A stretch of 64,000 bases of DNA, taken from NCBI GenBank assembly GCA_007745835.1, contig CP036424.1, positions 1,449,001-1,513,000 on the forward strand. Direction: 5' to 3'. Of this stretch, positions 1 through 64,000 are shown piece by piece. The stretch comes from Planctomycetes bacterium MalM25. GTDB lineage: Bacteria > Planctomycetota > Planctomycetia > Pirellulales > Lacipirellulaceae. The notes beneath the pieces were generated by a model. The model was not told the DNA's origin. It did not search any database and saw only the letters and a program-made list of their open reading frames with translations. The translations under genes were made by a program, and so were the position numbers. How positions within the stretch are numbered: the stretch's first letter is position 1; each line of letters begins with the position of its first letter.

Positions 1-47
1 AGCGATTCAATCCGCATTCCGAATACCGCAATCAGAATCCCCTCCCG

Positions 48-3000
48 ATGCTCAAGTCGCTCCAGCTCGACGGCTTCAAGAGCTTCGCGGAGAAGACGCG
101 GCTCGAGTTCCCCGAAGGGGTGACCGTCGTCGTCGGCCCGAACGGATCGGGCAAGTCGAACGTCGTTGACGGCGTGAAGTGGGTGCTCGGATCGCAGAGC
201 CCCCGCAGCCTGCGTGGCAAGGAGATGACCGACGTCATCTTCAACGGCTCCGAGTCACGCGGACCGGCGCCCTCGGCGGAGGTGACGCTCGCCTTCGACA
301 ACACGCCCCCCGAGGATGGCGGCCGGCGCCTCTTTGATTTCGACGAGCCCGAGATCCGGCTCACCCGGCGCGTCGGCCGCAGCGGCGAGGGCGAGTACTT
401 CGTCAACGGGCACGCCTGCCGGCTCAAGGACTTCCGCGAGCTGCTCGCCGGAACGGGGGTCGGCGCCGACTCGTATAGCATCATCGAGCAGGGCCGCGTT
501 GACGCCGCCCTGCGGGCTTCGCCCCTCGAACGCCGGTTGCTCTTAGAGGAGGCGGCCGGCATCAGCCGCTTCCGGCTGAAGAAACGCGAAGCGGCGCGTC
601 GCCTGGATCGGGTCGAGCAGAACCTGCTGCGGCTCTCGGACATCGTGGACGAGGTCGAGGGCCGCCTCCGTCGGGTCCGCTCCCAGGCGGGCAAGGCGCA
701 GCGCTACCGCGAGGCGTCGCGGCGGCTCAAAGAGGCCCGCACCGAGCTGGCCGCCAGCGAGTGGCGTCACTGCCGTGCCGAGCAGCAACGACTCGACGTT
801 GAGCACGCCGATCTGAGCGAGCGGCTCGCGGCGGACCAGGCCGCGATCAAGCAACAAGAGGGCAAGCTCGCCGAGCTGGCGGAGACGTCCGTGGCGGGCG
901 AGGCGGACGAGCAAGCTCTGCAGCAAGCACGACAACGCGTATCGCGATGTGAGCGGCGCGGAGCGCTTCAGCGGGTCGATCTGGAAAAAGCTCAGTCGGG
1001 GTTGCGCGCCGCGCGCGAAGCGTTGCTGGCTGCGCGTTGGGAACTCGCCGGGGCGGGCCCCGACGAGGAGACGCTCCGCGCGCTCGACGCCGCCGAAGCG
1101 ACCGACGCCGAGTACCGATCGAAGGTCGTCCAGGCCGAACAGCAAGCGGCCGACGCCCACGCACGTGCGCGGCAGATCGCTGAGCGGCACGGAGCCGTCC
1201 GCGCGCGTAGCGAACGGCGTGCCACACTCAAGCAGCGGGCCGACGCGCTCGGGGCGAGTGTCGCTCAGCGGCTGGCGAGCCTGACCGCTGCGATTGAAGA
1301 GATGGCTGCCGAGCAAGCCGAATCCGCCCGCCTCGCCGCGTTGGCGGGCGAGGAACTGGTCGGGGCCACCAGCGAGCGCGACGCCGCGGCCGACGCCCTG
1401 CTGCGGATCGACAACTCGGTCGCCGCGGCGCAGCGTGAGCTCACGGAGCTTCGTCGGCAGCTGGCCGAACTCCAGAACGACGCCGCGACGCAACGCGAGG
1501 CGCTCGTCGGCCTCAAGCACCGGCTCGAATCGATCCTGGAGGAGGAGCGTCGGCTCGAACGCTTGAACGAGGACGTGCAACGGCTGGTCGCCGAGGCGGC
1601 CGCGAGCGAGGCGCTGCCCCTTGGGGTTCACGGTCTGGTCGCCGATCTGATCCACGTCGAGGGAGACTTCGTGCCGATGGTCGAGGCCGCCCTCGCGGCC
1701 CGGGCTGAGCACGTGGTGATCGACTCGCGTGCCGCGTTGCTCGACGCTTTGCTCCGTTCGCGTGCCGCGGGGCAGTCGCTCACCACCCGGGCTGGGTTCC
1801 AGAGCCTCGACACGGCCATCCCCGCGAACGCGATCGATCAGATCGACCTATCCAACGAGCCGGGCGTGCTCGGGCGGGCGACCGACTTCATCGAGGTCGA
1901 GCCGCGCTACGCGACGCTCGTCCGGCGGCTTTTCGGGCGAACCTGGTTTGTCGAGTCGCTCGCGGTGGCGACTCGATTGAACGACTCGATTGGCGTCGGC
2001 CTCACCTTTGTGGCGGCGAGCGGGGAGGTGGTGGGCGATGATGGCGGTGTCTCCGCGGGACCGAACGATTCCCCGTTGCGGATGCTCACCCGCCGCGAGG
2101 ACGCGGATCGGCTGCGGCAAGAGATCGCGACGCGTTCCGAGCGGCTGCAAACGGTCGAGCGTGAGGCCGCGGCGATCGAGCAACGCCTCGCCGCGGGCGA
2201 GCGAGCGATTGAACAGGCGCACGAATCGGCCAAGGAAGAACGCGCCCGCCTCGCTTCGGCGGCTCAGCAGGCGGCCGCCCTCGACGAACGCCGCCGGCAA
2301 GCGGAGGCGACCCGAACGCGGATCGCCAGCCAGGTAGGGGCACGCGGCTCGCTCGTAGCGCTCCTGCGTGAGCGTTCCGCGTCGCTGGGCGTGCGGAGTG
2401 CGGCGCTCGCTCAGCAAGAGGCACAGCAGGTCGATGAATCACAAGTCCGGCAGGCCCAGGCGGACCTGGCCGCCGCCCGCGCCCGTCGCGACGAGCTGAA
2501 GGCGGCGGCGGAGCGACACGCGAAGCTGCTCGGGTCGCTACGGTCCGAAGCGTCCTCGCACCGTGGGGCGGGACGTGAGGAGTTGGTGGCGTCTGCCGAG
2601 GTGGCCACGCGGGCCTTTGCGGAGAGCCGGACCGAACTCGCGTTGAGCGAGGCGGGGTGGCTCAACGCCAACGACGCCTTGGCTCACGCCATGCTACACC
2701 TCGAAGCCGCGGAGAACCGCCTGCGTCAGAGCCGAGCCGCCCGCCGCGCGAGCGAGCAGATCCGGCTCGACCTCACCACGGCGATCGCCTCGGCGCGGGC
2801 CGACGTGGAGACGCTAATCCGTCGTGCGTCCGAGATCGAGCTCCGCCGACAACGCGTTGAGATCGAAGCGACCACGGTCGCCCAGCGCGTGCGGGACGAT
2901 TACGGCGTCGAGGTCGCTGAGCTGCCCGATCCCAAAGGCGAACCGGGCGACCCACAGGCTTTGCGGCGTGAGATCGACTCGCTGCGTGAAGAGGTGCAGG

Positions 3001-3677
3001 GGATCGGTTCGGTGAACCTCGAGTCGCTGGAAGAGCTCGACGAGTTGGAGAACCGCTTCGCCACACTCTCCGGCCAGTACGCCGACCTCAGCGAAGCAAA
3101 GAAGTCGCTCGCACGATTGACAGCACGGATCAACACGGACAGCCGTCAGCTCTTCAAGACAACCTTCGAAACGGTCCGCGAGCATTTCCGCGAGCTGTTC
3201 GCGCGGCTCTTCGGCGGTGGCGAGGCGGACCTGTTGCTGGTCGAGCCCGCTGACGGCGACACGCCGGGCGACCCGCTCGAGGCGGGCGTCGAGATCGTCG
3301 CCTGCCCGCCCGGCAAGGAGCTGCGGAGCTTGTCGCTGCTGTCGGGGGGCGAGAAGACGATGACTTGCGTTGCGTTGCTGCTTGCGCTCTTCCGCAGCCG
3401 GCCGAGTCCCTTCTGCCTGCTCGACGAGGTCGACGCCGCGCTCGACGAGGCGAATGTCGGCCGCTTCCTCGAGGTGTTGAAGGACTTCCTCGGCTCGACC
3501 CAGTTCATTGTCATCACGCACAGCAAGCGGACGATGGCCGGGGCCAACACGATCTACGGCGTCACGATGCAGGAGTCGGGCGTGTCGAAGCAGGTGTCGG
3601 TCCGCTTTGAAGACGTGGGCGAAGATGGCCGCATCAGCATGCGGTCGGCCGCGCCGCCAGTTCGCCGCGCCGCCTAA
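48..3677 (+). CDS. smc: Chromosome segregation ATPase SMC
   Basis: This is a structural maintenance of chromosomes ATPase, which compacts and helps segregate the nucleoid as a homodimer, normally with ScpA and ScpB. The 1209-residue product shows the full layout: an N-terminal head with Walker A GPNGSGKS at residues 30-37, a coiled coil from about 165 to 510, a hinge at about 520-670, a returning coiled coil to about 1000, and a C-terminal head with signature LLSGGEKT near 1095 and Walker [14 protein letters not shown] near 1122. The length fits the family. The ATG is followed by [17 protein letters not shown], the usual SMC N-terminus, so the start is secure. No scpA or scpB is in the window. 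Long antisense frames under it are composition artefacts. Confidence 0.97.
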
Positions 3678-4352
3678 GGGGGCGAGAGGCAGGGTGATTA
3701 ACCGCCACAAACGGTGATCCCCTTAGGTCCTGCTAAAGTCGCACCCCCCCTCTTAACGAAGATAACCTTCGGATGGGTTGTTCCCCTCCGCCAGCGGGTC
3801 TCCGACCTGCTAGCGGCCCCGGGGGAACACGCAGGGGGGAGCCTGCCTCACGAATCCATCCACTGGACCTGCTATCGCCGCGTCGGCACGCGCGCCCTTC
3901 AAACGTTGAGGGACGTCCGCGCCGTGGGTGGCGACTGCCAGGGTGTTGGTTCCCTCCTTCTGTCTGCGTGGCGATGCCGACCGTCGGCGTCGACACGGTG
4001 GTTTGGGGATGATTCGAGGGTTGTGACGGTTGTGCCTGTCGTGCGGAGCGACCCGCTCCGATCGGCAAGCGAATGCTGTCATTTGACAAGACCCTCGCAT
4101 CTTCCGCAGCCGATTCGAGCTTTACGAAGGGACGGATCGGGTTCGCTCGATCCAACCCGGAGCAAAGAACCCCCTTACCAGGACCCCGACCCAGACACGC
4201 GTGCGGCCCGCTTCCCACAAGCGGTCCAGCGTCGCCGGTGACCCAGCCGGCGGAGCCAACGTGTGAGGGGTGAACCGCGAGGCGACGACCGCGATCCAGC
4301 GGACCCAGCCGAGCGCCGAGCGGACATTCAGTACAGAGAATTGGAGAGCCCG
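3678..4352. other. Non-coding gap between smc and the HTH-receiver gene
   Basis: This 675-base stretch has no gene I can support. Frames of 160-175 codons exist on both strands, but their translations are rich in Arg, Pro and Gly, show no family resemblance and overlap each other, as expected in high-GC non-coding DNA. I see no tRNA, rRNA or obvious terminator. It must hold the promoter of the downstream regulator and could hold an unrecognised small RNA. Confidence 0.5.
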
Positions 4353-4925
4353 ATGAAGGTCTTCACGACGGGACAGGTCGCCAAGATCTGCAAGGTCGCC
4401 CCGCGCACCGTCAGCAAGTGGTTTGATTCGGGTCGTCTCAAGGGTTACCGGATCCCCGGTTCCCAGGACCGCCGAATCCCCCGCGAGTACCTGATCAAAT
4501 TCCTCAAAGAGCACGGCATGCCGCTGGGCGACCTTGAGGATGAAGCGATGGCCAAAGTGCTCATCGTCGCTCAGGACCAGGTGCTGATCGAGAACCTCAA
4601 GCGGGAACTCCCCGCCGAGAAATCGTTCCGCACCCAAACCGCCGCGAGCGGTTTCGAGGCCGGCATCCAGGCGGAGAGCTTCCACCCGGACTGCATCATC
4701 TGCGACTTCTCGATCGGACACGTCGAGGCCCTGCAGATCTGCCAGAACCTGCGGCGGAACACCGACTTCGCCGAGACGATCCTGATCGCCTTGCTGCCGG
4801 ACGACGGATCGAGCATCAGCTTCGATCGCTCGACCATCAACGAGACGTTCAAGAAGCCGTTCGACTCGGCCCTGCTGGCCGAACGGCTCCGCACGCTGAT
4901 CGGCGCCAAGAAGGAGCTCGTCTGA
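4353..4925 (+). CDS. HTH DNA-binding / response-regulator receiver fusion
   Basis: The product is a 190-residue regulator with an unusual domain order. Residues 1-55 form an excisionase/MerR-like helix-turn-helix (FTTGQVAKICKVAPRTVSKW, then RRIPREYLIKFL), and residues about 68-185 form a CheY-like receiver. In the receiver, D118 (IICDFS) is the likely phosphate acceptor and K168 (FKKPF) the conserved lysine. The acidic pocket is reduced to D75, so phosphorylation may be weak or absent. The ATG at 4353 is chosen over a longer frame because GGAGAG lies just upstream and the HTH begins at once. The gene stands alone behind a long gap and ends before a strong terminator. Its partner kinase and targets are unknown. 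Confidence 0.88.
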   Translation: MKVFTTGQVAKICKVAPRTVSKWFDSGRLKGYRIPGSQDRRIPREYLIKFLKEHGMPLGDLEDEAMAKVLIVAQDQVLIENLKRELPAEKSFRTQTAASGFEAGIQAESFHPDCIICDFSIGHVEALQICQNLRRNTDFAETILIALLPDDGSSISFDRSTINETFKKPFDSALLAERLRTLIGAKKELV

Positions 4926-5020
4926 GCCCCCTTCCGAAGCGTCACGACACCGGCTCGCATCCCGCCAGCCCGACCGCTCCCTCCGGGGAACGACGAATCG
5001 GCGGATCACATAACCGGGGT

Positions 5021-5066
5021 CGACCGCAAGAGGCGGTCGCTGTCACAGGGTGATCCCAGCCCTGTG
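5021..5066 (+). other. Two consecutive RNA hairpins
   Basis: Two 7-bp perfect hairpins follow each other in the transcript. The first pairs 5021-5027 with 5033-5039 around a 5-nt loop. The second pairs 5044-5050 with 5060-5066 around a 9-nt loop. They lie between the stop codon of the HTH-receiver gene and the terminator at 5087, so they sit in its 3' untranslated region. They could be a processed 3'-UTR small RNA or simply part of the transcript end. Confidence 0.4.
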
Positions 5067-5086
5067 GCGGACGCCCCATTAGACAA

Positions 5087-5129
5087 CCGAAGGCCCGGTC
5101 GTTGCGGCGACCGGGCCTTCGGTCTTTTT
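5087..5129 (+). terminator. Intrinsic terminator after the HTH-receiver gene
   Basis: A perfect 15-bp GC-rich stem (5087-5101 with 5108-5122) with a 6-nt loop is followed by TCTTTTT. This is the clearest rho-independent terminator in the window. It separates the regulator from the polyprenyl synthase gene, which must therefore use its own promoter within the next 100 bases. Confidence 0.9.
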
Positions 5130-5229
5130 GATCCGGCGTTAAGCCGCTCGATGCCGGGCGGTTAACGGGGCAGGCGGGTTCTCTCGGGAGCCCTAACACT
5201 CGTCACCGAATCGCCGTAAACTGCTCGGG

Positions 5230-6252
5230 ATGCCGGGACCGACTCCGCAACCAACGACTCCGCCAGCCGCTCCCCCTCCTGCGGTCGGGGAGCTGTTCGC
5301 GCCAATCGCCCCCGCTTTGGAGCGGGTCGAGCAACGGCTGCAAGCGGAGCTCACCAGCGACGACCCACGCGTCGACGAGGTCGTCCGCCACGGCTACCGC
5401 CTGGGTGGAAAGCGGCTGCGTCCGGCCCTGGTCCTGCTCGCGGGCGGGGCCGTCGGCGAGGCGACGGCGGATCACGAGTTGCTCGGCGTGGTGGTCGAGA
5501 TGATCCACACGGCCACGCTTGTCCACGACGACGTGCTCGACGAGGCCGAACTGCGCCGGCACGTCGATACGGTGAACGCCCGCTGGGGCAACGAGAAGAG
5601 CGTCCTGTTGGGTGACTTCCTGTTCTCGCACGCGTTCTATCTGGCCGCCACACTCGACGGCAACGCTGCCGAAGCGTGCCGCCTCATCGGGCGCAGCACC
5701 AACCGCGTCTGCCACGGCGAGCTGCGGCAGACCCTCTCGGAGGGCGACCTGTCGCTCTCCAAAGAAGCCTACTACGACATCATCGACGGCAAGACAGCCG
5801 AGCTGTGCGCCTGCTGCTGCCGCCTCGGCGCGGTTTACGCCGGGGCGACCGCCGAGCAGGCAGACGCGATGGAGTCGTTCGGACGCAACCTCGGCATGGC
5901 GTTCCAGATCGCCGACGACCTGCTGGACCTCACCGGCGACGAGGCGACCACCGGCAAGACGACCGGGGCCGACCTCGCGAAGCAGAAGATGACGCTCCCG
6001 CTCATCTACACCCGCGACAGCCTCGTGAACGGCCCGCGGAACAATCTCGAGGATTGGCTCACGAAGCCCTCTGCGGAGTCGCTCGCCGAGGTCCGCAAGC
6101 TGGTCGAAGCGGTGGGCGGGTTCGCTTACGCGCAGCAGAAGGCTTCCGACTACGCCGACGCCGCCGCCAACGACCTGAAGGCCCTACCAGAAACGGACGC
6201 CCGCGAGACGCTGGCCCTCTTAGCCCGGTTCGCGAGCCGGCGTGATGCTTGA
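5230..6252 (+). CDS. Polyprenyl (E)-prenyl diphosphate synthase
   Basis: This trans-isoprenyl diphosphate synthase condenses allylic diphosphates with isopentenyl diphosphate for quinone side chains or carotenoid precursors. Both Asp-rich Mg-binding motifs are present: DDVLD at residues 100-104 and DDLLD at 229-233. The substrate-binding GGKRLRP stretch lies at 59-65. At 340 residues it has the size of octaprenyl/heptaprenyl synthases, with an extra Pro-rich N-terminus of about 20 residues. Product chain length cannot be read safely from sequence, so I give no symbol. The ATG at 5230 is the only good start. The 3' end overlaps the convergent small membrane gene by 33 bases. Confidence 0.93.
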   Translation: MPGPTPQPTTPPAAPPPAVGELFAPIAPALERVEQRLQAELTSDDPRVDEVVRHGYRLGGKRLRPALVLLAGGAVGEATADHELLGVVVEMIHTATLVHDDVLDEAELRRHVDTVNARWGNEKSVLLGDFLFSHAFYLAATLDGNAAEACRLIGRSTNRVCHGELRQTLSEGDLSLSKEAYYDIIDGKTAELCACCCRLGAVYAGATAEQADAMESFGRNLGMAFQIADDLLDLTGDEATTGKTTGADLAKQKMTLPLIYTRDSLVNGPRNNLEDWLTKPSAESLAEVRKLVEAVGGFAYAQQKASDYADAAANDLKALPETDARETLALLARFASRRDA

Positions 6253-6554
6253 GTCCTCGGGCTTGCGGTAGAAGTGCCGCCACGAGGCGAGGGTAGCGAG
6301 GATCAGCACGAGGTTGAGCGCGGCGGCGGCCGTGTTCTTTCCCCAGAAGAGAACGGCGTGGTGCCCGGCGACGATGAGGAAGAGGTAGAAGACCCATCGC
6401 CAACCGCGGAGCAGTCCGCTGATGAACAGCACCTTCGCGATGAGCCACCACAACGCGATCGGTTGGCTGAGCCCCATGAAGAATTGCCGATCCCCTCGAG
6501 CACGAGCAGAGCGACGACGATCCAGAGCGGCAGCGGGACGGGTCGTGAAGCCAC
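6220..6554 (-). pseudogene. Small membrane protein, frameshifted
   Basis: Two frames join into one plausible protein of about 110 residues. A GTG at 6554, just after the stop of the upstream gene, begins a hydrophobic segment ending in LVLEGIGN. After a frame change at about 6478-6485 the second frame continues as FFMGLSQPIALWWLIAKVLF and two more hydrophobic helices, ending at 6220. Inserting one T in the aattcttc stretch would restore a single frame. As it stands, either the gene is broken, or only the shorter frame from ATG 6477 (85 residues) is made, or the base is a sequencing error. It forms the end of the PadR/permease-prefix operon. Function unknown; about four membrane helices are predicted for the joined protein. 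Confidence 0.6.
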
Positions 6555-6559
6555 GGCGG

Positions 6560-7726
6560 TCAATCCTCGACCTTGAGCGTGACTCTTTTGCCTTCGGTCA
6601 CCTCGATCTTCTTCTCCTGCCATTCGCCGCCGCGGGGGCGGATGTTGACCTTGCCCAGGTCGCCGGGGGCGAACCAGTCGATCGTGACCGCGCCCTCGTC
6701 GTCGGTCTTCTTCCAAACGGGGTTCGATCCCTGGTGGTAGACGAGGTGTTCCTCGTCCTCGGCGTCGATCCGCTCGCTCGGCCCGACCAACGCCTTCGCG
6801 AGCGGCTTGCCTGCCGCATCGGTCACAACGATTCGTGTCTCGGTCGACTCAGGCAGCTTGAAGCCGAGCTTCTCGGGCGGCTGTCCCGACGGGTCTTCGA
6901 CCAGCACGTACCGCGAGGCGATCGCGTGCCCGTCCGCGACCACCACCGCGTTCACGCCGTACTGCCCGTCGAGCGGGATGCGGCCTTTGAGGACGAACTC
7001 GCCGGCGTCGTCGGTCTTTATTGCGTAATCGTCCTGCCGGAAGCGGTTGTTGGGCCAGGTCTTCACGATCAGCAGCACGTCGGCGTCGGCGAGAGGGTTG
7101 CCCTTGGTATCGGTTGCGACGCCGCTGAGGTTGGCTCTCACGTTTCGCTTCTTGACCAGTGTGTAGTTCTCGCTATCGCTCAACGTTCCGATAGGTTTTC
7201 CTAGAACGATCCGTTCGCCGTTGGGGCCTAGGACGACGTGCGGTCCCGCGGGGCTGGTTGAGGAAACCGCCGGAGGCGCGTAGTAAGCCGGCGAAGGTTG
7301 AGGGGACGGAAGGGGCGCCATCGCGACCGACGCCATGTCTTCACGAAGATCCGCAAGGTCTCCCCGGATAGTCCTCAAGAAGTCGGTCGTCTGATTCATG
7401 TACTGGGTGGTTGCGTTCGCCGAGACATACTCGCGGACGCCTAGCCAACCAACGGCCACTAGCAGGAGCAGCGTAAGCACGGTTTGAACACGCTTGAGCA
7501 TCGGAACATCTCCTTGCTTTTCGACGCGGCAACGCCGCTTGATGGAATCGAGGTCGCCGAAGCGGCCGGCGGCTTGTTCTTGGGCCTCTCTCTCTGATAA
7601 GCCTTCGCCAACTCGCTCAAGAGCCAGCAGGTCGAGGTGCAGGCGGAGTTCCTCTTCGATCTCGTCGTCGATTTCGGCGGTGGGACGGTCGTCGCCCGGG
7701 GAGAGCCAGTGGGGGAGCGTGAACAC
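6560..7726 (-). CDS. Permease-prefix-domain protein with carboxypeptidase-regulatory-like domains
   Basis: The product has 388 residues. Residues 1-70 (IDDEIEEELRLHLD...RFGDLDSIKRRC) match the permease prefix domain normally fused to FtsX/MacB ABC permeases and encoded next to PadR regulators. One membrane helix (about 80-98) follows, then a Pro-rich linker and at least two beta-rich regulatory-like domains (ATDTKGNPLADADVLLI; VTDAAGKPLAKALV) outside the membrane. No permease follows the prefix domain, so this is an atypical fusion. The GTG start at 7726 lies 3 bases after the PadR stop, implying one transcript and probable translational coupling. Specific function unknown. Confidence 0.82.
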   Translation of the reverse strand: MFTLPHWLSPGDDRPTAEIDDEIEEELRLHLDLLALERVGEGLSEREAQEQAAGRFGDLDSIKRRCRVEKQGDVPMLKRVQTVLTLLLLVAVGWLGVREYVSANATTQYMNQTTDFLRTIRGDLADLREDMASVAMAPLPSPQPSPAYYAPPAVSSTSPAGPHVVLGPNGERIVLGKPIGTLSDSENYTLVKKRNVRANLSGVATDTKGNPLADADVLLIVKTWPNNRFRQDDYAIKTDDAGEFVLKGRIPLDGQYGVNAVVVADGHAIASRYVLVEDPSGQPPEKLGFKLPESTETRIVVTDAAGKPLAKALVGPSERIDAEDEEHLVYHQGSNPVWKKTDDEGAVTIDWFAPGDLGKVNIRPRGGEWQEKKIEVTEGKRVTLKVED

Positions 7727-7729
7727 GGT

Positions 7730-8107
7730 TCAGGCCTCCCAGGTGGGGAGCGGGAGCGAGCGGGGCGTGATCTTGCCCGCCTCGATCACCTTGCCGATCG
7801 CCTCGGCCATCTCGCGCCAGCTGGCGACCTCGACCTTGAGCTGCGAACGGCCCGAGCGGGTGAGCCGGTAGTACTTCGCCCGCCGGTTCGATTCGCTCAC
7901 GCCCCACTCGGCGGCGATCCAGCCGCGGCGTTCCATGCGGTGCAGGGCGGGGTAGAGCGAGCCCTCCTCGACGCGGAGGGCGTCGTCGCTCGCCGACAGG
8001 ATGTGTCGGGCGATCTGGTAGCCGTGCTTCGGCCCCCCGTCGAGGGCCTGCAGGACGAGCAGGTCGAGGCTCCCTTGCGGGAGGTTTGCATCAGACTTGG
8101 CGGCCAT
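7730..8107 (-). CDS. PadR family transcriptional regulator
   Basis: This 125-residue winged-helix repressor of the short PadR subfamily begins with the diagnostic LPQGSLDLLVLQALDGGPKHGYQIA, shown here in part, and continues through VEEGSLYPALHRMERRGWI and the ESNRRAKYYRLT wing. It probably controls its own operon, including the permease-prefix gene 3 bases downstream. GGGGAGAG lies 6 bases before the ATG, and a 9-bp inverted repeat overlaps this ribosome site, a natural operator position. The ligand is unknown. Confidence 0.93.
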   Translation of the reverse strand: MAAKSDANLPQGSLDLLVLQALDGGPKHGYQIARHILSASDDALRVEEGSLYPALHRMERRGWIAAEWGVSESNRRAKYYRLTRSGRSQLKVEVASWREMAEAIGKVIEAGKITPRSLPLPTWEA

Positions 8108-8111
8108 TGGG

Positions 8112-8138
8112 CTCTCCCCTGGTAGGTCTAGGGGAGAG
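8112..8138 (-). promoter_or_regulatory. Candidate PadR operator overlapping the ribosome-binding site
   Basis: A perfect 9-bp inverted repeat (8112-8120 with 8130-8138) has a 9-base spacer, placing the half-site centres 18 bases apart, a spacing that suits a dimeric winged-helix protein. One arm contains the padR ribosome-binding site. Autorepression through this site is an inference from position. Confidence 0.5.
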
Positions 8139-8213
8139 TGTAGCGGTTACCCCTAGCGCGTCAAGGGAAGGGCCGAGTTAGTGGATCTGGTGGACAGATG
8201 GCGAGCCAACGGA

Positions 8214-8891
8214 TCAGTACCCGTGGTGGGCGGCGCCGTGGAGCTTCTCTTGGTCCGTTTCGGACAGGCCCTCAACACGCTCCGGGTCGAACCCGTGGTC
8301 GCGTGTCAGGTGCTCCAGGAACGTCATCCCATCGACTCCCGCCTCGGGCGGGTCGATGGTCGCCAGCCAGACGCTCAGCTCCGCCGCGTTGAGGCTCCGC
8401 AGCCAGCGGCTGGGGGGACGCCCGTGGCGGGCTTGGCGATGGGACGCGGCGTCGGGGCCGGGGGCGTCTTCGTCGGCGAGGACGCCGTGGCTGGTCGATT
8501 CGCTGAACGTGCCGAAATCGTCCTCGGTGGTGAGGCTTTCCGGTTCGCGGAAACCTTCGGGAACGTCGTCGTCGCTGAGGTAACCGTTGGTTCCTTCGAG
8601 CGGTTCGCCGGTCGACTTCTTGATGGGCGTCGTCATGCCGGTGGTGGTCCACTCGCCATCGACGTAGTGCTCGCGGACGACCCACCGCCACGTCCGGTTG
8701 TGGGTCGCCTGCCAGTGGACGGGCATCTCGACGGGCGCCGTCGTGGTTTCAACGAGGATCTCCTCGGCGCCCGATTCCTCGGTCAGCTCCATCAGCGAGG
8801 CGGCCAGCGTGTCGAGCGACTCGGCGCGGAGCTTCTCCGCGGCCCCGAAGAGGCCCATTCCGATCCAGAAGGCGAAACGCCGGCGTGTCAT
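8214..8891 (-). CDS. Conserved hypothetical protein with twin-arginine-like N-terminus
   Basis: I do not recognise a named family. The 225-residue product opens with MTRRRFAFWIGMGLFG, which resembles a Tat signal or a single N-terminal anchor. A low-complexity acidic middle (about 95-155) leads to a compact C-terminal segment (SRWLRSLNAAELSVWL... then MTFLEHLTRDHGFDP, ending LHGAAHHGY) that looks like a conserved module. It stands alone between the PadR operon and miaA. Function unknown; export is plausible. Confidence 0.7.
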   Translation of the reverse strand: MTRRRFAFWIGMGLFGAAEKLRAESLDTLAASLMELTEESGAEEILVETTTAPVEMPVHWQATHNRTWRWVVREHYVDGEWTTTGMTTPIKKSTGEPLEGTNGYLSDDDVPEGFREPESLTTEDDFGTFSESTSHGVLADEDAPGPDAASHRQARHGRPPSRWLRSLNAAELSVWLATIDPPEAGVDGMTFLEHLTRDHGFDPERVEGLSETDQEKLHGAAHHGY

Positions 8892-9023
8892 CGGGTGGCT
8901 GACGGTGAGAGGGGAGGAACTCGACTCTCTACCCTACGATTCAGCGGTTTCGCCGGCGTCCGGGGCGATCTCACGATCGCTTGAGCTTTTTGAAAGCTTA
9001 GCGGTCGTGACGGATGCGCCGCC

Positions 9024-9968
9024 TCAACCCGCTTGTTCCGCCATCGCCACGATCCGCTCGGCGAGCGTGTCGGCGGTGGCGTCCGGCTCGGCGTCAACGA
9101 AGCGGACCTCGCTGAGGCTCCGGTACCACGTCCCCTGCCGCTTGGAGAACCGCCGCGTGCGGGCCTGGATCCGCTCGACGGTCTTCGGCAAGTCGTCGTC
9201 GCCGCTCAGGTGCTCGAGCACCTCGCGGTAGCCGACCGCCTGGCTCGCGCTGCGACCAAGGCCAGGCCCCTCGGCGGTGAGCGAGCGGACTTCCTCGACC
9301 AGCCCCTCGGTCATCATCGCCTCGACGCGCTGCTCGATCCGCCGGTGCTGGTCCGCACGGTCACGCCGCAGGGCGAAGACGCGGCACGCCTCGGCGGGGC
9401 GGGCCTCGTCAAACTCCATCTGCTGGTGGCTGATCGGTTGGCCGGTCGAGCGGAAGACCTCCAGGGCGCGGACGATGCGGCGGGCGTCGTTCGTATGGAT
9501 ATTCGACGCGGCGACCGGGTCGACGAGCTTCAGTCGCTCGTGCAGTACCGCGACGCCAACCGACTCCAACTCGGTTTCCAGCTCGCGGCGCAAATCCCAG
9601 TCGGCCCCCGGGCCCTCGAACAGGCCTCGCAGCAGGCACTTCAGGTACATCGGCGTGCCGCCGACGAAGAGGGGCTTCTTACCGCGGTCGAGCACGTCGC
9701 GGGCGACCGCCTCGGCGGTATCGCGGTACTCGGCCACGCTGAACTCCTCGTGCGGCTCGCGGAGGTCGATCAGGTGGTGCGGCGTGTGAGCCTGCTCGGC
9801 GGTGGTCGGCTTGGCGGTGCCGATGTCCATGCCTCGATAGACCGCCATCGAGTCGAGCGACAGGATCTCCGCCCCGATCCGCTCGGCCAACGCCAGCCCG
9901 GTGGAGGTCTTGCCCGAGGCGGTCGCACCCGAGAGGAACCAGCAGTTGGCGGCGAAATCGAAGCTCAT
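9024..9968 (-). CDS. miaA: tRNA dimethylallyltransferase MiaA
   Basis: MiaA transfers a dimethylallyl group to N6 of A37 in tRNAs reading UNN codons. The 314-residue product has the P-loop GATASGKT at residues 14-21, the DSMAVYRGMDIGTAKP motif (family consensus has Q where this has A), and downstream RRIVRALEVF and RDRADQHRRIEQRV blocks. The ATG at 9968 is preferred to an upstream frame start at 10133 because GGGAG lies upstream and the P-loop sits at the normal distance. It reads away from hisE. Confidence 0.95.
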   Translation of the reverse strand: MSFDFAANCWFLSGATASGKTSTGLALAERIGAEILSLDSMAVYRGMDIGTAKPTTAEQAHTPHHLIDLREPHEEFSVAEYRDTAEAVARDVLDRGKKPLFVGGTPMYLKCLLRGLFEGPGADWDLRRELETELESVGVAVLHERLKLVDPVAASNIHTNDARRIVRALEVFRSTGQPISHQQMEFDEARPAEACRVFALRRDRADQHRRIEQRVEAMMTEGLVEEVRSLTAEGPGLGRSASQAVGYREVLEHLSGDDDLPKTVERIQARTRRFSKRQGTWYRSLSEVRFVDAEPDATADTLAERIVAMAEQAG

Positions 9969-10153
9969 CGGACTCCCGGGGCGTCCCGCGAGGGACTGAC
10001 TCAAGAAGAAGGGGGATGGGGGATGATTGGGGATGGGGTCGATGGCCGCTAGGGGGCGGCACGGCGCTCGCTTGTTGGCGTCGGTCGGTTTAAGCTGGAG
10101 GGCTCGCGACAGCGTAACCGTCATCCCCCTCACCCCCGCAACCGGTCCCCGCC

Positions 10154-10489
10154 GTGAGCCGCCCGCTCGACGCCCTCGAAGAGACGATCCGCCAGCGCGC
10201 CAGCGAGGGCGAGGGCTCCAAGTCGTACACCGCGAAGCTGCTCGCTGGGGGCGTGGAAAAGATCGGCCCGAAGGTCACCGAGGAGGCCGCCGAACTGGTC
10301 GAGGCCGCCGCCGAACCGGGCGACGAGGGCCGCACCCACTTCATCTACGAGGCGGGCGATCTGCTGTACCACACGCTGGTCCTCTGCCGCAGTCGCGGCG
10401 TCGACCTGGCGGAGATCGAAGAGGAACTGGCCCGCCGCTTCGGCGTGTCGGGCCTGGAAGAGAAGGCGAGCCGTGGTGGTGGTTCTTAG
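10154..10489 (+). CDS. hisE: Phosphoribosyl-ATP pyrophosphatase HisE
   Basis: HisE hydrolyses phosphoribosyl-ATP to phosphoribosyl-AMP, the second step of histidine synthesis. The 111-residue product carries the all-alpha MazG-like core: SKSYTAKLLAGG, then VTEEAAELVEAA with the metal-binding glutamates, and EAGDLLYHTLVL. It is a stand-alone HisE, not fused to HisI. The start is a GTG at 10154. The next histidine gene, hisG, is separated from it by an inserted GxxExxY gene. Confidence 0.93.
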   Translation: MSRPLDALEETIRQRASEGEGSKSYTAKLLAGGVEKIGPKVTEEAAELVEAAAEPGDEGRTHFIYEAGDLLYHTLVLCRSRGVDLAEIEEELARRFGVSGLEEKASRGGGS

Positions 10490-10499
10490 TCACGACGAA

Positions 10500-10955
10500 A
10501 CGAAGAAACGACGAGAGCCCAGGCCATGAGTAGCTTCGCCCACGATCCTATTTCGGAAGCCGATGAGAAGCTGGGCAGCCTGTTGCTAGACGCAGCATTT
10601 CGATTGCACCGCAATCTAGGACCTGGGCTGCTTGAATCGGTTTACGAGAGATGTCTAGGGATTGAGCTATCGACGGCGGGCGTCGAGTACGCGGTGCAAG
10701 TTCAGGTTCCTATCAAGTACGAAGGTGAAGTGGTTGAATCGGCGCTCCGTTTGGACATGCTTGTTGGTAATTGTGTCGTGGTCGAACTCAAGTCCGTCGA
10801 GCAAGTGCTCCCGATCCACACCGCCCAATTGTTTACCTACCTGAAGCTGACCGACCGTCGGCTCGGCTTCTTGATCAACTTCAACGTTCAGTATCTCAAA
10901 GACGGCATTCATCGAGTTGTGCGTTAGCCAACTCTTTGTTTCGTCGTTTCTTCGT
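10500..10955. repeat. 15-bp inverted repeat flanking the GxxExxY gene
   Basis: ACGAAGAAACGACGA at 10500-10514 and its exact complement at 10941-10955 bracket the GxxExxY gene, 11 bases before its start and 13 after its stop. No target-site duplication is obvious. The arms lie exactly in the gaps between hisE, the inserted gene and hisG, suggesting the whole 456-base block is a unit inserted into a histidine operon. Confidence 0.75.
10526..10927 (+). CDS. GxxExxY family protein
   Basis: This 133-residue protein contains the family signature G-L-L-E-S-V-Y near residue 33 and a core ALRLDMLVGNCVVVELKSVEQVLPIH resembling PD-(D/E)XK nuclease folds (D, then E-x-K). I recall members being multicopy and of unproven function in planctomycetes and related bacteria. 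G+C is about 50-55% in two 60-base samples, clearly below hisE and hisG. It sits between those genes inside a 15-bp inverted repeat, so it is accessory rather than part of histidine synthesis. A nuclease role is inference only. Confidence 0.88.
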   Translation: MSSFAHDPISEADEKLGSLLLDAAFRLHRNLGPGLLESVYERCLGIELSTAGVEYAVQVQVPIKYEGEVVESALRLDMLVGNCVVVELKSVEQVLPIHTAQLFTYLKLTDRRLGFLINFNVQYLKDGIHRVVR

Positions 10956-10973
10956 ATTTAAGAGCCAAGCAAG

Positions 10974-11867
10974 ATGACGACCCCCCTCCGTATCGGCGTT
11001 CCTAGCAAGGGACGCCTCGCCGAACTCGCCGGTGACCTGCTCGCCGACGCCGGGCTGAAGTTCCGCCGGCAGAACCGTGACCTCTTCGCCCGCGTGAAGG
11101 CGGCCTCGGGGATCGACGGCGAGATCGACGTTACCTTCCTGCGGACCGACGACATCCCCGTGCTGTGCGCCGAGGGCGCCATTGACATGGGCATCACCGG
11201 CAGCGACTTGGTCGAGGAAGCGGGCGTCACCACGGCGCTCGCCGATCGGCCGGCGGTCACCACCCGGATGAAGCTCGGCATGGGGGGCTGCCGCCTGGCG
11301 GTCTGTGTGCCCGAGTCGAGCCCCGTCGTGGAGCCGAAGGACCTCGCCGGCGACCGCATCGCCACGAGCTTCCCGCACGTCACCCGCGAGTACCTGAAGC
11401 AGCACGGCGCCACGTGCCACACCGTCGAGCTGACCGGCTCGGTCGAGGTGATGATCGCCCTGGGCATCGCCGACGCGATCGTCGACCTCGTGGAGACCGG
11501 CAGCACGCTCGCCGCCAACAAGCTACGCATCCTCGACACGATCGGCCACTACGAGACGGTCCTGATCCAGAACCCGAACACCACGCACGCCGCCCTCTGC
11601 GACCAGATCGTCCGTCGCGTGGAAGGGGTCATCATCGCCCGCGGGTACTCGCTTCTGGAGTACAACGTGCCCGAAGAGAGTCTCGCCGAGGCGGAGAAGG
11701 TCACGCCCGGGTTCAGCTCGCCGACGGTGGGCAAGCTGGAAGAGTCGGGCTGGTGCAGCGTGCGCGCGATGGTCCCTCGCAAAGAGGTGATCGGAGCCAT
11801 GGAGAAGCTCGAGGCGCTCGGCGCCCGGGCGATCCTCGAGACGGCGATCAAGAACTGCCGGCTATAA
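10974..11867 (+). CDS. hisG: ATP phosphoribosyltransferase HisG, long form
   Basis: HisG makes phosphoribosyl-ATP from ATP and PRPP, the committed, histidine-inhibited step. The 297 residues include the catalytic part (RIGVPSKGRLAEL; FLRTDDIPVLCAEGAIDMGITGSD; the PRPP loop around IVDLVETGSTLAANK) and a C-terminal ACT-like regulatory domain from about 215. It is therefore the long, HisZ-independent type. The ATG at 10974 is 19 bases after the right arm of the repeat around the GxxExxY gene, so that insertion now supplies its upstream region. Confidence 0.96.
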   Translation: MTTPLRIGVPSKGRLAELAGDLLADAGLKFRRQNRDLFARVKAASGIDGEIDVTFLRTDDIPVLCAEGAIDMGITGSDLVEEAGVTTALADRPAVTTRMKLGMGGCRLAVCVPESSPVVEPKDLAGDRIATSFPHVTREYLKQHGATCHTVELTGSVEVMIALGIADAIVDLVETGSTLAANKLRILDTIGHYETVLIQNPNTTHAALCDQIVRRVEGVIIARGYSLLEYNVPEESLAEAEKVTPGFSSPTVGKLEESGWCSVRAMVPRKEVIGAMEKLEALGARAILETAIKNCRL

Positions 11868-11901
11868 AACCGCTTTAGGCTCAATTTCAGATCGTGGCCA
11901 T

Positions 11902-11969
11902 TGAGCCGAAGGCGCTAGCCTCGGGCAGAATCACATTTCGCTTTGCCCGAGGCTAGCGCCTTCGGCTCA
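11902..11969. repeat. 26-bp perfect inverted repeat (hairpin) between convergent genes
   Basis: Positions 11902-11927 and 11944-11969 are perfectly complementary over 26 bp, around a 16-nt loop. It lies between the stops of hisG and the convergent nhaC-like gene. It is one of several hairpin families in the window and could act as a bidirectional transcription stop, although no T-run follows it. Confidence 0.85.
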
Positions 11970-11985
11970 TCTGTTATGACGGAGC

Positions 11986-13689
11986 CTAAGGCTTCTCGCC
12001 AAGCATCAGTAGCAAGCCGACCAGCGCCGCGGTCTGCAGCGGCAGCAGGATCCAGACGTTGACGCCCATCGCCAGGGGCAACGTCCCAAGCAGGATGACC
12101 ACGGCCGCCACCGACAGGGCGTAGGGCAGCTGCGTGCGGACGTGCGCCATGTGGTCGCACTCGCTGGCGGTTGAGGAGAGGATCGTCGTGTCGGAGATCG
12201 GCGAGCAGTGGTCGCCGAAGATCGCGCCCGCGAGCACCCCGCCGAGCGAGGCGAGGAGCAGGGGCGCCGCGGTCGGATCGCCCCCGCCGCCACCGGCGGC
12301 CGTGTAGGCGATCGGCACGACCATCGGCACCACGAGGCCCATCGTCCCGAAGCTCGTGCCGGTGCAGAACGCCACCACCGCCGAGAGGACGAACACGCCG
12401 GTCGGCAACAGCGTCTTAAGGGCGGCGGAAGGCTCGGCGTCCCCTTCACCCAGCAGCTTGGCCGAGAGGTATTCGCCCGTGTAGAGCCGCACGTCGGCGT
12501 GCTCGTAGGGTGTGGCGGAAGGGGAGCCATCAGTATCGCGGTTGCCCGTCATCCGCGACATGGCGCCGGCGAACCAGAGGATCGCGACCGCCGGCAGCAC
12601 GGTCACCACGCCCCGCACGAGGGCGTCGGTCGTCTCCTTCGGCGGCAGCAGGTTCCGCAGCCGGACGACGCCAACGGCCGTCACTAGGCCGGCTAGGCCG
12701 CCGTACATCAACGCCAGGCCCGACGAGGCGGCGCCGAAGACGTCGCGCAGCAGGATGAGGGTCGATGCCTCCGGGTCGTACTCGTCTCCCAGGTTCGCAA
12801 CGCCCGTCAGCCAAAGCAGAGCGGTGACGGTGGCGAGGGTGACCCCCAGCGGGATGACCGCGTTCGACCAGTGCGTGGCGGTCGGCAACCCAATATCGCC
12901 CGACCCACCGGCGGTAGCCGGCGGATCCGTGGCTCGCTGTTGTCCCTCGGCTTCCGCCGACGGTTGCGATCGATCGGCTTGTGGAGTCGCTCGCGCGGCA
13001 CGTTCCGCCGCAAGCATCGGCCCGAATTCGCGTCCGAGCAGCGCCACGATCGGCACGAAGAGCAGGGCCTGGATCACGTAGAAGCGGTACGGCAGGCAGG
13101 TGACGAACAGCGCGAAGGCGCTGGCGTCGGACGTGGCGCCGTCGGGCAGGTTGTCGAGACCCTCCTGGATATACGAGATTTCGACCGCGACCCAAGTGGA
13201 GATGACCGCCAAGCCGGCGACCGGCGCGGCGGTCGAGTCGACCAGGTAGGCGAGCTTCTCACGCGACAGCTTCAGGCGGTCGAAGACCGACCGCAGCGCG
13301 CCGCCAAGCAGTAGGGTGTTCGCGTAGTCGTCGAAGAAGACGACCAGCCCCAGCAGCCAACCGGTCAGCTGACCGCTCCGCGGGCCGCGGGCGAGGGGCG
13401 TCATCAGGCCGACGAGCCCCTGCATGCCGCCGGCGGCGTGGATCAGCCCCACGGTGGCGCCCATCGCCATCGTGAACGAGAAGAGCCGCAGCTTGCCCGG
13501 CTCGGTGAAGGTCGGCCAGAGGTGCGCCTCGAACAGGTCGATGAGCGCCTGGAGGACGTCTCCCTGGGTGGTCAGCAGGGCGCCGCAGAACAGCCCAACG
13601 AGCACCGAGAGCAAGATCTTCCGCGTCGCGATGGCGAGCACCACGGCGACGACGGGCGGGGCGAGGCTGAAGAGTCCGTAGGGATGCAT
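11986..13689 (-). CDS. nhaC: NhaC family Na+/H+ antiporter
   Basis: This 567-residue polytopic inner-membrane protein of the NhaC/ion-transporter superfamily exchanges sodium for protons (some relatives take up amino acids). Family marks are the repeated amphipathic membrane segments, VVFFDDYANTLLLGGALR, FCTGTSFGTMGLVVPMV and IFGDHCSPISDTTILSSTA. A soluble, low-complexity loop occupies about residues 230-275. The ATG at 13689 (MHPYGLFSLAPP) is preferred to a longer frame from 13740, because the extension is encoded by a G-rich interspersed repeat. Confidence 0.9.
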   Translation of the reverse strand: MHPYGLFSLAPPVVAVVLAIATRKILLSVLVGLFCGALLTTQGDVLQALIDLFEAHLWPTFTEPGKLRLFSFTMAMGATVGLIHAAGGMQGLVGLMTPLARGPRSGQLTGWLLGLVVFFDDYANTLLLGGALRSVFDRLKLSREKLAYLVDSTAAPVAGLAVISTWVAVEISYIQEGLDNLPDGATSDASAFALFVTCLPYRFYVIQALLFVPIVALLGREFGPMLAAERAARATPQADRSQPSAEAEGQQRATDPPATAGGSGDIGLPTATHWSNAVIPLGVTLATVTALLWLTGVANLGDEYDPEASTLILLRDVFGAASSGLALMYGGLAGLVTAVGVVRLRNLLPPKETTDALVRGVVTVLPAVAILWFAGAMSRMTGNRDTDGSPSATPYEHADVRLYTGEYLSAKLLGEGDAEPSAALKTLLPTGVFVLSAVVAFCTGTSFGTMGLVVPMVVPIAYTAAGGGGGDPTAAPLLLASLGGVLAGAIFGDHCSPISDTTILSSTASECDHMAHVRTQLPYALSVAAVVILLGTLPLAMGVNVWILLPLQTAALVGLLLMLGEKP

Positions 13690-13691
13690 AC

Positions 13692-13715
13692 GAAAGCGGA
13701 GGGGGGAAGGCGGAA
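13692..13715. repeat. 24-nt interspersed repeat at the nhaC 5' end
   Basis: This 24-base purine-rich sequence is identical to 18168-18191 inside ileS. Here it sits directly upstream of the nhaC start codon, where a leader or ribosome site would be expected. Confidence 0.8.
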
Positions 13716-13739
13716 AGGGGGGAACAGCGACTCCGGGCA

Positions 13740-14465
13740 CTAGAGTCGTAAACTTTCCATCAGGTTCGTTACGCCGATCGCGCGGGGGCTCGCTAGCCGT
13801 TCGCCCGCCTCGAACCCGGCCGCGGCGCCGTAGCTCCGGTTCATCGCCTCAACGCGGGCGAAGATCGACTGCTTCTCCGGAGGGAACTGCGTCTTGTACT
13901 CGCGGACCGCGGCCAGCTTCGTTTCGAGGGTCGAACCGATATCAACCACAAAGTCGTTCCCGCCGGGCGGCGGTTCGAGCGAGTAAAACTGCAAGAAGTA
14001 ATGGAGCTGAGCCGAGATTGTGTGCACCGGCAGGCCGTCGAAGTGCTCGTCCCACTTGGTCAGCCGCGAGTAGAAGACGGCCGCATCGGTGATCTGCCTT
14101 GCCTGCCAGTGGTCGGGCGAGGCCAATGGCGTCCGGTCGCCGAGGCCCAGCACGAGCTTCGGCCGCCACCGTCGGAAGACCTTTGCCAGGGCGACGCGCT
14201 CGTCGAAGCCGTCGAACAGCCGGCGGTTGGTCAGCGGCAGCACGACCCGCTCCACGGCTCCCAGCCGGGCCGCCGCCGCCTGGGCTTCGGCGAGCCGCAC
14301 TTCGGGGCCGGGCGAAGCGGGCGTCGGCTCGCCGTCGGTTAGATCGACGATCCCGACGCGGTAGCCCTGCTCGACCAGCTTGGCGAGCGTCCCGCCGCAG
14401 CCGATCTCGACATCGTCCGGGTGGGCGCCTACGGCGACGACGTCGATCGGTTCGGTCTCGGGCAC
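13740..14465 (-). CDS. bshB1: PIG-L family deacetylase, BshB1 type
   Basis: This zinc-dependent LmbE/PIG-L deacetylase is most like BshB1, which removes acetate from GlcNAc-malate in bacillithiol synthesis. The 241 residues contain the metal-binding [12 protein letters not shown] at about 13-24, [23 protein letters not shown], and the C-terminal block [23 protein letters not shown] found in BshB1 proteins. The start is an ATG at 14465. No bshA or bshC is in view, so a bacillithiol-specific role rests on family resemblance. Confidence 0.85.
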
Positions 14466-14641
14466 AGGCCTTTCGCGGGCTAATGGGGTAAGATGGCGGG
14501 GCGGCTAGCTTGACAGGGCCGCGTGGGGGTAATAAGAAATCGCCCCCGGCGGGTGGTCAACCGGTTCGGCGGCGGAAGGTCCGCCGCGGCCACGCCCGTC
14601 CGCCCCGCCCGATGTCGCCGCAGACGCTCAGGAAGCTCCCC

Positions 14642-14989
14642 ATGTCCGTGTCCGATCCGAACGCCGACGACCAGCCGAACCCCGCCCCGCTCGGCGATAA
14701 CGCCCCGAAGCCGTTGGGCGATACGCCCGCCCCGACCGGGGCGACGGCCTCCTCCGACCCGTTCGACGACTTCGAGGACGACGATTTCGACGACGATTTT
14801 GACGACGATTTCGAGGAGGAATGGGACGACGAGCCCGAGGACGACGGCTTCGGCCAGGAGTTCCAGGACACCGAGGAAGAGAAATTCGATGTCAACGCCG
14901 ACGTCAAAGAGGGCGAGCTCGATGGCGATGACGAGGAAGAGGGCGGCGATGCCGACACCTTCGCCGACGACGCCGATTTCGATAAATGA
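14642..14989 (+). CDS. Small very acidic hypothetical protein
   Basis: This 115-residue protein consists almost wholly of Asp and Glu runs (for example DDFEDDDFDDDFDDDF) after a Pro-rich N-terminus. There is no signal peptide or membrane segment. The ATG at 14642 is chosen because AGGAAG lies about 7 bases upstream; in-frame ATGs further upstream would add only a basic, Pro-rich tail. The frame is longer than needed and ends 55 bases before the next gene in the same direction. I do not recognise a function; low complexity makes homology hard to judge. Confidence 0.6.
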   Translation: MSVSDPNADDQPNPAPLGDNAPKPLGDTPAPTGATASSDPFDDFEDDDFDDDFDDDFEEEWDDEPEDDGFGQEFQDTEEEKFDVNADVKEGELDGDDEEEGGDADTFADDADFDK

Positions 14990-15044
14990 GCCCGCCCAAT
15001 GGATCGGGCATCCAACACAGCATTCCAGCTGACGAGCCGCGGTA

Positions 15045-15674
15045 ATGGACCCAACGCTCTGCCAAGCCGTGTTCGGCGTGATCGCGGCAATCGCCGTGGT
15101 TTGGTGGTTCATCGACCTGTGGGTCGTCCTCAGCACGGGCCGCGGCGACGGGATGCGTGGCGAAGCAGTCGTCTCCGGATCGCAGCAGGGGGTGAGCAAG
15201 GCGATCTTGCGGTCGCTGCGCCAGCCTTCGCTTGGGATGGTCGGCGTGGGCTTCAACGCGGTCGAGCAGAACGACGGTCTGTTGCGGGTCGAGAAGGTCG
15301 GCGCCCAGATCTGCAACCAACCGCAGGGGCTCTGGTTCAGTGAGGCCGAGTTCCGTTTCGAGCCGGCAGGAGAAGGGGAGACGCGGGTCCAATACGTGTT
15401 GGGTAACGAAGCCATCGACCGCCGCTTACGCGGTGTGTCGATGATGCTGGTCTTCATGGTCGCCTTGCCGGTCTTGGTGGCCGTCCTGGGGGCCGTGTGG
15501 TTCTGGGTCGTCAACAGCGCGAACCCGGCCCTACGTTGGCAGGTCTTCCAAGCGGCGCAGGTCGTCCACGCCCTGTGGCCGCCGCTGTTGCTGGTCGGGT
15601 TCCTCCGGATGGCGAACCGGGCCCCGTCGGTCTACGTCGACAACCTGCTGGCTTCGCTCGACACGGGCTCATGA
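15045..15674 (+). CDS. Conserved hypothetical membrane protein
   Basis: The 209-residue product has a hydrophobic N-terminal segment (about 8-28), a soluble middle domain (about 35-125, including LRVEKVGAQICNQPQGLWF), and two more membrane segments (about 130-158 and 170-190). I do not recognise the family. The ATG at 15045 follows the acidic-protein gene by 55 bases. A role in the envelope is all that can be inferred. Confidence 0.7.
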   Translation: MDPTLCQAVFGVIAAIAVVWWFIDLWVVLSTGRGDGMRGEAVVSGSQQGVSKAILRSLRQPSLGMVGVGFNAVEQNDGLLRVEKVGAQICNQPQGLWFSEAEFRFEPAGEGETRVQYVLGNEAIDRRLRGVSMMLVFMVALPVLVAVLGAVWFWVVNSANPALRWQVFQAAQVVHALWPPLLLVGFLRMANRAPSVYVDNLLASLDTGS

Positions 15675-15815
15675 CCCCGTGCGGCGGGCGGCGGCAAGGG
15701 TTGATTGACTCGGTTGGTGGCCTTTCGACCCGGGCGGTGGGCCGTCACAATGGGGCGTTTCCCCACGTCCCCTCAAGCCGATAGCTGAAAGCCTCCCGCC
15801 GACAGCTCCCCTCGC

Positions 15816-18800
15816 ATGTTCTCCCCCGTCGAAGGCCAAGTCAGCTTCCCGAAGCTGGAAGAAGAGACCCTCCGCTTCTGGAAGGAGCAGGGGATCTACC
15901 AGCGGTCGCTCGACCAGCGTGAGGGCGCGGAGCCGTTCGTCTTCTACGAAGGCCCCCCCACGGCCAACGGGATGCCCCACCCGGGCCACTGCCTCACGCG
16001 GACGATCAAGGACGTCTTCCCGCGTTACAAGACGATGCGCGGCTACCGCTGCGAGCGCAAGGCGGGGTGGGACACGCACGGCCTGCCGGTCGAGGTCGAG
16101 GTCTGCAAGGAGCTGACCAAGGAGCTCGGCCGCTCGGTTCACTCCAAAGAGGACATCGAGTCGTACGGCGTCGAGCCCTTCATCCAGCGCTGCCAGGCGA
16201 GCGTGTGGCGTTACATGCAGGAGTGGGAACGCCTGACCGAGCGCCTCGGCTTCTGGGTCAACCTCGACGAGGCGTACGTCACGTACCATCAGTCGTACGT
16301 CGAGAGCGTCTGGTGGAGCCTCAAGACGCTGTTCGATAAGGGCCTGCTCTACCAAGGCCACAAGATCGTCTGGTGGTGGGCGCAGGGGGGCACGGCGCTC
16401 AGCGCCGGCGAGGTCGGCCAGGGCTACCGCCAGGTCGCCGACCCGAGTGTCTACGTCAAGTTCCCGCTGCTGGACGATGGCCAAGTCACCAAGACCTCGC
16501 TGCTGGTCTGGACGACGACCCCGTGGACCCTGCCGAGCAACCAGTTCGCGGCGGTCCACCCGGAGATCGAGTACGCCACGGTCGATGACCCGGAGACGGG
16601 TGAGGCGCTCGTCTTCGCCAAGGACCTCGTCGAAACGATCGGCGGCAAACTGAAGCGCGAGCTGGAGATCGTCTCGACCTGCCTGGGCAAGGAGCTGCTT
16701 GGCAAGCGGTACCTGCCCCCGTTCGAGAGCTACTACACGCTGGCCGAGGCGCAACGCCGGGCCGCGCTGTGCGAGCAAGCGGGCGAGACGGGGCCGGTCC
16801 CCTTCGCGTTGGGAGGCGCCCAGCGTGGCGAGCTGAAGGAGGGGGGCGAGGAGTACCTTGCCTGGCGTGTGGTGGCGGCCGACTTCGTCACGACCGACAG
16901 CGGCTCAGGAGTCGTCCACCAGGCGCCGGCGTTCGGCGAGGTCGACTACGACGTCCTCGTCGCCGAGCGGGACCGCTTCGCCGAGGGCGAAGGCCCCACG
17001 CTCATCAACTGCGTTGATTCGAGCGGCAAGTTCACCGACGAGGCGCCCGAGTACGTTCGTGGCCGCTGGGTTAAGGAGTGCGACAAGGAGATCAGCCGCG
17101 ACCTCAAGGAGCGTGGCCTGCTCTACCTTCAGGAGCAGTACCTGCACGACTACCCCTTCTGCTGGCGGGCGGAGGAAGACCCGCTCATCCAGTACCCACG
17201 CGAGAGCTGGTTCATCAAGACGACCTCCTTCAAGGAGGCGATGCTCCAGAACAACCAGGCGATCAACTGGCTGCCCGAGCACATCAAAGCGGGCCGCATG
17301 GGCAAGTTCCTCGAGTCGAACGTCGACTGGGCGCTCAGCCGCGAGCGGTACTGGGGCACGCCGCTGCCCGTCTGGCAATGCGAGCAGACCGGCAAGCAGG
17401 AAGCCGTCGGCAGCTACGACGCCCTCCTCGCGAAGCCGGGTGCCGCTGGCATGGACGTGTGGGAAAAGGCGAAGGCGGCCAACCCCGAGCTGCCCGACGA
17501 CCTCCGCGTCCACAAGCCGTACATCGACGCGATCACCTACGACTCGCCGTTCGCGGATGGCGCTCGCATGACGCGTGTGCCCGAGGTCATCGACTGCTGG
17601 TACGACAGCGGCGCCATGCCCTTCGCCCAGTGGGGCTATAAGGGAGATTCCCCTCCCCCTCAGGGGGAGGGACAGGGTGGGGGAGAAGCGGGTACCCGGG
17701 ACGCCCCCTCCCCTAACCCCTCCCCCGTGCCGGGGGAGGGGGATCTAGCGGCTCGCTTCGCTAGCCAGTTCCCCGCTGACTTTATCAGCGAGGCGCTCGA
17801 TCAGACCCGCGGGTGGTTCTACAGCCAGCTTGCCATCAGCACGATGCTCTTCGGCGAGTCGAACGCGACGCCCCAGGAGCTGCCGCACCCGTTCAAAAAC
17901 TGCATCGTCCTTGGCCTGATGCTCGGCGAGGACGGGCAGAAGATGTCCAAGAGCAAGCGGAACTACCGCGACCCGGCGGAGATCTTCGACCTGTACGGCG
18001 CCGACGCGCTGCGGTGGTACCTGCTGGCGAATCAGCCCCCCTGGTCGTCGATCCGCTACAGCGAGCAGTCGATCAAGGACAGCATCCCCGAGTTCCTGCT
18101 GCGGCTCTGGAACTGCTACAGCTTCTTTGTGATCTACGCGAACATCGACGGGTTCGATCCGAAGGCGGAAAGCGGAGGGGGGAAGGCGGAAGGTCAGCTT
18201 GGCATGACCGGGTCTGAGTTTGCGGCCGCCGAGAGCTATCGCCCCGTCGCCGATCGCGACGAGCTCGATCGGTGGGTGCTCAGCGAGCTGCACCGCACGA
18301 TCGCCACGGTGACCGAGCGGATGGACGCGTACGACAACTTCGGCGCGGGGCAGGCGATCATCGCGTTCGTCGATGGCCTCTCCAACTGGTGGGTCCGCCG
18401 CAGCCGCGAGCGGTTCTGGGCGAAGGACAAGCGGGCGACCGACAAGCTCGACGCCTACTGGACGCTCTACGAGTGCCTGGTCGAAACTTCGAAGCTCATC
18501 GCCCCGTTCACGCCCTTCCTGTCGGAGACGATCTGGCGGAACCTGGCCGGTGTCTTTGGCGCCGAGTCTTCTGGGGGTGGCGCTCCCGAGTCGGTCCACT
18601 TGGCCGACTACCCGGTGGCCGACGCCTCGCTCACCGACCAGGCGCTCTCGGAGCGGATGGACCAGGTCCGGCTGATCGCCTCGCTCGGCCTCCGCGCCCG
18701 TCAGGAGGCGTCGCTCAAGGTCCGCCAGCCGCTCGCGAAGGTCGAGGTGATCCTCGCCAACAACGACCACCAGGCGTGGCTCGCCGAGCACGCCGACGTG

Positions 18801-19394
18801 ATCGCCGGCGAACTGAACGTGAAGACGGTCGAGTTCTCCGACACGCCGGAGAAGTACGTCGATCACGAGGTGCTGCCCAACTTCAAGCTGCTCGGCAAGA
18901 AGCTCGGCAAGCTGATGCCGAAGGTGAAGAAGGAACTGAACTCCGCCAGCGGCAGCGAGCTGCTCGCGAACCTCCGCGACAACGGCAAGATCGACCTGGA
19001 GATCGATGGCCAGGCCGTGCAGCTCTCTCCAGACGAAGTCGAGATCCGCATCACCGCGAAGGAGGGCTGGGCCGCCGCGAACGACCGGGGAGTGGTCGTC
19101 GTGCTCTCGACCGAGCTGACCGACGAGCTGATTCGCGAGGGCATCTCACGGGATCTTATCCGAATAATCCAAGACCGCCGTAAGGAGATCGGATGCGATT
19201 TCACGGATCGTGTACATCTACGTCTAGAGCCTGAATCAGAAGTTGTGGCTGCGGCATGGAATCAATACGGCGTTGACATTGCCGCTGAGACCCTAGGCCT
19301 GATGAACGATCCTGTTGTTCTGAACGAATCCGATTCAGTAGATATCAAGATCGCTGAATCTAATGCAAAGCTCTATATGCGGATCAAAGCCTAG
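15816..19394 (+). CDS. ileS: Isoleucine-tRNA ligase with in-frame repeat insertions
   Basis: IleRS charges tRNA-Ile. The 1192-residue enzyme is of the long bacterial/eukaryotic-like class, with a HIGH-type motif HPGHCLTR, an editing domain ([13 protein letters not shown]), the [11 protein letters not shown] block, KMSKSKRN and an anticodon-binding C-terminus. Two stretches are foreign to the family. About 35 residues at about 610-645 ([10 protein letters not shown]... PVPGEGD) are encoded by a paired-hairpin repeat, and about 10 at about 783-793 ([11 protein letters not shown]) contain a 24-nt repeat shared with the nhaC leader. Both keep the frame. The last 80 codons are markedly AT-richer than the rest. 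The start [17 protein letters not shown] is typical. Confidence 0.96.
17650..17743. repeat. Paired-hairpin interspersed repeat inserted in frame in ileS
   Basis: Two hairpins are arranged back to back. Arms 17651-17660/17662-17671 are 10 bp with a single-base centre, and arms 17717-17727/17731-17741 are 11 bp with a 3-nt loop. The layout matches copies at 54658-54747 and 55283-55429: hairpin, AGGG-rich link, spacer, CCCTCCCCTA-type link, hairpin. Here the element is translated as part of IleRS. Confidence 0.85.
18168..18191. repeat. 24-nt interspersed repeat inside ileS
   Basis: This sequence is identical over 24 bases to 13692-13715 at the nhaC 5' end. It is read in frame within a short Gly/Lys/Glu-rich stretch that interrupts IleRS just before [13 protein letters not shown]. 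Confidence 0.8.
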
Positions 19395-19441
19395 GGTGAT
19401 ACTCGACAGCATAGTGTTTCTTGCGTCAGCAACTTGATTTT

Positions 19442-19744
19442 ATGAGCAACTCGCTTCAACTACCGCCAGCAGCCGAACGCGACGAGAAATCAGTCGAGAT
19501 GCTTCGGGTTTGGATTGCCGAGCAAGGCTGCCATGCTGTGCTCAATATCGGTTTCTGGGAAGAGCGAGCCGATGAACGTGACGCGTGGGGCGTTATGCTG
19601 GCCGATGTTGTCCGTCACATAGCTGATGCACACCAAGAACGATACGGGCGCGAAGCCGGTGATACCATTCAACGCGTGAAGGATGCGATCAATCGCGAAC
19701 TTGTTGACCCGACTAGCGACGTTACTGGTACGTTTGCGGAATGA
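19442..19744 (+). CDS. DUF5076 domain-containing protein
   Basis: This 100-residue protein matches the DUF5076 pattern: PPAAERDEKSVEMLRVWIAEQG, LNIGFWEE, WGVMLADVVRHIADA and a C-terminal NRELVDPTSDVTG. Function unknown. The ATG at 19442 follows ileS by 47 bases, and the stop overlaps the purN start (ATGA at 19741-19744), implying translational coupling with purN. G+C of about 50% continues from the AT-richer 3' end of ileS, suggesting this patch arrived as one piece. Confidence 0.82.
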   Translation: MSNSLQLPPAAERDEKSVEMLRVWIAEQGCHAVLNIGFWEERADERDAWGVMLADVVRHIADAHQERYGREAGDTIQRVKDAINRELVDPTSDVTGTFAE

Positions 19745-20364
19745 AGATCGCGGTGCTCATCTCCGGCGGTGGCCGGACGCTGAAGAACCTGCTGGAGCTG
19801 ATCGAAGCGGATCAGTTGCCGGTCGAGGTTGCGCTGGTGATCTCCTCCAGCGCCAAGGCGGGCGGGCTGGCCCACGCCGAGGCGGCCGGCGTGCCCACTT
19901 CGGTCGTCAGTCAGAAGGACTACGCCACGCCCGAGCTGTTCGGCGCGGCCGTCTTCTCCCGCTGCCGCACGGCGGGAGTCGGGCTGGTCGTCATGGCGGG
20001 CTGGCTGAAGCTCACCCCCGTGCCGGACGACTACGCCGGCCGGGTGGTGAACATCCACCCCTCGCTCCTGCCCGCGTTCGGCGGCAAGGGGATGTACGGC
20101 GACCGGGTTCACGCGGCGGTGATCGAGCGCGGCTGCCGCGTGTCGGGCTGCACGGTCCACTATGTCGATAACCGCTACGACGAGGGCCCCATCATCTGGC
20201 AGACGCCCGTCCCCGTGTTCGACGACGACACCCCCCCCGTGCTTGCTGCCCGTGTCTTCGAGGCCGAGAAGGAGGCCTACCCGCATGTGCTGCGGCTGCT
20301 CGCTACGGGGCGGCTTGAGTTGAGCGAGGGACGCGTGAAGAGCCTGAAGAAGCAGCCGACCTAA
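19741..20364 (+). CDS. purN: Phosphoribosylglycinamide formyltransferase PurN
   Basis: PurN formylates glycinamide ribonucleotide using 10-formyl-tetrahydrofolate, the third step of purine synthesis. The 207 residues include the N-terminal AVLISGGGRTLKNLLEL phosphate-binding loop, the catalytic VVNIHPSLLPAFGGKGMYG with Asn and His, and VSGCTVHYVDNRYDEGPII with the catalytic Asp. The start overlaps the DUF5076 stop by 4 bases. The stop overlaps the end of the convergent kinase gene by 4 bases. Confidence 0.95.
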   Translation: MKIAVLISGGGRTLKNLLELIEADQLPVEVALVISSSAKAGGLAHAEAAGVPTSVVSQKDYATPELFGAAVFSRCRTAGVGLVVMAGWLKLTPVPDDYAGRVVNIHPSLLPAFGGKGMYGDRVHAAVIERGCRVSGCTVHYVDNRYDEGPIIWQTPVPVFDDDTPPVLAARVFEAEKEAYPHVLRLLATGRLELSEGRVKSLKKQPT

Positions 20365-22532
20365 GGGTCGAGCAGCACGGTCGCGTCGTGCTCTTGCGAG
20401 GTGGTGCTCGTCCCGATGCTCGGCTTAGCGCCCCGTTCGTGGGAGTTCCACCAGTTATCGGCCTTGTCGGCGGTCCACTCGGGCGCCGCTTCGCACGCCC
20501 TTAGGCGGTTGGCCAACTCGCGGGCTGTTTGGGGACGCCTTGATCGTGACTTCTCGAGACAGGCCAGGATGACATTCTCGAGGTCCTCGGGTACGGACTT
20601 CCCGAGGCGTTGGCTCGGAGTCGTCGGCTCCTGTGAGGTGTGCATCTCGCAGAGTTCGACAAGCCTATCCGCCTCGAAGACGGGCCGTCCGGTCAACAAG
20701 TAGTAGCCGACCGCTCCGACCGCGTAGAGGTCGCTGCAGGCATCGACCGAACCGGGGAGCGTGATCGCCTCGGGCGACATGTAGAGTGGCGTGCCCGCCA
20801 TCGTTTCGTCTTGCGCCTCCTCGCGGGCCTTCACGAGCCCGAAGTCGAGCACCTTGACGACATCGCCCTCGCCGCCGCGGCGGTTGATCATCAGGTTGGC
20901 CGGCTTGATGTCGCGGTGCACCAGGCCCGAACTGTGCGCTTCGTACAGCGATCCACAGACCTGCTTGAGGATATAGATCACGCGTCCGGGCGGCTGGGGT
21001 CCGTAGGTGTTCACGAGCGCTTGCAGGTCGACGCCGTCGAGGAACTCCATCGCGTAGTAGAAAACGCCCTCGGGCGTATGCCCGTAGTCGTAGATGGCAA
21101 TCGTGTTCGGGTGGTTTAAGTTACTGGTGACTTGCACCTCGCGTTCGAAGCGTTTGACCGATTCCTCTGAGACCTTATCGGCGTTGAGCAGCTTCACAGC
21201 GGTCGGGCGGCGGAGCATAGCGTGCCGGCCGCGGTAAACGACGCCCATCGCCCCCTCGCCGAGCTTCTCTTCGAGCTGGTACTGCCCGAGCTGCTTCGCC
21301 TCGATGGCGGCCTCGCGGGCCTGCCGTTGCAGGCGGGCCATCATGAGCGTGAACACGAAGATCGCCAGCGAGCAGATTCCCAGCAGGATCAGTAGCACCC
21401 AAAAGGTCCGCTTGAGGATCGTCAACGGGCGGAACGCCTCTTGGTAGTCGAGTTCGGTTGCAACGCCGAAGCCGTAGCCACCGAGCCAAGTCCACGCGCC
21501 CACGACGGGCACGCCGCGGTAGTCGCGATAGCCCGTCACATCGACACCCGGCTCGCCGTCGACAGCGTTAGCAACCATGCGAGTCGGTGGGAGTTGGCTG
21601 CGTAGCTTGTCGGGGCGGAAACCCTTCGTGATGTCGCCTCCGGGATCGCGCACGAGCAGGTGAAGGATCGACGAGGTCTCCTCTTGCAGGAGGCCTTCGA
21701 TCTTCAGCTCCTCATCGAATCGGCTGTTGGAGAGCATCAGGCCGTTTGCGTCGAACGCATAGGTCTCTCCCGATTGGTCCAGCTGACCGAGCTGTAGGAT
21801 GCGGGTGAATTCGGCCTCTGGTCGGATTTTGAATCCGATCGCGGCGATCACTTGCAGCTGGGTGTCGAGCACCGGCGCGAGGACGAACATGGTCGGCGCC
21901 CCGGATGCCTGCAAACGGCCTTCGGCGTCGATCTGGGTCAGCAGGCTCTTGAAAGGACGCGACACGCTCGCCTTTCCCGCGAAGACACGCTCGTTCAAGT
22001 CGTTCAACCCGGGCGGCGTGGCTAGGCCGATCGCCGAGGCGCGGCTCGACGCAATCACACGCTGACGATTGAGCACCACGAAATGCTCATAGTCATACGA
22101 GTTCATCTCCGGCTTGAGCAGCCGATGGAGTTGGGTCGTCGCCTCCTCGGTCGTGAGCGGTTCCTCATCGCTTGCCGCTCCCTCAACCAAAGCCATAACA
22201 AGCCGGCGCACCTCGTTCTCGCCGGCCATGCTCTTGGCGTTGTCCTCCTGAGCGTCGAGCCAGTTCTCGAGCATGGCGACCTCGATCTTGAGAACGGTCT
22301 GCAACTCGCTTTCGAGGCTTTCCTTCATCGTCGCCTCGATGGCGCCGTTCACGAGCCACCCGATGATCGCCAAGACGACCACCGCAATGATCGGCCAAGC
22401 CCAGAGCTGGTTCGTCAGAAACCGCCGTGTCTTGGAGACCGTGCCGGCCAGCGAACGCGAAGCCCAGGTCATGTGAGCCGCCGGCGCGGAATTGGTGCTC
22501 TTTTCGGCTCGGAAAGCGGGGCGTGCGGCCAT
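20361..22532 (-). CDS. Membrane Ser/Thr protein kinase with extracytoplasmic sensor domain
   Basis: The 723-residue Hanks-type kinase has a periplasmic Cache-like sensor at its N-terminal side. Membrane helices lie at about 44-65 and 378-402, with some 310 residues between them outside the cytoplasm. The kinase domain (about 413-680) shows the Gly loop LGEGAMGVVYRG, Lys in AVKLL, HRDIKPANLM, DFG and the APE-equivalent SPEA. The ligand is unknown. The ATG at 22532 is preferred; an upstream ATG at 22589 would add 19 residues and neither has a clear ribosome site. It ends 4 bases inside the convergent purN. Confidence 0.9.
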   Translation of the reverse strand: MAARPAFRAEKSTNSAPAAHMTWASRSLAGTVSKTRRFLTNQLWAWPIIAVVVLAIIGWLVNGAIEATMKESLESELQTVLKIEVAMLENWLDAQEDNAKSMAGENEVRRLVMALVEGAASDEEPLTTEEATTQLHRLLKPEMNSYDYEHFVVLNRQRVIASSRASAIGLATPPGLNDLNERVFAGKASVSRPFKSLLTQIDAEGRLQASGAPTMFVLAPVLDTQLQVIAAIGFKIRPEAEFTRILQLGQLDQSGETYAFDANGLMLSNSRFDEELKIEGLLQEETSSILHLLVRDPGGDITKGFRPDKLRSQLPPTRMVANAVDGEPGVDVTGYRDYRGVPVVGAWTWLGGYGFGVATELDYQEAFRPLTILKRTFWVLLILLGICSLAIFVFTLMMARLQRQAREAAIEAKQLGQYQLEEKLGEGAMGVVYRGRHAMLRRPTAVKLLNADKVSEESVKRFEREVQVTSNLNHPNTIAIYDYGHTPEGVFYYAMEFLDGVDLQALVNTYGPQPPGRVIYILKQVCGSLYEAHSSGLVHRDIKPANLMINRRGGEGDVVKVLDFGLVKAREEAQDETMAGTPLYMSPEAITLPGSVDACSDLYAVGAVGYYLLTGRPVFEADRLVELCEMHTSQEPTTPSQRLGKSVPEDLENVILACLEKSRSRRPQTARELANRLRACEAAPEWTADKADNWWNSHERGAKPSIGTSTTSQEHDATVLLDP

Positions 22533-22654
22533 CGGGAGTCGATCATCTGGCAAGGGGTGGGAGGAGCCTCCACTATAATTGCCCGGCATCGTGACGTCGC
22601 GCGCTATGGAACCGTAAAACGAGGCTCGGTCCCCGCCTAGGACGCGGAGGTCTC

Positions 22655-23119
22655 TTACTTCAGCCGCTTACGCATCAGGAAGTTGCGGAACGTCAGGCCG
22701 CCGTCCTCGACCTCCTGCTGCTTCTCGACGTGGAAGCCGTGCGCCTCGTAGAACGGACGCGCGGTGAGGCTCACGTGCGAGTGCATCTGGTCGAGCCCGA
22801 GCCGGTCCGCCTCGGCGTGGATTGCCTGCATCAGGCGCGTGCCGACGCCGCGGCGTTGCCACGCGTGGTGGACGAAGAAGTGATCGATGAGGCCGGTCGC
22901 TTGCACGTCGGTATAGCCGACGATCACACCCTCCTCGACGCACACCAGTGGGTCGATCCCCTCCATGCGTTGGCGCCACTTCTCGGGATCGACGGTGTCG
23001 GGCGCCCAGACCCGGACCTGCTCCTCGGTGTAGTCCCGCGTGTTCACGTTGCGGATTGTGTTGTGGAACAGGAGCCACAGCTCGGGCGCTTCCTCGGGCC
23101 GATAGCGTCGGACGTGCAT
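22655..23119 (-). CDS. GNAT family N-acetyltransferase
   Basis: This 154-residue GCN5-related acyltransferase shows the acetyl-CoA-binding motif QRRGVGTRLMQAIH at about residues 88-101 and the C-terminal ARPFYEAHGFHVEK. It resembles the putative acetyltransferases that open with MHVRRYRPEEAPELWLLFHNTI. The substrate is unknown. It is the last gene of a three-gene leftward operon, 8 bases after rluD. Confidence 0.9.
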   Translation of the reverse strand: MHVRRYRPEEAPELWLLFHNTIRNVNTRDYTEEQVRVWAPDTVDPEKWRQRMEGIDPLVCVEEGVIVGYTDVQATGLIDHFFVHHAWQRRGVGTRLMQAIHAEADRLGLDQMHSHVSLTARPFYEAHGFHVEKQQEVEDGGLTFRNFLMRKRLK

Positions 23120-23127
23120 GGCGGGAC

Positions 23128-24114
23128 TCAGCTGGACTCACGCCTCATGAACTCCAGGACGCGTTGGATGTCTTCGGGAAGCGGCGCCTCAAGGGTGAGC
23201 CGGTCGCCGGTGGTCGGGTGATTGATCCGCAGCCGGCGGGCGTGGAGGGCGTGGCGGGCGAGCAGGGGCTCTTCGCCCGGCTTCGCGACGCCGCCCGCCA
23301 GCTCGCTGGCGGTGATCTGACTGCGGCCGCCGTACTGCTTGTCGCACAGCACGGGGTTGCCGCGGTGGGCCAGGTGGACGCGGATCTGGTGCGTACGGCC
23401 CGTCTTCGGCGTGAGGCGGAGCAACGAGCACCGTTTCATTCTCTCGACGACCTCGAACGTGGTCACGGCGCTGCGGGCGTCGGGCAGGTCGCGGCGGATC
23501 GCCATCTTCTCGCGGAGGTGCGGGTGCGGCCCGATCGGCTCGTCGATGACGTCGCCGTCACGGTCGGGCTCGCCCAGCACGATCGCCGCGTATTCTTTCT
23601 CGGTCGAGCGGTCGGCGAACTGCGCGGCGAGGCGCTCGTGCGCCTGGTCGTGCTTCGCGACAACGATCACGCCGGTCGTGTCCCGGTCGAGGCGGTGGAC
23701 AATCCCGGGGCGGGTTGGCCCGCCGGTCGAGCTGAGGGCGTCGCCGAAGTGGTGGGCGAGGCCCGCGGCGAGCGTGCCGGACCAGTTCCCCTTGGCGGGG
23801 TGGACGACCATGCCGGCCGGCTTGTTGACGGCGACCAAGTCGTCGTCCTCGTAGATCAGGTCGAGATCGATCGCCTCGGGTTCGGGCCCCTCGGCGGGGC
23901 GCTCGAGCTCCTCGACACGGACGCGCTCGCCCGGCTCGAGCCGGTGCGACGGCTTCCGGCGCTCGCCATCGACAGTGACCCGCCCGGCGTCGATCGCCTT
24001 CTTCAGCAGCGAGCGGCTGAAGCCGGTCAGCCGCTCCGCCAACAGGGCGTCGAGCCGTCGGGAGGCTTCTTCCTCGCCGACGATAAACTCCAGCGGGAGG
24101 GGCTCGTCGCTCAC
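23128..24114 (-). CDS. rluD: RluA-family pseudouridine synthase (RluD-like)
   Basis: This enzyme isomerises specific uridines in 23S rRNA (RluD acts in helix 69). The 328 residues comprise an S4 RNA-binding domain (about 10-75, RLDALLAERLTGFSRSLLKKAI) and a catalytic domain with HRLDRDTTGVIVVAK near 135-150, where the Asp is the nucleophile, plus LTPKTGRTHQIRVHLAHRG. The GTG start at 24114 overlaps the stop of the upstream TPR gene by 4 bases, so the two are translationally coupled. RluC-type specificity cannot be excluded. Confidence 0.9.
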   Translation of the reverse strand: MSDEPLPLEFIVGEEEASRRLDALLAERLTGFSRSLLKKAIDAGRVTVDGERRKPSHRLEPGERVRVEELERPAEGPEPEAIDLDLIYEDDDLVAVNKPAGMVVHPAKGNWSGTLAAGLAHHFGDALSSTGGPTRPGIVHRLDRDTTGVIVVAKHDQAHERLAAQFADRSTEKEYAAIVLGEPDRDGDVIDEPIGPHPHLREKMAIRRDLPDARSAVTTFEVVERMKRCSLLRLTPKTGRTHQIRVHLAHRGNPVLCDKQYGGRSQITASELAGGVAKPGEEPLLARHALHARRLRINHPTTGDRLTLEAPLPEDIQRVLEFMRRESS

Positions 24115-24893
24115 TCTTCGACGGCCGCTTCTTCTTCGGCCTCTTCGGCGACCTCAGCCTCTTCGGCTTCGACCTCCTGCTGGGCCGTGTCGAGCAGGTC
24201 CTGCAACTCGGCGTCCGAGTCCTCGGGGACGTCGATGTCGTCGGGCTTCAGCTCATCGGAACCGAGCAGCGAGTCGATTGCCGACGTGGCGCTGGCGGTC
24301 TTCGTGGCGGTGATCCACGCGTACGAATCGGCGACCTTCGGCGAGGCGATCTCTTCGGCCCGCGCCTGGGCGACCTCCTCGAAGGCGCCGGTCACGCGGC
24401 CGTATTGCTTGATCGCTTCCTCGAGCTTGCCCTGCATCTCGTAGGCGCGGGCGAGTTGGAAGTTGGCTCGGGCGGCGACGTCCCGGTCCTTGGCGGCCAC
24501 CAGCTTCTGATACGCCTCGACGGCTTCGTCCAGATTGGTGTCGGCCGTTTCGCGGTTGCGGAAGTAGTCGGTCGATGCCTGGAAGAGCTTGCCGTCGGCC
24601 CAAGTGACCTCGGACCACTCGGCGACCGGCGTGCCGGGGTTCGCCTCGGCGGCGCCCTTCAGCATGTTCAGGTCGGGCGTCAGCTTCTCGATGGCGTTCG
24701 AGAATTGCCGCCAGCGGCCCGCCTCGGCCTGGGCGGTGGAAGCCTTCCAGCCGGTGAGCACCGCGAGGGCCGCAATCACCGCCACGACCCCGACGCCGAC
24801 GGCCGGCAGGTGCGGCTTGATCTGCTCGATCTTGTCCTCCAGCCACTTGGCCAGGTCGTTCTCTTCCAGTTCGTGGCGATGCTCGGAATCCAT
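24111..24893 (-). CDS. Membrane-anchored tetratricopeptide-repeat protein
   Basis: This 260-residue protein resembles the YfgM/tol-pal-associated type. It has a short cytoplasmic N-terminus, one membrane helix at about 31-50 (AVGVGVVAVIAALAVLTGW), then TPR-like helices (about 60-190, including AVEAYQKLVAAKDRDVAARANFQLARAYEMQGK, here abbreviated) and a very acidic tail. It probably acts in envelope protein assembly or stress, by analogy. It is the first gene of the operon with rluD and a GNAT gene, and is divergent from the helicase gene. Confidence 0.78.
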   Translation of the reverse strand: MDSEHRHELEENDLAKWLEDKIEQIKPHLPAVGVGVVAVIAALAVLTGWKASTAQAEAGRWRQFSNAIEKLTPDLNMLKGAAEANPGTPVAEWSEVTWADGKLFQASTDYFRNRETADTNLDEAVEAYQKLVAAKDRDVAARANFQLARAYEMQGKLEEAIKQYGRVTGAFEEVAQARAEEIASPKVADSYAWITATKTASATSAIDSLLGSDELKPDDIDVPEDSDAELQDLLDTAQQEVEAEEAEVAEEAEEEAAVEE

Positions 24894-24977
24894 GGCGTCG
24901 TCTGCCTAGCGAAGTGCCTGGCGGAGGGGGGAGGGCTGGGGCGGTCGTGGAAAACCGATATGGTAGGCGGGATTCCA

Positions 24978-25093
24978 CGAATGCGGAATGGGGAATGAGG
25001 AATGCGGAATCGGGCATTTCTTGGCCCAGCTTCCGCATGCCAGGGGGACGATCGACCCGATCTTTCCCATTCCCCATTCCCCGTTCCCCATTC
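24978..25093. repeat. Imperfect 30-bp inverted repeat upstream of the helicase gene
   Basis: The left arm (24978-25007) and right arm (about 25064-25093) are built from reiterated GGAATG/CATTCC words and pair over about 30 bp with four mismatches, around a 56-base spacer. The right arm ends exactly at the GTG start of the helicase. A related fragment lies at 9-40 near the window start. Confidence 0.75.
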
Positions 25094-27187
25094 GTGCCCG
25101 GTCTCAACCCCGCCCAACAGGATGCCGTCAGGACCCTCCGTGGGCCGCTGCTCGTGCTTGCCGGCGCCGGCACGGGGAAGACGCGGGTCGTGACCTTCCG
25201 CATCGCCGAGCTGATCCGCAGCGGCGTGCCGGCCGACCGCATCCTGGCGGTCACGTTCACCCGCAAGGCGGCCGGCGAGATGCAAGAGCGGGCCAGCGAG
25301 CTGCTCAGCAAAGGCCGCAAACGCCGCCCGAAGGACGCCCCAAGGCCCGAGATCAGCACCTTCCACTCGCTCTGCGTTCGGGTGCTCAGGCGGCACGCCC
25401 CGCGGCTCGGCTACCCGGCCGGTTTCACCATCGCCGACCGGGGCGATCAGGAGTCGCAGGCCCGCGGCGCGCTCCGCGAGATCAAGGCGCCCACCGACAC
25501 GCTCAAGCCGGCCGACCTGCTCGGCCACATCAGCCGCTGGAAGATGAACGGCGTCCTGCCCGACGGCGCCGCGAGCCTCGCCGAGAGCGACCGCGAGCAT
25601 CTGGCCGCCGTCGCCTACCGCCGGTACCAGAACAACCTGAAGAAGTCGGCCGTCGTCGATTTCGACGACCTGCTGCTGCTGACCGAGCAGCTCTTCACCA
25701 AGCACCCCGAGGTCCGTCGCGACGAGGCGGGCCGTTTCGATCACGTGCTGATCGACGAGTACCAGGACACGAACCACAGCCAGTACGAGATCGTCCGCGG
25801 CCTGGCGATGGGGCACCGCAACCTGTGCGTCGTGGGCGACGACGACCAGTCGATCTACGCCTGGCGGGGCGCCGAGGTGGCGCACATCCTCTCGTTCAAA
25901 CGGGACTGGCCCGACGCGAAGGTCGTGCGCCTGGAAGAGAACTACCGCAGCCAGAAGCCGATCATCCAGTACGCGAACACGCTGATCGCGTTCAACAGCG
26001 TGCGGCACGAGAAGCGCCTGATCGCGCAGCGGCCCGTCGAGGGGCAGGGGGGCGATCGGCCCCGCATCCTGCAGTACAAGGACGAAGTCGATGAGGCCAA
26101 GAAGGTTGTCGCCGACCTCAAGTCGCAACTCTTGAAGGGGGGCTGGCGTTTATCGGGCGAGGACCGCGAGAAGTGGCTCCGCGCGGGCGGGCGGCCGCTG
26201 CGCGCCTCCGATTGCGCGATCCTCTTCCGCACGAACGAGCAGCCCCGCGCGTTCGAGATGGAGCTCCGCGCCGCCCAGATCCCTTACGTGCTGATCGGTG
26301 GCATGAGCTTCTACGACCGCCGCGAGGTGCGCGACGTCCTCTCCTACCTGAAGCTCGTGGTGAATCCGGACGACGAACCGGCCCTCCTGCGGATTTTCAA
26401 CACACCGCCCCGCGGCCTAGGCGATGCGGCGCGCAAGGCGCTCATGGAGCGTGCTGTCGATAAGGGCGTGCCCCTCTGGCGGCTGATCGACGACCCGGCC
26501 AACTGGCCCGGTCTCAGCGAACCGGCCCGCCGTGGGCTGACCGACCTGCGCGACATGGTCAAGCAGTGGCGTGCGGCCGTCGGCCTCGAACCGCTGACCG
26601 ACACGATCCAACGCGTGCTCGACGAGAGCGGCTACCTGAGCGACCTAACGCGGCTCTACCCCAACCCCGAGGAGCGCGAGGCCCGCCACGCCGCCGTGGG
26701 CGAGCTGGTTAGCGCCGCGGACGCGTACGCCTCGCGCACCGGCAAGCCGACGCTTCAACGGTTCCTCGACGACATCGCGACCGGCGACCGCAACGACAGC
26801 GACAAGGAGAAGCAGCTCGACCAGGACGCGGTCGCCCTCATGACACTGCACGCCGCCAAGGGCCTCGAGTTCCCGCACGTCTACCTGGTCGGCATGGAGG
26901 AGACCTTCCTCCCCCACCGCCGCAGCATCGACGACGGCGAGAACGCCATCGCCGAGGAACGCCGCCTGGCTTACGTCGGCGTCACGCGGGCGCGCGACCG
27001 CCTGACGATGTCCCTCGCACTGACCCGTCGTAAATGGGGCAAGGCCCGCGACACGCTGCCGAGCCGCTTCCTCTACGAGATGACCGGCCAGGCGGACAAC
27101 CCGCGCTACCTCGAAGCGAAGACGGGCCGCAAGCACGCGCCACGCAGCAAGGGGCGGCCCAAGCGGGGCCGAGGCGCTAAGCGCTGA
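25094..27187 (+). CDS. pcrA: UvrD/PcrA-type 3'-5' DNA helicase
   Basis: This superfamily 1A helicase acts in repair and plasmid or replication processing. The 697 residues include motif Q/Ia NPAQQDAV, Walker A AGAGTGKT at about 22-29, DEAD-like IDEYQDTNHSQ near 218, GDDDQSIYAWRGA, VRLEENYRS, LMTLHAAKGLEFPHVYLVG and RRLAYVGVTRARD. A basic tail ends it. I chose the GTG at 25094 because family N-termini begin a few residues before LNPAQQ. Longer frames (ATG 25037, GTG 24914) only add residues encoded by the interspersed repeat. No ribosome site is visible. Confidence 0.93.
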   Translation: MPGLNPAQQDAVRTLRGPLLVLAGAGTGKTRVVTFRIAELIRSGVPADRILAVTFTRKAAGEMQERASELLSKGRKRRPKDAPRPEISTFHSLCVRVLRRHAPRLGYPAGFTIADRGDQESQARGALREIKAPTDTLKPADLLGHISRWKMNGVLPDGAASLAESDREHLAAVAYRRYQNNLKKSAVVDFDDLLLLTEQLFTKHPEVRRDEAGRFDHVLIDEYQDTNHSQYEIVRGLAMGHRNLCVVGDDDQSIYAWRGAEVAHILSFKRDWPDAKVVRLEENYRSQKPIIQYANTLIAFNSVRHEKRLIAQRPVEGQGGDRPRILQYKDEVDEAKKVVADLKSQLLKGGWRLSGEDREKWLRAGGRPLRASDCAILFRTNEQPRAFEMELRAAQIPYVLIGGMSFYDRREVRDVLSYLKLVVNPDDEPALLRIFNTPPRGLGDAARKALMERAVDKGVPLWRLIDDPANWPGLSEPARRGLTDLRDMVKQWRAAVGLEPLTDTIQRVLDESGYLSDLTRLYPNPEEREARHAAVGELVSAADAYASRTGKPTLQRFLDDIATGDRNDSDKEKQLDQDAVALMTLHAAKGLEFPHVYLVGMEETFLPHRRSIDDGENAIAEERRLAYVGVTRARDRLTMSLALTRRKWGKARDTLPSRFLYEMTGQADNPRYLEAKTGRKHAPRSKGRPKRGRGAKR

Positions 27188-27202
27188 GTAGGACCGGCGC
27201 AT

Positions 27203-27230
27203 AAAAAACCCCGGGCCAAGTGACCCGGGG
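27203..27230 (-). terminator. Intrinsic terminator for the DUF1571 gene
   Basis: On the minus strand a 7-bp GC stem (27224-27230 with 27209-27215) and 8-nt loop is followed by six T. It lies 30 bases after the DUF1571 stop, between convergent genes, and would end leftward transcription. Confidence 0.8.
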
Positions 27231-27259
27231 CGGCGTGGGGTCGGTTGTCCGCGCGGGCC

Positions 27260-28216
27260 CTACTTGAACATCCCCGGCCCTTCGGGCGAGAAGTCGGCGT
27301 CGGTGAAGCCGTTGTTGATCTTCAGGTCACTGTAGATGTACTTCTCTTCAAGGATCGGCTTGCCGCCCGAGGCCTCGGTGGGCCAGCTGTAGGCTTGGTA
27401 GGCGATGGGGAGACGCAGTTCGTTGTCGATGAAGATCTGCGCCTTGTGGTAGCGGAAGTTCTTCCGAGGCACGGGGTGGATCGACTCGATCATCGTCGCC
27501 TGGCGGCCGGCCACCGTCGCCGTGGCGTGGCGGACTTCGCACTCGGCGTACTTAACGTCTTGCTCGGCGATCATGACCAGCTCGGCGGTCAGGTTCTTAA
27601 TGCCCGCCTTGGTGATCGGGTACCGCTGGCCGCTCATGGCCATGGTCCCTTCCGGGTCGAGCTTGATCTTGCCGAAGTGGCGTTTGATGCCCGAGCCCAT
27701 AGCGATGAGTTTGCCGTCGTTCTGGTTCGCGACGTAAAGCGCCTCCTGGCCGGGCTTGGGCGTGATGAACTTCATGTAGACGCTGAACGGCTGGTGCCGG
27801 ACGCGGAGCTGCAGTTTCTGCGGGTCGCCGAGGCGGCCGTTCATCCGCTCGACCTTGGTGAAGGTCGCCGAATAGTCCTGGACGCGGGCGTCCATCTCCG
27901 CGAGCGCGCCCTTCGCCAGGCGGAGGCACGGCATGAGCGGGTGCTCGTTGCCACGCTTCTCCAGATCGAACGGGGTCGTCGGAGCCTGCGCCGCAGCGGG
28001 GGTGACCGCTGCGTCCTGCCGAGGCGCCACGGCAGGCGTGGACGCCGGGGCGGGGGCGGCCGCGGGCGTCGAGGCGGCGTCCGCGTTCGCCACGCGGTAG
28101 ACCGGCCGGGTCAGCTGCTGAGCGTCGGCCCGGTTCGCAGCCATTCCAACAACGGAGAGGGCCAGCGCGGTTCCAACGAGAGCTCGAAGGCCAAGGCGGA
28201 TGTCTTCGGGTCGCAT
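27260..28216 (-). CDS. DUF1571 domain-containing secreted protein
   Basis: This 318-residue exported protein belongs to a family seen mainly in planctomycetes. A Sec signal peptide (about 1-33, ending RADA) is followed by an Ala/Pro linker and the DUF1571 domain from about 100 (HPLMPCLRLAKGALAEMDA, then FTKVERMNGRLGDPQ). The fold is thought to resemble outer-membrane lipoprotein sorting proteins, but no function is established. The ATG at 28216 is chosen because AAGGAA precedes it and it gives a clean signal peptide; a frame start at 28297 adds a Pro-rich tail. Confidence 0.85.
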   Translation of the reverse strand: MRPEDIRLGLRALVGTALALSVVGMAANRADAQQLTRPVYRVANADAASTPAAAPAPASTPAVAPRQDAAVTPAAAQAPTTPFDLEKRGNEHPLMPCLRLAKGALAEMDARVQDYSATFTKVERMNGRLGDPQKLQLRVRHQPFSVYMKFITPKPGQEALYVANQNDGKLIAMGSGIKRHFGKIKLDPEGTMAMSGQRYPITKAGIKNLTAELVMIAEQDVKYAECEVRHATATVAGRQATMIESIHPVPRKNFRYHKAQIFIDNELRLPIAYQAYSWPTEASGGKPILEEKYIYSDLKINNGFTDADFSPEGPGMFK

Positions 28217-28565
28217 GCTGCTAGATTCCTTGCCGCCCGGGGGCGGCGGGTTGGGTCGGGGGTCGCGGGGCGGAGGCGTGGTCCCAAGTGGGGCCACGGG
28301 GGCGGGAGCCGGTGGGCGGCGGCGGGCCAGCGGTCGGGCGGGGTCCGGCCGCGACGGCGTTTGCCGCCGAGACGTCCCGGGCGGCCGCTGCCGACCGGGG
28401 CGTGCTTGCTATAGATTACGTAAAGGGATGGCGGTGGTCGATGTGTTTGGTTGGTCACCGGAAGCCGATTTTTCGTCGATCCGGGGCCGGAAGGGGCCCC
28501 GAAACGGCCCGAGGCGGCGCGATCCTAACTGAACCCCGACAACCCTCGAAAGGCCGATCCGACGC
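28217..28565. other. Divergent intergenic region
   Basis: This 349-base GC-rich gap lies between the divergent DUF1571 and MBL genes. I see no gene or clear repeat. It must hold promoters for both; a TATAGAT at 28410 is a weak -10 candidate without a matching -35. Confidence 0.4.
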
Positions 28566-29285
28566 GTGTCCAGCGAAACCGATCTGACGCCCCCTGCTAG
28601 CAAGCTCCGCGTCGCCAAGACCGTCTCGGTCCCGTTCGACGAGAACACCTACGTGTTCCAGCGACAGGGGAGGGAGGACTGCGTGGTTTTCGACCCGGGC
28701 CTCCAGCCGCAGTCGATCATCCGGCTCCTGGAGGGGCGTGGCCTGACGCCGGCGGCCATCCTCTGCACGCACGGCCACACCGACCACATCGCCGGCAACG
28801 AGGCCCTCAAGGAGCGATGGCCCGACGCCCCGATCGTGATCGGCGTGGGCGACGCCTCGAAGCTGACCGACCCGGTCGGAAACCTCTCGGCCAATTACGG
28901 CTTCGACGTCCGCAGCCCGCCGGCCGACGTCACCGTCACGGGGGGGGACACTTACGAAGCGGCCGGTTTCGTCTGGCGAGTGGTCGACACCCCGGGGCAC
29001 TCCTCGGGCCACGTGACCTTCCTGCTGGAGGACGACACCTTGATGGACGGTAAAGCAGCGCCGTGCGTCCACGCCGTCTCGGGCGACGTGCTGTTCCGCG
29101 GCTCGGTCGGTCGGACCGATTTCCCCGACGGCGACACGGACACCCTGGTCGCGTCGATCCACAACGAGCTGTTCACGTTGCCAGACGCAACGTTCGTCTA
29201 CCCCGGCCACGGGCCGACGACGACCATCGGCGAGGAGAAACGGACGAATCCGTTCGTCGGCGCGCCGGCGGGGTACGCGGGCTAG
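28566..29285 (+). CDS. MBL-fold metallo-hydrolase (glyoxalase II-like)
   Basis: This 239-residue metallo-beta-lactamase-fold hydrolase has the metal-binding H69-x-H71-x-D73-H74 (THGHTDH), further ligands in TPGHSSGHV and SGDVLFRGSVGRTD, and a C-terminal YPGHGPTT. The pattern is that of YcbL/glyoxalase II-type thioester hydrolases, so it may cleave S-lactoylglutathione-like or bacillithiol thioesters; the actual substrate is unknown. The start is a GTG at 28566. It ends 4 bases inside the convergent birA. Confidence 0.9.
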   Translation: MSSETDLTPPASKLRVAKTVSVPFDENTYVFQRQGREDCVVFDPGLQPQSIIRLLEGRGLTPAAILCTHGHTDHIAGNEALKERWPDAPIVIGVGDASKLTDPVGNLSANYGFDVRSPPADVTVTGGDTYEAAGFVWRVVDTPGHSSGHVTFLLEDDTLMDGKAAPCVHAVSGDVLFRGSVGRTDFPDGDTDTLVASIHNELFTLPDATFVYPGHGPTTTIGEEKRTNPFVGAPAGYAG

Positions 29286-30055
29286 TCGCTGAAGCCGGTA
29301 ATCGATCCTGCGTGGAAGGGGGCAACGCCGTGTTCATGTTGAATTAGCAGAGCCCCAACTTTGTTCAGCCCTTGGCAGCGGCCGAATAGAGTTCGGTCGC
29401 CATCAGCGAGGGTGACTTGCTTTCCCGTCAGCAGGCAAGCTGCGCGGGCCGCTTCGATCGGTCCGGCGTCTGCCGACGCCAGCTGAGTGATCCTGCGACC
29501 AAGCGATTCTAGGAACGCTAGCAGGAGGGCCTGGCGGTCGATCTCAGAGCCCGCGGCTTCACGAAGGGAGGTCGCCTTCGCGGCCACCTCCTCGGGCGCG
29601 TCGTCGAAGCGGTTGTTCGCGTTCACCCCGACGCCGATCACCAGGCGGTCGGGCCGCGGCGCTTCGAGCAGGATGCCGGCTAGCTTCTTGCCGTTGAGCC
29701 AGACGTCGTTCGGCCACTTGAAGCCCGCTTCGAGGCGCGCGGTCGCCCGCGCCGCGTCGATCACGGCGACCGCCGTGGCGATTGAGATCAGGCCTTGCTG
29801 TTGGGCGACAAGGCCTAGGCTTTCGGGCGCCAGCAACAGGCTGAAGGTCAACGCCCCGTCCGCGGCGTGCCACTGATTGGTCCCGCGGCCGCGGCCGGCG
29901 GTCTGTTCCTCGGCGACGACGAGTGTCGGCGCGAAGTCGTCCCGCTTCGCCAGCTCCTTGGCGCGGTCGTTGGTCGACCCGAGCCGTTTGTGGACCTCGA
30001 CGCGTTCGGCCAGCGAGGCGCCGCGGAGGTGCTCGGCGTCGAACGGCCCGCTCAC
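29282..30055 (-). CDS. birA: Biotin--[acetyl-CoA-carboxylase] ligase
   Basis: BirA activates biotin with ATP and attaches it to carboxyl carrier proteins. The 257 residues form the catalytic and C-terminal domains only, with TAGRGRGTNQW as the biotinyl-AMP loop and KWPNDVWLNGKKLAGILLE. The N-terminal HTH of dual-function BirA is absent, so it is not a repressor. The GTG start at 30055 overlaps the stop of the histidine kinase gene by 4 bases, an odd partner that suggests co-transcription rather than shared function. Confidence 0.93.
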   Translation of the reverse strand: MSGPFDAEHLRGASLAERVEVHKRLGSTNDRAKELAKRDDFAPTLVVAEEQTAGRGRGTNQWHAADGALTFSLLLAPESLGLVAQQQGLISIATAVAVIDAARATARLEAGFKWPNDVWLNGKKLAGILLEAPRPDRLVIGVGVNANNRFDDAPEEVAAKATSLREAAGSEIDRQALLLAFLESLGRRITQLASADAGPIEAARAACLLTGKQVTLADGDRTLFGRCQGLNKVGALLIQHEHGVAPFHAGSITGFSD

Positions 30056-31842
30056 GGCAGATCGCCGGCCGGGGAGTCCTTGGCGGCCTCGTCTTGGCTG
30101 ACCGCTGGCGGACCGGCGATCGGCAGCTCGAGCCGGAACGTGCTGCCGCGGCCGACCTCGCTCTCGACCGTGACCGTGCCGCCGTGCTCCTCGGCGATCT
30201 TCTGCGTGACCGCGAGCCCGAGGCCGGTGCCGCGGGAGCCCTTGCTCGACTCGAACGCGCTGAAGATCGTCTTCAGACGGTCGGGGGCGATTCCTTCGCC
30301 CGTGTCGGCCACGGTCAGTCGGAGCGTCTGGCTCGCCTCGTCCTGGGAGGTGGTCAGATCGACACGCGCCGGGTCGCGTTCATTGCAGGCGTCGATCGCG
30401 TTGGTGACGATGTTCATCACCGCGCGGTGGATCGCCTCGGGGTCGGCACGCAGGGTCGACAAGCCCTCACCGGGGCGCCAGTTCAGCTCGACGCCGTGCT
30501 CTGCGGCGCGGGCGCGGAGCATCTCGGCGGCGTCGCCGACGATGTCGTTCAGCTCGCACGGCTCGGGGTCGGGCTTGCGCTCCTTGCTGTACGTGAGCAT
30601 GTCCATCACGAGCGAGGAGATCCGGTCTTGGTTCTTCTCGACGATGCCCCATCCCTTCTGGATGGTCTGGACTGCGGCGGCGGCCGCCTCCGCGTCGGCT
30701 CCGTCGGTGAGGGCCTTGGCGTGCTCCCCCAGGCCGAGCTCGATCAGGTAGCTGCCGCCCCGAACGCCCTGCAGGATGTTCTTGATGTGATGGCTGAGCG
30801 TGGCGATCGTCTGACCCATGGCGGCGAGGCGTTCGGCCTGGACACGCGCCTTGTAGTGGTGCGTGTCCTCGATGGCGAGCGCCGCTTGGTGGGCGATCGC
30901 GACCATCAGCTTCAGGTGCTCCTGGCCAAACTTGTTGGCGCTCTTCATCTCGAGCATCTGCTTGGGCGTGAGCGACGTGTCGATGTAGATCACGCCCACC
31001 AGGTCGTAGCGTCCCTGCATCGGGACGCAGATCGCCTCGCGGACGCCCATCTGCATGATGCTGCCGGCCGGGTCCCAGCGTTTGTCGTCACCCGCGTTGC
31101 TCGTGAGGACGCCCTCGCCCCGGCCGATCACGTAGTCGAGGATCGTTTGGCTGATGGCGATCTGCGGGCCGTCCGGGTCCGAGTCGTGCGGCGAGGGTTC
31201 TCCCTCGGGGCCGCGGCGGAGGCGGCGGACGGAGGGCGAGAGACGCCCCGTGGTTTGATCCTTGAGCATGATGCAGCCGCGGTCGGCGTCGACCCACTCG
31301 AAGATCATGTCGAGGATGCGCGCCACGAGCTGGTCGATGTCGAGCGTGTGGCTCACCGCCAACGACGTGCGGTACATCAGCTGCAGGTTGCTTCGTGCCC
31401 GGGCCAGCCAGGGGCTCTGCGTCTGATCCGCGGGCGTGGCGAGCAGGTCGCTCCCCTCGGTCTGGCTGATCGCGTGCAGGATGCGCGAGCCGTCGTGTGA
31501 GTCGCCGCTCGACTCGACGATGCTGACGCCGCTCTCCGCGGCTTCGTGCGTCTCGACGGTTCCCGTGTAGAGCAGCAGCGTTCGGCCGAACTGGATCTGA
31601 TCGCCCGACAGGAGCCGCTGCTCCTTGATCCGCTTCCCGTTGACGAACGTGCCGTTCGAGCTGTTCAGGTCGCGGAGCACGTACTCCTCGCCGGACAGCT
31701 CCATGACCGCGTGCTTACGCGAGACCTCGGTGTCGTGTACCTGGATCGCGTTGCCCCCCACGCGGCCGACGCCGATCATCGGCTCGTCGAGCGTGTGGCG
31801 TTGGCCCTGGTCGCGGCCTTGGATGACGAAGAGGGACGGCAC
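30052..31842 (-). CDS. Sensor histidine kinase with FHA and GAF domains
   Basis: This 596-residue cytoplasmic kinase has no membrane segment. Domains in order are FHA (about 1-95, GRVGGNAIQVHDTEVSRKHAV and LNSSNGTFVNGKRI), a linker, GAF (about 165-335), a His-phosphotransfer helix with LSHHIKNILQG near 350, and HATPase_c (about 455-585, with IVTNAIDAC, ADTGEGI and KGSRGTGLGLAV). FHA reads phospho-threonine, so it could link Ser/Thr kinases to two-component signalling. The GTG at 31842 (VPSLFVIQGRDQG) is preferred over a frame start at 31923 that adds a Pro/Arg tail. A receiver gene lies 143 bases upstream and birA overlaps downstream. Confidence 0.9.
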   Translation of the reverse strand: MPSLFVIQGRDQGQRHTLDEPMIGVGRVGGNAIQVHDTEVSRKHAVMELSGEEYVLRDLNSSNGTFVNGKRIKEQRLLSGDQIQFGRTLLLYTGTVETHEAAESGVSIVESSGDSHDGSRILHAISQTEGSDLLATPADQTQSPWLARARSNLQLMYRTSLAVSHTLDIDQLVARILDMIFEWVDADRGCIMLKDQTTGRLSPSVRRLRRGPEGEPSPHDSDPDGPQIAISQTILDYVIGRGEGVLTSNAGDDKRWDPAGSIMQMGVREAICVPMQGRYDLVGVIYIDTSLTPKQMLEMKSANKFGQEHLKLMVAIAHQAALAIEDTHHYKARVQAERLAAMGQTIATLSHHIKNILQGVRGGSYLIELGLGEHAKALTDGADAEAAAAAVQTIQKGWGIVEKNQDRISSLVMDMLTYSKERKPDPEPCELNDIVGDAAEMLRARAAEHGVELNWRPGEGLSTLRADPEAIHRAVMNIVTNAIDACNERDPARVDLTTSQDEASQTLRLTVADTGEGIAPDRLKTIFSAFESSKGSRGTGLGLAVTQKIAEEHGGTVTVESEVGRGSTFRLELPIAGPPAVSQDEAAKDSPAGDLP

Positions 31843-31985
31843 GGTGGAGGCCTCGCGTCGGCGTGGCGCCGGGCGGGCGTGGCTTGGAGGAGGCCGAGGG
31901 GGCGGACGGGGGGGACGTGCCATCTCGGGGGGCGTCGACGGCGGCGTGCGCAGTCCGACCGCGCGACCCGGCCCACACGACGGCG

Positions 31986-32387
31986 CTACGCCGCCGCTTT
32001 AGCCTGAGTCTCCACCACCCCAAGAGCAGACCAAATCTTATGGACTAACTCACGGTAGTGATAGGGTTTGCGCACGAAGGCGAGGCGTGGATTTCCGATC
32101 GAATCGGGCCGATTCGTTCCGGCCACAACGATTGGGGCATCGTTTCGGCCCGTCGCGGCGAGCAGGCTGGACAGTTCGGCGGCCCGCAGAGCGTCGCCGT
32201 CGGCCACGACCACGCCGGCCGGGGCGCTCGCCAGGAGGTCGCACGCCTCGCTCGCAGAGCTCGCCCCGAGCGGCTTCAGGCCGAGCTGAGAGAGCAGATC
32301 GCACAGCAGGGCGCGCTGTTCGGCGTTGGGATCGACGACCAGCACGGCGGCCAGCGGAGCGGGTCGGCGGGGGGCGGTACCGGGCAC
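31986..32387 (-). CDS. Single-domain response regulator-like protein
   Basis: This 133-residue CheY-like receiver has no output domain. Visible marks are VLVVDPN (acidic pocket), the acceptor-strand VVVADGDA, and VRKPYHYRELV with the conserved Lys. The acceptor position reads A-D-G-D, so which Asp is phosphorylated is unclear. It starts with GTG at 32387 and lies just upstream of the FHA-GAF histidine kinase in the same direction, its likely partner. Confidence 0.8.
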   Translation of the reverse strand: MPGTAPRRPAPLAAVLVVDPNAEQRALLCDLLSQLGLKPLGASSASEACDLLASAPAGVVVADGDALRAAELSSLLAATGRNDAPIVVAGTNRPDSIGNPRLAFVRKPYHYRELVHKIWSALGVVETQAKAAA

Positions 32388-32673
32388 GGCGCACCTTGTC
32401 TTGATCGACGGGTGGGGGGGCGAGACCGCTTCTCGCGGTGAGGGCGGCGGACGTTAGCGATCGCCCCGGGCAGCGTCAAAGGCAGACAAGCGGCCGGCCG
32501 GTGCTGGCGCCGAAGCCCGATTTTTGAATCGGTGCAATAACGCTCTTTACGCGATCGCCGCGTCCCGCAAGAATGCCGCCGCGTTTCACCCGGACCCGGC
32601 CACCCCGCGTTTCCCGCGGTCGGTTCCGATTCGGTCACGGAAGACCATTAAACCTTCAGCAAGGAGTGCTGAC

Positions 32674-33288
32674 GTGAAGACTCAGGTTGCGGCCGCCATT
32701 GCGGCCCTCATGACGATCGCCCTGGTTAGCAGCCCGGCCCAGGCCCAGAACGCGGCCGGCGCCAACGCCCAGAAGTACGGCGTGGCGGTCATTGACATCA
32801 ACTACATCTTCAAGAATCACGCCAACTTCAAGGCGTCGATGGACGCCATGAAGACCGACTTCCAAGCCGTCGAGGCGGAGGTCAAGGGCAAGCAGCAACA
32901 GATCGTCAAAGCCCAAGAACAGAAGAAGAGCTACCAGCCCGGCTCGGCCGAGTTCAAGCAGCTCGACGAGCAGCTCGTCAAGATGCAGGCCGCCCTGCAG
33001 GTCGATGTGACCCAGAAGCGGAAGGGCCTCGTCGAGCGTGAGGCGAAGATCTACTACGACACCTACGTGCAAGTCGATCAGGCGATCAAGTACTACGCCG
33101 AACGTCAGGGCATCGGCGTCGTGCTGCGATTCAACGGTGAGGGCGCCGACCCGAACAACCGCGAGAGCATCTTGCGGTCGATCAACAAGGCGGTCCACTT
33201 CCAGAACAAGGTCGACATCACGCCCGACGTTCTGGCCCTGCTGAACCGTCAGAGCACGGCGACCCCGTCGACCCCGACGCGTCGCTGA
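32674..33288 (+). CDS. OmpH/Skp family periplasmic chaperone
   Basis: This 204-residue protein helps outer-membrane proteins cross the periplasm. A signal peptide (about 1-25, ending AQA) is followed by VAVIDINYIFKNH, a long coiled-coil tentacle region (about 55-130, Lys/Gln-rich), and the C-terminal AIKYYAERQGIGVVLRF typical of OmpH. The GTG at 32674 has an exact AAGGAG 7 bases upstream, which decides the start against a longer frame. It heads the lpxC-lpxA group, echoing the skp-lpx gene order of other diderms. Confidence 0.9.
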   Translation: MKTQVAAAIAALMTIALVSSPAQAQNAAGANAQKYGVAVIDINYIFKNHANFKASMDAMKTDFQAVEAEVKGKQQQIVKAQEQKKSYQPGSAEFKQLDEQLVKMQAALQVDVTQKRKGLVEREAKIYYDTYVQVDQAIKYYAERQGIGVVLRFNGEGADPNNRESILRSINKAVHFQNKVDITPDVLALLNRQSTATPSTPTRR

Positions 33289-33406
33289 GCCGTCGAAGCA
33301 ACCGAACCCGCGGCGGCCGCGCCCACGGCGCCCCGCCGCGGTTCTTTTCTTTGAAGCCGCACCGGTCCGCCACGGACCATAAGACCCCGCCCGGGAGAGT
33401 CCGGCC

Positions 33407-34315
33407 ATGTCGCCGCCGCGTCTGCAACGCACCCTCGCCAAGCCCGCCGTCGTCGAGGGACGCGGATACTGGACCGGCCGCGACGTGCGGGTCGAGTTCC
33501 GGCCCGCCCCCGCCGGATCGGGCGTCTGTTTTGTTCGCGACGATCTGGTCGGCGAATTGGTCGACCCTCGCACCCCGATGTCGGTCGGGTACCGACAGCC
33601 TGCCACCCGCAGGACCGTCCTCCGTGGAGACGGCGGCGCCGAGGTGGCGATGATCGAACACGTGGTCGGCGCACTCGCCGGCCTGGGGGTCGATAACTGT
33701 GAGGTCGGAGTCACTTCCGCCGAGATGCCCGGCTGCGACGGATCCGCCGCGCCGTTCGTCGACGCAATCGACACCGCCGGCCTTGTCGAACAGCAGGCGG
33801 TCAGCGACCCACTGATCGTGCAACGCCCGGTCCGTTGCGGCGAGAAGAACTCGTGGATCGAGGCCCGGCCGCCAATGGCCGACGGGCTGACGATCGAGTA
33901 CCGGCTCGACTACGGCCCCGATTCGGCGATCGGCCGACAGTGGCTGGTGGTCTCGGTCGATGAAGACTCTTTCCGCTACGAGATCGCCCCCGCGCGGACG
34001 TTCATCCTCGACTCCGAGGCGAACGCGCTCCGCGCTCAGGGACTCGGCACACACGTCACCCAGAGCGACTTGCTGATCTTCCGCGACTCACCCCAGTCGG
34101 ATGAAGAGCGTCTGCCGATCGGCAATCCGCTCCGCTACGCCGACGAGTGCGTGCGGCACAAGATCCTCGACGTGGTCGGTGACTTGGCGCTCGCCGGACG
34201 CCCCATCCACGGTCACATCGTCGCCTGCTGCAGCGGCCACCGCCTGAACGGCGACCTGGTCGAGAAGCTGGTCGAATCGCACCCCGACCGTCTGGAGCGT
34301 CGCCGCTCGGCCTGA
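33407..34315 (+). CDS. lpxC: UDP-3-O-acyl-N-acetylglucosamine deacetylase LpxC
   Basis: LpxC performs the committed step of lipid A synthesis. The 302-residue zinc enzyme retains the expected ligands: His in MIEHVVGALAGLGVDN, and His and Asp in RHKILDVVGDL. The catalytic base region is present, and a C-terminal His lies in CSGHRLN. The length is normal. It is 118 bases after ompH and 61 before lpxA, same direction. With lpxA it shows that this organism makes lipid A-type lipids. Confidence 0.95.
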   Translation: MSPPRLQRTLAKPAVVEGRGYWTGRDVRVEFRPAPAGSGVCFVRDDLVGELVDPRTPMSVGYRQPATRRTVLRGDGGAEVAMIEHVVGALAGLGVDNCEVGVTSAEMPGCDGSAAPFVDAIDTAGLVEQQAVSDPLIVQRPVRCGEKNSWIEARPPMADGLTIEYRLDYGPDSAIGRQWLVVSVDEDSFRYEIAPARTFILDSEANALRAQGLGTHVTQSDLLIFRDSPQSDEERLPIGNPLRYADECVRHKILDVVGDLALAGRPIHGHIVACCSGHRLNGDLVEKLVESHPDRLERRRSA

Positions 34316-34376
34316 TCCCAAAGCTCCCCAACAGCAGGGCGCCACGCCCGCCATCGCCTTCTCCAGGGCCCGTGAC

Positions 34377-35183
34377 ATGACGAAGATCGCCTCGAGCGCG
34401 TGGATCGACCCGCGTGCTGACATCGCCGAAGAGGTCGAGATCGGACCGCTGTGCGTCGTTGGGCCAGGCGCCCGGATCGGCGCGGGCACGCGGCTCGTCA
34501 GCTCGGTCACGCTCATGGGCTCGGTCACCCTCGGCCGAGACAACGTGGTCTACCCCGGCGCCGTGCTCGGGGGCGAGCCGCAGGATATCAGTTACACGGG
34601 CGGGGCGACTTCGGTCGTCATCGGCGACGGCAACACGATCCGCGAAGGGGTCACGATCAACCGCGGCACCGAGAAGGAAGAGGGCGTCACGCGGGTCGGA
34701 TCGCACAACTTCCTGATGGCCGGCGCCCATGTGGCGCACGATTGCCAGGTCGGTGACCACTGCGTGATCGCGAACGCGACGCTGCTCGGAGGCCACGTCC
34801 ACGTGCAGGATCACGCTTCGCTCTCCGGCGGGGTCGTGGTGCATCACTGCACGACGATCGGCCGCTTCGCCTTTGTCGGTGGGCTGAGCCGGGTGCTGCA
34901 CGACGTCGCCCCCTACATGCTGTACGAGGGCAGCCCCGCCAAGGCGCGGTGCATCAACATCGTGGCGCTGCGCCGCAAGGGGTTCGATCCGGCCGAGATC
35001 GACAACCTGGCCGAGGCGCACCGGCTGATGTACCGCTCGAAGATCGGCCTGCAGGCCGCGCGGGACCAGATGGCGGGCGCCGGTCAAATCACCCCGGCCG
35101 TTGGCGAGATGCTCGATTTCATTGGTCACCAATCCTCGGGGCGGCACGGCCGCAGCCGAGACGTGGTGCGCCAAGCGGCCTAG
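34377..35183 (+). CDS. lpxA: Acyl-ACP--UDP-N-acetylglucosamine O-acyltransferase LpxA
   Basis: LpxA attaches the first acyl chain to UDP-GlcNAc, or to its 3-amino analogue in some bacteria. The 268 residues form a left-handed beta helix of hexapeptide repeats (IGPLCVVGPGARIGAGTRL and onwards), with catalytic His in AHVAHDCQVG, the acyl-ruler region LSGGVVVHHC, and a helical C-terminus from about 195. Sugar specificity cannot be read here. It is followed by a hairpin and an oxidoreductase gene. Confidence 0.95.
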   Translation: MTKIASSAWIDPRADIAEEVEIGPLCVVGPGARIGAGTRLVSSVTLMGSVTLGRDNVVYPGAVLGGEPQDISYTGGATSVVIGDGNTIREGVTINRGTEKEEGVTRVGSHNFLMAGAHVAHDCQVGDHCVIANATLLGGHVHVQDHASLSGGVVVHHCTTIGRFAFVGGLSRVLHDVAPYMLYEGSPAKARCINIVALRRKGFDPAEIDNLAEAHRLMYRSKIGLQAARDQMAGAGQITPAVGEMLDFIGHQSSGRHGRSRDVVRQAA

Positions 35184-35200
35184 GGCGATTGATTTTCCAT

Positions 35201-35226
35201 AACCTCGACCAAGCTTGGTCGGGGTT
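35201..35226 (+). other. Hairpin between lpxA and the oxidoreductase gene
   Basis: An 11-bp stem (35201-35211 with 35216-35226, one G-U pair in RNA) closes a 4-nt AGCT loop 18 bases after the lpxA stop. There is no T-run, so it may reduce rather than stop read-through or stabilise the upstream mRNA end. Confidence 0.45.
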
Positions 35227-35258
35227 GTCTCAGAGAGTGTTCCAATAGTGGATTCGAG

Positions 35259-36281
35259 ATGAAACCGATCAAGCTCGCTGTCGTTGGGGCCGGGAAACTC
35301 GGTGGCTACCACGCGAACCTCGCCTCGAAGTCGGACGCGTTCGACCTGATTGCGGTGGTTGATCCCTTCGAGGGCTCGCGTGAAACGCTCGCCGAGAAGA
35401 CGGGTGCCAAGCCGCACGCCGCGGTCGCCGAGGTGCTCGACCAGATCGACGCCGCCGTGGTCGCCACGCCGACGTTCACGCACGCCGAAGTCGTGACCGA
35501 GCTGCTCGCCGCCGGCAAGCACGTGCTGGTCGAGAAGCCGATCGCCCCCACCGCCACCGAGGCGACGCGGATGGTCGAGGCGGCCGACGCCGCGGGCGCC
35601 GTCCTGCAGGTTGGGCACGTCGAGCGGTTCAGCCCCGCGCTGGTCGCCGCGGGCGACTCGCTCAAGAACCCGCGGTTCATTCAGGCGACACGCACGAGCG
35701 GCTATACGTTCCGCTCGACCGACATCGGCGCCGTGCTCGACTTGATGATCCACGACATCGACCTGGTGCTGAGCCTCGCCCAATCCGAGGTGGTCGACGT
35801 GACCGCCGTCGGCGGCAGCGTCTTCGGCGGGCACGAGGACCTGATCAACACGCGTCTCACCTTCGCCAACGGCTGTGTCGCCGACCTAACCGCCGCGCGG
35901 GTCCACTACGAACTCGAGCGGACGATGAAGGTCTTCACCGAGACCGGCTACACGGCGATCGACTTCGCGAAGGGGACCGCCACGACCGTCACGCCGACGG
36001 CCGAGGTGCTCAACGGAACCTTCGACGCCGAGGGCCAGACGCCCGAGCGTAAGGCCGAGCTGTTCGCCGGGAAGCTGTTCGAGGAGGTGCTCGTCAAAGC
36101 GGAGCACGCCGCGCCGCCGGTCAACGCGATCGAGCTGGAGCTGCTCGATTTTGCGAACGCGATCACCACGGGCGCCCAACCCCGCGTCTCCGGCTCCGCC
36201 GGCCGCGACGCGGTGGCGGTGGCCGAACGGATCATCGCGGCGATCGCCGCGGAGCCGGTAAGCCTGCAGCGTGCAGCTTAA
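35259..36281 (+). CDS. Gfo/Idh/MocA family NAD(P)-dependent oxidoreductase
   Basis: This 340-residue sugar dehydrogenase-type enzyme has a Rossmann motif AVVGAGKLGGYHA at the N-terminus, the EKP motif (VLVEKPIAPT) near 91, and HVERFSPA plus DLMIHDIDLVLSLA in the catalytic domain. Its place after lpxC and lpxA suggests action on UDP-GlcNAc. In Acidithiobacillus and Leptospira the related GnnA oxidises UDP-GlcNAc for 3-amino lipid A, but no GnnB transaminase is next to it here. The start codon ATG is clear; the stop overlaps the convergent sulfatase by 4 bases. Confidence 0.88.
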   Translation: MKPIKLAVVGAGKLGGYHANLASKSDAFDLIAVVDPFEGSRETLAEKTGAKPHAAVAEVLDQIDAAVVATPTFTHAEVVTELLAAGKHVLVEKPIAPTATEATRMVEAADAAGAVLQVGHVERFSPALVAAGDSLKNPRFIQATRTSGYTFRSTDIGAVLDLMIHDIDLVLSLAQSEVVDVTAVGGSVFGGHEDLINTRLTFANGCVADLTAARVHYELERTMKVFTETGYTAIDFAKGTATTVTPTAEVLNGTFDAEGQTPERKAELFAGKLFEEVLVKAEHAAPPVNAIELELLDFANAITTGAQPRVSGSAGRDAVAVAERIIAAIAAEPVSLQRAA

Positions 36282-37765
36282 TTCGTTTGGGCGCTCGCAC
36301 CCTTGGCGAACGCGTTGGCTAGCTCGGTTTTTAGCTGAGCAATCAGCTCGGGGTGACTCTTAGCTAAATTGGTTTGCTCGTAAGGATCGGCAGACAAGTC
36401 GTAGAGTTCTACGGGCACGTCTTCGAGCCGAGGGGAATCGCCGTTCCATTTGATCGGCTTCTTAAAAAGTAGCTTCCAGTCCCCTGAGCGAATTGCGAGC
36501 TGGCCGCTGGGGCTGTTCAGGATGACGGCCCGGCGCGGAGCTTGATGCGCTGTCCCCAGAAGAACGCCACTCTGGTCGATCGAATCGATTCCGCATTCGC
36601 CAGACGTTTCTCCGACGAGACCCGCCACGGTCGCGAAGAGATCGACCAGCGAGAAGATCGCTTCGGTTTCGGCGCCGGCTTGGATCGCTGCTGGCCAACA
36701 CGCGATGCAGGGGACGTGGAATCCGCCTTCATGGATGCCCGCTTTGTAGCCACGTAGCGGGCCGTTGGTTCTGTGATTGTAGGTGGTTCGGGCGACGGTC
36801 TTGGCGTCGCGCGCTTTGAGAGTGACTTCTTTCGATTTATCAGCAAGCGTCAAGCTGCGGCCAGCACCCTTAACATCGTTCATTTGCCCACCATTGTCGC
36901 TGGTGAACAGGATCAGCGTCTCGTCGGCGACGCCTCGCTGTTCGAGGCGATCGACGATCTCCCCCACGTGGTGGTCGAGTTCCATCATGTAATCGCCTAG
37001 CTGCCCGATACGGCTGCGGCCCCGGAAATCAACGCGGGGCGTGATGTGCGTGTGGGTCGCACAATAGGTTAGGTACAGAAAGAAGCGCCCGTCGGCCGAG
37101 GAGTCGATAAACTCGCAGGCCTGTCCGGTGAGGGTGGTGTCCACGAGATCGTCGAGGCGTTCGACCGGCTCGGCCACTCGCGCCGGGTCGTCAATCCGAG
37201 CTGGCCCCGGCTCGACCGACAGAGGGCGGTAGATGCTGTCGCCGATTACGTAGCGTTCGAAGCGATCGTTGTGATTGCCCGGCACGCCGAAGTGGACGTC
37301 GAATCCGAGATCGACGGGTCCGGGCGTCATGACAGCTTGGTAGTCGGCTTCGGTACGGCCATAGCCGAGGTGCCATTTACCGATGGCCGCCGTGCGGTAT
37401 CCCTGCTCACGCATATAGCGAGGCAACGTCGGAGCCTTCAGATCGATTGTCAGCGGGAATTTGCCCCGGTCAAACTGGTTCGTATAGCGTGGCGTACGGA
37501 ACGGACCCCGCGCTGGGTACTGTCCTGTGATGATCGAGTACCGAGTCGGGTTGCAGACGGAACACGTGGTGTAGGCCTGCCGCAGGAGAAGCCCTTCCTC
37601 TGCGAGTCGATCAATGTTCGGGGTGTCGATCGTCTCGGAACCGAAGCAGCCGACGTCCCCCACCCCGACATCGTCGGCGACGATGATCACCACATTCTTG
37701 GGAGCAACCCCCCAGGCGCTGCTCGCCAGCATCAACAGTCCAAACGCGAAGCGGGCGCTATTCAT
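36278..37765 (-). CDS. Secreted arylsulfatase-type sulfatase
   Basis: This 495-residue sulfatase hydrolyses sulfate esters, probably of algal polysaccharides, after export. A signal peptide lies at 1-19 (ending AWG), calcium-binding DD at 31-32, and the formylglycine motif C71-N-P-T-R75 is complete (C-x-P-x-R), so the enzyme should be activatable by a maturase encoded elsewhere. Other marks are AIGKWHLGY and FTSDNGG. The ATG at 37765 gives the signal peptide; the frame upstream is open but not coding. G+C is about 57% in a sampled stretch, lower than both neighbours, which hints at separate ancestry. Confidence 0.93.
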   Translation of the reverse strand: MNSARFAFGLLMLASSAWGVAPKNVVIIVADDVGVGDVGCFGSETIDTPNIDRLAEEGLLLRQAYTTCSVCNPTRYSIITGQYPARGPFRTPRYTNQFDRGKFPLTIDLKAPTLPRYMREQGYRTAAIGKWHLGYGRTEADYQAVMTPGPVDLGFDVHFGVPGNHNDRFERYVIGDSIYRPLSVEPGPARIDDPARVAEPVERLDDLVDTTLTGQACEFIDSSADGRFFLYLTYCATHTHITPRVDFRGRSRIGQLGDYMMELDHHVGEIVDRLEQRGVADETLILFTSDNGGQMNDVKGAGRSLTLADKSKEVTLKARDAKTVARTTYNHRTNGPLRGYKAGIHEGGFHVPCIACWPAAIQAGAETEAIFSLVDLFATVAGLVGETSGECGIDSIDQSGVLLGTAHQAPRRAVILNSPSGQLAIRSGDWKLLFKKPIKWNGDSPRLEDVPVELYDLSADPYEQTNLAKSHPELIAQLKTELANAFAKGASAQTN

Positions 37766-37854
37766 GCGGAGGCTCGGGCTGATTGCGTTGGGAAAAGACT
37801 TCTTATCGGGCGCTTCGTCGTCAGCCACAACAAACGCTCGCCCAACAGTGGGAA

Positions 37855-39339
37855 CTACGCCAAGTCGCGGTCTTCGAACAGCAGCAGCGCCACCAGCATC
37901 GCCACGGCGATGTAGATCAGCGCGTACAGCGTCGCCCAGCCGAGGTAGACGAACGGGACCGCTTGGCCGCCGGCGATGGCGGCCTGGATATTCAGGTGGT
38001 CGAGCATCGGCAGGATGACCGACAGCACCCGCCCGAAGAACTTCACGAACTCGATCTGCCCCGCGCTCGATTGCACGATCAGTGGGGTGAGGTGCCCCAG
38101 CACGTAGATCGAGCCGCAGATCAGCAGGTTGGGCAGCATCGGCAAGCGGGTGCTGATCGCGACGCTGATGGCGGCCAGCACGGCGGTCTCGAGGAACGCG
38201 AGCACCAGGCCGGGCGCGGTCGACATCATCTCCGCGTGGCAGAGCTGCCAATCGGGCGTCGGGTTGGAGGTCTCGCGGGCGTCGTAAACGACCTTGTACG
38301 AGATAACCCCCATCAGCATCACGCCGAGGATCACGAACAGCAGCAGCACGGCCCACAGGATGCCGAGGTACTTGCCGAAGATGAAGTCGCGGCGGCCGAT
38401 CGGCTTGGAGAGCAGCGTGAGGGCGGTCTTGCCCTCGATCTCGTCGGCGACCGAGACGCTCGCGGTCCACACGGCGAAGATGATCGACAGGACCATGATG
38501 AGGCTCAGGCCCGAGTCCTTGAGCATCTTCACATCCTCGCCGAACGTGTTGTAGGGGATGTAGATGAACGCGATCAGCGCGACGCCGCCGAGGATGGCGA
38601 ACAGCAAGAAGAGGGGCTGCGAGATCGCCTCCTTCGCGGTGGCGGCGGAGATCGTCGAGGCGCTCGGCAAGATCCAGCGGAGCAGCAGGTAGAAGAGCAC
38701 CAGGCCCACGAGCGATAGGGCCGTGACCGGGATGCGGCGGACCTCGGGGGTGCGGGTCTCGGTGGTGAACGTCAGGCTGACGTTTGCCGGGGCGTCGCCG
38801 TCGTTGGTGAGGTAGAGCGTTTCAACCTCGCCGGCGAGGCCGCGGGGCCGCTTGCTCTTGGTGTTCCACTCGTACGGCTCGCCCCCTTGGACGACGGCCG
38901 ACGGCCGCGAGTACGCTTGGTCCGTGTCGGCGGCGACGCGGACGTCCTGGTCGCTCTGGATGCGGTAGGAGACCACCTCTTCGGCGACCATCGGGAAGGC
39001 GACCTCGACGTCCTCGCTGCGCGGCTCGAGCTCGATCGTCTTGGTTGCCGTGCCCATTGCGGGCAGCCGGCGGAGCGACTCGACGACTTTCTCAGTCGGC
39101 ATCTGCGGCCAAGCGAAGACGACGAGCGCCGCCATGCCGACGGCGATCCAGAGGATCGGCATGAGCACGCTCTCGGAGATCGCCGCCCAGGCGGTCTCCG
39201 ACGCGGGGCGGTTCGCGACGCGGAGCAGCAAGAACAACACGGCCAGCACCGCCAGCCCGAGTGTCGTCCCGAGGGCGAGCATCCAGAGCGGCGTGAGCCA
39301 GAGTTGCAGGGTGGCCAGCGGGAGGAGCATCGGGGTCAT
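37855..39339 (-). CDS. ABC-2 type transporter permease
   Basis: This 494-residue membrane subunit has about nine helices. The N-terminal pair is followed by a soluble beta-rich loop (about 95-210), then a typical ABC-2 module with EIEGKTALTLLSKPIGRRDFIFGKYLGI, abbreviated here, which is the coupling region. The ATPase is not in the window. The family is often found in planctomycetes next to a NatA-type ATPase, and the substrate is unknown. The start is an ATG at 39339 with GGGAGGAG upstream. Confidence 0.87.
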   Translation of the reverse strand: MTPMLLPLATLQLWLTPLWMLALGTTLGLAVLAVLFLLLRVANRPASETAWAAISESVLMPILWIAVGMAALVVFAWPQMPTEKVVESLRRLPAMGTATKTIELEPRSEDVEVAFPMVAEEVVSYRIQSDQDVRVAADTDQAYSRPSAVVQGGEPYEWNTKSKRPRGLAGEVETLYLTNDGDAPANVSLTFTTETRTPEVRRIPVTALSLVGLVLFYLLLRWILPSASTISAATAKEAISQPLFLLFAILGGVALIAFIYIPYNTFGEDVKMLKDSGLSLIMVLSIIFAVWTASVSVADEIEGKTALTLLSKPIGRRDFIFGKYLGILWAVLLLFVILGVMLMGVISYKVVYDARETSNPTPDWQLCHAEMMSTAPGLVLAFLETAVLAAISVAISTRLPMLPNLLICGSIYVLGHLTPLIVQSSAGQIEFVKFFGRVLSVILPMLDHLNIQAAIAGGQAVPFVYLGWATLYALIYIAVAMLVALLLFEDRDLA

Positions 39340-39378
39340 GTCGTTATGACGTGATTCGCGAGGGGATGCTTGGGTGGT

Positions 39379-39651
39379 TCAGTAACGGATCGTGAAACGG
39401 TCGTGCTCGCCGGTGGGTGGCGAGGTCGTCGTTTCGCATTTGCTGATATGGGTTGGGAAGTGGTCGCGGACTTGGCGGAGCAGCTCGTTCAGCTCCTCCG
39501 GTTCGCCCTCGGCGACCAGCTCGACCCGGCCGTCGGGCAGGTTGCGCACCGTGCCGGAGACCGCTAATCCAGCGGCGATCCGGGAGGTCGTGGCGCGGAA
39601 GCCGACTCCCTGGACGTGGCCGCGGAACAGAACGGTCCGTTGCTCGGTCAC
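39379..39651 (-). CDS. acyP: Acylphosphatase
   Basis: This 90-residue acylphosphatase hydrolyses the carboxyl-phosphate bond of acyl phosphates. The active-site loop GHVQGVGFR carries R19, and N37 lies in VRNLPDGRVE; both catalytic residues are present. The length is normal. It starts with GTG at 39651 and precedes the ABC permease gene by 39 bases in the same direction. Confidence 0.93.
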   Translation of the reverse strand: MTEQRTVLFRGHVQGVGFRATTSRIAAGLAVSGTVRNLPDGRVELVAEGEPEELNELLRQVRDHFPTHISKCETTTSPPTGEHDRFTIRY

Positions 39652-39859
39652 GGTTGGGGGGTTTAAGGGGCTTGTCGCGGTGCGCTAACCCACGCCTGAG
39701 GCAGGGTTTACAGCCGCCATCTAGCGACGACGGCCGATCCATCAGCTTAGACGCCCCCGGCCGGATTGGCTAGCGTTTGAGAGGGCCACCAGGGTGGGTT
39801 CTCCCGCCGTTTGGTATCGACGTTGACAGTTGGGCGGGGCAGCTCGTAGCGTCCGCGGT

Positions 39860-40963
39860 GTGACCCTCCCAACCCGCACCGCCGCGCTGCTGATCCTGGG
39901 GCTCGCTACGGCGTTCGCCGGAGCCGAGGTGGTGCTGCTGCACAACGGTTCCCTGCTGGAGGGCCGCATCGAATGGGCGAGTGAGTCGCTCACGCTCCAT
40001 AAGCCGGGCGGCGCCCTCCGTTTGCGGAAAGGAGACGTCCGCCACACGGCCGACTCGGCCCTCGCGGTTTACGAGCTGCTCCGCACCGAGACGACCGCCG
40101 GCGGGGCGACCGCCGACACGCACCTGGTGCTCGCCGACTGGGCGATCGTCAACTCGCTTTGGCCTCAGGCGGCCCGCGAGCTGCTCGATGCTCGGCAGCT
40201 CGATCCGCGGAGCCGAAGGCTCGAATTGTTGGAGAACCGCCTCGACGAGCTGACCCGCCCGAAGCCCGCTTCGAGCCCTAGAGCCCAGCCAGTAGCCGAA
40301 TCCACGCCGCAGCCGGAAGGGAGGAGCGTGTCGAACGATTCCTTCGCCGGCGAGACGCCGAGGATGCCGCAAGGCTCGCTCGAGCACTTCACGCGTCGTG
40401 TGCAGCCGATTGTGCTGAATGGCTGCGCGACCTCCGGTTGCCACCGCGGAGGTGAGGGAGACCCGTTCCCACTTGATATCGGCCTGCTGCACGGCCGCGG
40501 AACCGCGCGGGCGACACGACAGAATCTTGAGACGGTCCTCGCGGCGATCGACCTGGGATCGCCTTCGCGGAGCCCGTTGTTGCAGGCCGCTCGCGGCCCG
40601 CACGCCGGGGTGACGCCCCTCGCGGGACCGCGCCAAGCGGACCTGCTCGCTCAACTCGAAGCCTGGGTGCAGGGTGTCGGGCGTCTTAACGCCGAAGAGG
40701 TCCCCGCTCCGCCGGCGGTCTTAGAGACCGGGATGATTGCCGCCGTCCAGCCGCAGCCTCTCCCCGAGGTGGACGAGCCGATCATTGATCCGGCGGTCCA
40801 GCCGGCGACCTACGAGGCGCTGCCCTTCACGCCGCCGCAACGCGGCGTGCGTCTGACGCGCGTCCAGCCGCGTGATGAGTTCGATCCGGCCCTCTTCAAC
40901 GAGCGGTTCCGCCGCCCCGAGGACGACCTGCCGCTCAGCGAAGGATCGGTCCGTCGGCCGTAG
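39860..40963 (+). CDS. Secreted protein with CX4CH cytochrome-like motif
   Basis: The 367-residue product has a signal peptide (about 1-25), an SH3-like N-terminal part (VVLLHNGSLLEGRIEWASES), a helical stretch, and a C-terminal half in which GCATSGCHRGGEGDPF forms a CX4CH site that could bind haem c. This resembles the short cytochrome-type domains (NGCATSGCH) of planctomycete proteins. The GTG at 39860 gives the best signal peptide. The last 29 bases overlap the convergent Cys-rich gene. Redox role is inferred. Confidence 0.75.
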   Translation: MTLPTRTAALLILGLATAFAGAEVVLLHNGSLLEGRIEWASESLTLHKPGGALRLRKGDVRHTADSALAVYELLRTETTAGGATADTHLVLADWAIVNSLWPQAARELLDARQLDPRSRRLELLENRLDELTRPKPASSPRAQPVAESTPQPEGRSVSNDSFAGETPRMPQGSLEHFTRRVQPIVLNGCATSGCHRGGEGDPFPLDIGLLHGRGTARATRQNLETVLAAIDLGSPSRSPLLQAARGPHAGVTPLAGPRQADLLAQLEAWVQGVGRLNAEEVPAPPAVLETGMIAAVQPQPLPEVDEPIIDPAVQPATYEALPFTPPQRGVRLTRVQPRDEFDPALFNERFRRPEDDLPLSEGSVRRP

Positions 40964-41162
40964 GCGCCTCGGCGACCATCGGCACGGCGGTTGGCTCGCC
41001 CGAGAGGCAGGAGCCCGATCGGCAGCCCTGGCATTCGCCGCAAGCCGCGCCCGCAACGGGCGAGGCGTAGTCGTGGCAGTTCTGGCAGGCCCGGCAGCCG
41101 AGCTGGCCGGCGCCGGCGACCGCCAGAAGGATCAGGGCCAAGATCGAGGTTGGCTTACGCAT
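40935..41162 (-). CDS. Small Cys-rich exported protein
   Basis: The product has 75 residues: an N-terminal hydrophobic signal (MRKPTSILALILLAVAGAG) is followed by eight cysteines in about 30 residues, including CQNCH, a CXXCH pattern. The first Cys follows LG, so lipidation is possible, though the -3 residue (Q) is not ideal. It overlaps the end of the haem-type gene by 29 bases tail to tail. Metal or haem binding is possible; function unknown. Confidence 0.55.
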   Translation of the reverse strand: MRKPTSILALILLAVAGAGQLGCRACQNCHDYASPVAGAACGECQGCRSGSCLSGEPTAVPMVAEAPTADGPILR

Positions 41163-41276
41163 GTCGCCACGCTCCGCTAGCAAGAGACCGTGGGCCCACG
41201 TGGCGCCACGCCATCACGGTTGGTATCGGCTGGCGCGGTCGTAACGATTGAGCAAACCGCTCTAATCTCGCCCGGG

Positions 41277-41951
41277 TTAGCCCAAACCGAGCACGCTAGC
41301 AATACGCGGGTCGGCGAGCGTCTCGGCGACGAACTGGGCGCCGGTGAAGTCGTGGTCGTGGGTGTGAGGGCTGGGGGTCGCGACCGCGTACGCGCCCGAG
41401 GCGACCGCGGCCCGGCAGCCGTTGGCGCTGTCCTCGAAGACGATCATCTCGCCCGGCTCGACGCCGTGCCGCTCGATCGCCATGAGGTAGGGCTCGGGGT
41501 CCGGCTTGCCGATGCGGACGTCGTCGGCCGTGATGACGAAATCGAGCCGGTCCCGCACGCCGATGATCGTGAGGATCCGTTCGGCGTAGTTGCTGGCGCC
41601 GCTGGTCACCACGCCGCGCGGCAGGCCGGCGGCGTCGATCCGGTCGAACAGCTCGTGGACGCCCGGCATCGGCCTCAGGTCGTCGGCCGCCAGCTCCCAG
41701 AAGGTCCGCTCCGATTCGACCGCCAACTCCTCGACGCCGATATCGAGGCCGTGCCAATCGATCATGGTTTGCAGTGCGACCAGCGTCGGCAGCCCCATCA
41801 TCTTGTGCCGAAGGGCGTCCTCGAACGGCTTGCCCCGGCGGCGGAGCGTCTCCGTGCCGGTGCGCTCGTAGACGTCCTCGCTGCTGGCGAGCACCCCGTC
41901 CATGTCGAAAGCGATGGCGCGGATCGGGCGTTCGGGTAGCGGGTAAGTCAT
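41277..41951 (-). CDS. HAD-superfamily hydrolase, beta-phosphoglucomutase-like
   Basis: This 224-residue HAD phosphatase has motif I FDMDGVLASSE (nucleophile and acid Asp), motif II VTSGAS, a conserved Lys in IGKPDPEPY, and motif IV VFEDSANG. The cap is of the alpha-helical C1 type. The substrate is probably a small phosphorylated sugar. ATG start at 41951. A short palindromic repeat separates it from the DUF6798 gene upstream. Confidence 0.9.
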   Translation of the reverse strand: MTYPLPERPIRAIAFDMDGVLASSEDVYERTGTETLRRRGKPFEDALRHKMMGLPTLVALQTMIDWHGLDIGVEELAVESERTFWELAADDLRPMPGVHELFDRIDAAGLPRGVVTSGASNYAERILTIIGVRDRLDFVITADDVRIGKPDPEPYLMAIERHGVEPGEMIVFEDSANGCRAAVASGAYAVATPSPHTHDHDFTGAQFVAETLADPRIASVLGLG

Positions 41952-41980
41952 AGGTGGTAGGCAATGGAATCGACGGCGAG

Positions 41981-42000
41981 CCCACGACGTCAGTCGTGGG
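41981..42000. repeat. Short palindromic repeat
   Basis: CCCACGACGTCAGTCGTGGG has 8-bp arms and a 4-nt loop. A diverged relative lies at about 61563-61582, next to a DJ-1 gene. It sits between the DUF6798 and HAD genes. Confidence 0.65.
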
Positions 42001-42017
42001 TAGTCCTATTAAGCTAG

Positions 42018-43631
42018 CTACTCATCACGCAGGTCATACAGCGTATACGGACCCACCCGATGCACAATCGGCAGGCTGGCCCGGTGACGCAGCGGCATGC
42101 CGGCGTCGCGCCCGGTGGCTTGGTCGAGTGCGTAGTCGGCGCCGTACGCCTCGGCCAGCTCGCGGAGCCGGCCGGCGCCGAGGTGGGCGTACGAAGGAGT
42201 CCAGCGGGTTGTGCCGTCTGCCCACTCGCCGATCTGGAAGATGTCGCTCAGCCGCCGGCGCCACTCGATCATGCTGAGGGCGTCCTGGGGGATGTCCTTG
42301 CGGGTGACCACCTCGCCCCGTTCGGCGTGCCATTTGAAGGACTGCGAAGTCTGCGGGACGAGCAGCAGGGCGTCGGGCTCGGTGTTCTCACGCACCCAGT
42401 CGCCCATCTCTCGCCAGGCGGCCGGATCGCGCATCCGCTTATCGCACGGGGCGATCGGCCGTTGCGAACGCTGAGCGGCGATGCCGCCCAGGTTCCAGGC
42501 GACGACCAGTGTCAACGCGAAGGTGGACAACGCGGCCAACCCGCGACGTGTCCGCCAGCCGGCGTCGATCGCTTCGATCAGCAACAGCGCGACCGCCATC
42601 GGCGCTGCGATGTCGGCCAAGCGGTGCCAGTAGTACTTCAGGACCGACGCGCCCCAAGGGGGATCGATCCAGCCGATCACGAGGCCGATGAGGCTGATCG
42701 CTTCGGCCGCCCAAGCGAACCGGATCAGCAGGTGAACCGATCGCCGATCGCTTGCGGCGCGGGCCCAAGTGAGCATCGCCAGCAGGGCGACGACCACGGC
42801 GTGCCGGCCCGCGCGGTTCGCCAACCAAGCGGAACCCTTTGACAGGAGCGCGAGGTGGTGCGGAAGCCTGAAGTGGACGTAGATGTTGTCCGCCTCGTGG
42901 ACTTGGTCGGCGTTCGCTCCGGTGTTGAGGGCCAGGGCCGGCAGCACCCCGGCGAGCGAGAGCAGCCCGCCGGCCAACAGGCCGGGCGCCATGCTGGGCA
43001 GTTTGGGACGCTCTTTGGCTGTCAGCCAAACGGCGCCCAGCGCAACGACGGACCACCCGCCCACCAGGGCATGCATCGCACTGGCGACCCCGAGCAGCAC
43101 CCAGGCGCGGTTCCAACGGGCGTCGATGGCGTCGGTCAGCCCGAGCAGAACGAAGCCGTATGCGAGGCTTTTCGCTTCGAACCCGCCGAAGATCCACTCG
43201 CCGGCGAGGTTGCCTTGGCTGACCCCCAGCCAGAGCAGGCCGGCAGAGAGTGGCGCCAGGAAGGGGAGGTCCGAAACGCGTCCCACGAGCCGCCGCCAGG
43301 CGACGGCCAGCAGGGCCCAACTGATCACGCGCCCCAGCCAGGCGGTCGCCGGCAGGCTCAGAAACCGGGTGACCCAGCCGAAGAGCCAGACCACGGTGAA
43401 ATGGGCGTCGGGCGATTCGAGGAACAGGTCGCCGGGGCAGTACTCGGGGTTCCAGTAATGTTTCAGCCGGCAGAGGTAGTGGGCCTCGTTGACCATCGGG
43501 GCCGGATCGCCCACGGCGACCAGCAGCACCAGGAAAACGAGCAGTGACTCGAACCAGAAGCGCCCCGAGGGCGTCTTGATAGCAGGCGTCGGTTCGGGGC
43601 TTGTCGTTTCGGCTGGCACGGCGGGGCGCAT
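42018..43631 (-). CDS. DUF6798 membrane protein
   Basis: This 537-residue polytopic protein has about ten hydrophobic helices from residue 28 to about 395 and a soluble C-terminal domain (about 400-537, MGDWVRENTEPDALLLVPQTS). The plan, with NEAHYLCRLKHYWNP near the N-terminus, resembles GT-C-type membrane glycosyltransferases, and I match it to DUF6798. Function unproven. The start is ATG 43631, preceded by a Pro-rich tail; the gene is transcribed away from the small acidic gene at 43876. Confidence 0.78.
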   Translation of the reverse strand: MRPAVPAETTSPEPTPAIKTPSGRFWFESLLVFLVLLVAVGDPAPMVNEAHYLCRLKHYWNPEYCPGDLFLESPDAHFTVVWLFGWVTRFLSLPATAWLGRVISWALLAVAWRRLVGRVSDLPFLAPLSAGLLWLGVSQGNLAGEWIFGGFEAKSLAYGFVLLGLTDAIDARWNRAWVLLGVASAMHALVGGWSVVALGAVWLTAKERPKLPSMAPGLLAGGLLSLAGVLPALALNTGANADQVHEADNIYVHFRLPHHLALLSKGSAWLANRAGRHAVVVALLAMLTWARAASDRRSVHLLIRFAWAAEAISLIGLVIGWIDPPWGASVLKYYWHRLADIAAPMAVALLLIEAIDAGWRTRRGLAALSTFALTLVVAWNLGGIAAQRSQRPIAPCDKRMRDPAAWREMGDWVRENTEPDALLLVPQTSQSFKWHAERGEVVTRKDIPQDALSMIEWRRRLSDIFQIGEWADGTTRWTPSYAHLGAGRLRELAEAYGADYALDQATGRDAGMPLRHRASLPIVHRVGPYTLYDLRDE

Positions 43632-43875
43632 GCTAGGTTAGAGATGGCGCCCAGCTCGTGGGCGTTGGGCTTCGCGGGGCGCCGCCCACTTGGGCAGTCA
43701 GACCCTAGCCAAGGCGCGGAACCTACGTAAAGTCGTGCCAAAGCCTCGTTTTGGCGCGAGGATTGCTCACATTGCTGTTGCGGTTTTTCCGATCTTTCCT
43801 GTAGAGGCCTCAATACCGCGATCTATCGTTCCGACCCCCCCCCTCCACGACTCAATCCCTCCCGAGTCACGACCG

Positions 43876-44166
43876 ATGAACGATCCCAATCTTGCGAAAG
43901 AACTGACTGACGATTCCGGCGAGCCTCTGGACCGGCTGGACGTGCTGCTCTCGCTCCACCTGGACGACGTGCTGGACGACGAGCAGGCGATGGAACTGAA
44001 CGAGTTGCTCCTGAGTGACCCCGACGCGCGGGCGCGCTCGATCGACGCGGCTCAGCTGCACGCCGACCTGTACGTCCTCTTCGGCGAGCGCGACAAGAGC
44101 AAAGATTCGTCCGTTATGCCGCCGCTGAGCTTGCCGTTCGACGGGATGGGCTTGCCGACCACCTAG
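43876..44166 (+). CDS. Small hypothetical protein resembling anti-sigma/FecR N-termini
   Basis: The 96-residue protein has LDVLLSLHLDDVLDDEQAMELNELLLSDPDARARSIDAA (shown here only to note the pattern around residues 22-60), resembling the cytoplasmic N-terminal part of planctomycete FecR/anti-sigma proteins. The membrane and C-terminal parts are missing. It may be a short stand-alone relative. ATG at 43876; convergent with xylB, whose stop is 7 bases away. Confidence 0.6.
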   Translation: MNDPNLAKELTDDSGEPLDRLDVLLSLHLDDVLDDEQAMELNELLLSDPDARARSIDAAQLHADLYVLFGERDKSKDSSVMPPLSLPFDGMGLPTT

Positions 44167-44173
44167 GCCGGCG

Positions 44174-45706
44174 TCATTCCGTGCTGATCGCTTCGTAGGC
44201 CGGCTTCAGACACCGGTAAAGCTCGCGGTACGTCTCGACCCGCTGGTTGTACGCCTTGCGAGCCTTGGCATCCGGCTTGGTTTCCGTGGCCGTGGAGACC
44301 GTGGCGGCGCACGCCTGGGTGATCGAGCGATACTCGCCCGCGCCGACGGCCGCCAGCAGCGCGACGCCAAACGCGGGGCCCTCGTCGGCCTGCATGCGGT
44401 GGACCTTGGCGCCGAACATGTCGGCCTGCATCTGCCGCCAGAAGGGGCTCTTCGCCCCGCCGCCGGTTGCGCGGACCTCGCGGATCGGCACGCCGAGCGC
44501 CCGCATGAGGTCGAGGCTGTCCCGGAGGGCGTAGGTGACCCCTTCCATCACGGCGCGGACCATCGCCCCCCGGTCGTGGCCGAGCGTCAGGCCGACGAAC
44601 GCCCCGCGGGCGTTTGGGTCGGCATGGGGCGTCCGTTCGCCGGCCAGGTAAGGCAAGAAGTACAGCCCCTCCGCGCCAGGCGAGTGCTCGGCCGCTTCGG
44701 CGACCAGCTGATCGAAGAGCCCCGGTCCCAACTTCTTCGACTTCGCCAGCTGGCGGTCGGCTTGGCACAGGGTATCGACGAACCAGCTCAGCGCGCCCGC
44801 CGCGGTGAGGGTGACGCCCATCTGGTGCCACTTGCCGCGGACGGCGTGGCAGAAGGTGTGCAGCCGGCCCGCCGGGTCAAACTCGGGCTCGTCGCTGTGG
44901 GCAAAGACCACGCCGCTGGTTCCCAGCGAGGTGTTCACGAGGCCCTTCTTCACGATGCCGTTGCCGATCGCCCCCGCCGCACAGTCGCCAGCGCCGCCGA
45001 CGACAAGGCAGTCGGTCGATAGGCCGAGCAGGTCGGCCGCCTCCTTGGTCAGCGTTCCGGTGACATCCTCCGACTCGACGCAGGTCGGCAGGATCGCCGG
45101 GTCGAGGCCGAGCTTGTTCAGCAGCGGCTTGGACCACTTCCGCTTCACGACATCCAGGAGAAGGGTGCCGCTCGCGTCGGAGACCTCGGTCGCCAGCTCG
45201 CCCGTCAGCCGCCGGCGGACGTCGTCCTTGGGCAGGAGGACGTGGGCCAGCTTGTCGAACTTCTTCGGCTCGTGGTTGCGGAGCCAGAGGATCTTGGGCG
45301 CCTGGAAGCCGGTTAGGGCGGGGTTCGCGACCATCTTCACCAGCCGCTTCCGCCCGCCGGCGAGGGACTCGATCTCTTCGCACTCAGCGGCGGTCCGCTG
45401 GTCGTTCCACAGGATCGCGGGGCGGAGCACTTTGCCTCGCTTGTCGAGGAAGACCGAGCCGTGCATCTGGCCGGAGAGGCCGATCGCTTTGACGTCGCCC
45501 TTCTTGAGTTTCGCCTGCCGGATCACCTTGCGGACAGTCTGGACGGTCGCCTGCCACCAGTCCTCGGGGTCTTGCTCGCTCCACAGCGGCCGCGGATGCT
45601 CGCAGGGGTACGACGCCCCGGCGCCGGCGAGGACGGTCCCCTCGGCGTTGATCGCGATCGTCTTGGTCCCCGAGGTGCCGATGTCGATGCCGAGAAAGAC
45701 GCTCAT
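44174..45706 (-). CDS. xylB: Xylulokinase
   Basis: XylB phosphorylates D-xylulose to xylulose 5-phosphate. The 510-residue FGGY-family kinase has FLGIDIGTSGTKT at the N-terminus, GLSGQMHGSVFLDKRG, ILWNDQRT and the C-terminal ATGGGAKSPFWRQMQADMF. These features favour xylulokinase over glycerol or gluconate kinase. The ATG at 45706 lies inside the 5' end of the divergent lipoprotein gene, so the two coding regions overlap head to head by at least 20 bases. Confidence 0.92.
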   Translation of the reverse strand: MSVFLGIDIGTSGTKTIAINAEGTVLAGAGASYPCEHPRPLWSEQDPEDWWQATVQTVRKVIRQAKLKKGDVKAIGLSGQMHGSVFLDKRGKVLRPAILWNDQRTAAECEEIESLAGGRKRLVKMVANPALTGFQAPKILWLRNHEPKKFDKLAHVLLPKDDVRRRLTGELATEVSDASGTLLLDVVKRKWSKPLLNKLGLDPAILPTCVESEDVTGTLTKEAADLLGLSTDCLVVGGAGDCAAGAIGNGIVKKGLVNTSLGTSGVVFAHSDEPEFDPAGRLHTFCHAVRGKWHQMGVTLTAAGALSWFVDTLCQADRQLAKSKKLGPGLFDQLVAEAAEHSPGAEGLYFLPYLAGERTPHADPNARGAFVGLTLGHDRGAMVRAVMEGVTYALRDSLDLMRALGVPIREVRATGGGAKSPFWRQMQADMFGAKVHRMQADEGPAFGVALLAAVGAGEYRSITQACAATVSTATETKPDAKARKAYNQRVETYRELYRCLKPAYEAISTE

Positions 45707-46976
45707 AGCTGGGTCGTTGTGCCTGGTGTTGGTCGCCGCCGTGGTGGCGCCGCTCGGGTGTGGACCGAAGAAAAAACAGCAAGGAGCCGCCCCGAACGCG
45801 GGGCCGCCGAGGGCGAGTGTAACCTTGCGCGTCGCCGTCGTCAGCGACGGGGCGCTCCGCCTCGCGATCGATCGCCTGCGGGGCGAGTGGAAACTGGCGA
45901 CCGACGGCGTGGTCGAGACGCTCGATTTTCCCGCCGGCGCCGACACGGCAACCGCTAAAGAAGCCGGACAGGATTTCGATCTGATCGTCTTCCCCAGCCG
46001 ATCCTTGGGCGCTCTGTGCGAAGCCCAGTTGCTGCGTCCGGTACGCCCGAGCGTGCTGAAGTCGGAGGAACTCCGCTTTGAGGACTTCCTGCCTCTGATC
46101 CGCGATCACGAAATCGTCTACGCGCAACGAGTGATGGCCCTGCCGCTAGGTTGCCCGACGCCGCTGCTGCTGGCGTCCGATGAATCGGAGGTCTCCTGCA
46201 CGGCGCCGGTCGATGACCTCGAACTGGCGCTCGCCTACTTGGCTTGGGCGGCGCCCCACGCCGAGCACCGCAGCCGCGTGGCCACGCTGTTCGACTTCGA
46301 CACCTTCGAGCCCCGGCTGGCCCGGCCGCCGTTCGTGCGGGCGCTCGAAGAGTTTATCGACGCAATGGACGGAGGCCCCGGACGGATTGTCTGGCCCGCC
46401 CGGGACGAGCCACTGCCGGAGGGGCTCACGCCACGTGGCTTCCCGGGGGCCGAGGCGTCGTACGACCCGCTGGCGGACGAATGGGACGCGTCGGCCCCCG
46501 GCGGGCGGGCGGCGACGCTGCTCGCCTCGAGCGGCCGGCTGATCGCTGTCACCAAGGCGTCCCGCAACGCGGCGACCGCGTTCCGCTTCGCCGCCTGGTT
46601 GGCCGGACCGGAGAACGCGTCGCAGCTCTCGATGGCGAGCGACGCGGTCGCCAACTGCCGCGGCTCGCGCTCACGGTCGGTCGATGGCTGGCGGGCGACC
46701 GAAGACCGGCCGCTGGCCCGCTCCTTCACCGAAGCGGTCGCCGAGGCGCTGCGGGCGCCCCGCTACTTGCTGGCGCCGCGGCTGCCGGGCTCCGAGGAGT
46801 ACCTGAGGGCTCTGGCGAAACACGTCCGTGACGCCCTCGACGGCGCTCCGCCTCAGGAAGCCCTCGCTGCCGCCGCCGCGGATTGGGAAGCGATCTCCGC
46901 CGCCCGCGGCCGGGACGCTCAGCGGGCGGCGTACGAGCGGAGCCTCAATTCGGCCCGTTTCCCCGCCGGCGAGTGA
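45687..46976 (+). CDS. Solute-binding-like lipoprotein
   Basis: This 429-residue exported protein begins MPRKTLIAGSLCLVLVAAVV and reaches a Cys (PLGCGPKKK) like a lipoprotein signal, although Pro at -3 is unusual. The mature part resembles type 2 periplasmic binding proteins (LRVAVVSDGALRLAIDRL, VYAQRVMALPLGCPTPLLL). The sugar-ABC-type fold next to xylulokinase suggests binding of a sugar or sugar acid, which is inference. An ATG at 45681 is an alternative start. The first codons overlap the xylB 5' end on the other strand. Confidence 0.7.
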   Translation: MPRKTLIAGSLCLVLVAAVVAPLGCGPKKKQQGAAPNAGPPRASVTLRVAVVSDGALRLAIDRLRGEWKLATDGVVETLDFPAGADTATAKEAGQDFDLIVFPSRSLGALCEAQLLRPVRPSVLKSEELRFEDFLPLIRDHEIVYAQRVMALPLGCPTPLLLASDESEVSCTAPVDDLELALAYLAWAAPHAEHRSRVATLFDFDTFEPRLARPPFVRALEEFIDAMDGGPGRIVWPARDEPLPEGLTPRGFPGAEASYDPLADEWDASAPGGRAATLLASSGRLIAVTKASRNAATAFRFAAWLAGPENASQLSMASDAVANCRGSRSRSVDGWRATEDRPLARSFTEAVAEALRAPRYLLAPRLPGSEEYLRALAKHVRDALDGAPPQEALAAAAADWEAISAARGRDAQRAAYERSLNSARFPAGE

Positions 46977-47102
46977 GGGGCCGAATAGCGCCCAGCCGCT
47001 TGTCAAAAGCCCCCTCCGCCGGTAGCTTCGACGGACTTACGAGGGCCCCCGCGACCAGGACCGGGCCCCGCATCCCCCCGCCGCGTCGACCCGCCCGCCC
47101 CG

Positions 47103-48347
47103 ATGATCAGCCTCGGCAGCCCGACCGATCGCATCGTCATCACCGGGATCGGTCTGACCTCGCCCAACGGCAACACGCTCGCCGAGTACCGGCAGGCGTT
47201 GCTCGACGGCCGCAGCGGAGTGAGCGACTACGAGATCCGCTACGTCGGCAAGACGCTCGCCGGCGTCTGCGACTTCGACGAACTGAAGTACCAGAAACGC
47301 CGCAACGTCCGCCGCGGCACGCGGGCGGCCAGCATCGCGATCTACTGCGCGAACGAGGCGATCGCCGACTCGGGCGTCGATTGGGACAACACCGACCGCG
47401 AGCGTGTCGGCGTTTATCTCGGCGTGACCGAGCACGGCAACGTCGAGACCGAGAACGAGATCCACGAGATCAAGGGCTACGACTACGACACGAGCGTCTG
47501 GTCGCACCACCACAACCCCCGCACCGTCGCGAACAACCCGGCCGGTGAGGTCACGCTCAACCTCGGTATCACCGGGCCGCACTACACGATCGGCGCCGCC
47601 TGTGCGGCGGGCAACGCCGGCATGATCCAGGGCGCCCAGATGCTGCGCCTCGGCGAGTGCGACGTAGCGATCGCGGGGGGCGTCTCCGAGAGCATCCACA
47701 CGTTCGGCATCTTCGCCGGATTCGCCAGCCAGGGCGCGCTCGCCGAGAACGACGACCCGGCCAAGGCCTCCCGCCCGTTCGATAAGTCACGCAACGGCAT
47801 CGTCGTTTCCGAGGGCGGCGCTATCTATATCCTTGAGCGGTACGAGGACGCGAAGCGTCGCGGCGCCAAGATCTACGGTGAGATCGCCGGCTACGCGATG
47901 AACTCCGATGCGAGCGACTTCGTCCTGCCCAACCCGGACGAGCAGTCCCGCTGCATGCGGATGGCGCTCGATCGGGCCGGCATGCAGGCCGAGGACGTCG
48001 GCGTCGTCAGCACCCACGCCACCGCGACCACCAGCGGCGACATCCAAGAATGCGAGGCGGTCCGCCGCGTGTTCGGTGCGAGCGAGCCGACGCTGATCAA
48101 CAACACGAAGAGCTACATCGGCCACGCGATGGGGGCCGCCGGCGCGCTGGAGCTTGCGGGCAACCTCCCGTCGTTCGATGACGGGGTCGTCCACCCGACC
48201 ATCAACGTCGACGAGCTCGACCCCGAGTGCGAAATCCCCGGCCTGGTGATCAACGAAGCCCGCGAGGGCGCCAAGGTCGACGCCATCCTCAACAACTCAT
48301 TCGGCATGCTGGGCATCAACTCAGCGCTGATCGTTAAAAAGGTTTAA
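47103..48347 (+). CDS. Beta-ketoacyl-ACP synthase (FabF-like)
   Basis: This 414-residue KAS enzyme elongates acyl-ACP with malonyl-ACP. The active-site Cys is C167 in GAACAAGNAG, with His in STHATATTSGD and NTKSYIGHAMGAAG, so it is a catalytic synthase, not a chain-length factor. Sequence around SVWSHHHNPRTVANNP is unlike housekeeping FabF, pointing to a specialised pathway. It opens a same-strand group with an ACP, two FAD oxidoreductases, FabZ and FabI. The ATG at 47103 is typical (MISLGSPTDRIVITGIGLTS). Confidence 0.9.
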   Translation: MISLGSPTDRIVITGIGLTSPNGNTLAEYRQALLDGRSGVSDYEIRYVGKTLAGVCDFDELKYQKRRNVRRGTRAASIAIYCANEAIADSGVDWDNTDRERVGVYLGVTEHGNVETENEIHEIKGYDYDTSVWSHHHNPRTVANNPAGEVTLNLGITGPHYTIGAACAAGNAGMIQGAQMLRLGECDVAIAGGVSESIHTFGIFAGFASQGALAENDDPAKASRPFDKSRNGIVVSEGGAIYILERYEDAKRRGAKIYGEIAGYAMNSDASDFVLPNPDEQSRCMRMALDRAGMQAEDVGVVSTHATATTSGDIQECEAVRRVFGASEPTLINNTKSYIGHAMGAAGALELAGNLPSFDDGVVHPTINVDELDPECEIPGLVINEAREGAKVDAILNNSFGMLGINSALIVKKV

Positions 48348-48437
48348 CCCGCGAATAACGCGAATGGCCGCGAATCGGAACCACAGCGCACTTAGCTAGA
48401 CGGTACACGATTCGCGCTTATTCGCGTTATTCGCGGG
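48348..48437. repeat. Inverted repeat between the KAS and ACP genes
   Basis: Arms 48348-48365 and 48420-48437 match perfectly over 18 bp, and pairing resumes inward for 9 more bp (48369-48377 with 48408-48416). A 30-base spacer remains. The words CGCGAATAACGCGAAT recur within the arms. It starts right at the KAS stop and may form a large hairpin in the transcript. Confidence 0.8.
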
Positions 48438-48463
48438 AACAGAAAGGCAATGCGAGAGAAGCT

Positions 48464-48724
48464 ATGACCCGCGAAGACATCCGCGAAGAGATCCTCGACA
48501 TCCTCGGCGACATCGCCCCGGACGAGGACCTCAGCGATCTGGACGACTCCAAGAGCTTCCGCGACCAGATGGAGCTCGACTCGATGGACTTCCTCGACAT
48601 CGTGATGGAACTGCGCAAGCGCCACCGCGTGCAGATCCCCGAGGAGGACTACCCCAACCTCGCCAGCATGGATTCGACGGTCCAGTACCTCGAGCCCATG
48701 ATGAAGGACATCGTGAAGGCCTGA
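48464..48724 (+). CDS. Acyl carrier protein
   Basis: This 86-residue acidic ACP has the phosphopantetheine site S40 in the DSMDF motif (family DSL/DSM). It carries the growing acyl chain for the neighbouring KAS, FabZ and FabI. The MELDSMDFLDIVMELRKRH helix is specialised-ACP-like rather than the housekeeping AcpP. It starts with ATG at 48464. Confidence 0.92.
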   Translation: MTREDIREEILDILGDIAPDEDLSDLDDSKSFRDQMELDSMDFLDIVMELRKRHRVQIPEEDYPNLASMDSTVQYLEPMMKDIVKA

Positions 48725-48744
48725 TGGCCTTGAGTAGGCAGTAA

Positions 48745-48810
48745 GCAGAGGGCGGTAGGCAGTTGGAGCAGCCACTGCGCGGCTTGCTGTTTCTGCCTAC
48801 CGCCCTCTGC
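48745..48810. repeat. 18-bp inverted repeat upstream of FAD oxidoreductase 1
   Basis: Arms 48745-48762 and 48793-48810 are perfectly complementary over 18 bp, with a 30-base spacer, the same spacer length as the repeat at 48348. Related words occur at 61531-61551. It fills the gap between the ACP stop and the oxidoreductase start. Confidence 0.8.
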
Positions 48811-48828
48811 CTTCTGCATACTCCACTC

Positions 48829-50253
48829 ATGTACGACACCATCATCATCGGCGCCGGCATGAGCGGGCTCGCCGCCGGCATCCGGTTGGCGATGTACGAC
48901 CAGCGCGTCTGCGTGCTGGAGAAGCACACCACGATCGGCGGGCTCAACTCGTTTTACCGCCTCCGCCGGCGGGACTACGACGTCGGCCTGCACGCGCTGA
49001 CGAACATCACGCCCAAGGGGACCAAGCAGGGCCCCCTCGCGCGGCTGCTGCGGCAGCTCCGCTTCAAGTGGGACGACTTCCAGATCTCGCCGCAGATCGG
49101 TTCGCAGATCGTCTTCCCCGGGCACAAGCTCGCGTTCGACAACGACCCCGAGCTGCTGCAGGCCGAGGTCGCCCGCGACTTCCCAGCGCAGGGGGACAAC
49201 TTCCGGCGGCTGGTCGCGTCGATCTGCGACTACAACGACCTGACCGACGAGCACCAGCAGCTCTCGGCCCGCGAAGTGGTCGCCTCGTACGTGAGTGACC
49301 CGGTGCTGGTCGAGATGCTCTTCTGCCCGCTCATGTTCTACGGCTCGGCGCGCGAGCACGACATGGATTGGGGGCAGTTCTGCATCATGTTCCGCAGCAT
49401 CTTCCTGGAGGGCCTCGGCCGCCCCCACGCCGGCGTGCGGTTGATCCTCAAGAACCTCGTGAAGAAGTTCCGGGGGCTCGGCGGCGAGCTGAAGCTCCGC
49501 ACGGGCGTCGACCGCCTGCACGTGGAGGACGGCCGCGTCGCGGGCGTGAAGCTCGACAGCGGCGAGATGATCACCGGCAAACGCGTCCTCTCCTCGGCCG
49601 GCTGGTGCGAGACGATGCGCCTGTGCGACGACGGAACGCCCGTCGAGGTCGCCGGCTCGCCGCAGCGTTCGGCGGGGCGGCTCTCTTTCTGCGAGACGAT
49701 CAGCACGCTCGACGTTGATCCGAAGGAGATGGGCTACGATCGCACGATCACCTTCTTCAACGACCACGACCGCTTCGACTGGACCGTGCCCGAGGTCCCG
49801 TGCGACTTGCGTTCAGGCGTGATCTGCAGCCCGAACAACTTCGACTACGTTGCCGAGGACGGGGGCGCCAAGGGCCTCGACGACCGCAACGGTGGCCACG
49901 GCGTGATGCGCACGACCGTGCTCGCCAACTTCGATTACTGGAACGGTCTTAACGAACAAGATTACGAGCTCGAAAAACTCCGCTGGTTCGAGGCGATCAA
50001 CGAGGCCGCCGTCCGCTTCACGCCCGACTACCGCGGGCGGATCATCGACACGGACATGTTCACGCCGACGACGATCGTTCGCTTCACCGGCCACGACAAC
50101 GGCGCCGTCTACGGCGCGCCGGAGAAGCAGCTCGACGGCACGACGCACCTCGACAACCTGTTCGTCTGCGGCACCGACCAGGGCTTCGTCGGCATCGTGG
50201 GGAGCATCGTCAGCGGCATCGGCATGGCGAATTTGCATTGTTTGAAGGACTGA
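48829..50253 (+). CDS. CrtI-like FAD-dependent oxidoreductase 1
   Basis: This 474-residue flavoprotein of the phytoene desaturase/carotenoid isomerase superfamily has an FAD-binding IIIGAGMSGLAAGIRLAMY, then EKHTTIGGLNSFY, and a C-terminal LDNLFVCGTDQGFVGIVGS that closes the flavin site. Its place with a KAS and an ACP suggests it desaturates or isomerises an acyl chain rather than a carotenoid. The ATG at 48829 (MYDTIIIGAG) is chosen; the frame upstream is only repeat sequence. Confidence 0.88.
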   Translation: MYDTIIIGAGMSGLAAGIRLAMYDQRVCVLEKHTTIGGLNSFYRLRRRDYDVGLHALTNITPKGTKQGPLARLLRQLRFKWDDFQISPQIGSQIVFPGHKLAFDNDPELLQAEVARDFPAQGDNFRRLVASICDYNDLTDEHQQLSAREVVASYVSDPVLVEMLFCPLMFYGSAREHDMDWGQFCIMFRSIFLEGLGRPHAGVRLILKNLVKKFRGLGGELKLRTGVDRLHVEDGRVAGVKLDSGEMITGKRVLSSAGWCETMRLCDDGTPVEVAGSPQRSAGRLSFCETISTLDVDPKEMGYDRTITFFNDHDRFDWTVPEVPCDLRSGVICSPNNFDYVAEDGGAKGLDDRNGGHGVMRTTVLANFDYWNGLNEQDYELEKLRWFEAINEAAVRFTPDYRGRIIDTDMFTPTTIVRFTGHDNGAVYGAPEKQLDGTTHLDNLFVCGTDQGFVGIVGSIVSGIGMANLHCLKD

Positions 50254-50262
50254 GCCCATGAA

Positions 50263-50474
50263 AGCCCCGAAGGGGCGCTAAGGCGATAGCCCAGGGCAAC
50301 GCCCTGGGAATTCGGAACAGTTCACCGATTGGCAAGCCCTGAAAGGGCGACATACCCCTGTCACCTCGTCAATCCGGCGTTGCGTCCTCTCAGGGCTCCT
50401 CGGTGGTTACCGTGGCGAACCGTCACCCAGGGCGTTGCCCTGGGCTATCGTATTTCACCCCGATGGGGTGATCG
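50263..50474. repeat. REP-like palindrome module, left of the transposase
   Basis: This is an ordered array of small palindromes. It contains GCCCCGAAGGGGCGC, then GCCCAGGGCAACGCCCTGGG at 50289-50308, AGCCCTGAAAGGGC at about 50335, and then inverted versions of each, including 50426-50446, ending in CACCCCGATGGGGTG. The array thus reads as one unit and its mirror image, as in BIME/REP pairs. Confidence 0.8.
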
Positions 50475-50492
50475 CCTTCGGCGGTGGCTCAC

Positions 50493-50945
50493 ATGGCGCA
50501 ATCACTGGCGAATGTCATCGTTCATTTGGTGTTTTCAACGAAGCACCGGGTGCCGTTGATCGACGCCTCGGTCGAGGCCGATCTGCACGCCTATCTCGCG
50601 GGCGTCGCCAAGCACCTCGATTGCCAGCCGCACAAGATCGGCGGCGTCGAGGACCACGTGCATGTGGCGTGCTCGCTAGCGCGGACGATCGCGGTCGCCG
50701 ACCTCGTTCAGGAACTCAAGCAATCCTCCTCGAAGTGGATTAAGATCCGCAGCGATGCGTGCGGTTCCTTCGCGTGGCAGAACGGCTACGGCGCCTTCTC
50801 GGTTAGCCAGTCGCACCTCGAAGCGTTGCGGCGATACGTCGCCACTCAACGCGAGCATCATCGACAGCAGACCTATCAAGAAGAATTCCGAACCCTCCTG
50901 GAGCGATACCGAATCGACTACGACGAACGCTACGTCTGGGATTGA
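50493..50945 (+). CDS. Y1 (IS200/REP-associated) transposase
   Basis: This 150-residue HUH single-strand transposase has the metal-binding H55-V-H57 (EDHVHVAC), the catalytic Y115 (LRRYVATQREHH) with Q119, and the N-terminal VIVHLVFSTKHR strand of TnpA_Y1 proteins. Such enzymes bind and move hairpin ends. It is flanked on both sides by palindromic modules with the same 20-base core, as in RAYT-REP systems. The ATG at 50493 is preferred over GTG 50484. It appears intact. Confidence 0.92.
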   Translation: MAQSLANVIVHLVFSTKHRVPLIDASVEADLHAYLAGVAKHLDCQPHKIGGVEDHVHVACSLARTIAVADLVQELKQSSSKWIKIRSDACGSFAWQNGYGAFSVSQSHLEALRRYVATQREHHRQQTYQEEFRTLLERYRIDYDERYVWD

Positions 50946-50952
50946 TTCCCCA

Positions 50953-51137
50953 ACAGCCCCAAAGGGGCGCAAGACAATAGCCCAGGGCAACGCCCTGGGA
51001 AACGTGGCGCCCTACGGAACACCAGCCCTGAAAGGGCGAAACACAACGCGGTGTGACGCCCCTTCAGGGCTCCGTGCTCAACGCCCCAACCGACCCAGGG
51101 CTTCGCCCTGGGCTTTCATCTCGGCGGCCCTTCGGGC
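50953..51137. repeat. REP-like palindrome module, right of the transposase
   Basis: This is the second copy of the module, in direct orientation. GCCCCAAAGGGGCGC comes first, then the same 20-base core at 50980-50999, AGCCCTGAAAGGGCGA at about 51024, TTCAGGGCTCC, and an inverted CCCAGGGCTTCGCCCTGGGC at 51094-51113. It ends a few bases before the start of the broken gene. Confidence 0.8.
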
Positions 51138-51151
51138 CTGGGTTTGCTACG

Positions 51152-51885
51152 ATGCATCGTATGACCTCCGAGCCCACCCCGCCAAAACGCCGCCCGCGGA
51201 TCTCGTTGCTGAGCTTGCTATTGTTGATGGCGGTGGTTGGGACAACGCTCATGACGTGGATGCAATGGCGTGAGCTCGGCCCTCTACGCACGGAGAACCG
51301 TCGTCTCAAAGAAGAGCGTGGCGATTTGTTTGTCGCCGACCCGAAGCGTGTCCACGCGATTCGCATCCCGAAGGACTTCGTCACGAACCAGAACTACGCG
51401 TTTCGGGTCTGGGTTCCGAGGGACGGGCGCAAGTACTTCGCCGTGATGTGCTTGGAAGCCCTGCCGCGTGCAGGGGTTCCCGCGACCGAGCAGTGGTCGG
51501 ATGGCTTAGCGCTAGGGACGTCGGGCGGCAAGGCATACGCCAGTTCGACCCCGGTGAGAACGTGATCTACCTGCGACACGAGCGGGTCGACGAGCAGACC
51601 CGTGGCGTACGCCTGACGATGGGCGGGCCCACAAACGCCTGGGTCGATGCGACGACTCGCTTGCAAGCCCCTAGGGTAGGGACCGACGGCTACAGTGTGT
51701 ACCCGTCGGGTGTCCGCGGCGCGACGGAGTCGGCGGCGCCGGACGAGCCTCTGGTTTTATTGCGGGAGCGGTACGAGCCGGGTGCGGGGACTTTCACCAC
51801 GGGCTGGCGAAACGAGCCCGACTATCCGCTCGATGGCCTGATGCTTTGGATCGAACCGCTCCCCGATCCGCCCCCGCTCCGCTAG
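51152..51885 (+). pseudogene. Membrane-anchored hypothetical protein, frameshifted
   Basis: The first frame, from ATG 51152 or 51161, gives a basic N-terminus, a membrane helix (ISLLSLLLLMAVVGTTLM), a short coiled coil and a domain beginning ADPKRVHAIRIP. It runs off at 51565. A second frame continues sensibly as FDPGENVIYLRHERVDEQTRGV and ends at 51885. A single base missing near 51548-51552 (GCCAGTTCGACC) explains both. The joined protein of about 240 residues resembles small planctomycete membrane proteins of unknown function. Either a recent mutation or a sequencing error is possible. Confidence 0.6.
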
Positions 51886-51930
51886 ACTACGGGGTCTCCA
51901 AACGACCGCTGCCCCCGCCCGCTAGCTCCC

Positions 51931-53406
51931 ATGCCCAAAGACTTCCTCGCCGGCGCCAAGGACCACTACGACGTCGTCGTCATCGGCGCCGGCCTCGCCG
52001 GGCTGACCTCGGCCAATATCCTGGCCCGGCAGGGCCGATCGGTCCTGCTCCTCGAACAGCACTACAAGCTGGGCGGGCTGGCGACCTGGTTCAAGCGGCC
52101 GGGGCGCCACATCTTCGACATCTCGCTGCACGGCTTCCCGTACGGCATGGTCAAGAGCTGCCGCCGGTACTGGTCGAAGGAGATCGCCGAGCGGATCGTG
52201 CAGCTCACCGGCATCCGGTTCGAGAACCCGATGTTCAGCCTGCGGACCGACTTCACCCGGGCCGACTTTACCAAGAAGCTCATCGAAGATTTCCAGGTGC
52301 CCGAAGAGACCGTCAAGGCGTTCTTCGACACGGCCCGCGGCATGAACTTCTATGATGACCAAGAGACCACCGCGCGCGAGCTGTTCGACAAGTTCTTTCC
52401 CGGCCGCGAGGACGTGATCCGCCTGCTCATGGAGCCGATCACCTACGCGAACGGCAGCACGCTCGAGGACCCGGCGATCAGCTACGGCATCGTCTTCAGC
52501 AACTTCATGTCGAAGGGGGTCTTCACGTTCGAGGGCGGAACCGACGCGCTCATCACCGCCATGGGCGAAGAGCTGGTCAAGTCGGGCGTCGACGTCCGCA
52601 TCAAGTCGGACTGCGAGAAGATCCACGTCGATAAGGAACGCGTGACGGGCGTCACCGTGAACGGCCGCCACATCAAGTGCGACGCGGTCGTCAGCAACTC
52701 GAACCTCCGCTCGACGATCTTCCGCCTGTGCGGCGAGGAGGTCTTCGACAAGGCGTTCATCGACGAAGCCAAGGCGGTCCGCATCAACAACAGCAGCACG
52801 CAGGTCTACATGGCGCTCAAGCCGGATGACCCACTCGAGGAGTCGACCGGCGACCTGCTGTTCACCAGCACGGCGCCGACGTTCAACACGGCCGACCTGC
52901 TGTCGCGCGACATCACCAGCCGCACTTACTCGATGTACTACCCGCGGACCCGCCCCGAAGGCCGGCCGCAGAAGCTGATCGTGTCGAGCACGAACGCCCG
53001 CTGGGAGGACTGGGCCGACTTGCCCGAGGAGGAGTACCAGGCGAGCAAGCGGGACCTCTGCGAGACGACGCTCGACGCGCTCGACAAGTACGTGCCCGAC
53101 GCCCGCAACCGGGTGGTCCACGTCGAGGCCAGTACGCCCCGCACGTTCAACCACTACACGCACCACGTCGCCGGGGCGAGTTTCGGCACCAAGTTCGAGG
53201 GCCTCGCCGTGAGCCGCGCCCTGCCGCAGCAGGTCCGCGGCCTGTACCACGCGGGGAGCGTGGGGATCATCATGTCGGGCTGGCTCGGCGCGATGAACTA
53301 CGGCGTGATCGTCGCCAACGAGGTCGACAACAGCCTGATGACCGGCGGCAGCACCAGCACCGACGCCGCGGAGAAGGCGGTCGCCGCGGACACGGCGGCG
53401 GGGTGA
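51931..53406 (+). CDS. CrtI/CrtISO-like FAD-dependent oxidoreductase 2
   Basis: The product is 491 residues, a second flavoprotein of the phytoene desaturase/carotene isomerase/RetSat group. It has FAD-binding [36 protein letters not shown], and a C-terminal [20 protein letters not shown]. It differs clearly from oxidoreductase 1, so the pair may catalyse successive steps or form a heteromer. The start is ATG 51931. The Y1 transposase and a broken gene separate it from oxidoreductase 1. Confidence 0.88.
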
Positions 53407-53412
53407 GTGGGT

Positions 53413-53994
53413 ACCGCAGATGGACACCGATCGTAGCCATGCCTGAACGATTCTTGCTGGAACCATTCGGGCAGATTGACACCAGCAGTGACGACTACTG
53501 GGAAGCTACGCTGGGCTACTGTGGGCACAACGTACGGCTTGATCTCAACAGCGACCTCGGAATCGTAACTGATGCCGGAGTCGAACAGGCAGGTAAGTTC
53601 CTGTCAGACATTGAACGGCTTGATAAGACTGCTAAAGCAGCAATCCGCGAAGAGCATCTTGATATCGAAGGTGATGCGAGATTGTTCCAATCGCATCATC
53701 TTGAGTGTCTGAGCGATGAAATCTGGCTCCTTCATTTAGGCGAAGCGAAGCCGTCTGAGGGCGATTGGGATGGGTTCCTCGCCCAATGCAGGTTGCAACG
53801 AATCGGCATCTATCTTGAGGACATGGATCAGTTCGTAATCTTGGACTACGTGCTCGGTGACGAACTCACAGACTACGTACTATCAGTTAGTCTTGATGCA
53901 TCAGGTACGGCTCGGAGTGTCGTCATGGAAAGCTGAGCAGCTACGGTCAGTCATGGACTTCCACTCTCCTGAGCATCTGTGTTTATCTGTGACG
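53413..53994. repeat. Degenerate inverted repeat around the DUF2004 gene
   Basis: ACCGCAGATGGACACCGAT at 53413-53431 and, inverted, ATCTGTGTTTATCTGTGAC at about 53975-53993 match at about 13 of 19 positions. They bracket the AT-richer DUF2004 gene. The words resemble an interspersed planctomycete hairpin of the ...CAGATGGACACAGAT... type. The match is weak and its role uncertain. Confidence 0.4.
53439..53936 (+). CDS. DUF2004 domain-containing protein
   Basis: This 166-residue protein matches DUF2004: PFGQIDTSSDDYWEATLGY near the N-terminus, IGIYLEDMDQFVILDYVLGDELTDYVL and a final VVMES. The family includes proteins listed as immunity proteins against polymorphic toxins, but no toxin is next to it here. 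G+C is about 47% in a sampled 60-base line, well below the flanking oxidoreductase gene. It therefore looks acquired. The ATG at 53439 is preferred to GTG 53403. Confidence 0.78.
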   Translation: MPERFLLEPFGQIDTSSDDYWEATLGYCGHNVRLDLNSDLGIVTDAGVEQAGKFLSDIERLDKTAKAAIREEHLDIEGDARLFQSHHLECLSDEIWLLHLGEAKPSEGDWDGFLAQCRLQRIGIYLEDMDQFVILDYVLGDELTDYVLSVSLDASGTARSVVMES

Positions 53995-53999
53995 AATGA

Positions 54000-54081
54000 C
54001 CGGGGCCGTAGCGAAGCGTAGCCCCCGGTGAATCACCAGCACGGCGTCCGCTTGCTAAACCCGGGGGCTTCGACCCCGGCC
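54000..54081. repeat. Short GC-rich palindromic elements
   Basis: Two small hairpin-like elements lie between the DUF2004 and GNAT genes: CCGGGGCCGTAGCGAAGCGT with the following GCCCCCGG at about 54000-54028, and CCGGGGGCTTCGACCCCGG at about 54061-54079. They look like the two ends of another interspersed repeat. No promoter can be assigned. Confidence 0.5.
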
Positions 54082-54106
54082 ACCCCACTTGGGTTCTTCA
54101 GCCACG

Positions 54107-54574
54107 ATGATCCGCCCTCTCAAGTCCGACGACCTCCCCGCCGTCAAAGCGGTCATCGACGCGTGCGGGTTGTTCCCGTCGGAGATGCTCGACGAGATGG
54201 TCGCGGCGTTCTTCGGCGAGGAACCTTGCCAGGAGTTCTGGTTGGTCTACGACCCGCCCGAGAGCGAGGGCGCGCCGGTGGCGGTCGCGTACTGCGCTCA
54301 GGAACGGATGACCGAGGGGACGTGGAACCAGCTGCTGATCGCCGTCCACCCGGAGCATCAGCGTCAGGGGATCGGCACGCAGCTGATGCAGGCGACCGAG
54401 GGGGTGCTGCGGGAGCACCGGCAGCCCCTGATGCTGGTCGAGACCTCGGGGACTGACGAGTTCGAGCCGACCCGGGCGTTCTACCGGGCCGCCGGCTACG
54501 AGGAGGAGGCCCGCCTCCGCGACTTCTACGCCCCGGGCGACGACAAGATCGTCTTTCGCAAGGCGCTCACTTAG
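54107..54574 (+). CDS. GNAT family N-acetyltransferase
   Basis: This 155-residue acetyltransferase shows the acetyl-CoA loop HPEHQRQGIGTQLM at about 88-101, a variable N-terminus (MIRPLKSDDLPAVKAVIDACG) and the C-terminal AFYRAAGYEEEARLRDFYAPGDDK. The substrate is unknown. The ATG at 54107 is preferred to an upstream start at 54089. It lies between the DUF2004 gene and fabZ, in the same direction; whether it belongs to the acyl-chain cassette is unclear. Confidence 0.9.
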   Translation: MIRPLKSDDLPAVKAVIDACGLFPSEMLDEMVAAFFGEEPCQEFWLVYDPPESEGAPVAVAYCAQERMTEGTWNQLLIAVHPEHQRQGIGTQLMQATEGVLREHRQPLMLVETSGTDEFEPTRAFYRAAGYEEEARLRDFYAPGDDKIVFRKALT

Positions 54575-54600
54575 CTTAGCCGGTCGAGCAGGGCGAGGCC

Positions 54601-54620
54601 CCCAGGTTCAAGAACCTGGG
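54601..54620. repeat. Short palindrome
   Basis: CCCAGGTTCAAGAACCTGGG has 9-bp arms around a 2-base centre, 27 bases after the GNAT stop. It is another short palindromic unit, too tight to be a standard terminator. Confidence 0.6.
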
Positions 54621-54657
54621 CTAGCGGATAGACTCTGCCTAGAACCAGTTTCGTAAC

Positions 54658-54749
54658 GCCTCTCCCCCGGTGGGGAGAGGCTGGGAGAGGGGCGAGACCT
54701 CGCGGCACGCAACCCTCCCCTAGCCCCTCCCTGAAAGGGAGGGGGATAA
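54658..54749. repeat. Paired-hairpin repeat upstream of fabZ
   Basis: A hairpin with 9-bp arms (about 54659-54680) and a second hairpin (54725-54745) form the same paired layout as inside ileS. The last 38 bases (54712-54749) are identical to 55394-55431 upstream of fabI. Confidence 0.82.
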
Positions 54750-54817
54750 GAAGCCCTGCTTCTACAAACCCGTTCGCGTTGCTAGGCATTCCCCCCAGCG
54801 GTCCCCTGTTTGTCAGT

Positions 54818-55270
54818 ATGTCCAAAGAAGCGATCCAAGCCGCCATCCCGCACCGGGACCCGTTCCTGCTGATCGACCAGATCGTCGAGCAGACCGACGA
54901 GCGCATCGTGTGCAAGCGCTCGTTCTCGGGCGAGGAGTTCTGGTACCGCGGGCACTACCCCGACTACCCGCTCACGCCCGGCGTGCTGCTGTGCGAGGCG
55001 TGCCTGCAGGCGGGCGCCGTGCTGCTGTCGAAGATCACCGAGGCGGCCCAGGAGGGGCAGGGCAATGCGGGCGGGGTGCCGGTCGCCACGCGGCTGAACA
55101 ACGTGCAGTTCCGCGACATGGTCCGCCCCGGCGACTCGGTGACGATCGAGGTCGATCTGACCGAGCAGGTCTCGAACGCCTTCTTCATGAAGGGGCGCGT
55201 GAAGAACGACACGACCGGTAAGCTCGCGGCGCGGTGCGAGTTCGCCTGCACGGTGGCTTCGCCGGGTTAG
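54818..55270 (+). CDS. 3-hydroxyacyl-ACP dehydratase FabZ-like
   Basis: This 150-residue hot-dog-fold dehydratase removes water from 3-hydroxyacyl-ACP. The catalytic His is in RGHYPDYPLTPGVLLCE, where the following Glu completes the pair. The 54818 ATG (MSKEAIQAAIPHRDPFLLID) fits FabZ N-termini and is preferred to TTG 54779. It belongs to the KAS-ACP-oxidoreductase cassette rather than a lipid A operon, so it is probably a pathway-specific copy. Confidence 0.92.
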   Translation: MSKEAIQAAIPHRDPFLLIDQIVEQTDERIVCKRSFSGEEFWYRGHYPDYPLTPGVLLCEACLQAGAVLLSKITEAAQEGQGNAGGVPVATRLNNVQFRDMVRPGDSVTIEVDLTEQVSNAFFMKGRVKNDTTGKLAARCEFACTVASPG

Positions 55271-55282
55271 CAGGCTTCGATT

Positions 55283-55431
55283 CCCCTCCTTTTCAGGGAG
55301 GGGCTAGGGGAGGGTGTTAAGCCTCCCGCGATGTGGACCTACCTGTGGTAATCGCCCTGTGGTACAGGTTGGACGATTGTTCTGAACATCTTTACCCTCC
55401 CCTAGCCCCTCCCTGAAAGGGAGGGGGATAA
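55283..55431. repeat. 33-bp inverted repeat (paired hairpins) between fabZ and fabI
   Basis: Arms 55283-55315 and 55394-55426 are complementary over 33 bp with one mismatch, around a 78-base spacer. Each arm also folds into its own hairpin. The right arm continues to 55431 as the 38-base unit shared exactly with 54712-54749. Its GGGAGGGGG lies at ribosome-site distance from the fabI start codons. Confidence 0.85.
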
Positions 55432-55438
55432 AGTGACG

Positions 55439-56278
55439 ATGCCCGTTGACTTCCTCCAACTCGCCGGCCAGACCGTCCTGGTGACCGGCGTGGCGAACAA
55501 GAAATCGGTCGCTTGGCGGATCGCCAAGATGCTGACCGACGCCGACTGCCGCGTGATCTACTCGGTCCGCAGCGAGGCCCGCCGCGAGCCGATCCAGAAG
55601 CTGGCCGGGCCGGACGCGACCGTCCTGGTCTGCGACGTCGAGCACGACGAGCAGATCGAGCGCCTCGCCGCCGAGGTGGCGGCCGACTGTGAGCGGACGG
55701 GGCAGAAGCTGGCCGGGCTGGTCCACTCGATCGCGTTCGCCGACTACGACCCGGCTGACCTGGAAAAGGGCCCCCGCCCGTTCCACGAGACGACCCGCCA
55801 GCAGTTCGCCCGCACGTTCGGCATCAGCTGCTTCTCCCTGGTGGCGCTGGCGAATGGGCTCAAGGACTCGATGGCGGAGGAGGCCTCGGTGGTGACGATC
55901 TCGATCAGCACCACCGAGATGGCGAGCGAGAATTACGGCTACATGGCGCCGATCAAGGCGGCGCTCGATTCGTCGCTCTGCTTCCTGGCGAAGAGCTTCA
56001 GCAAGTTCAGCCGGGTCCGCTTCAACGCGGTTTCGCCCGGGCTGCTGAAGACCTCGGCGTCGGCGGGCATCCCGGGGTACGTCGATTCGTACCTCTACGC
56101 CGAGCGGGCGACCCTCCGCAAGGAGGCCCTCAAAACCGACGAGGCGGCCGCCGCGGCGGTCTTCCTGCTGAGCCCCCGCTCCAGCGGCATGAACGCCCAG
56201 CGGCTCGTGATCGACGCCGGAATGCGGACCAACTACTTCGACGAGGAAATCGTCCGGGCCGTGGTCGAGAGGGGCTGA
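55439..56278 (+). CDS. Enoyl-ACP reductase FabI-like
   Basis: This 279-residue short-chain dehydrogenase-type reductase finishes each elongation round. It has [20 protein letters not shown] at the N-terminus (the FabI variant of the NAD loop), HSIAFADYD, and the catalytic Y-x6-K in [24 protein letters not shown]-like [19 protein letters not shown] follows. ATG 55439 is chosen; GTG 55433 six bases earlier is equally possible. The ribosome site GGGAGGGGG is supplied by an interspersed repeat. It ends the cassette. Confidence 0.92.
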
Positions 56279-56697
56279 GGCGGAGCGTGCCCCCCGCAGG
56301 AGTGTCACCGGGGCGAATGACCGGCAAAATCGGCCCCTTGGGCAAGCTGGCAATACGCAAATGGAGGGAAGCCGAATGGAAAAACGGTGGCCCGTCTTGG
56401 GGTGTCGTGATACGCTTAAACTGCGTAGCTAGCGGCGGTTGCGGCGATTTCGCCGACACTGCCGCCAGCGATTGACTCTTCGCAGGCGGACGGCTCCCCC
56501 AATCGGGTGGGTCGCTCGGGGCGTCATGATGACTCCACGACCTATCTTCTTACAGCACGAGACCGACAGCCGGCTTCGCGAAACGTTCGCGAAGCGCCGG
56601 CGATCGCGTTTTTCACAACTGGCAAACTGACAACCCGCTTCGCCACTCCAGCCACGGGCTGGGCGAACGGCCTCTGTCTCACGGACGCACACGACGG
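56279..56697. other. Leader/intergenic region with two hairpins
   Basis: This 419-base gap lies before the kinase gene. It holds a nested hairpin at about 56432-56466 (inner CGGCGA-TT-TCGCCG) and a 10-bp perfect hairpin with a 3-nt loop at 56573-56582/56586-56595. No gene is supported; short frames on both strands are Arg-rich. It may be a long 5' leader of the kinase gene. Confidence 0.5.
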
Positions 56698-58392
56698 ATG
56701 TCCCAGGGCTCCGAAAAACTGATCGACTTGGTCAAGCGGAGCGAGCTCGTCCCGACAAAGAAGTTGGACGGGTTCCTGGAGAAGCACGCGTCCGGTTCGG
56801 CGAGCCTGCCGGACAAGCCCGAAGAACTCGCCAAGATGCTGGTCGAGGACGGACTGCTCACGAAGTGGCAGGCGGACAAGCTGCTGGCGGGCAAGCACCG
56901 CGGCTTCAAGCTCGGCAAGTACAAGCTGCTCGGCCAGATCGGCAAGGGGGGCATGAGCCATGTCTACCTCGCGGAGCACGTGCTCATGCAGCGGCGCGTG
57001 GCGGTCAAGCTCCTGCCTCGTCAGCGGGTGAAGGACCGCTCGTACCTCGAACGCTTCCAGCTCGAGGCCCGCGCCGCCGCGCGACTCGACGACCCGAACA
57101 TCGTCCGGGTCTACGACATCGACAACGAGGGCGACAACCACTACATCATCATGGAGTACGTCGAAGGGCGTGATCTCCATCAGACCGTCAGCCAGGACGG
57201 GCCGCTGCCGTACAACACGGCGGTCCGCTACATCGCCCAGGTGGCGACCGGCCTGCAGCACGCCCACGAGATGGGCCTGGTGCACCGCGACATCAAGCCG
57301 GCCAACTGCCTCGTCGACAAGCACAGCGTGGTCAAGCTGCTCGACATGGGCCTCGCGAAGCTGACCGACGACGAGACCTCGCTCACGCTCGCCAACGACG
57401 AGAACGTGCTGGGCACGGCGGACTACTTGGCGCCCGAGCAGGCGCTCAACAGCCACGCCGCCGACGCGCGGGCGGACATCTACAGCCTCGGCTGCACGCT
57501 CTACTTTCTGCTCGCCGGCCGCCCACCGTTCCCGGAAGGGACGATCAGCGAGCGGCTGCTGAAGCACCAGGTTGAGGAGCCGGAGAGCCTGTTGGTGGCG
57601 CGGCCCGACTGCCCCCTGTCCCTGGTCGATCTCTGCCAGCGGATGATGCGCAAGAAGCCCGAGGACCGCCCGCAGACGGCCGGCGAGGTCGCCGTGTTGC
57701 TCAACGAGTGGCTCGCCGATCGGGGCGAATCAACCGTCGGCCCGCCCCCCAGCGGGAGCGGAGTCGGGGGCAGCCCCAGCAGCCTGGGGAGCGGCGTCGG
57801 CAGCGGCATCCTCAGCCGGTTCTCCTCGCCAACGCCGGCGCCCGGTCACGCGAGTGGGGTCGGCGCTGGCGACACCTCGAAGCAGTACGCCTCGGCGTCG
57901 GTCGATACGGACGAGGACATCGGGCTCGCCCCGCTCGACGAGGAGGAAGAGAACCCCAAGCAACGCCAAGCCAAGAAGGCGGCCGCCTCGTCCGGGGTGC
58001 TCTCGGACGAGAGCGGGGCAAAACTGGACGGATCCAAGTCGGGCAAAGGGTCGGGGCGCCAGTCCAGCAAATCGGGCAGCAAATCGGGAGTCGGCTCGGG
58101 CTCGGGAAGCGGTCGGAGCAAGGCCCCCAGCGACGAGCACTCCGAGGAGGCTTCGCTCAGTTCCCCGGGGAGCCGCAGCAAGCCGCGCTCGATCTTCGAG
58201 GAAGAGTACTCGGCGTCGGCGGAAGTCGATCCGATCGCCGCCCGCGCGGCACGCTCGAGCAGCTACGACCCGCTGCACCCGCCCGGCTACGTGAACCCCT
58301 ACACGAAGACGCCCGCCTGGGTCTTCATCGTCGGCGGCCTCGTCCTGGTCGGCGTGGTGGTCGGCGCGGTCGCTCTGATGAACGGCGGCTGA
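56698..58392 (+). CDS. Ser/Thr protein kinase with C-terminal membrane anchor
   Basis: The product is 564 residues. The planctomycete-type N-terminal helical region (about 1-75, KLIDLVKRSELVPTKKL, LVEDGLLTKWQADKLL) leads to a kinase domain (about 78-345) with IGKGGMSHVYLAE, Lys in VAVKLL, HRDIKPANCL, and LDMG in place of the usual DFG. A long Ser/Gly/Lys low-complexity region (about 350-510) and one membrane helix near the C-terminus (about 540-562) follow. ATG 56698. It follows the FAS-like cassette and is convergent with the OleA-like gene. Confidence 0.9.
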   Translation: MSQGSEKLIDLVKRSELVPTKKLDGFLEKHASGSASLPDKPEELAKMLVEDGLLTKWQADKLLAGKHRGFKLGKYKLLGQIGKGGMSHVYLAEHVLMQRRVAVKLLPRQRVKDRSYLERFQLEARAAARLDDPNIVRVYDIDNEGDNHYIIMEYVEGRDLHQTVSQDGPLPYNTAVRYIAQVATGLQHAHEMGLVHRDIKPANCLVDKHSVVKLLDMGLAKLTDDETSLTLANDENVLGTADYLAPEQALNSHAADARADIYSLGCTLYFLLAGRPPFPEGTISERLLKHQVEEPESLLVARPDCPLSLVDLCQRMMRKKPEDRPQTAGEVAVLLNEWLADRGESTVGPPPSGSGVGGSPSSLGSGVGSGILSRFSSPTPAPGHASGVGAGDTSKQYASASVDTDEDIGLAPLDEEEENPKQRQAKKAAASSGVLSDESGAKLDGSKSGKGSGRQSSKSGSKSGVGSGSGSGRSKAPSDEHSEEASLSSPGSRSKPRSIFEEEYSASAEVDPIAARAARSSSYDPLHPPGYVNPYTKTPAWVFIVGGLVLVGVVVGAVALMNGG

Positions 58393-58402
58393 GCCTCGCG
58401 GC

Positions 58403-59434
58403 TCACGCGTTCCATTCGACTCCCATCATCAGGCAGTTCACGCCCGAGCCGATCCCCAGCAGGGCGACGCGATCGCCCCCCTTCATGGCGCCCGCCTCGA
58501 CTCCGAGCGATAGGGCGCTTGGCAACGCCGCTGCTCCCGTGTTGCCCAGCCACTCGAGAGTCGCGTAGTCGCGATCCAGCGGCAGGCCCAACTCGCCGAG
58601 CATCATCTTGCGGTGCGCCCCGCCCACTTGGTGGCAAAAGGTCCGGTCGATCTCGTCTCGGTTCCATCCCGTGACGCCGAGCAACGCTTCGAAGTTGCGC
58701 GCGCCCGCGGCCACGCCCGCCCGCATGAGGCGTTCGCTGTCGGTTTGCATGACTTGCGAGAGCCCCTCGCTCTGGCAGAGGTCGTGGTGCTCGGTCTCGG
58801 CCAGGACCGTCGCGGCCACAAGCTTCGCTCGACCCGGCGCCAGGTCCCGATGGCAGAGCGCGATCGCCGCGCTGGCCGATCCGATCGTCAGCGAGGCGAA
58901 CGAGTTCTTCACCGAGTCACGCGTGAACGACTCGTCGGTGTTGAGCTTGGCGACCGTGTTCTCGACCAGCTGCCGTCCGCACTCGGTCCCGACCACCACG
59001 CCCGCTTGGATCTGCCCCAGCTCGATCATCGAGGCGATCTGCAACGCGCCCGACAGCACGCCGAGGCACGCGTTCGAGACGTCCTGCACAACGCACGACG
59101 AAGCCAGTCCCAATGCGTGGTGCACGCGGCAGGCGGTCGCCGGCTCGAGGCAGTCGCGGCAGACCGAGCCGTGCAGGCAGGCTCCGAACGCCTCGCGTGG
59201 CAGGCCGCTCTCGGCCACCGCCCGCTCCGCCGAGCGGATGCTGATGTCGCCTGGGCGTGTGCCCGGGGGGAAGAAGCGACGTTCGCGGATGCCCGACATG
59301 AGCTCAAGGCGGCCTGGCGGCAGCCGCAGGCGTTCGTAGAGCGGCGAGAGACGCTCCTCAAGCTGGTCAGAAGTGACCACCTCCTCTGGCAGGGTGTGGG
59401 CGACTGACGCGATCGCTACATTCTCGAACCGCAC
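58403..59434 (-). CDS. oleA: OleA-like head-to-head acyl-CoA condensing thiolase
   Basis: This 343-residue thiolase-fold enzyme resembles OleA, which condenses two acyl-CoAs to a beta-keto acid on the way to long-chain olefins. C123 (SNACLG) is the nucleophile, and His (FCHQVGG) and Asn (LGNTGAAALPS) complete the triad. E97 in LEPAT lies 26 residues before the Cys, the same spacing as the catalytic Glu117/Cys143 of Xanthomonas OleA as I recall it; FabH lacks this Glu. The tail IGSGVNCLMMGVEW also matches. No oleB, oleC or oleD is adjacent. GTG start at 59434. Confidence 0.82.
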   Translation of the reverse strand: MRFENVAIASVAHTLPEEVVTSDQLEERLSPLYERLRLPPGRLELMSGIRERRFFPPGTRPGDISIRSAERAVAESGLPREAFGACLHGSVCRDCLEPATACRVHHALGLASSCVVQDVSNACLGVLSGALQIASMIELGQIQAGVVVGTECGRQLVENTVAKLNTDESFTRDSVKNSFASLTIGSASAAIALCHRDLAPGRAKLVAATVLAETEHHDLCQSEGLSQVMQTDSERLMRAGVAAGARNFEALLGVTGWNRDEIDRTFCHQVGGAHRKMMLGELGLPLDRDYATLEWLGNTGAAALPSALSLGVEAGAMKGGDRVALLGIGSGVNCLMMGVEWNA

Positions 59435-60057
59435 GCTTAATCCTGCTCAGGGAAGGAGGCCTCATGGCCTGTTGGGGGATTACTGGGGGGCTCGTGAAGC
59501 TAGCCGATTCCGGGCTGGCGCGTAACGGGGGCGAACGCCGACTTGGGGAGCTGGATGTCCGATTGACTTGGGGCAAAAGCGTTCAAAACGCCCGCTGGGT
59601 ACGTGATCTTGTGCTGTCAGGGGTTGGGAGGGGCAAAATCTACCGTTCGGGTTGTATGTGCGGGGGGAGGCCTTAGGCTCTCGTACGACTTGCACCCCCA
59701 CCTCCTTTGACCGCCTGACACCGGTCGCAACCACCCAGGGGCCGCAGCGAGGGATCGATAACAGAACAATGCGGCGGCGCCGAACGGGCCCGGGGCAAAC
59801 CCTCGGACCCGATCGACGCCGAGCGGCGTGCTAGGGAAAGCACGTGATGTGGGCCGTCTGCACAAGACCCCATGTCGTTTGCACGCCTGCGTGGGACTCT
59901 ACTGATCAGCCGTCCGTGGCCAGCCGGCCTCGGATTCGGCCCTGCGGTCCGTCCGGACCGTGATCCGGTTTCTCTTCCGCTTTGTTGTGGCGTCGGTCTC
60001 GTCTCCGAGGACCGAGTCCTCGGACGGCCCTCTCGCCGCAGGGAGTGCAAGCGAATT
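59435..60057. other. Long intergenic region with hairpins
   Basis: This 623-base gap is between divergent genes. It holds a 7-bp hairpin (59945-59951 with 59954-59960) and an 8-bp hairpin with a CGA loop (60005-60012 with 60016-60023), just upstream of the amidotransferase-like gene. No gene is supported and no known non-coding RNA was recognised. A long structured leader or small RNA is possible. Confidence 0.5.
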
Positions 60058-60801
60058 ATGTCGAAGCCGATCATCGCGTTGAACGCGGACTACAAGGCCG
60101 CCGATGGAGACAAGCCGGCCGTCACCTACGTGCCGGGCGGCTACTACGAGGCGATCCTCCAGGCGGGCGCCTTGCCCTTCATCCTGCCCCCGCTGGAGGA
60201 GCAGGAGGACCTCGATCAGGCCCTGCGGATGGTCGATGGCGTGCTGCTCGTGGGCGGAGCCGACCTCGACCCGCGTCGCGACGGCTGGATGCTGCACCCC
60301 GCCGTGCGGCCTCTCGCCAAACGCCGTGAGAGCTTCGACCGGATGCTCGCCCGCACCGTGTGCGAACGCCGCATCCCGGTGTTCGGAATCGGAGTCGGCA
60401 TGCAGCTGCTGAACGTGACGCTCGGCGGCAATCTGTTCCTCCACTTGCCGGAGGACAAGCCCGACGCGCTGCCGCACCACGACATCCTCGACCGGGCTCA
60501 CCGCCACACGCTCGAGCTGGCGACCGGATCGATCATGGATCGCGTGTACGGCGACGGGGAACTCCGCGTCAACAGCCGGCATCACATGGCTATCGACGAA
60601 CTGGCCGAGGGCTTCACGGTCACGGCCCGTTGCCCGGACGGCGTCATCGAAGCGGTCGAGTCCACGTCCGAGGATTGGTTCGCCATGGGAACCCAGTTCC
60701 ACCCCGAGGCCGATACCGCTTCGGCGCTCGATCTGCGGATCTTCGAAGAGTTCTTGGCCGGCGTGAAGGAACACGCCGAGCCGGTACGGTTGGTCGCGTA
60801 A
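60058..60801 (+). CDS. Class I glutamine-amidotransferase-like protein lacking the catalytic Cys
   Basis: This 247-residue protein of the gamma-glutamyl-GABA hydrolase (peptidase C26, PuuD-like) group has VDGVLLVGGADLDPRR, PHHDILDRAHRH and QFHPEAD, which retain the His and Glu of the triad. The nucleophile position reads GIGVGMQ (residue 112 is Gly) where active members have Cys (GICxGxQ). It is therefore probably not a hydrolase and may be a binding or regulatory protein. ATG 60058 is chosen because the fold starts at once (SKPIIALNADYK). Confidence 0.85.
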   Translation: MSKPIIALNADYKAADGDKPAVTYVPGGYYEAILQAGALPFILPPLEEQEDLDQALRMVDGVLLVGGADLDPRRDGWMLHPAVRPLAKRRESFDRMLARTVCERRIPVFGIGVGMQLLNVTLGGNLFLHLPEDKPDALPHHDILDRAHRHTLELATGSIMDRVYGDGELRVNSRHHMAIDELAEGFTVTARCPDGVIEAVESTSEDWFAMGTQFHPEADTASALDLRIFEEFLAGVKEHAEPVRLVA

Positions 60802-60854
60802 CGCCACGCGTTGACGAGCCGCATCAAAGAGTCAGCGCACGGACGCGCTGCACG

Positions 60855-60893
60855 CCTCGACCCGGCGCCCCGTGACGGGGGGTCGGGTCGAGG
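60855..60893. terminator. Hairpin between convergent genes
   Basis: A 10-bp perfect outer stem (60855-60864 with 60884-60893) encloses a further GCCCC/GGGG pairing. It lies between the convergent stops at 60801 and 60940. There is no T-run on either side, so it is a possible rho-assisted or bidirectional stop rather than a classic intrinsic terminator. Confidence 0.5.
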
Positions 60894-60939
60894 TGTGTCT
60901 GGAGGGATGGCAGGTGATAGTCGGGGGGGCCGGAAGGCC

Positions 60940-61521
60940 TTATGCCCGCAGCTCGCCACCCAGGACTTCGACAAAGGCCCGCAGCCAAGCCGGGTGAGCG
61001 GGCCAAGCGGGCGAGGTCACGAGCTTGCCATCGACGCACACCGAATCGAGACCCGCCGAGGGCTCATCCCACGCACCGCCTGCGAGCAGGACTTCCGGCA
61101 TGCACGCCGGGTAGGCCTGCACCCGTTTGCCCTCGATCACGCCCGCAGCGGCCAGCAGCTGGGCGGCGTGGCAGACCGCGGCGATCGGCTTGTCCGCCAG
61201 GCTGAAAGCGCGGATCGCGTCCAGCACCCGATTGTCGAGCCGCAGGTACTCGGGCGCCCGGCCACCCGGGATCACAAGTCCGGCGAAGTCGTCGACCGTG
61301 AACGCGTCGAGGTCGCCGTTGAGGCGGAAGTTGTGGCCACGCTTTTCGCTGTAAGTCTGGTCGCCCTCAAAGTCGTGGATCGCCGTGGCGACGGTGTCGC
61401 CCGGCTTCTTGCCGGGGCAGACCGCCACGCAGTCGTACCCGACCATCGTGAGGGCCTGGAAAGGGACCATGACCTCGTAGTCTTCGACGTAATCGCCGAC
61501 GAGAAAGAGCAGCTTCTTCAT
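60940..61521 (-). CDS. DJ-1/PfpI family protein
   Basis: This 193-residue protein of the DJ-1/PfpI superfamily has the nucleophile elbow AAVCHAAQ with C117-H118, an acidic residue at E13 near the start (GDYVEDYE), and [15 protein letters not shown]. Relatives act as glyoxalases/deglycases or stress proteins; the exact activity is unknown. ATG 61521. It is convergent with the amidotransferase-like gene. Confidence 0.9.
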
Positions 61522-61530
61522 GGTGAACTG

Positions 61531-61582
61531 TAGGCAGGGGGCGGTGGGAAGATCTCCTGAGCCGACGACGGAAGTCGTGGGA
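61531..61582. repeat. Degenerate interspersed repeat remnants
   Basis: GTAGGCAGGGGGCGGTGGG at 61531-61549 resembles an arm of the 48745 repeat, and CCGACGACGGAAGTCGTGGG at about 61562-61581 resembles the palindrome at 41981-42000. They lie between the DJ-1 and thioesterase genes. Confidence 0.5.
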
Positions 61583-61588
61583 TCAACC

Positions 61589-61981
61589 TTAATCCTCTTC
61601 GATCTCCAGCTCGCGGGGGATCCGCATCACGCGGCCCTCGCGGTCGATGCTGGCGATGGTGGTCTCGGCTTCGGCGATGATCCGCTCGCCGACCTTCAGG
61701 GTGTACGTGTGGTCGATCCGGGCCCCGAAGGCCCGCTCGGTCCGGATGTGGATGCGGAGCGTGTCGCCGTATCGGGCCGGGTACTTGTACCGGACGGTCG
61801 CCTTGGCGACGACGAGCAGCACGCCCGACTCCTCGATCTTGGCGTAGTCGTACCCGCAGGCGTTGAGCAGCTCGATCCGCGCCAGCTCCATGTAGCGGAG
61901 GTAGTTCGAGTGGTGGACGACCCCCTGGCCGTCGGTCTCGTAGTAGCGGACGGGCAGGTCAAACTGGTGCTCGCGGAGCAT
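61589..61981 (-). CDS. YbgC/FadM-type acyl-CoA thioesterase
   Basis: This 130-residue hot-dog-fold thioesterase hydrolyses acyl-CoA or related thioesters. It shows the 4-hydroxybenzoyl-CoA thioesterase family signature around [24 protein letters not shown], with the catalytic Asp (D in ETD). The consensus YYDTD has E in place of D here. ATG 61981. The presence of an OleA-like enzyme and FAS genes nearby makes a role in acyl-chain release possible but unproven. Confidence 0.88.
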
Positions 61982-62208
61982 GCGTTGTCGGGTGGGGGCA
62001 GGGGGGCGGAACGGGCGTGTTGGGGAGGCTATCGCGGCTCGCCCTCAGGGGCAACCGAGCCGTGGCCGGCCGAGTTGCAACAAACCGTTGTGGGCTCTAT
62101 CTTTACGGCACCTCGGGGCGTCGCTCGGGCGGCGTCTCTCCTCGGTGAATCACGGCATCCGCCCACCGCTACCGGCGGTGGCGCCACTCGGAATCCAACG
62201 GTCTCTTC

Positions 62209-62721
62209 ATGAGCATTGGCGACGACTCGGGTGAAGGCATCGCGACCGCCGGCCTCACGGCTCGGGGGCACGACTATCCCACCATCCGTCAGTTCACGGT
62301 CTTCCTGGAGAACCGGGTCGGTGAGCTGATGGGCGTGGTGCGGCGTTTCGAGGGGAGCCGCGTGCGGATCGTCGCCCTGACGACCAGCGACTCGACCGAC
62401 TGCTCGCTCGTCCGCTTCTTGCTAAGCGACCCCGAAGCGGGGCGCGAGATCCTGGAGCGGGCCGGGTTGGCGATCGTCGAGTCGGACCTGATCGGCGTCG
62501 AGCTGCCGGCGACCAACCAGCCAATGCTCTCGGTCTGCACCGCTCTGCTTGCCGCCGAGGTGAACATCACCCAGGTCTACCCGCTCTTGATTCGCCCGAA
62601 CGGCCGCCCGGCGGTCGCGTTGATGGTGGACAACATCGAGCACGGGATCGAGACCCTGCTCTCCAAGGGGTTCCACACGATCAACGAAGACGAACTGCAA
62701 CAGTTCGACCCGATGGCTTGA
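62209..62721 (+). CDS. Tandem ACT-domain protein
   Basis: The 170-residue product has two ACT-like halves. The first starts at TIRQFTVFLENRVGELMGVVRRF (about 25-90) and the second at QPMLSVCTALLAAEVNITQVYP (about 104-165). ACT domains bind amino acids or other small ligands. There is no catalytic domain, so it is probably a regulatory or ligand-binding protein. The ATG at 62209 is the only clear start. Confidence 0.85.
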   Translation: MSIGDDSGEGIATAGLTARGHDYPTIRQFTVFLENRVGELMGVVRRFEGSRVRIVALTTSDSTDCSLVRFLLSDPEAGREILERAGLAIVESDLIGVELPATNQPMLSVCTALLAAEVNITQVYPLLIRPNGRPAVALMVDNIEHGIETLLSKGFHTINEDELQQFDPMA

Positions 62722-62807
62722 TCCGCTCCAAATGAAGTGTGGCCGAGTCGGGGACGGCTCGGTGCACGAGACCGCCCACCGCCTGACGCCCCTCTGCCGA
62801 TTCTCTG

Positions 62808-63509
62808 ATGGCCATCAACGTCACCTGCCCGAGCTGCCTCAAGCGGTTCACTGTCGCCGACCAGCACGCCGGCAAGACCGGACCTTGCCCCAGCTGCAAG
62901 AAGCCGATCAAGATCCCCGAGGCCGACGAGGGCGTGACGATTCACGCGCCCGCGCCCGAAGGTCCCACCGGCAAAGACGGCAAATCGGTCCTCAAGACCG
63001 AGAAGCGGAAGGACGCCTCGTTCGACCCGCTGATCGCCACCGGCGTCGGGCTGATCACGCTGCTGACCCTGGTCGGCGCCTTCCTCCTGAACGGCAGCGA
63101 GAACGCGGACACGTGGCCCGTCCTCGCCGCGGGGGCGATCCTGCTGGGACCGCCCCTCGCCTGGGCCGGCTACGGCTTCCTGCGCGACCAGGAGCTCGAG
63201 CCCCACAGGGGCGGGACGCTCTGGATGCGGGCGGCGATCGCGGGGGCGGTGTTCGCGCTCTCGTGGGGCGTGTACGTGCTCATCGCCAGCCAGATCGGCG
63301 AGTCGGGCTGGCGCACCGAGGGCCTCGAGATCTGGCAGATGATGTTCGCCGCGGGCGTGGCGATCGGCGTCGGCACGTTCGGCGCCTTCGCGTCGCTCGA
63401 CCTCGATCCCTTCATGGGCTTCTTCCTTTGCGCCCTCTACTTCGTAGCGACCGTGCTGCTGCGGATCGTCATGGCGTTGCCGCCGGTGCCCGGCCTGATC
63501 AGCGAATAG
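62808..63509 (+). CDS. Zinc-ribbon membrane protein
   Basis: The 233-residue product begins with a CPSC-CPSC zinc ribbon (NVTCPSCLKRFTV, GPCPSCKKPIKIP; MJ0042-type), common at planctomycete N-termini. A charged linker (about 40-75) and about five membrane helices from residue 80 on follow. Function unknown. ATG 62808 (MAINVTCPSC). Confidence 0.82.
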   Translation: MAINVTCPSCLKRFTVADQHAGKTGPCPSCKKPIKIPEADEGVTIHAPAPEGPTGKDGKSVLKTEKRKDASFDPLIATGVGLITLLTLVGAFLLNGSENADTWPVLAAGAILLGPPLAWAGYGFLRDQELEPHRGGTLWMRAAIAGAVFALSWGVYVLIASQIGESGWRTEGLEIWQMMFAAGVAIGVGTFGAFASLDLDPFMGFFLCALYFVATVLLRIVMALPPVPGLISE

Positions 63510-63532
63510 CCACTCTAATCCTTGCAGGCTGA

Positions 63533-64000
63533 TGCCCGACTCGTTGCTCGACCTGGCCGAGATCCGCGGGCTGCACGGCGCCGCCGCCGGGCTGGTGCGC
63601 ATCCCACCGGGCGTGGACGTGCCGGTCACCCCGCGGGTGCGGCAGCTGATCGACGCCCCCGAGTTCCGCCGGCTGGCGCAGATCAGCCAGCTGGGGCTCG
63701 TCTCGCTCGTCTACCCGGCGGCCAATCACACGCGGCAGGAGCACTCGCTCGGAGTCTACCGAACCGCGATCGAGTACCTGCAGAGCCTCGCGGCGGACGA
63801 GCGTTTCGCCGCCGTCATCCGCCCGCAGGACGCCGAGCTGTTCCTGGTCGCCGCGCTCTTACACGATCTGGGGCACTGGCCGTTCTGTCACCCGATCGAG
63901 GACATCCGCCTGCCGCAGACGCCCGACCACGAGCTCTTCGCCAACAGCTTCGTGCTCGAGGGCGAGATTGCCGACACGCTCCGCGATGAGTGGGGGGTCG
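63533..64000 (+). CDS. HD-domain phosphohydrolase (partial, runs off the window)
   Basis: The frame opens at ATG 63533, 23 bases after the zinc-ribbon gene, and stays open for 156 codons to the window end. It has PRVRQLIDAPEFRRLAQISQL, HTRQEHSLGVYRTAIEYL and AALLHDLGHWPFCHPIED, with the HD metal pair, like SAMHD1/dGTPase-type and related HD proteins. The rest of the gene is outside the window. Confidence 0.88.

Follow-up and report, generated by a model that had tools for sequence, protein, structure and literature searches.

The accepted sources of polyunsaturated acyl chains are desaturases and the Pfa megasynthase, and head-to-head hydrocarbon synthesis begins with OleA. Enzymes of the CrtI superfamily are best known as dehydrogenases; in the debate on ladderanes they have been suspected of acting in fatty acid synthesis, to our knowledge without proof. 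In Shewanella, the ACPs of Pfa hand 16:4 acyl chains to OleA, which yields a 31:8 ketone and, with OleBCD, a 31:9 hydrocarbon, as one account of the pathway describes (PMC6463001). The cis bonds made by bacterial Pfa are described as arising through 2,2- and 2,3-isomerisation beside ER reduction (PMC9702510), and a review states that every C31:9 producer also makes EPA or DHA (PMC4882568). That statement would not fit a producer of C31:9 devoid of Pfa, and Desulfotalea psychrophila is reported otherwise: it makes C31:8 and C31:9, and other known PUFA pathways are said to be missing from it. Rattray et al. (2009) proposed that this organism makes PUFA by a route based on FAS-II, and the passages of their account that deal with it make no mention of OleA. 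Two of its consecutive locus tags, DP2405 and DP2406, are labelled phytoene-dehydrogenase-like there and recall the locus reported here. Its FAS-II clusters differ in that the account places radical SAM enzymes with them and links them to ladderanes.

In anammox planctomycetes, the run kuste3603-3608 likewise brings KAS and ACP together with FabZ and a CrtI-like protein, but it contains two KAS, a single CrtI-like protein of another clade and a B12/radical SAM enzyme, and no FabI. Here, we describe a planctomycete FAS-II cassette with two CrtI-like flavoproteins and correlate its distribution to that of OleA and Pfa. Searches of open-licence papers brought up no account of this cassette together with ole, the nearest idea being that of Rattray et al. 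(2009); C31:9 (written split) combined with 'planctomycete' gave no match there, and none of the planctomycete names looked for is mentioned in PMC7064751, on an in vivo OleA assay.

Results

The window, which is the whole stretch of 64,000 nucleotides analysed, holds KAS-ACP-CrtI1-CrtI2-FabZ-FabI complete and in this order on the + strand, interspersed with four further ORFs (Table 1). The six genes on one strand had been claimed by the earlier note, as had the reading of the set as a dedicated FAS-II cassette that carries an ACP of its own, and both claims are borne out; the six assigned starts are all ATG. Of a type II elongation set (KAS, ACP, FabG, FabZ and an enoyl reductase), the cassette in the window has every member except FabG. 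The absence of a ketoreductase, also claimed earlier, holds for the cassette in the window, but not for some distant versions, where FabG lies between CrtI2 and FabZ (8/67 loci). The coordinates first given for the cassette (47103-56278) end too soon, as an oleA gene 2 kb downstream is part of the same story; this gene was absent from the earlier reading of the window.

Table 1. Positions of the cassette genes, the ORFs lying among them and the neighbouring oleA in the window, and of oleB in the same genome (G000)
Feature	Position	Strand	Remarks
KAS	47103-48347	+	FabF-like beta-ketoacyl-ACP synthase, 414 aa; Cys167/His305/His341
ACP	48464-48724	+	ACP of the cassette, 86 aa; Ser40
CrtI1	48829-50253	+	CrtI-superfamily FAD protein 1; forms its own clade; closest in fold to CrtD and CrtI; ORF listed from TTG 48763, homologue starts align with the internal ATG (48829)
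ORF	50484-50945		IS200/Y1 transposase
ORF	51053-51565		No Pfam match
CrtI2	51931-53406	+	CrtI-superfamily FAD protein 2; own clade
ORF	53403-53936		No Pfam or NCBIfam match
ORF	54089-54574		GNAT
FabZ	~54818-55270	+	FabZ-like 3-hydroxyacyl-ACP dehydratase; ORF listed from TTG 54779
FabI	~55439-56278	+	FabI-like enoyl-ACP reductase; ORF listed from GTG 55433
oleA	58403-59434	-	OleA-family thiolase, head-to-head acyl condensation; PRK09258/NF006720, 421-423 bits (cut-off 285)
oleB	G000:C1:548247-549143		46% to an OleB domain

Conservation was counted over 77 distinct loci (L067-L144 and L219-L238), leaving out L122, stretches of 3 kb or less and the window itself; some of the regions were chosen for their long contigs. 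All six genes stood in order on one strand in 32/56 distinct loci with enough flank, so the arrangement is far beyond chance, and KAS-ACP-CrtI1 preceded CrtI2 in order in 44/63. The order recurs throughout the Planctomycetota and partly in a Nitrospinaceae MAG. Restriction of the order to close relatives had been named beforehand in the earlier note as an outcome that would speak against it; the order is in fact conserved far outside them. None of KAS, ACP and CrtI1 lay upstream on the same strand in 16/63 loci with 4.5 kb upstream (among them L091, where the genes face each other), and neither FabZ nor FabI lay downstream in 17/67 loci with 3 kb downstream; the cassette is thus scattered in some genomes. 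At the catalytic positions, the aligned hits above the identity floor, some genomes counting twice, all kept their residues: Cys and two His in KAS (50/50), Ser in ACP (50/50), His and Glu in FabZ (58/58) and Tyr and Lys in FabI (47/47).

The gene next to the cassette matches PRK09258, the OleA family, and its Cys123 (41/41), His (43/43) and Asn (43/43) are kept in the aligned sequences. As oleA adjoins the cassette, condensation by OleA is the likely fate of the cassette product. Elsewhere in the genome, far from the cassette, lie oleB and oleCD; OleC scored 601.8 bits against 478 for PRK09274 and fell below two narrower olefin models, and OleD had its best family at 388 bits, yet under the cut-off of 580. 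At least one ole gene shared the stretch with the cassette in 33/56 distinct loci, or in 31/54 once L236 and L238 are set aside, two loci chosen for having oleA on the same contig. Cassette and ole form one locus in several distant planctomycetes and in a Halobacteriovoraceae MAG: the order is oleABCD-KAS-ACP-CrtI1-CrtI2-FabZ-FabI in L115, L116 and L118, and KAS-ACP-CrtI1-CrtI2-FabG-FabZ-FabI-oleA-oleB-oleC with oleD further on in L236, and the two halves face each other in the MAG (L091).

Both flavoproteins have carotenoid enzymes as their best NCBIfam matches; their CrtI-family scores, 51 and 85 bits, fall far short of the 238.1 needed. In a quick tree with one anammox row (L252) and three plasmid-record proteins as extra rows, CrtI1 and CrtI2 formed two clades with support 100 each, and eight carotenoid rows stood together apart (support 88). 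The earlier note had also named a grouping with true carotenoid enzymes as speaking against it; in this tree neither flavoprotein fell among the carotenoid enzymes tried. CrtI1 and CrtI2 came out as sisters (support 88), but on long branches, and this pairing is given no weight. The closest solved structures by sequence are 4dgk (CrtI) and 4rep (CrtD), and a fold search with the models placed 4rep on top for both; this resemblance to CrtD counts against regarding them as isomerases. The fold searches returned only the CrtD/CrtI/amine-oxidase/Rab-GDI fold, with no hint of substrate. Within one plasmid collection, 11 records carried CrtI2 relatives of just 21.7-26.3% identity, hence that collection holds no close mobile copy. 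That the two proteins act on acyl chains, as the earlier note suggested, is the most likely reading.

The distribution of the cassette was followed in 294 Planctomycetota genomes with CrtI2 as its marker and PfaD as the marker of the type I PUFA synthase; the anammox-type G273 (26% identity) was excluded from the cassette set. CrtI2 was present in 66/294, OleA in 107/294 and PfaD in 43/294, and 65 genomes had both CrtI2 and OleA. Among the 107 with OleA, 65 carried CrtI2 only, 39 PfaD only, none both and three neither, against one CrtI2, four PfaD and 182 with neither among the 187 without OleA, related genomes being taken as independent in the statistics. PfaD was found in 0/66 CrtI2 genomes of this sample, and a search of the genome of the window revealed none. 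In an order sample of 59 genomes, OleA and OleC occurred without CrtI2 in two, G042 and G011. The pattern predicts PfaD in the former (99% complete), and it was found; the latter (83% complete, 440 contigs) has neither marker, and its OleA is nearest to that of the window. Just two genomes of the order sample, G042 and G055, had PfaD, and neither has CrtI2. The exceptions are CrtI2 without OleA in G329 (80% complete), in G031 (82%) and G057 (88%) of the order sample and in the genome of L099, and OleA with neither source in G061, G198, G338 and G011. Nearly all sampled relatives that have OleA thus carry either the cassette or Pfa, and none carries both.

In a tree of all 107 OleAs of the phylum sample with those of G042 and G011, where rows with neither source were unlabelled, 39/40 rows from Pfa genomes fell in one clade (SH-aLRT 100) with 0/65 cassette rows inside. 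Families f21 and f66 and the order of the window have members on both sides of this split. The acyl source requires two changes on the tree rather than one because the long-branched OleA of the Pfa genome G063 does not join the Pfa clade. A single branch also parted 34 cassette rows (two pairs coming from one genome each) from the 26 best-scoring Pfa rows in a smaller tree, from which L115 and L116 were left out as too short. The lineages of OleA largely match their acyl source.

Discussion

The cassette is probably a type II, dissociated polyunsaturated-acyl synthase that supplies OleA and does the job of the type I Pfa. Observed are its gene content and order, the conserved catalytic residues, the presence of ole genes in the genome and, in many cases, in the very stretch that holds the cassette, the lack of overlap with Pfa in the samples and a large measure of agreement between OleA lineage and acyl source. 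In the mechanism that we propose, KAS would elongate the chain on the cassette's own ACP, FabG, not supplied by the cassette of the window although part of it in some distant relatives, would reduce the product, and FabZ would dehydrate it to trans-2-enoyl-ACP. In each cycle FabI would reduce this intermediate or one of the flavoproteins would isomerise it (one trans-2 to cis-3, the other trans-2 to cis-2), and where isomerisation takes the place of reduction, double bonds would stay in the chain. We infer a polyunsaturated acyl-ACP, most likely 16:4, that OleA would condense in pairs and OleB, C and D would convert to a long hydrocarbon with several double bonds, for example C31:9. The two flavoproteins beside FabI may parallel the 2,2- and 2,3-isomerisation beside ER in Pfa. 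Pfa is the alternative acyl source among planctomycetes with OleA; in Shewanella and relatives it likewise passes polyunsaturated ACP-bound chains to OleA, as the cassette would, and can share one locus with ole. It is, however, a multidomain synthase with FabA-like isomerase domains, unlike the discrete FAS-II enzymes and two flavoproteins of the cassette.

If the flavoproteins are instead true dehydrogenases that introduce conjugated double bonds, OleA would draw on the same source and its product would be a hydrocarbon or ketone with a conjugated polyene chain, which might be a pigment, rather than methylene-interrupted C31:9. In favour of this, the solved structures closest in sequence belong to desaturases, 4rep leads the fold search for both proteins, and desaturation was suggested for related proteins by Rattray et al. 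(2009). Against it, such chemistry would leave less need for an enoyl reductase in the set, and the cassette exchanges with Pfa, whose PUFA cis bonds arise by isomerisation. We consider this possible but unlikely. The cassette could also make (poly)unsaturated fatty acids for membrane phospholipids with only an indirect tie to OleA, much as Pfa in Shewanella and Photobacterium is described as serving EPA as well as hydrocarbon (PMC6463001); the four PfaD genomes and the few CrtI2 genomes without OleA would agree with such a role. The presence of OleA in 65/66 CrtI2 genomes of the phylum sample, of ole in the same locus in several lineages and of OleA lineages largely matching their acyl source makes it improbable.

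Kinship with the ladderane genes of anammox planctomycetes, which the earlier note had brought up, found no support: gene order, the lack of radical SAM and the CrtI tree lead us to reject it. The anammox-type cluster L122 reads ACP-FabZ-FabF-FabF-CrtI-B12/radical SAM, the order of kuste3603-3608 in a published table, and its radical SAM enzyme has no counterpart among the ten window ORFs scanned. The anammox CrtI-like protein (L252, of kuste3607 type) fell outside the CrtI1 and CrtI2 clades in the quick tree, where it was the one anammox row, and G273 had no OleA over the cut-off. A ladderane-type or otherwise cyclised fatty acid, for which the same kinds of parts (KAS, ACP, FabZ, CrtI-like) would speak, is accordingly very remote; of the polyunsaturated or cyclised product suggested earlier, the former is supported and nothing seen points to cyclisation. 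It is scarcely credible that the flavoproteins are carotenoid desaturases or isomerases set beside FAS genes by chance. They share the fold and FAD-binding region of CrtI, CrtD and CrtISO and have carotenoid enzymes as their best family matches, but differ in forming separate clades, in scores far under the family cut-offs and in FAS-II context, with KAS-ACP-CrtI1 ordered upstream of CrtI2 in most loci and no phytoene synthase among the ten window ORFs scanned. Family scores and tree lead us to reject a carotenoid role. Anammox proteins replacing crtI in an E. coli lycopene strain are reported to have given no lycopene (PMC4790861).

Returning to the polyunsaturated-acyl synthase, we see about an even chance that it represents a third de novo polyunsaturated route besides O2-dependent desaturases and Pfa: an ordinary dissociated FAS-II in which CrtI1 and CrtI2 isomerise enoyl-ACP at set positions (2,3 for one, 2,2 for the other) and which delivers 16:4 acyl-ACP to an OleA largely inherited with its own source. 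Such a route would be the main hydrocarbon supplier in much of the Planctomycetota and would have outposts in Nitrospinota, Bdellovibrionota and Verrucomicrobiota. Its small dissociated enzymes would then be easier to study and engineer than the Pfa megasynthase, CrtI-superfamily members would gain a role in fatty acid synthesis, and the C31:8 and C31:9 of Desulfotalea, said to lack other PUFA pathways, could be explained. With the cassette, a long-standing lipid question can be put to a direct test at the level of genes. The cassette may be a route to polyunsaturated chains that has so far gone unrecognised and, if so, would provide planctomycetes lacking Pfa with a source of polyunsaturated hydrocarbons.

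Gene order and conservation of the cassette

The gene order KAS-ACP-CrtI1-CrtI2-FabZ-FabI proposed in the earlier note, in which CrtI1 and CrtI2 are FAD proteins of the CrtI superfamily, is seen in the window with all six genes on the plus strand and four further ORFs interspersed, one of them an IS200/Y1 transposase with flanking palindromic repeats. The window comes from a complete genome of 4.72 Mb (G000). The catalytic residues are retained in every aligned match above an identity floor. The repeats around the transposase are of a 25-nt CCCAGGGC..GCCCTGGG type in four copies, an arrangement resembling a REP-associated transposase unit, and the CrtI1-CrtI2 interval of L135 and L144 contains Y1 homologues as well. 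The ORF at 51053-51565 has relatives (31-46% identity) close to CrtI2 in several loci from the window's family, most of them placed between the two flavoprotein genes.

With CrtI2 as marker, matches of at least 66% identity were found in 51 of 59 genomes of the window's order (the window's own counted, two partial), and matches at E up to 1e-30 in 67 of 294 Planctomycetota genomes, one of these being an anammox-type genome (G273) at only 26% identity. Relatives named outside the phylum come from a Nitrospinaceae, two Halobacteriovoraceae, two Opitutales and one unplaced bacterium. Among 77 distinct loci, 56 extend far enough on both sides for the whole cassette to be counted, and the six genes are ordered on one strand in 32 of them. 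KAS-ACP-CrtI1 precede CrtI2 in order in 44/63 loci, and FabZ then FabI follow it in 42/67. No KAS, ACP or CrtI1 was found upstream on the CrtI2 strand in 16/63 loci, and no FabZ or FabI downstream in 17/67; in such loci the cassette genes are scattered or on the opposite strand. The absence of a ketoreductase, also claimed earlier, holds for the window's cassette, which is without FabG, but 8/67 loci have FabG between CrtI2 and FabZ, and a ketoreductase is therefore part of the set in some distant lineages.

Linkage to ole genes

Of 56 loci, 33 have at least one gene of the Ole head-to-head hydrocarbon pathway in the same stretch as the cassette; if L236 and L238, both chosen because oleA was on their contig, are set aside, the count becomes 31 of 54. 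We estimate roughly that chance would bring four genes of a genome of about 5 Mb to within 20 kb in some 2% of cases. The layout varies from locus to locus (see table), which counts against a one-off accident that was then inherited. OleA exceeded the cut-off in seven of the eight genomes behind named loci, including five of the six outside Planctomycetota; in the L099 genome no OleA over the cut-off was found, nor any other cassette gene around its CrtI2.

The OleA-family thiolase of the window was identified with PRK09258, which we take to be the OleA family. This identity is borne out by the neighbours of OleA homologues in other genomes, which look like OleC (over the PRK09274 cut-off, olefin beta-lactone synthetase models next) and OleD (2-alkyl-3-oxoalkanoate reductase models, below those cut-offs). 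No other gene of G000 passes the OleA cut-off, the second match reaching 120 bits, and as OleB, OleC and OleD are also present the full Ole pathway is encoded. A MarR-like protein in L118 is a candidate regulator of a joint cassette/ole locus.

Features of the cassette, ole genes and related loci
Feature	Location	Strand or source	Remarks
OleA-family thiolase, 343 aa	2 kb downstream of cassette	minus	PRK09258 model 423 bits, cut-off 285
OleB	G000 C1:548247-549143
OleC and OleD	near C1:605000 of G000		adjoining
IS200/Y1 transposase	window 50484-50945		between CrtI1 and CrtI2, amid palindromic repeats (50247-51139)
ORF	window 51053-51565		no Pfam match
oleC-oleD upstream of KAS	L073, L076, L110, L141, L142	Pirellulales
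oleABCD upstream	L115, L116, L118
ole genes after FabI	L236, L102, L094		L102 and L094 with oleBCD
Divergent cassette/ole	L113
KAS-ACP-CrtI1-oleA-oleB-oleC-oleD	L091	Halobacteriovoraceae	facing CrtI2-FabG-FabZ-FabI
OleB and OleC fused	L230:6469-9192	G040	one 907-aa frame
Weak MarR-like protein	L118:5571-6173		between oleD and KAS, below Pfam cut-off
CrtI-like FAD protein	L279:8010-9509	Persicobacter plasmid	near KAS, chain-length-factor cluster, presumably flexirubin- or aryl-polyene-like
CrtI-like FAD protein	L278:2992-4668	Streptomyces plasmid	neighbour of KAS

Exchange between cassette and Pfa

Co-occurrence was scored per genome in the phylum sample (n = 294), with statistics that treat related genomes as independent. 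OleA exceeded the cut-off in 107 genomes, and PfaD, taken as marker for type I PUFA synthase (Pfa), was present in 43. The OleA genomes comprised 65 with CrtI2, 39 with PfaD, none with both and three with neither (G061, G198 and the 54% complete G338), while those without OleA included one with CrtI2 (G329, 80% complete), four with PfaD and 182 with neither. Counted by genus, OleA was present in all 41 CrtI2 genera.

The order sample (n = 59), which shares three genomes with the phylum sample, serves as a partly independent check. CrtI2 and OleA occurred together in 49 genomes (counting G022, whose partial OleA is under the cut-off), CrtI2 alone in two (G031, 82% complete; G057, 88%), OleA alone in two and neither in six. 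One of the genomes with OleA alone, G042 (99% complete), carries PfaD, as the phylum pattern would predict; in the other, G011 (83% complete, 440 contigs), PfaD was not found, and since its nearest OleA is that of the window, the cassette has likely been overlooked there. G055, the one further PfaD genome in the order sample, lacks both OleA and CrtI2. PfaD in the absence of an above-threshold OleA was seen in this genome (L265) and in G123, G137, G180 and G320; these could produce PUFA lipids but no hydrocarbons, or be incomplete.

A quick tree without bootstraps was built from all 107 phylum OleAs and those of G042 and G011. One clade (SH-aLRT 100) holds 39 of the 40 Pfa rows, together with G198; all 65 cassette rows fall outside it. 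Both inside and outside this clade there are members of families f21 and f66 and of the window's order; OleA therefore mostly follows the acyl source and not the species. The sole Pfa row outside, from the PfaD genome G063 (L281), sits on a long branch, and the placement of G061 and G338 is unsure. OleA of G198 (L148) falls within the Pfa clade although the genome is without CrtI2 and PfaD, and a Pfa cluster has probably been missed or lost.

The two flavoproteins

Predicted models were good (mean pLDDT 84.8 for CrtI1 and 83.1 for CrtI2). By fold, both are closest to CrtD (4rep), and CrtI (4dgk) is the second match of CrtI1 and the seventh of CrtI2; the same two structures head the sequence-profile matches, and both flavoproteins score far below the CrtI cut-off. 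A quick tree of 44 rows places CrtI1 and CrtI2 in separate clades with support 100, outside the eight carotenoid enzymes, and the one anammox CrtI-like row lies outside both clades. Flavin enzymes of the same fold that isomerise double bonds include plant CRTISO and the linoleate isomerase of Propionibacterium acnes.

Proposed function

The excerpts cited here describe OleA of Shewanella and relatives as joining two predicted 16:4n-3 chains on Pfa ACPs, the product being converted with OleBCD to a C31:9 hydrocarbon (PMC6463001), and cis double bonds of Pfa as arising in FabA-like domains by 2,2- and 2,3-isomerisation, with ER reducing in other cycles (PMC9702510; PMC4882568). A schedule derived backwards from 16:4 (4,7,10,13), at two carbons per cycle, would reduce at C4, 2,3-isomerise at C6, 2,2-isomerise at C8, reduce at C10, 2,3-isomerise at C12, 2,2-isomerise at C14 and reduce at C16. 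It would call for two isomerase activities beside one enoyl reductase; the cassette supplies FabI and two flavoproteins. Because of this match, and because isomerases of the same fold exist, the reading of both flavoproteins as isomerases is attractive, and we consider its chances about even.

Further excerpts bear on the acyl source. Rattray et al. 2009 proposed FAS-II clusters with phytoene-dehydrogenase-like proteins as the PUFA source in Desulfotalea psychrophila, a producer of C31:8 and C31:9, and hydrocarbons of this type are stated to be found in members of Planctomycetes (PMC2649909). According to a suggestion by Shulse and Allen 2011, the type I pfa-like clusters present in deltaproteobacteria and in one planctomycete provide chains for olefin synthesis (PMC3098273), and Javidpour et al. 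2016 report no lycopene from the two anammox proteins (PMC4790861). In one review, every C31:9 producer is said to make EPA or DHA as well (PMC4882568); unless the survey behind this was narrow, it is evidence against a Pfa-less route. No description of the cassette, its ole link or its exchange with Pfa was found in the open-licence literature searched.

The kinship with the ladderane set of anammox planctomycetes, suggested in the earlier note, is not supported, as the CrtI1 and CrtI2 clades exclude the one anammox protein in the tree. The cassette would work like Pfa but belongs to neither the Pfa family nor the ladderane set. Much firmer than the isomerase reading, by virtue of distribution and linkage, is the proposal that the cassette feeds unsaturated acyl chains to OleA.
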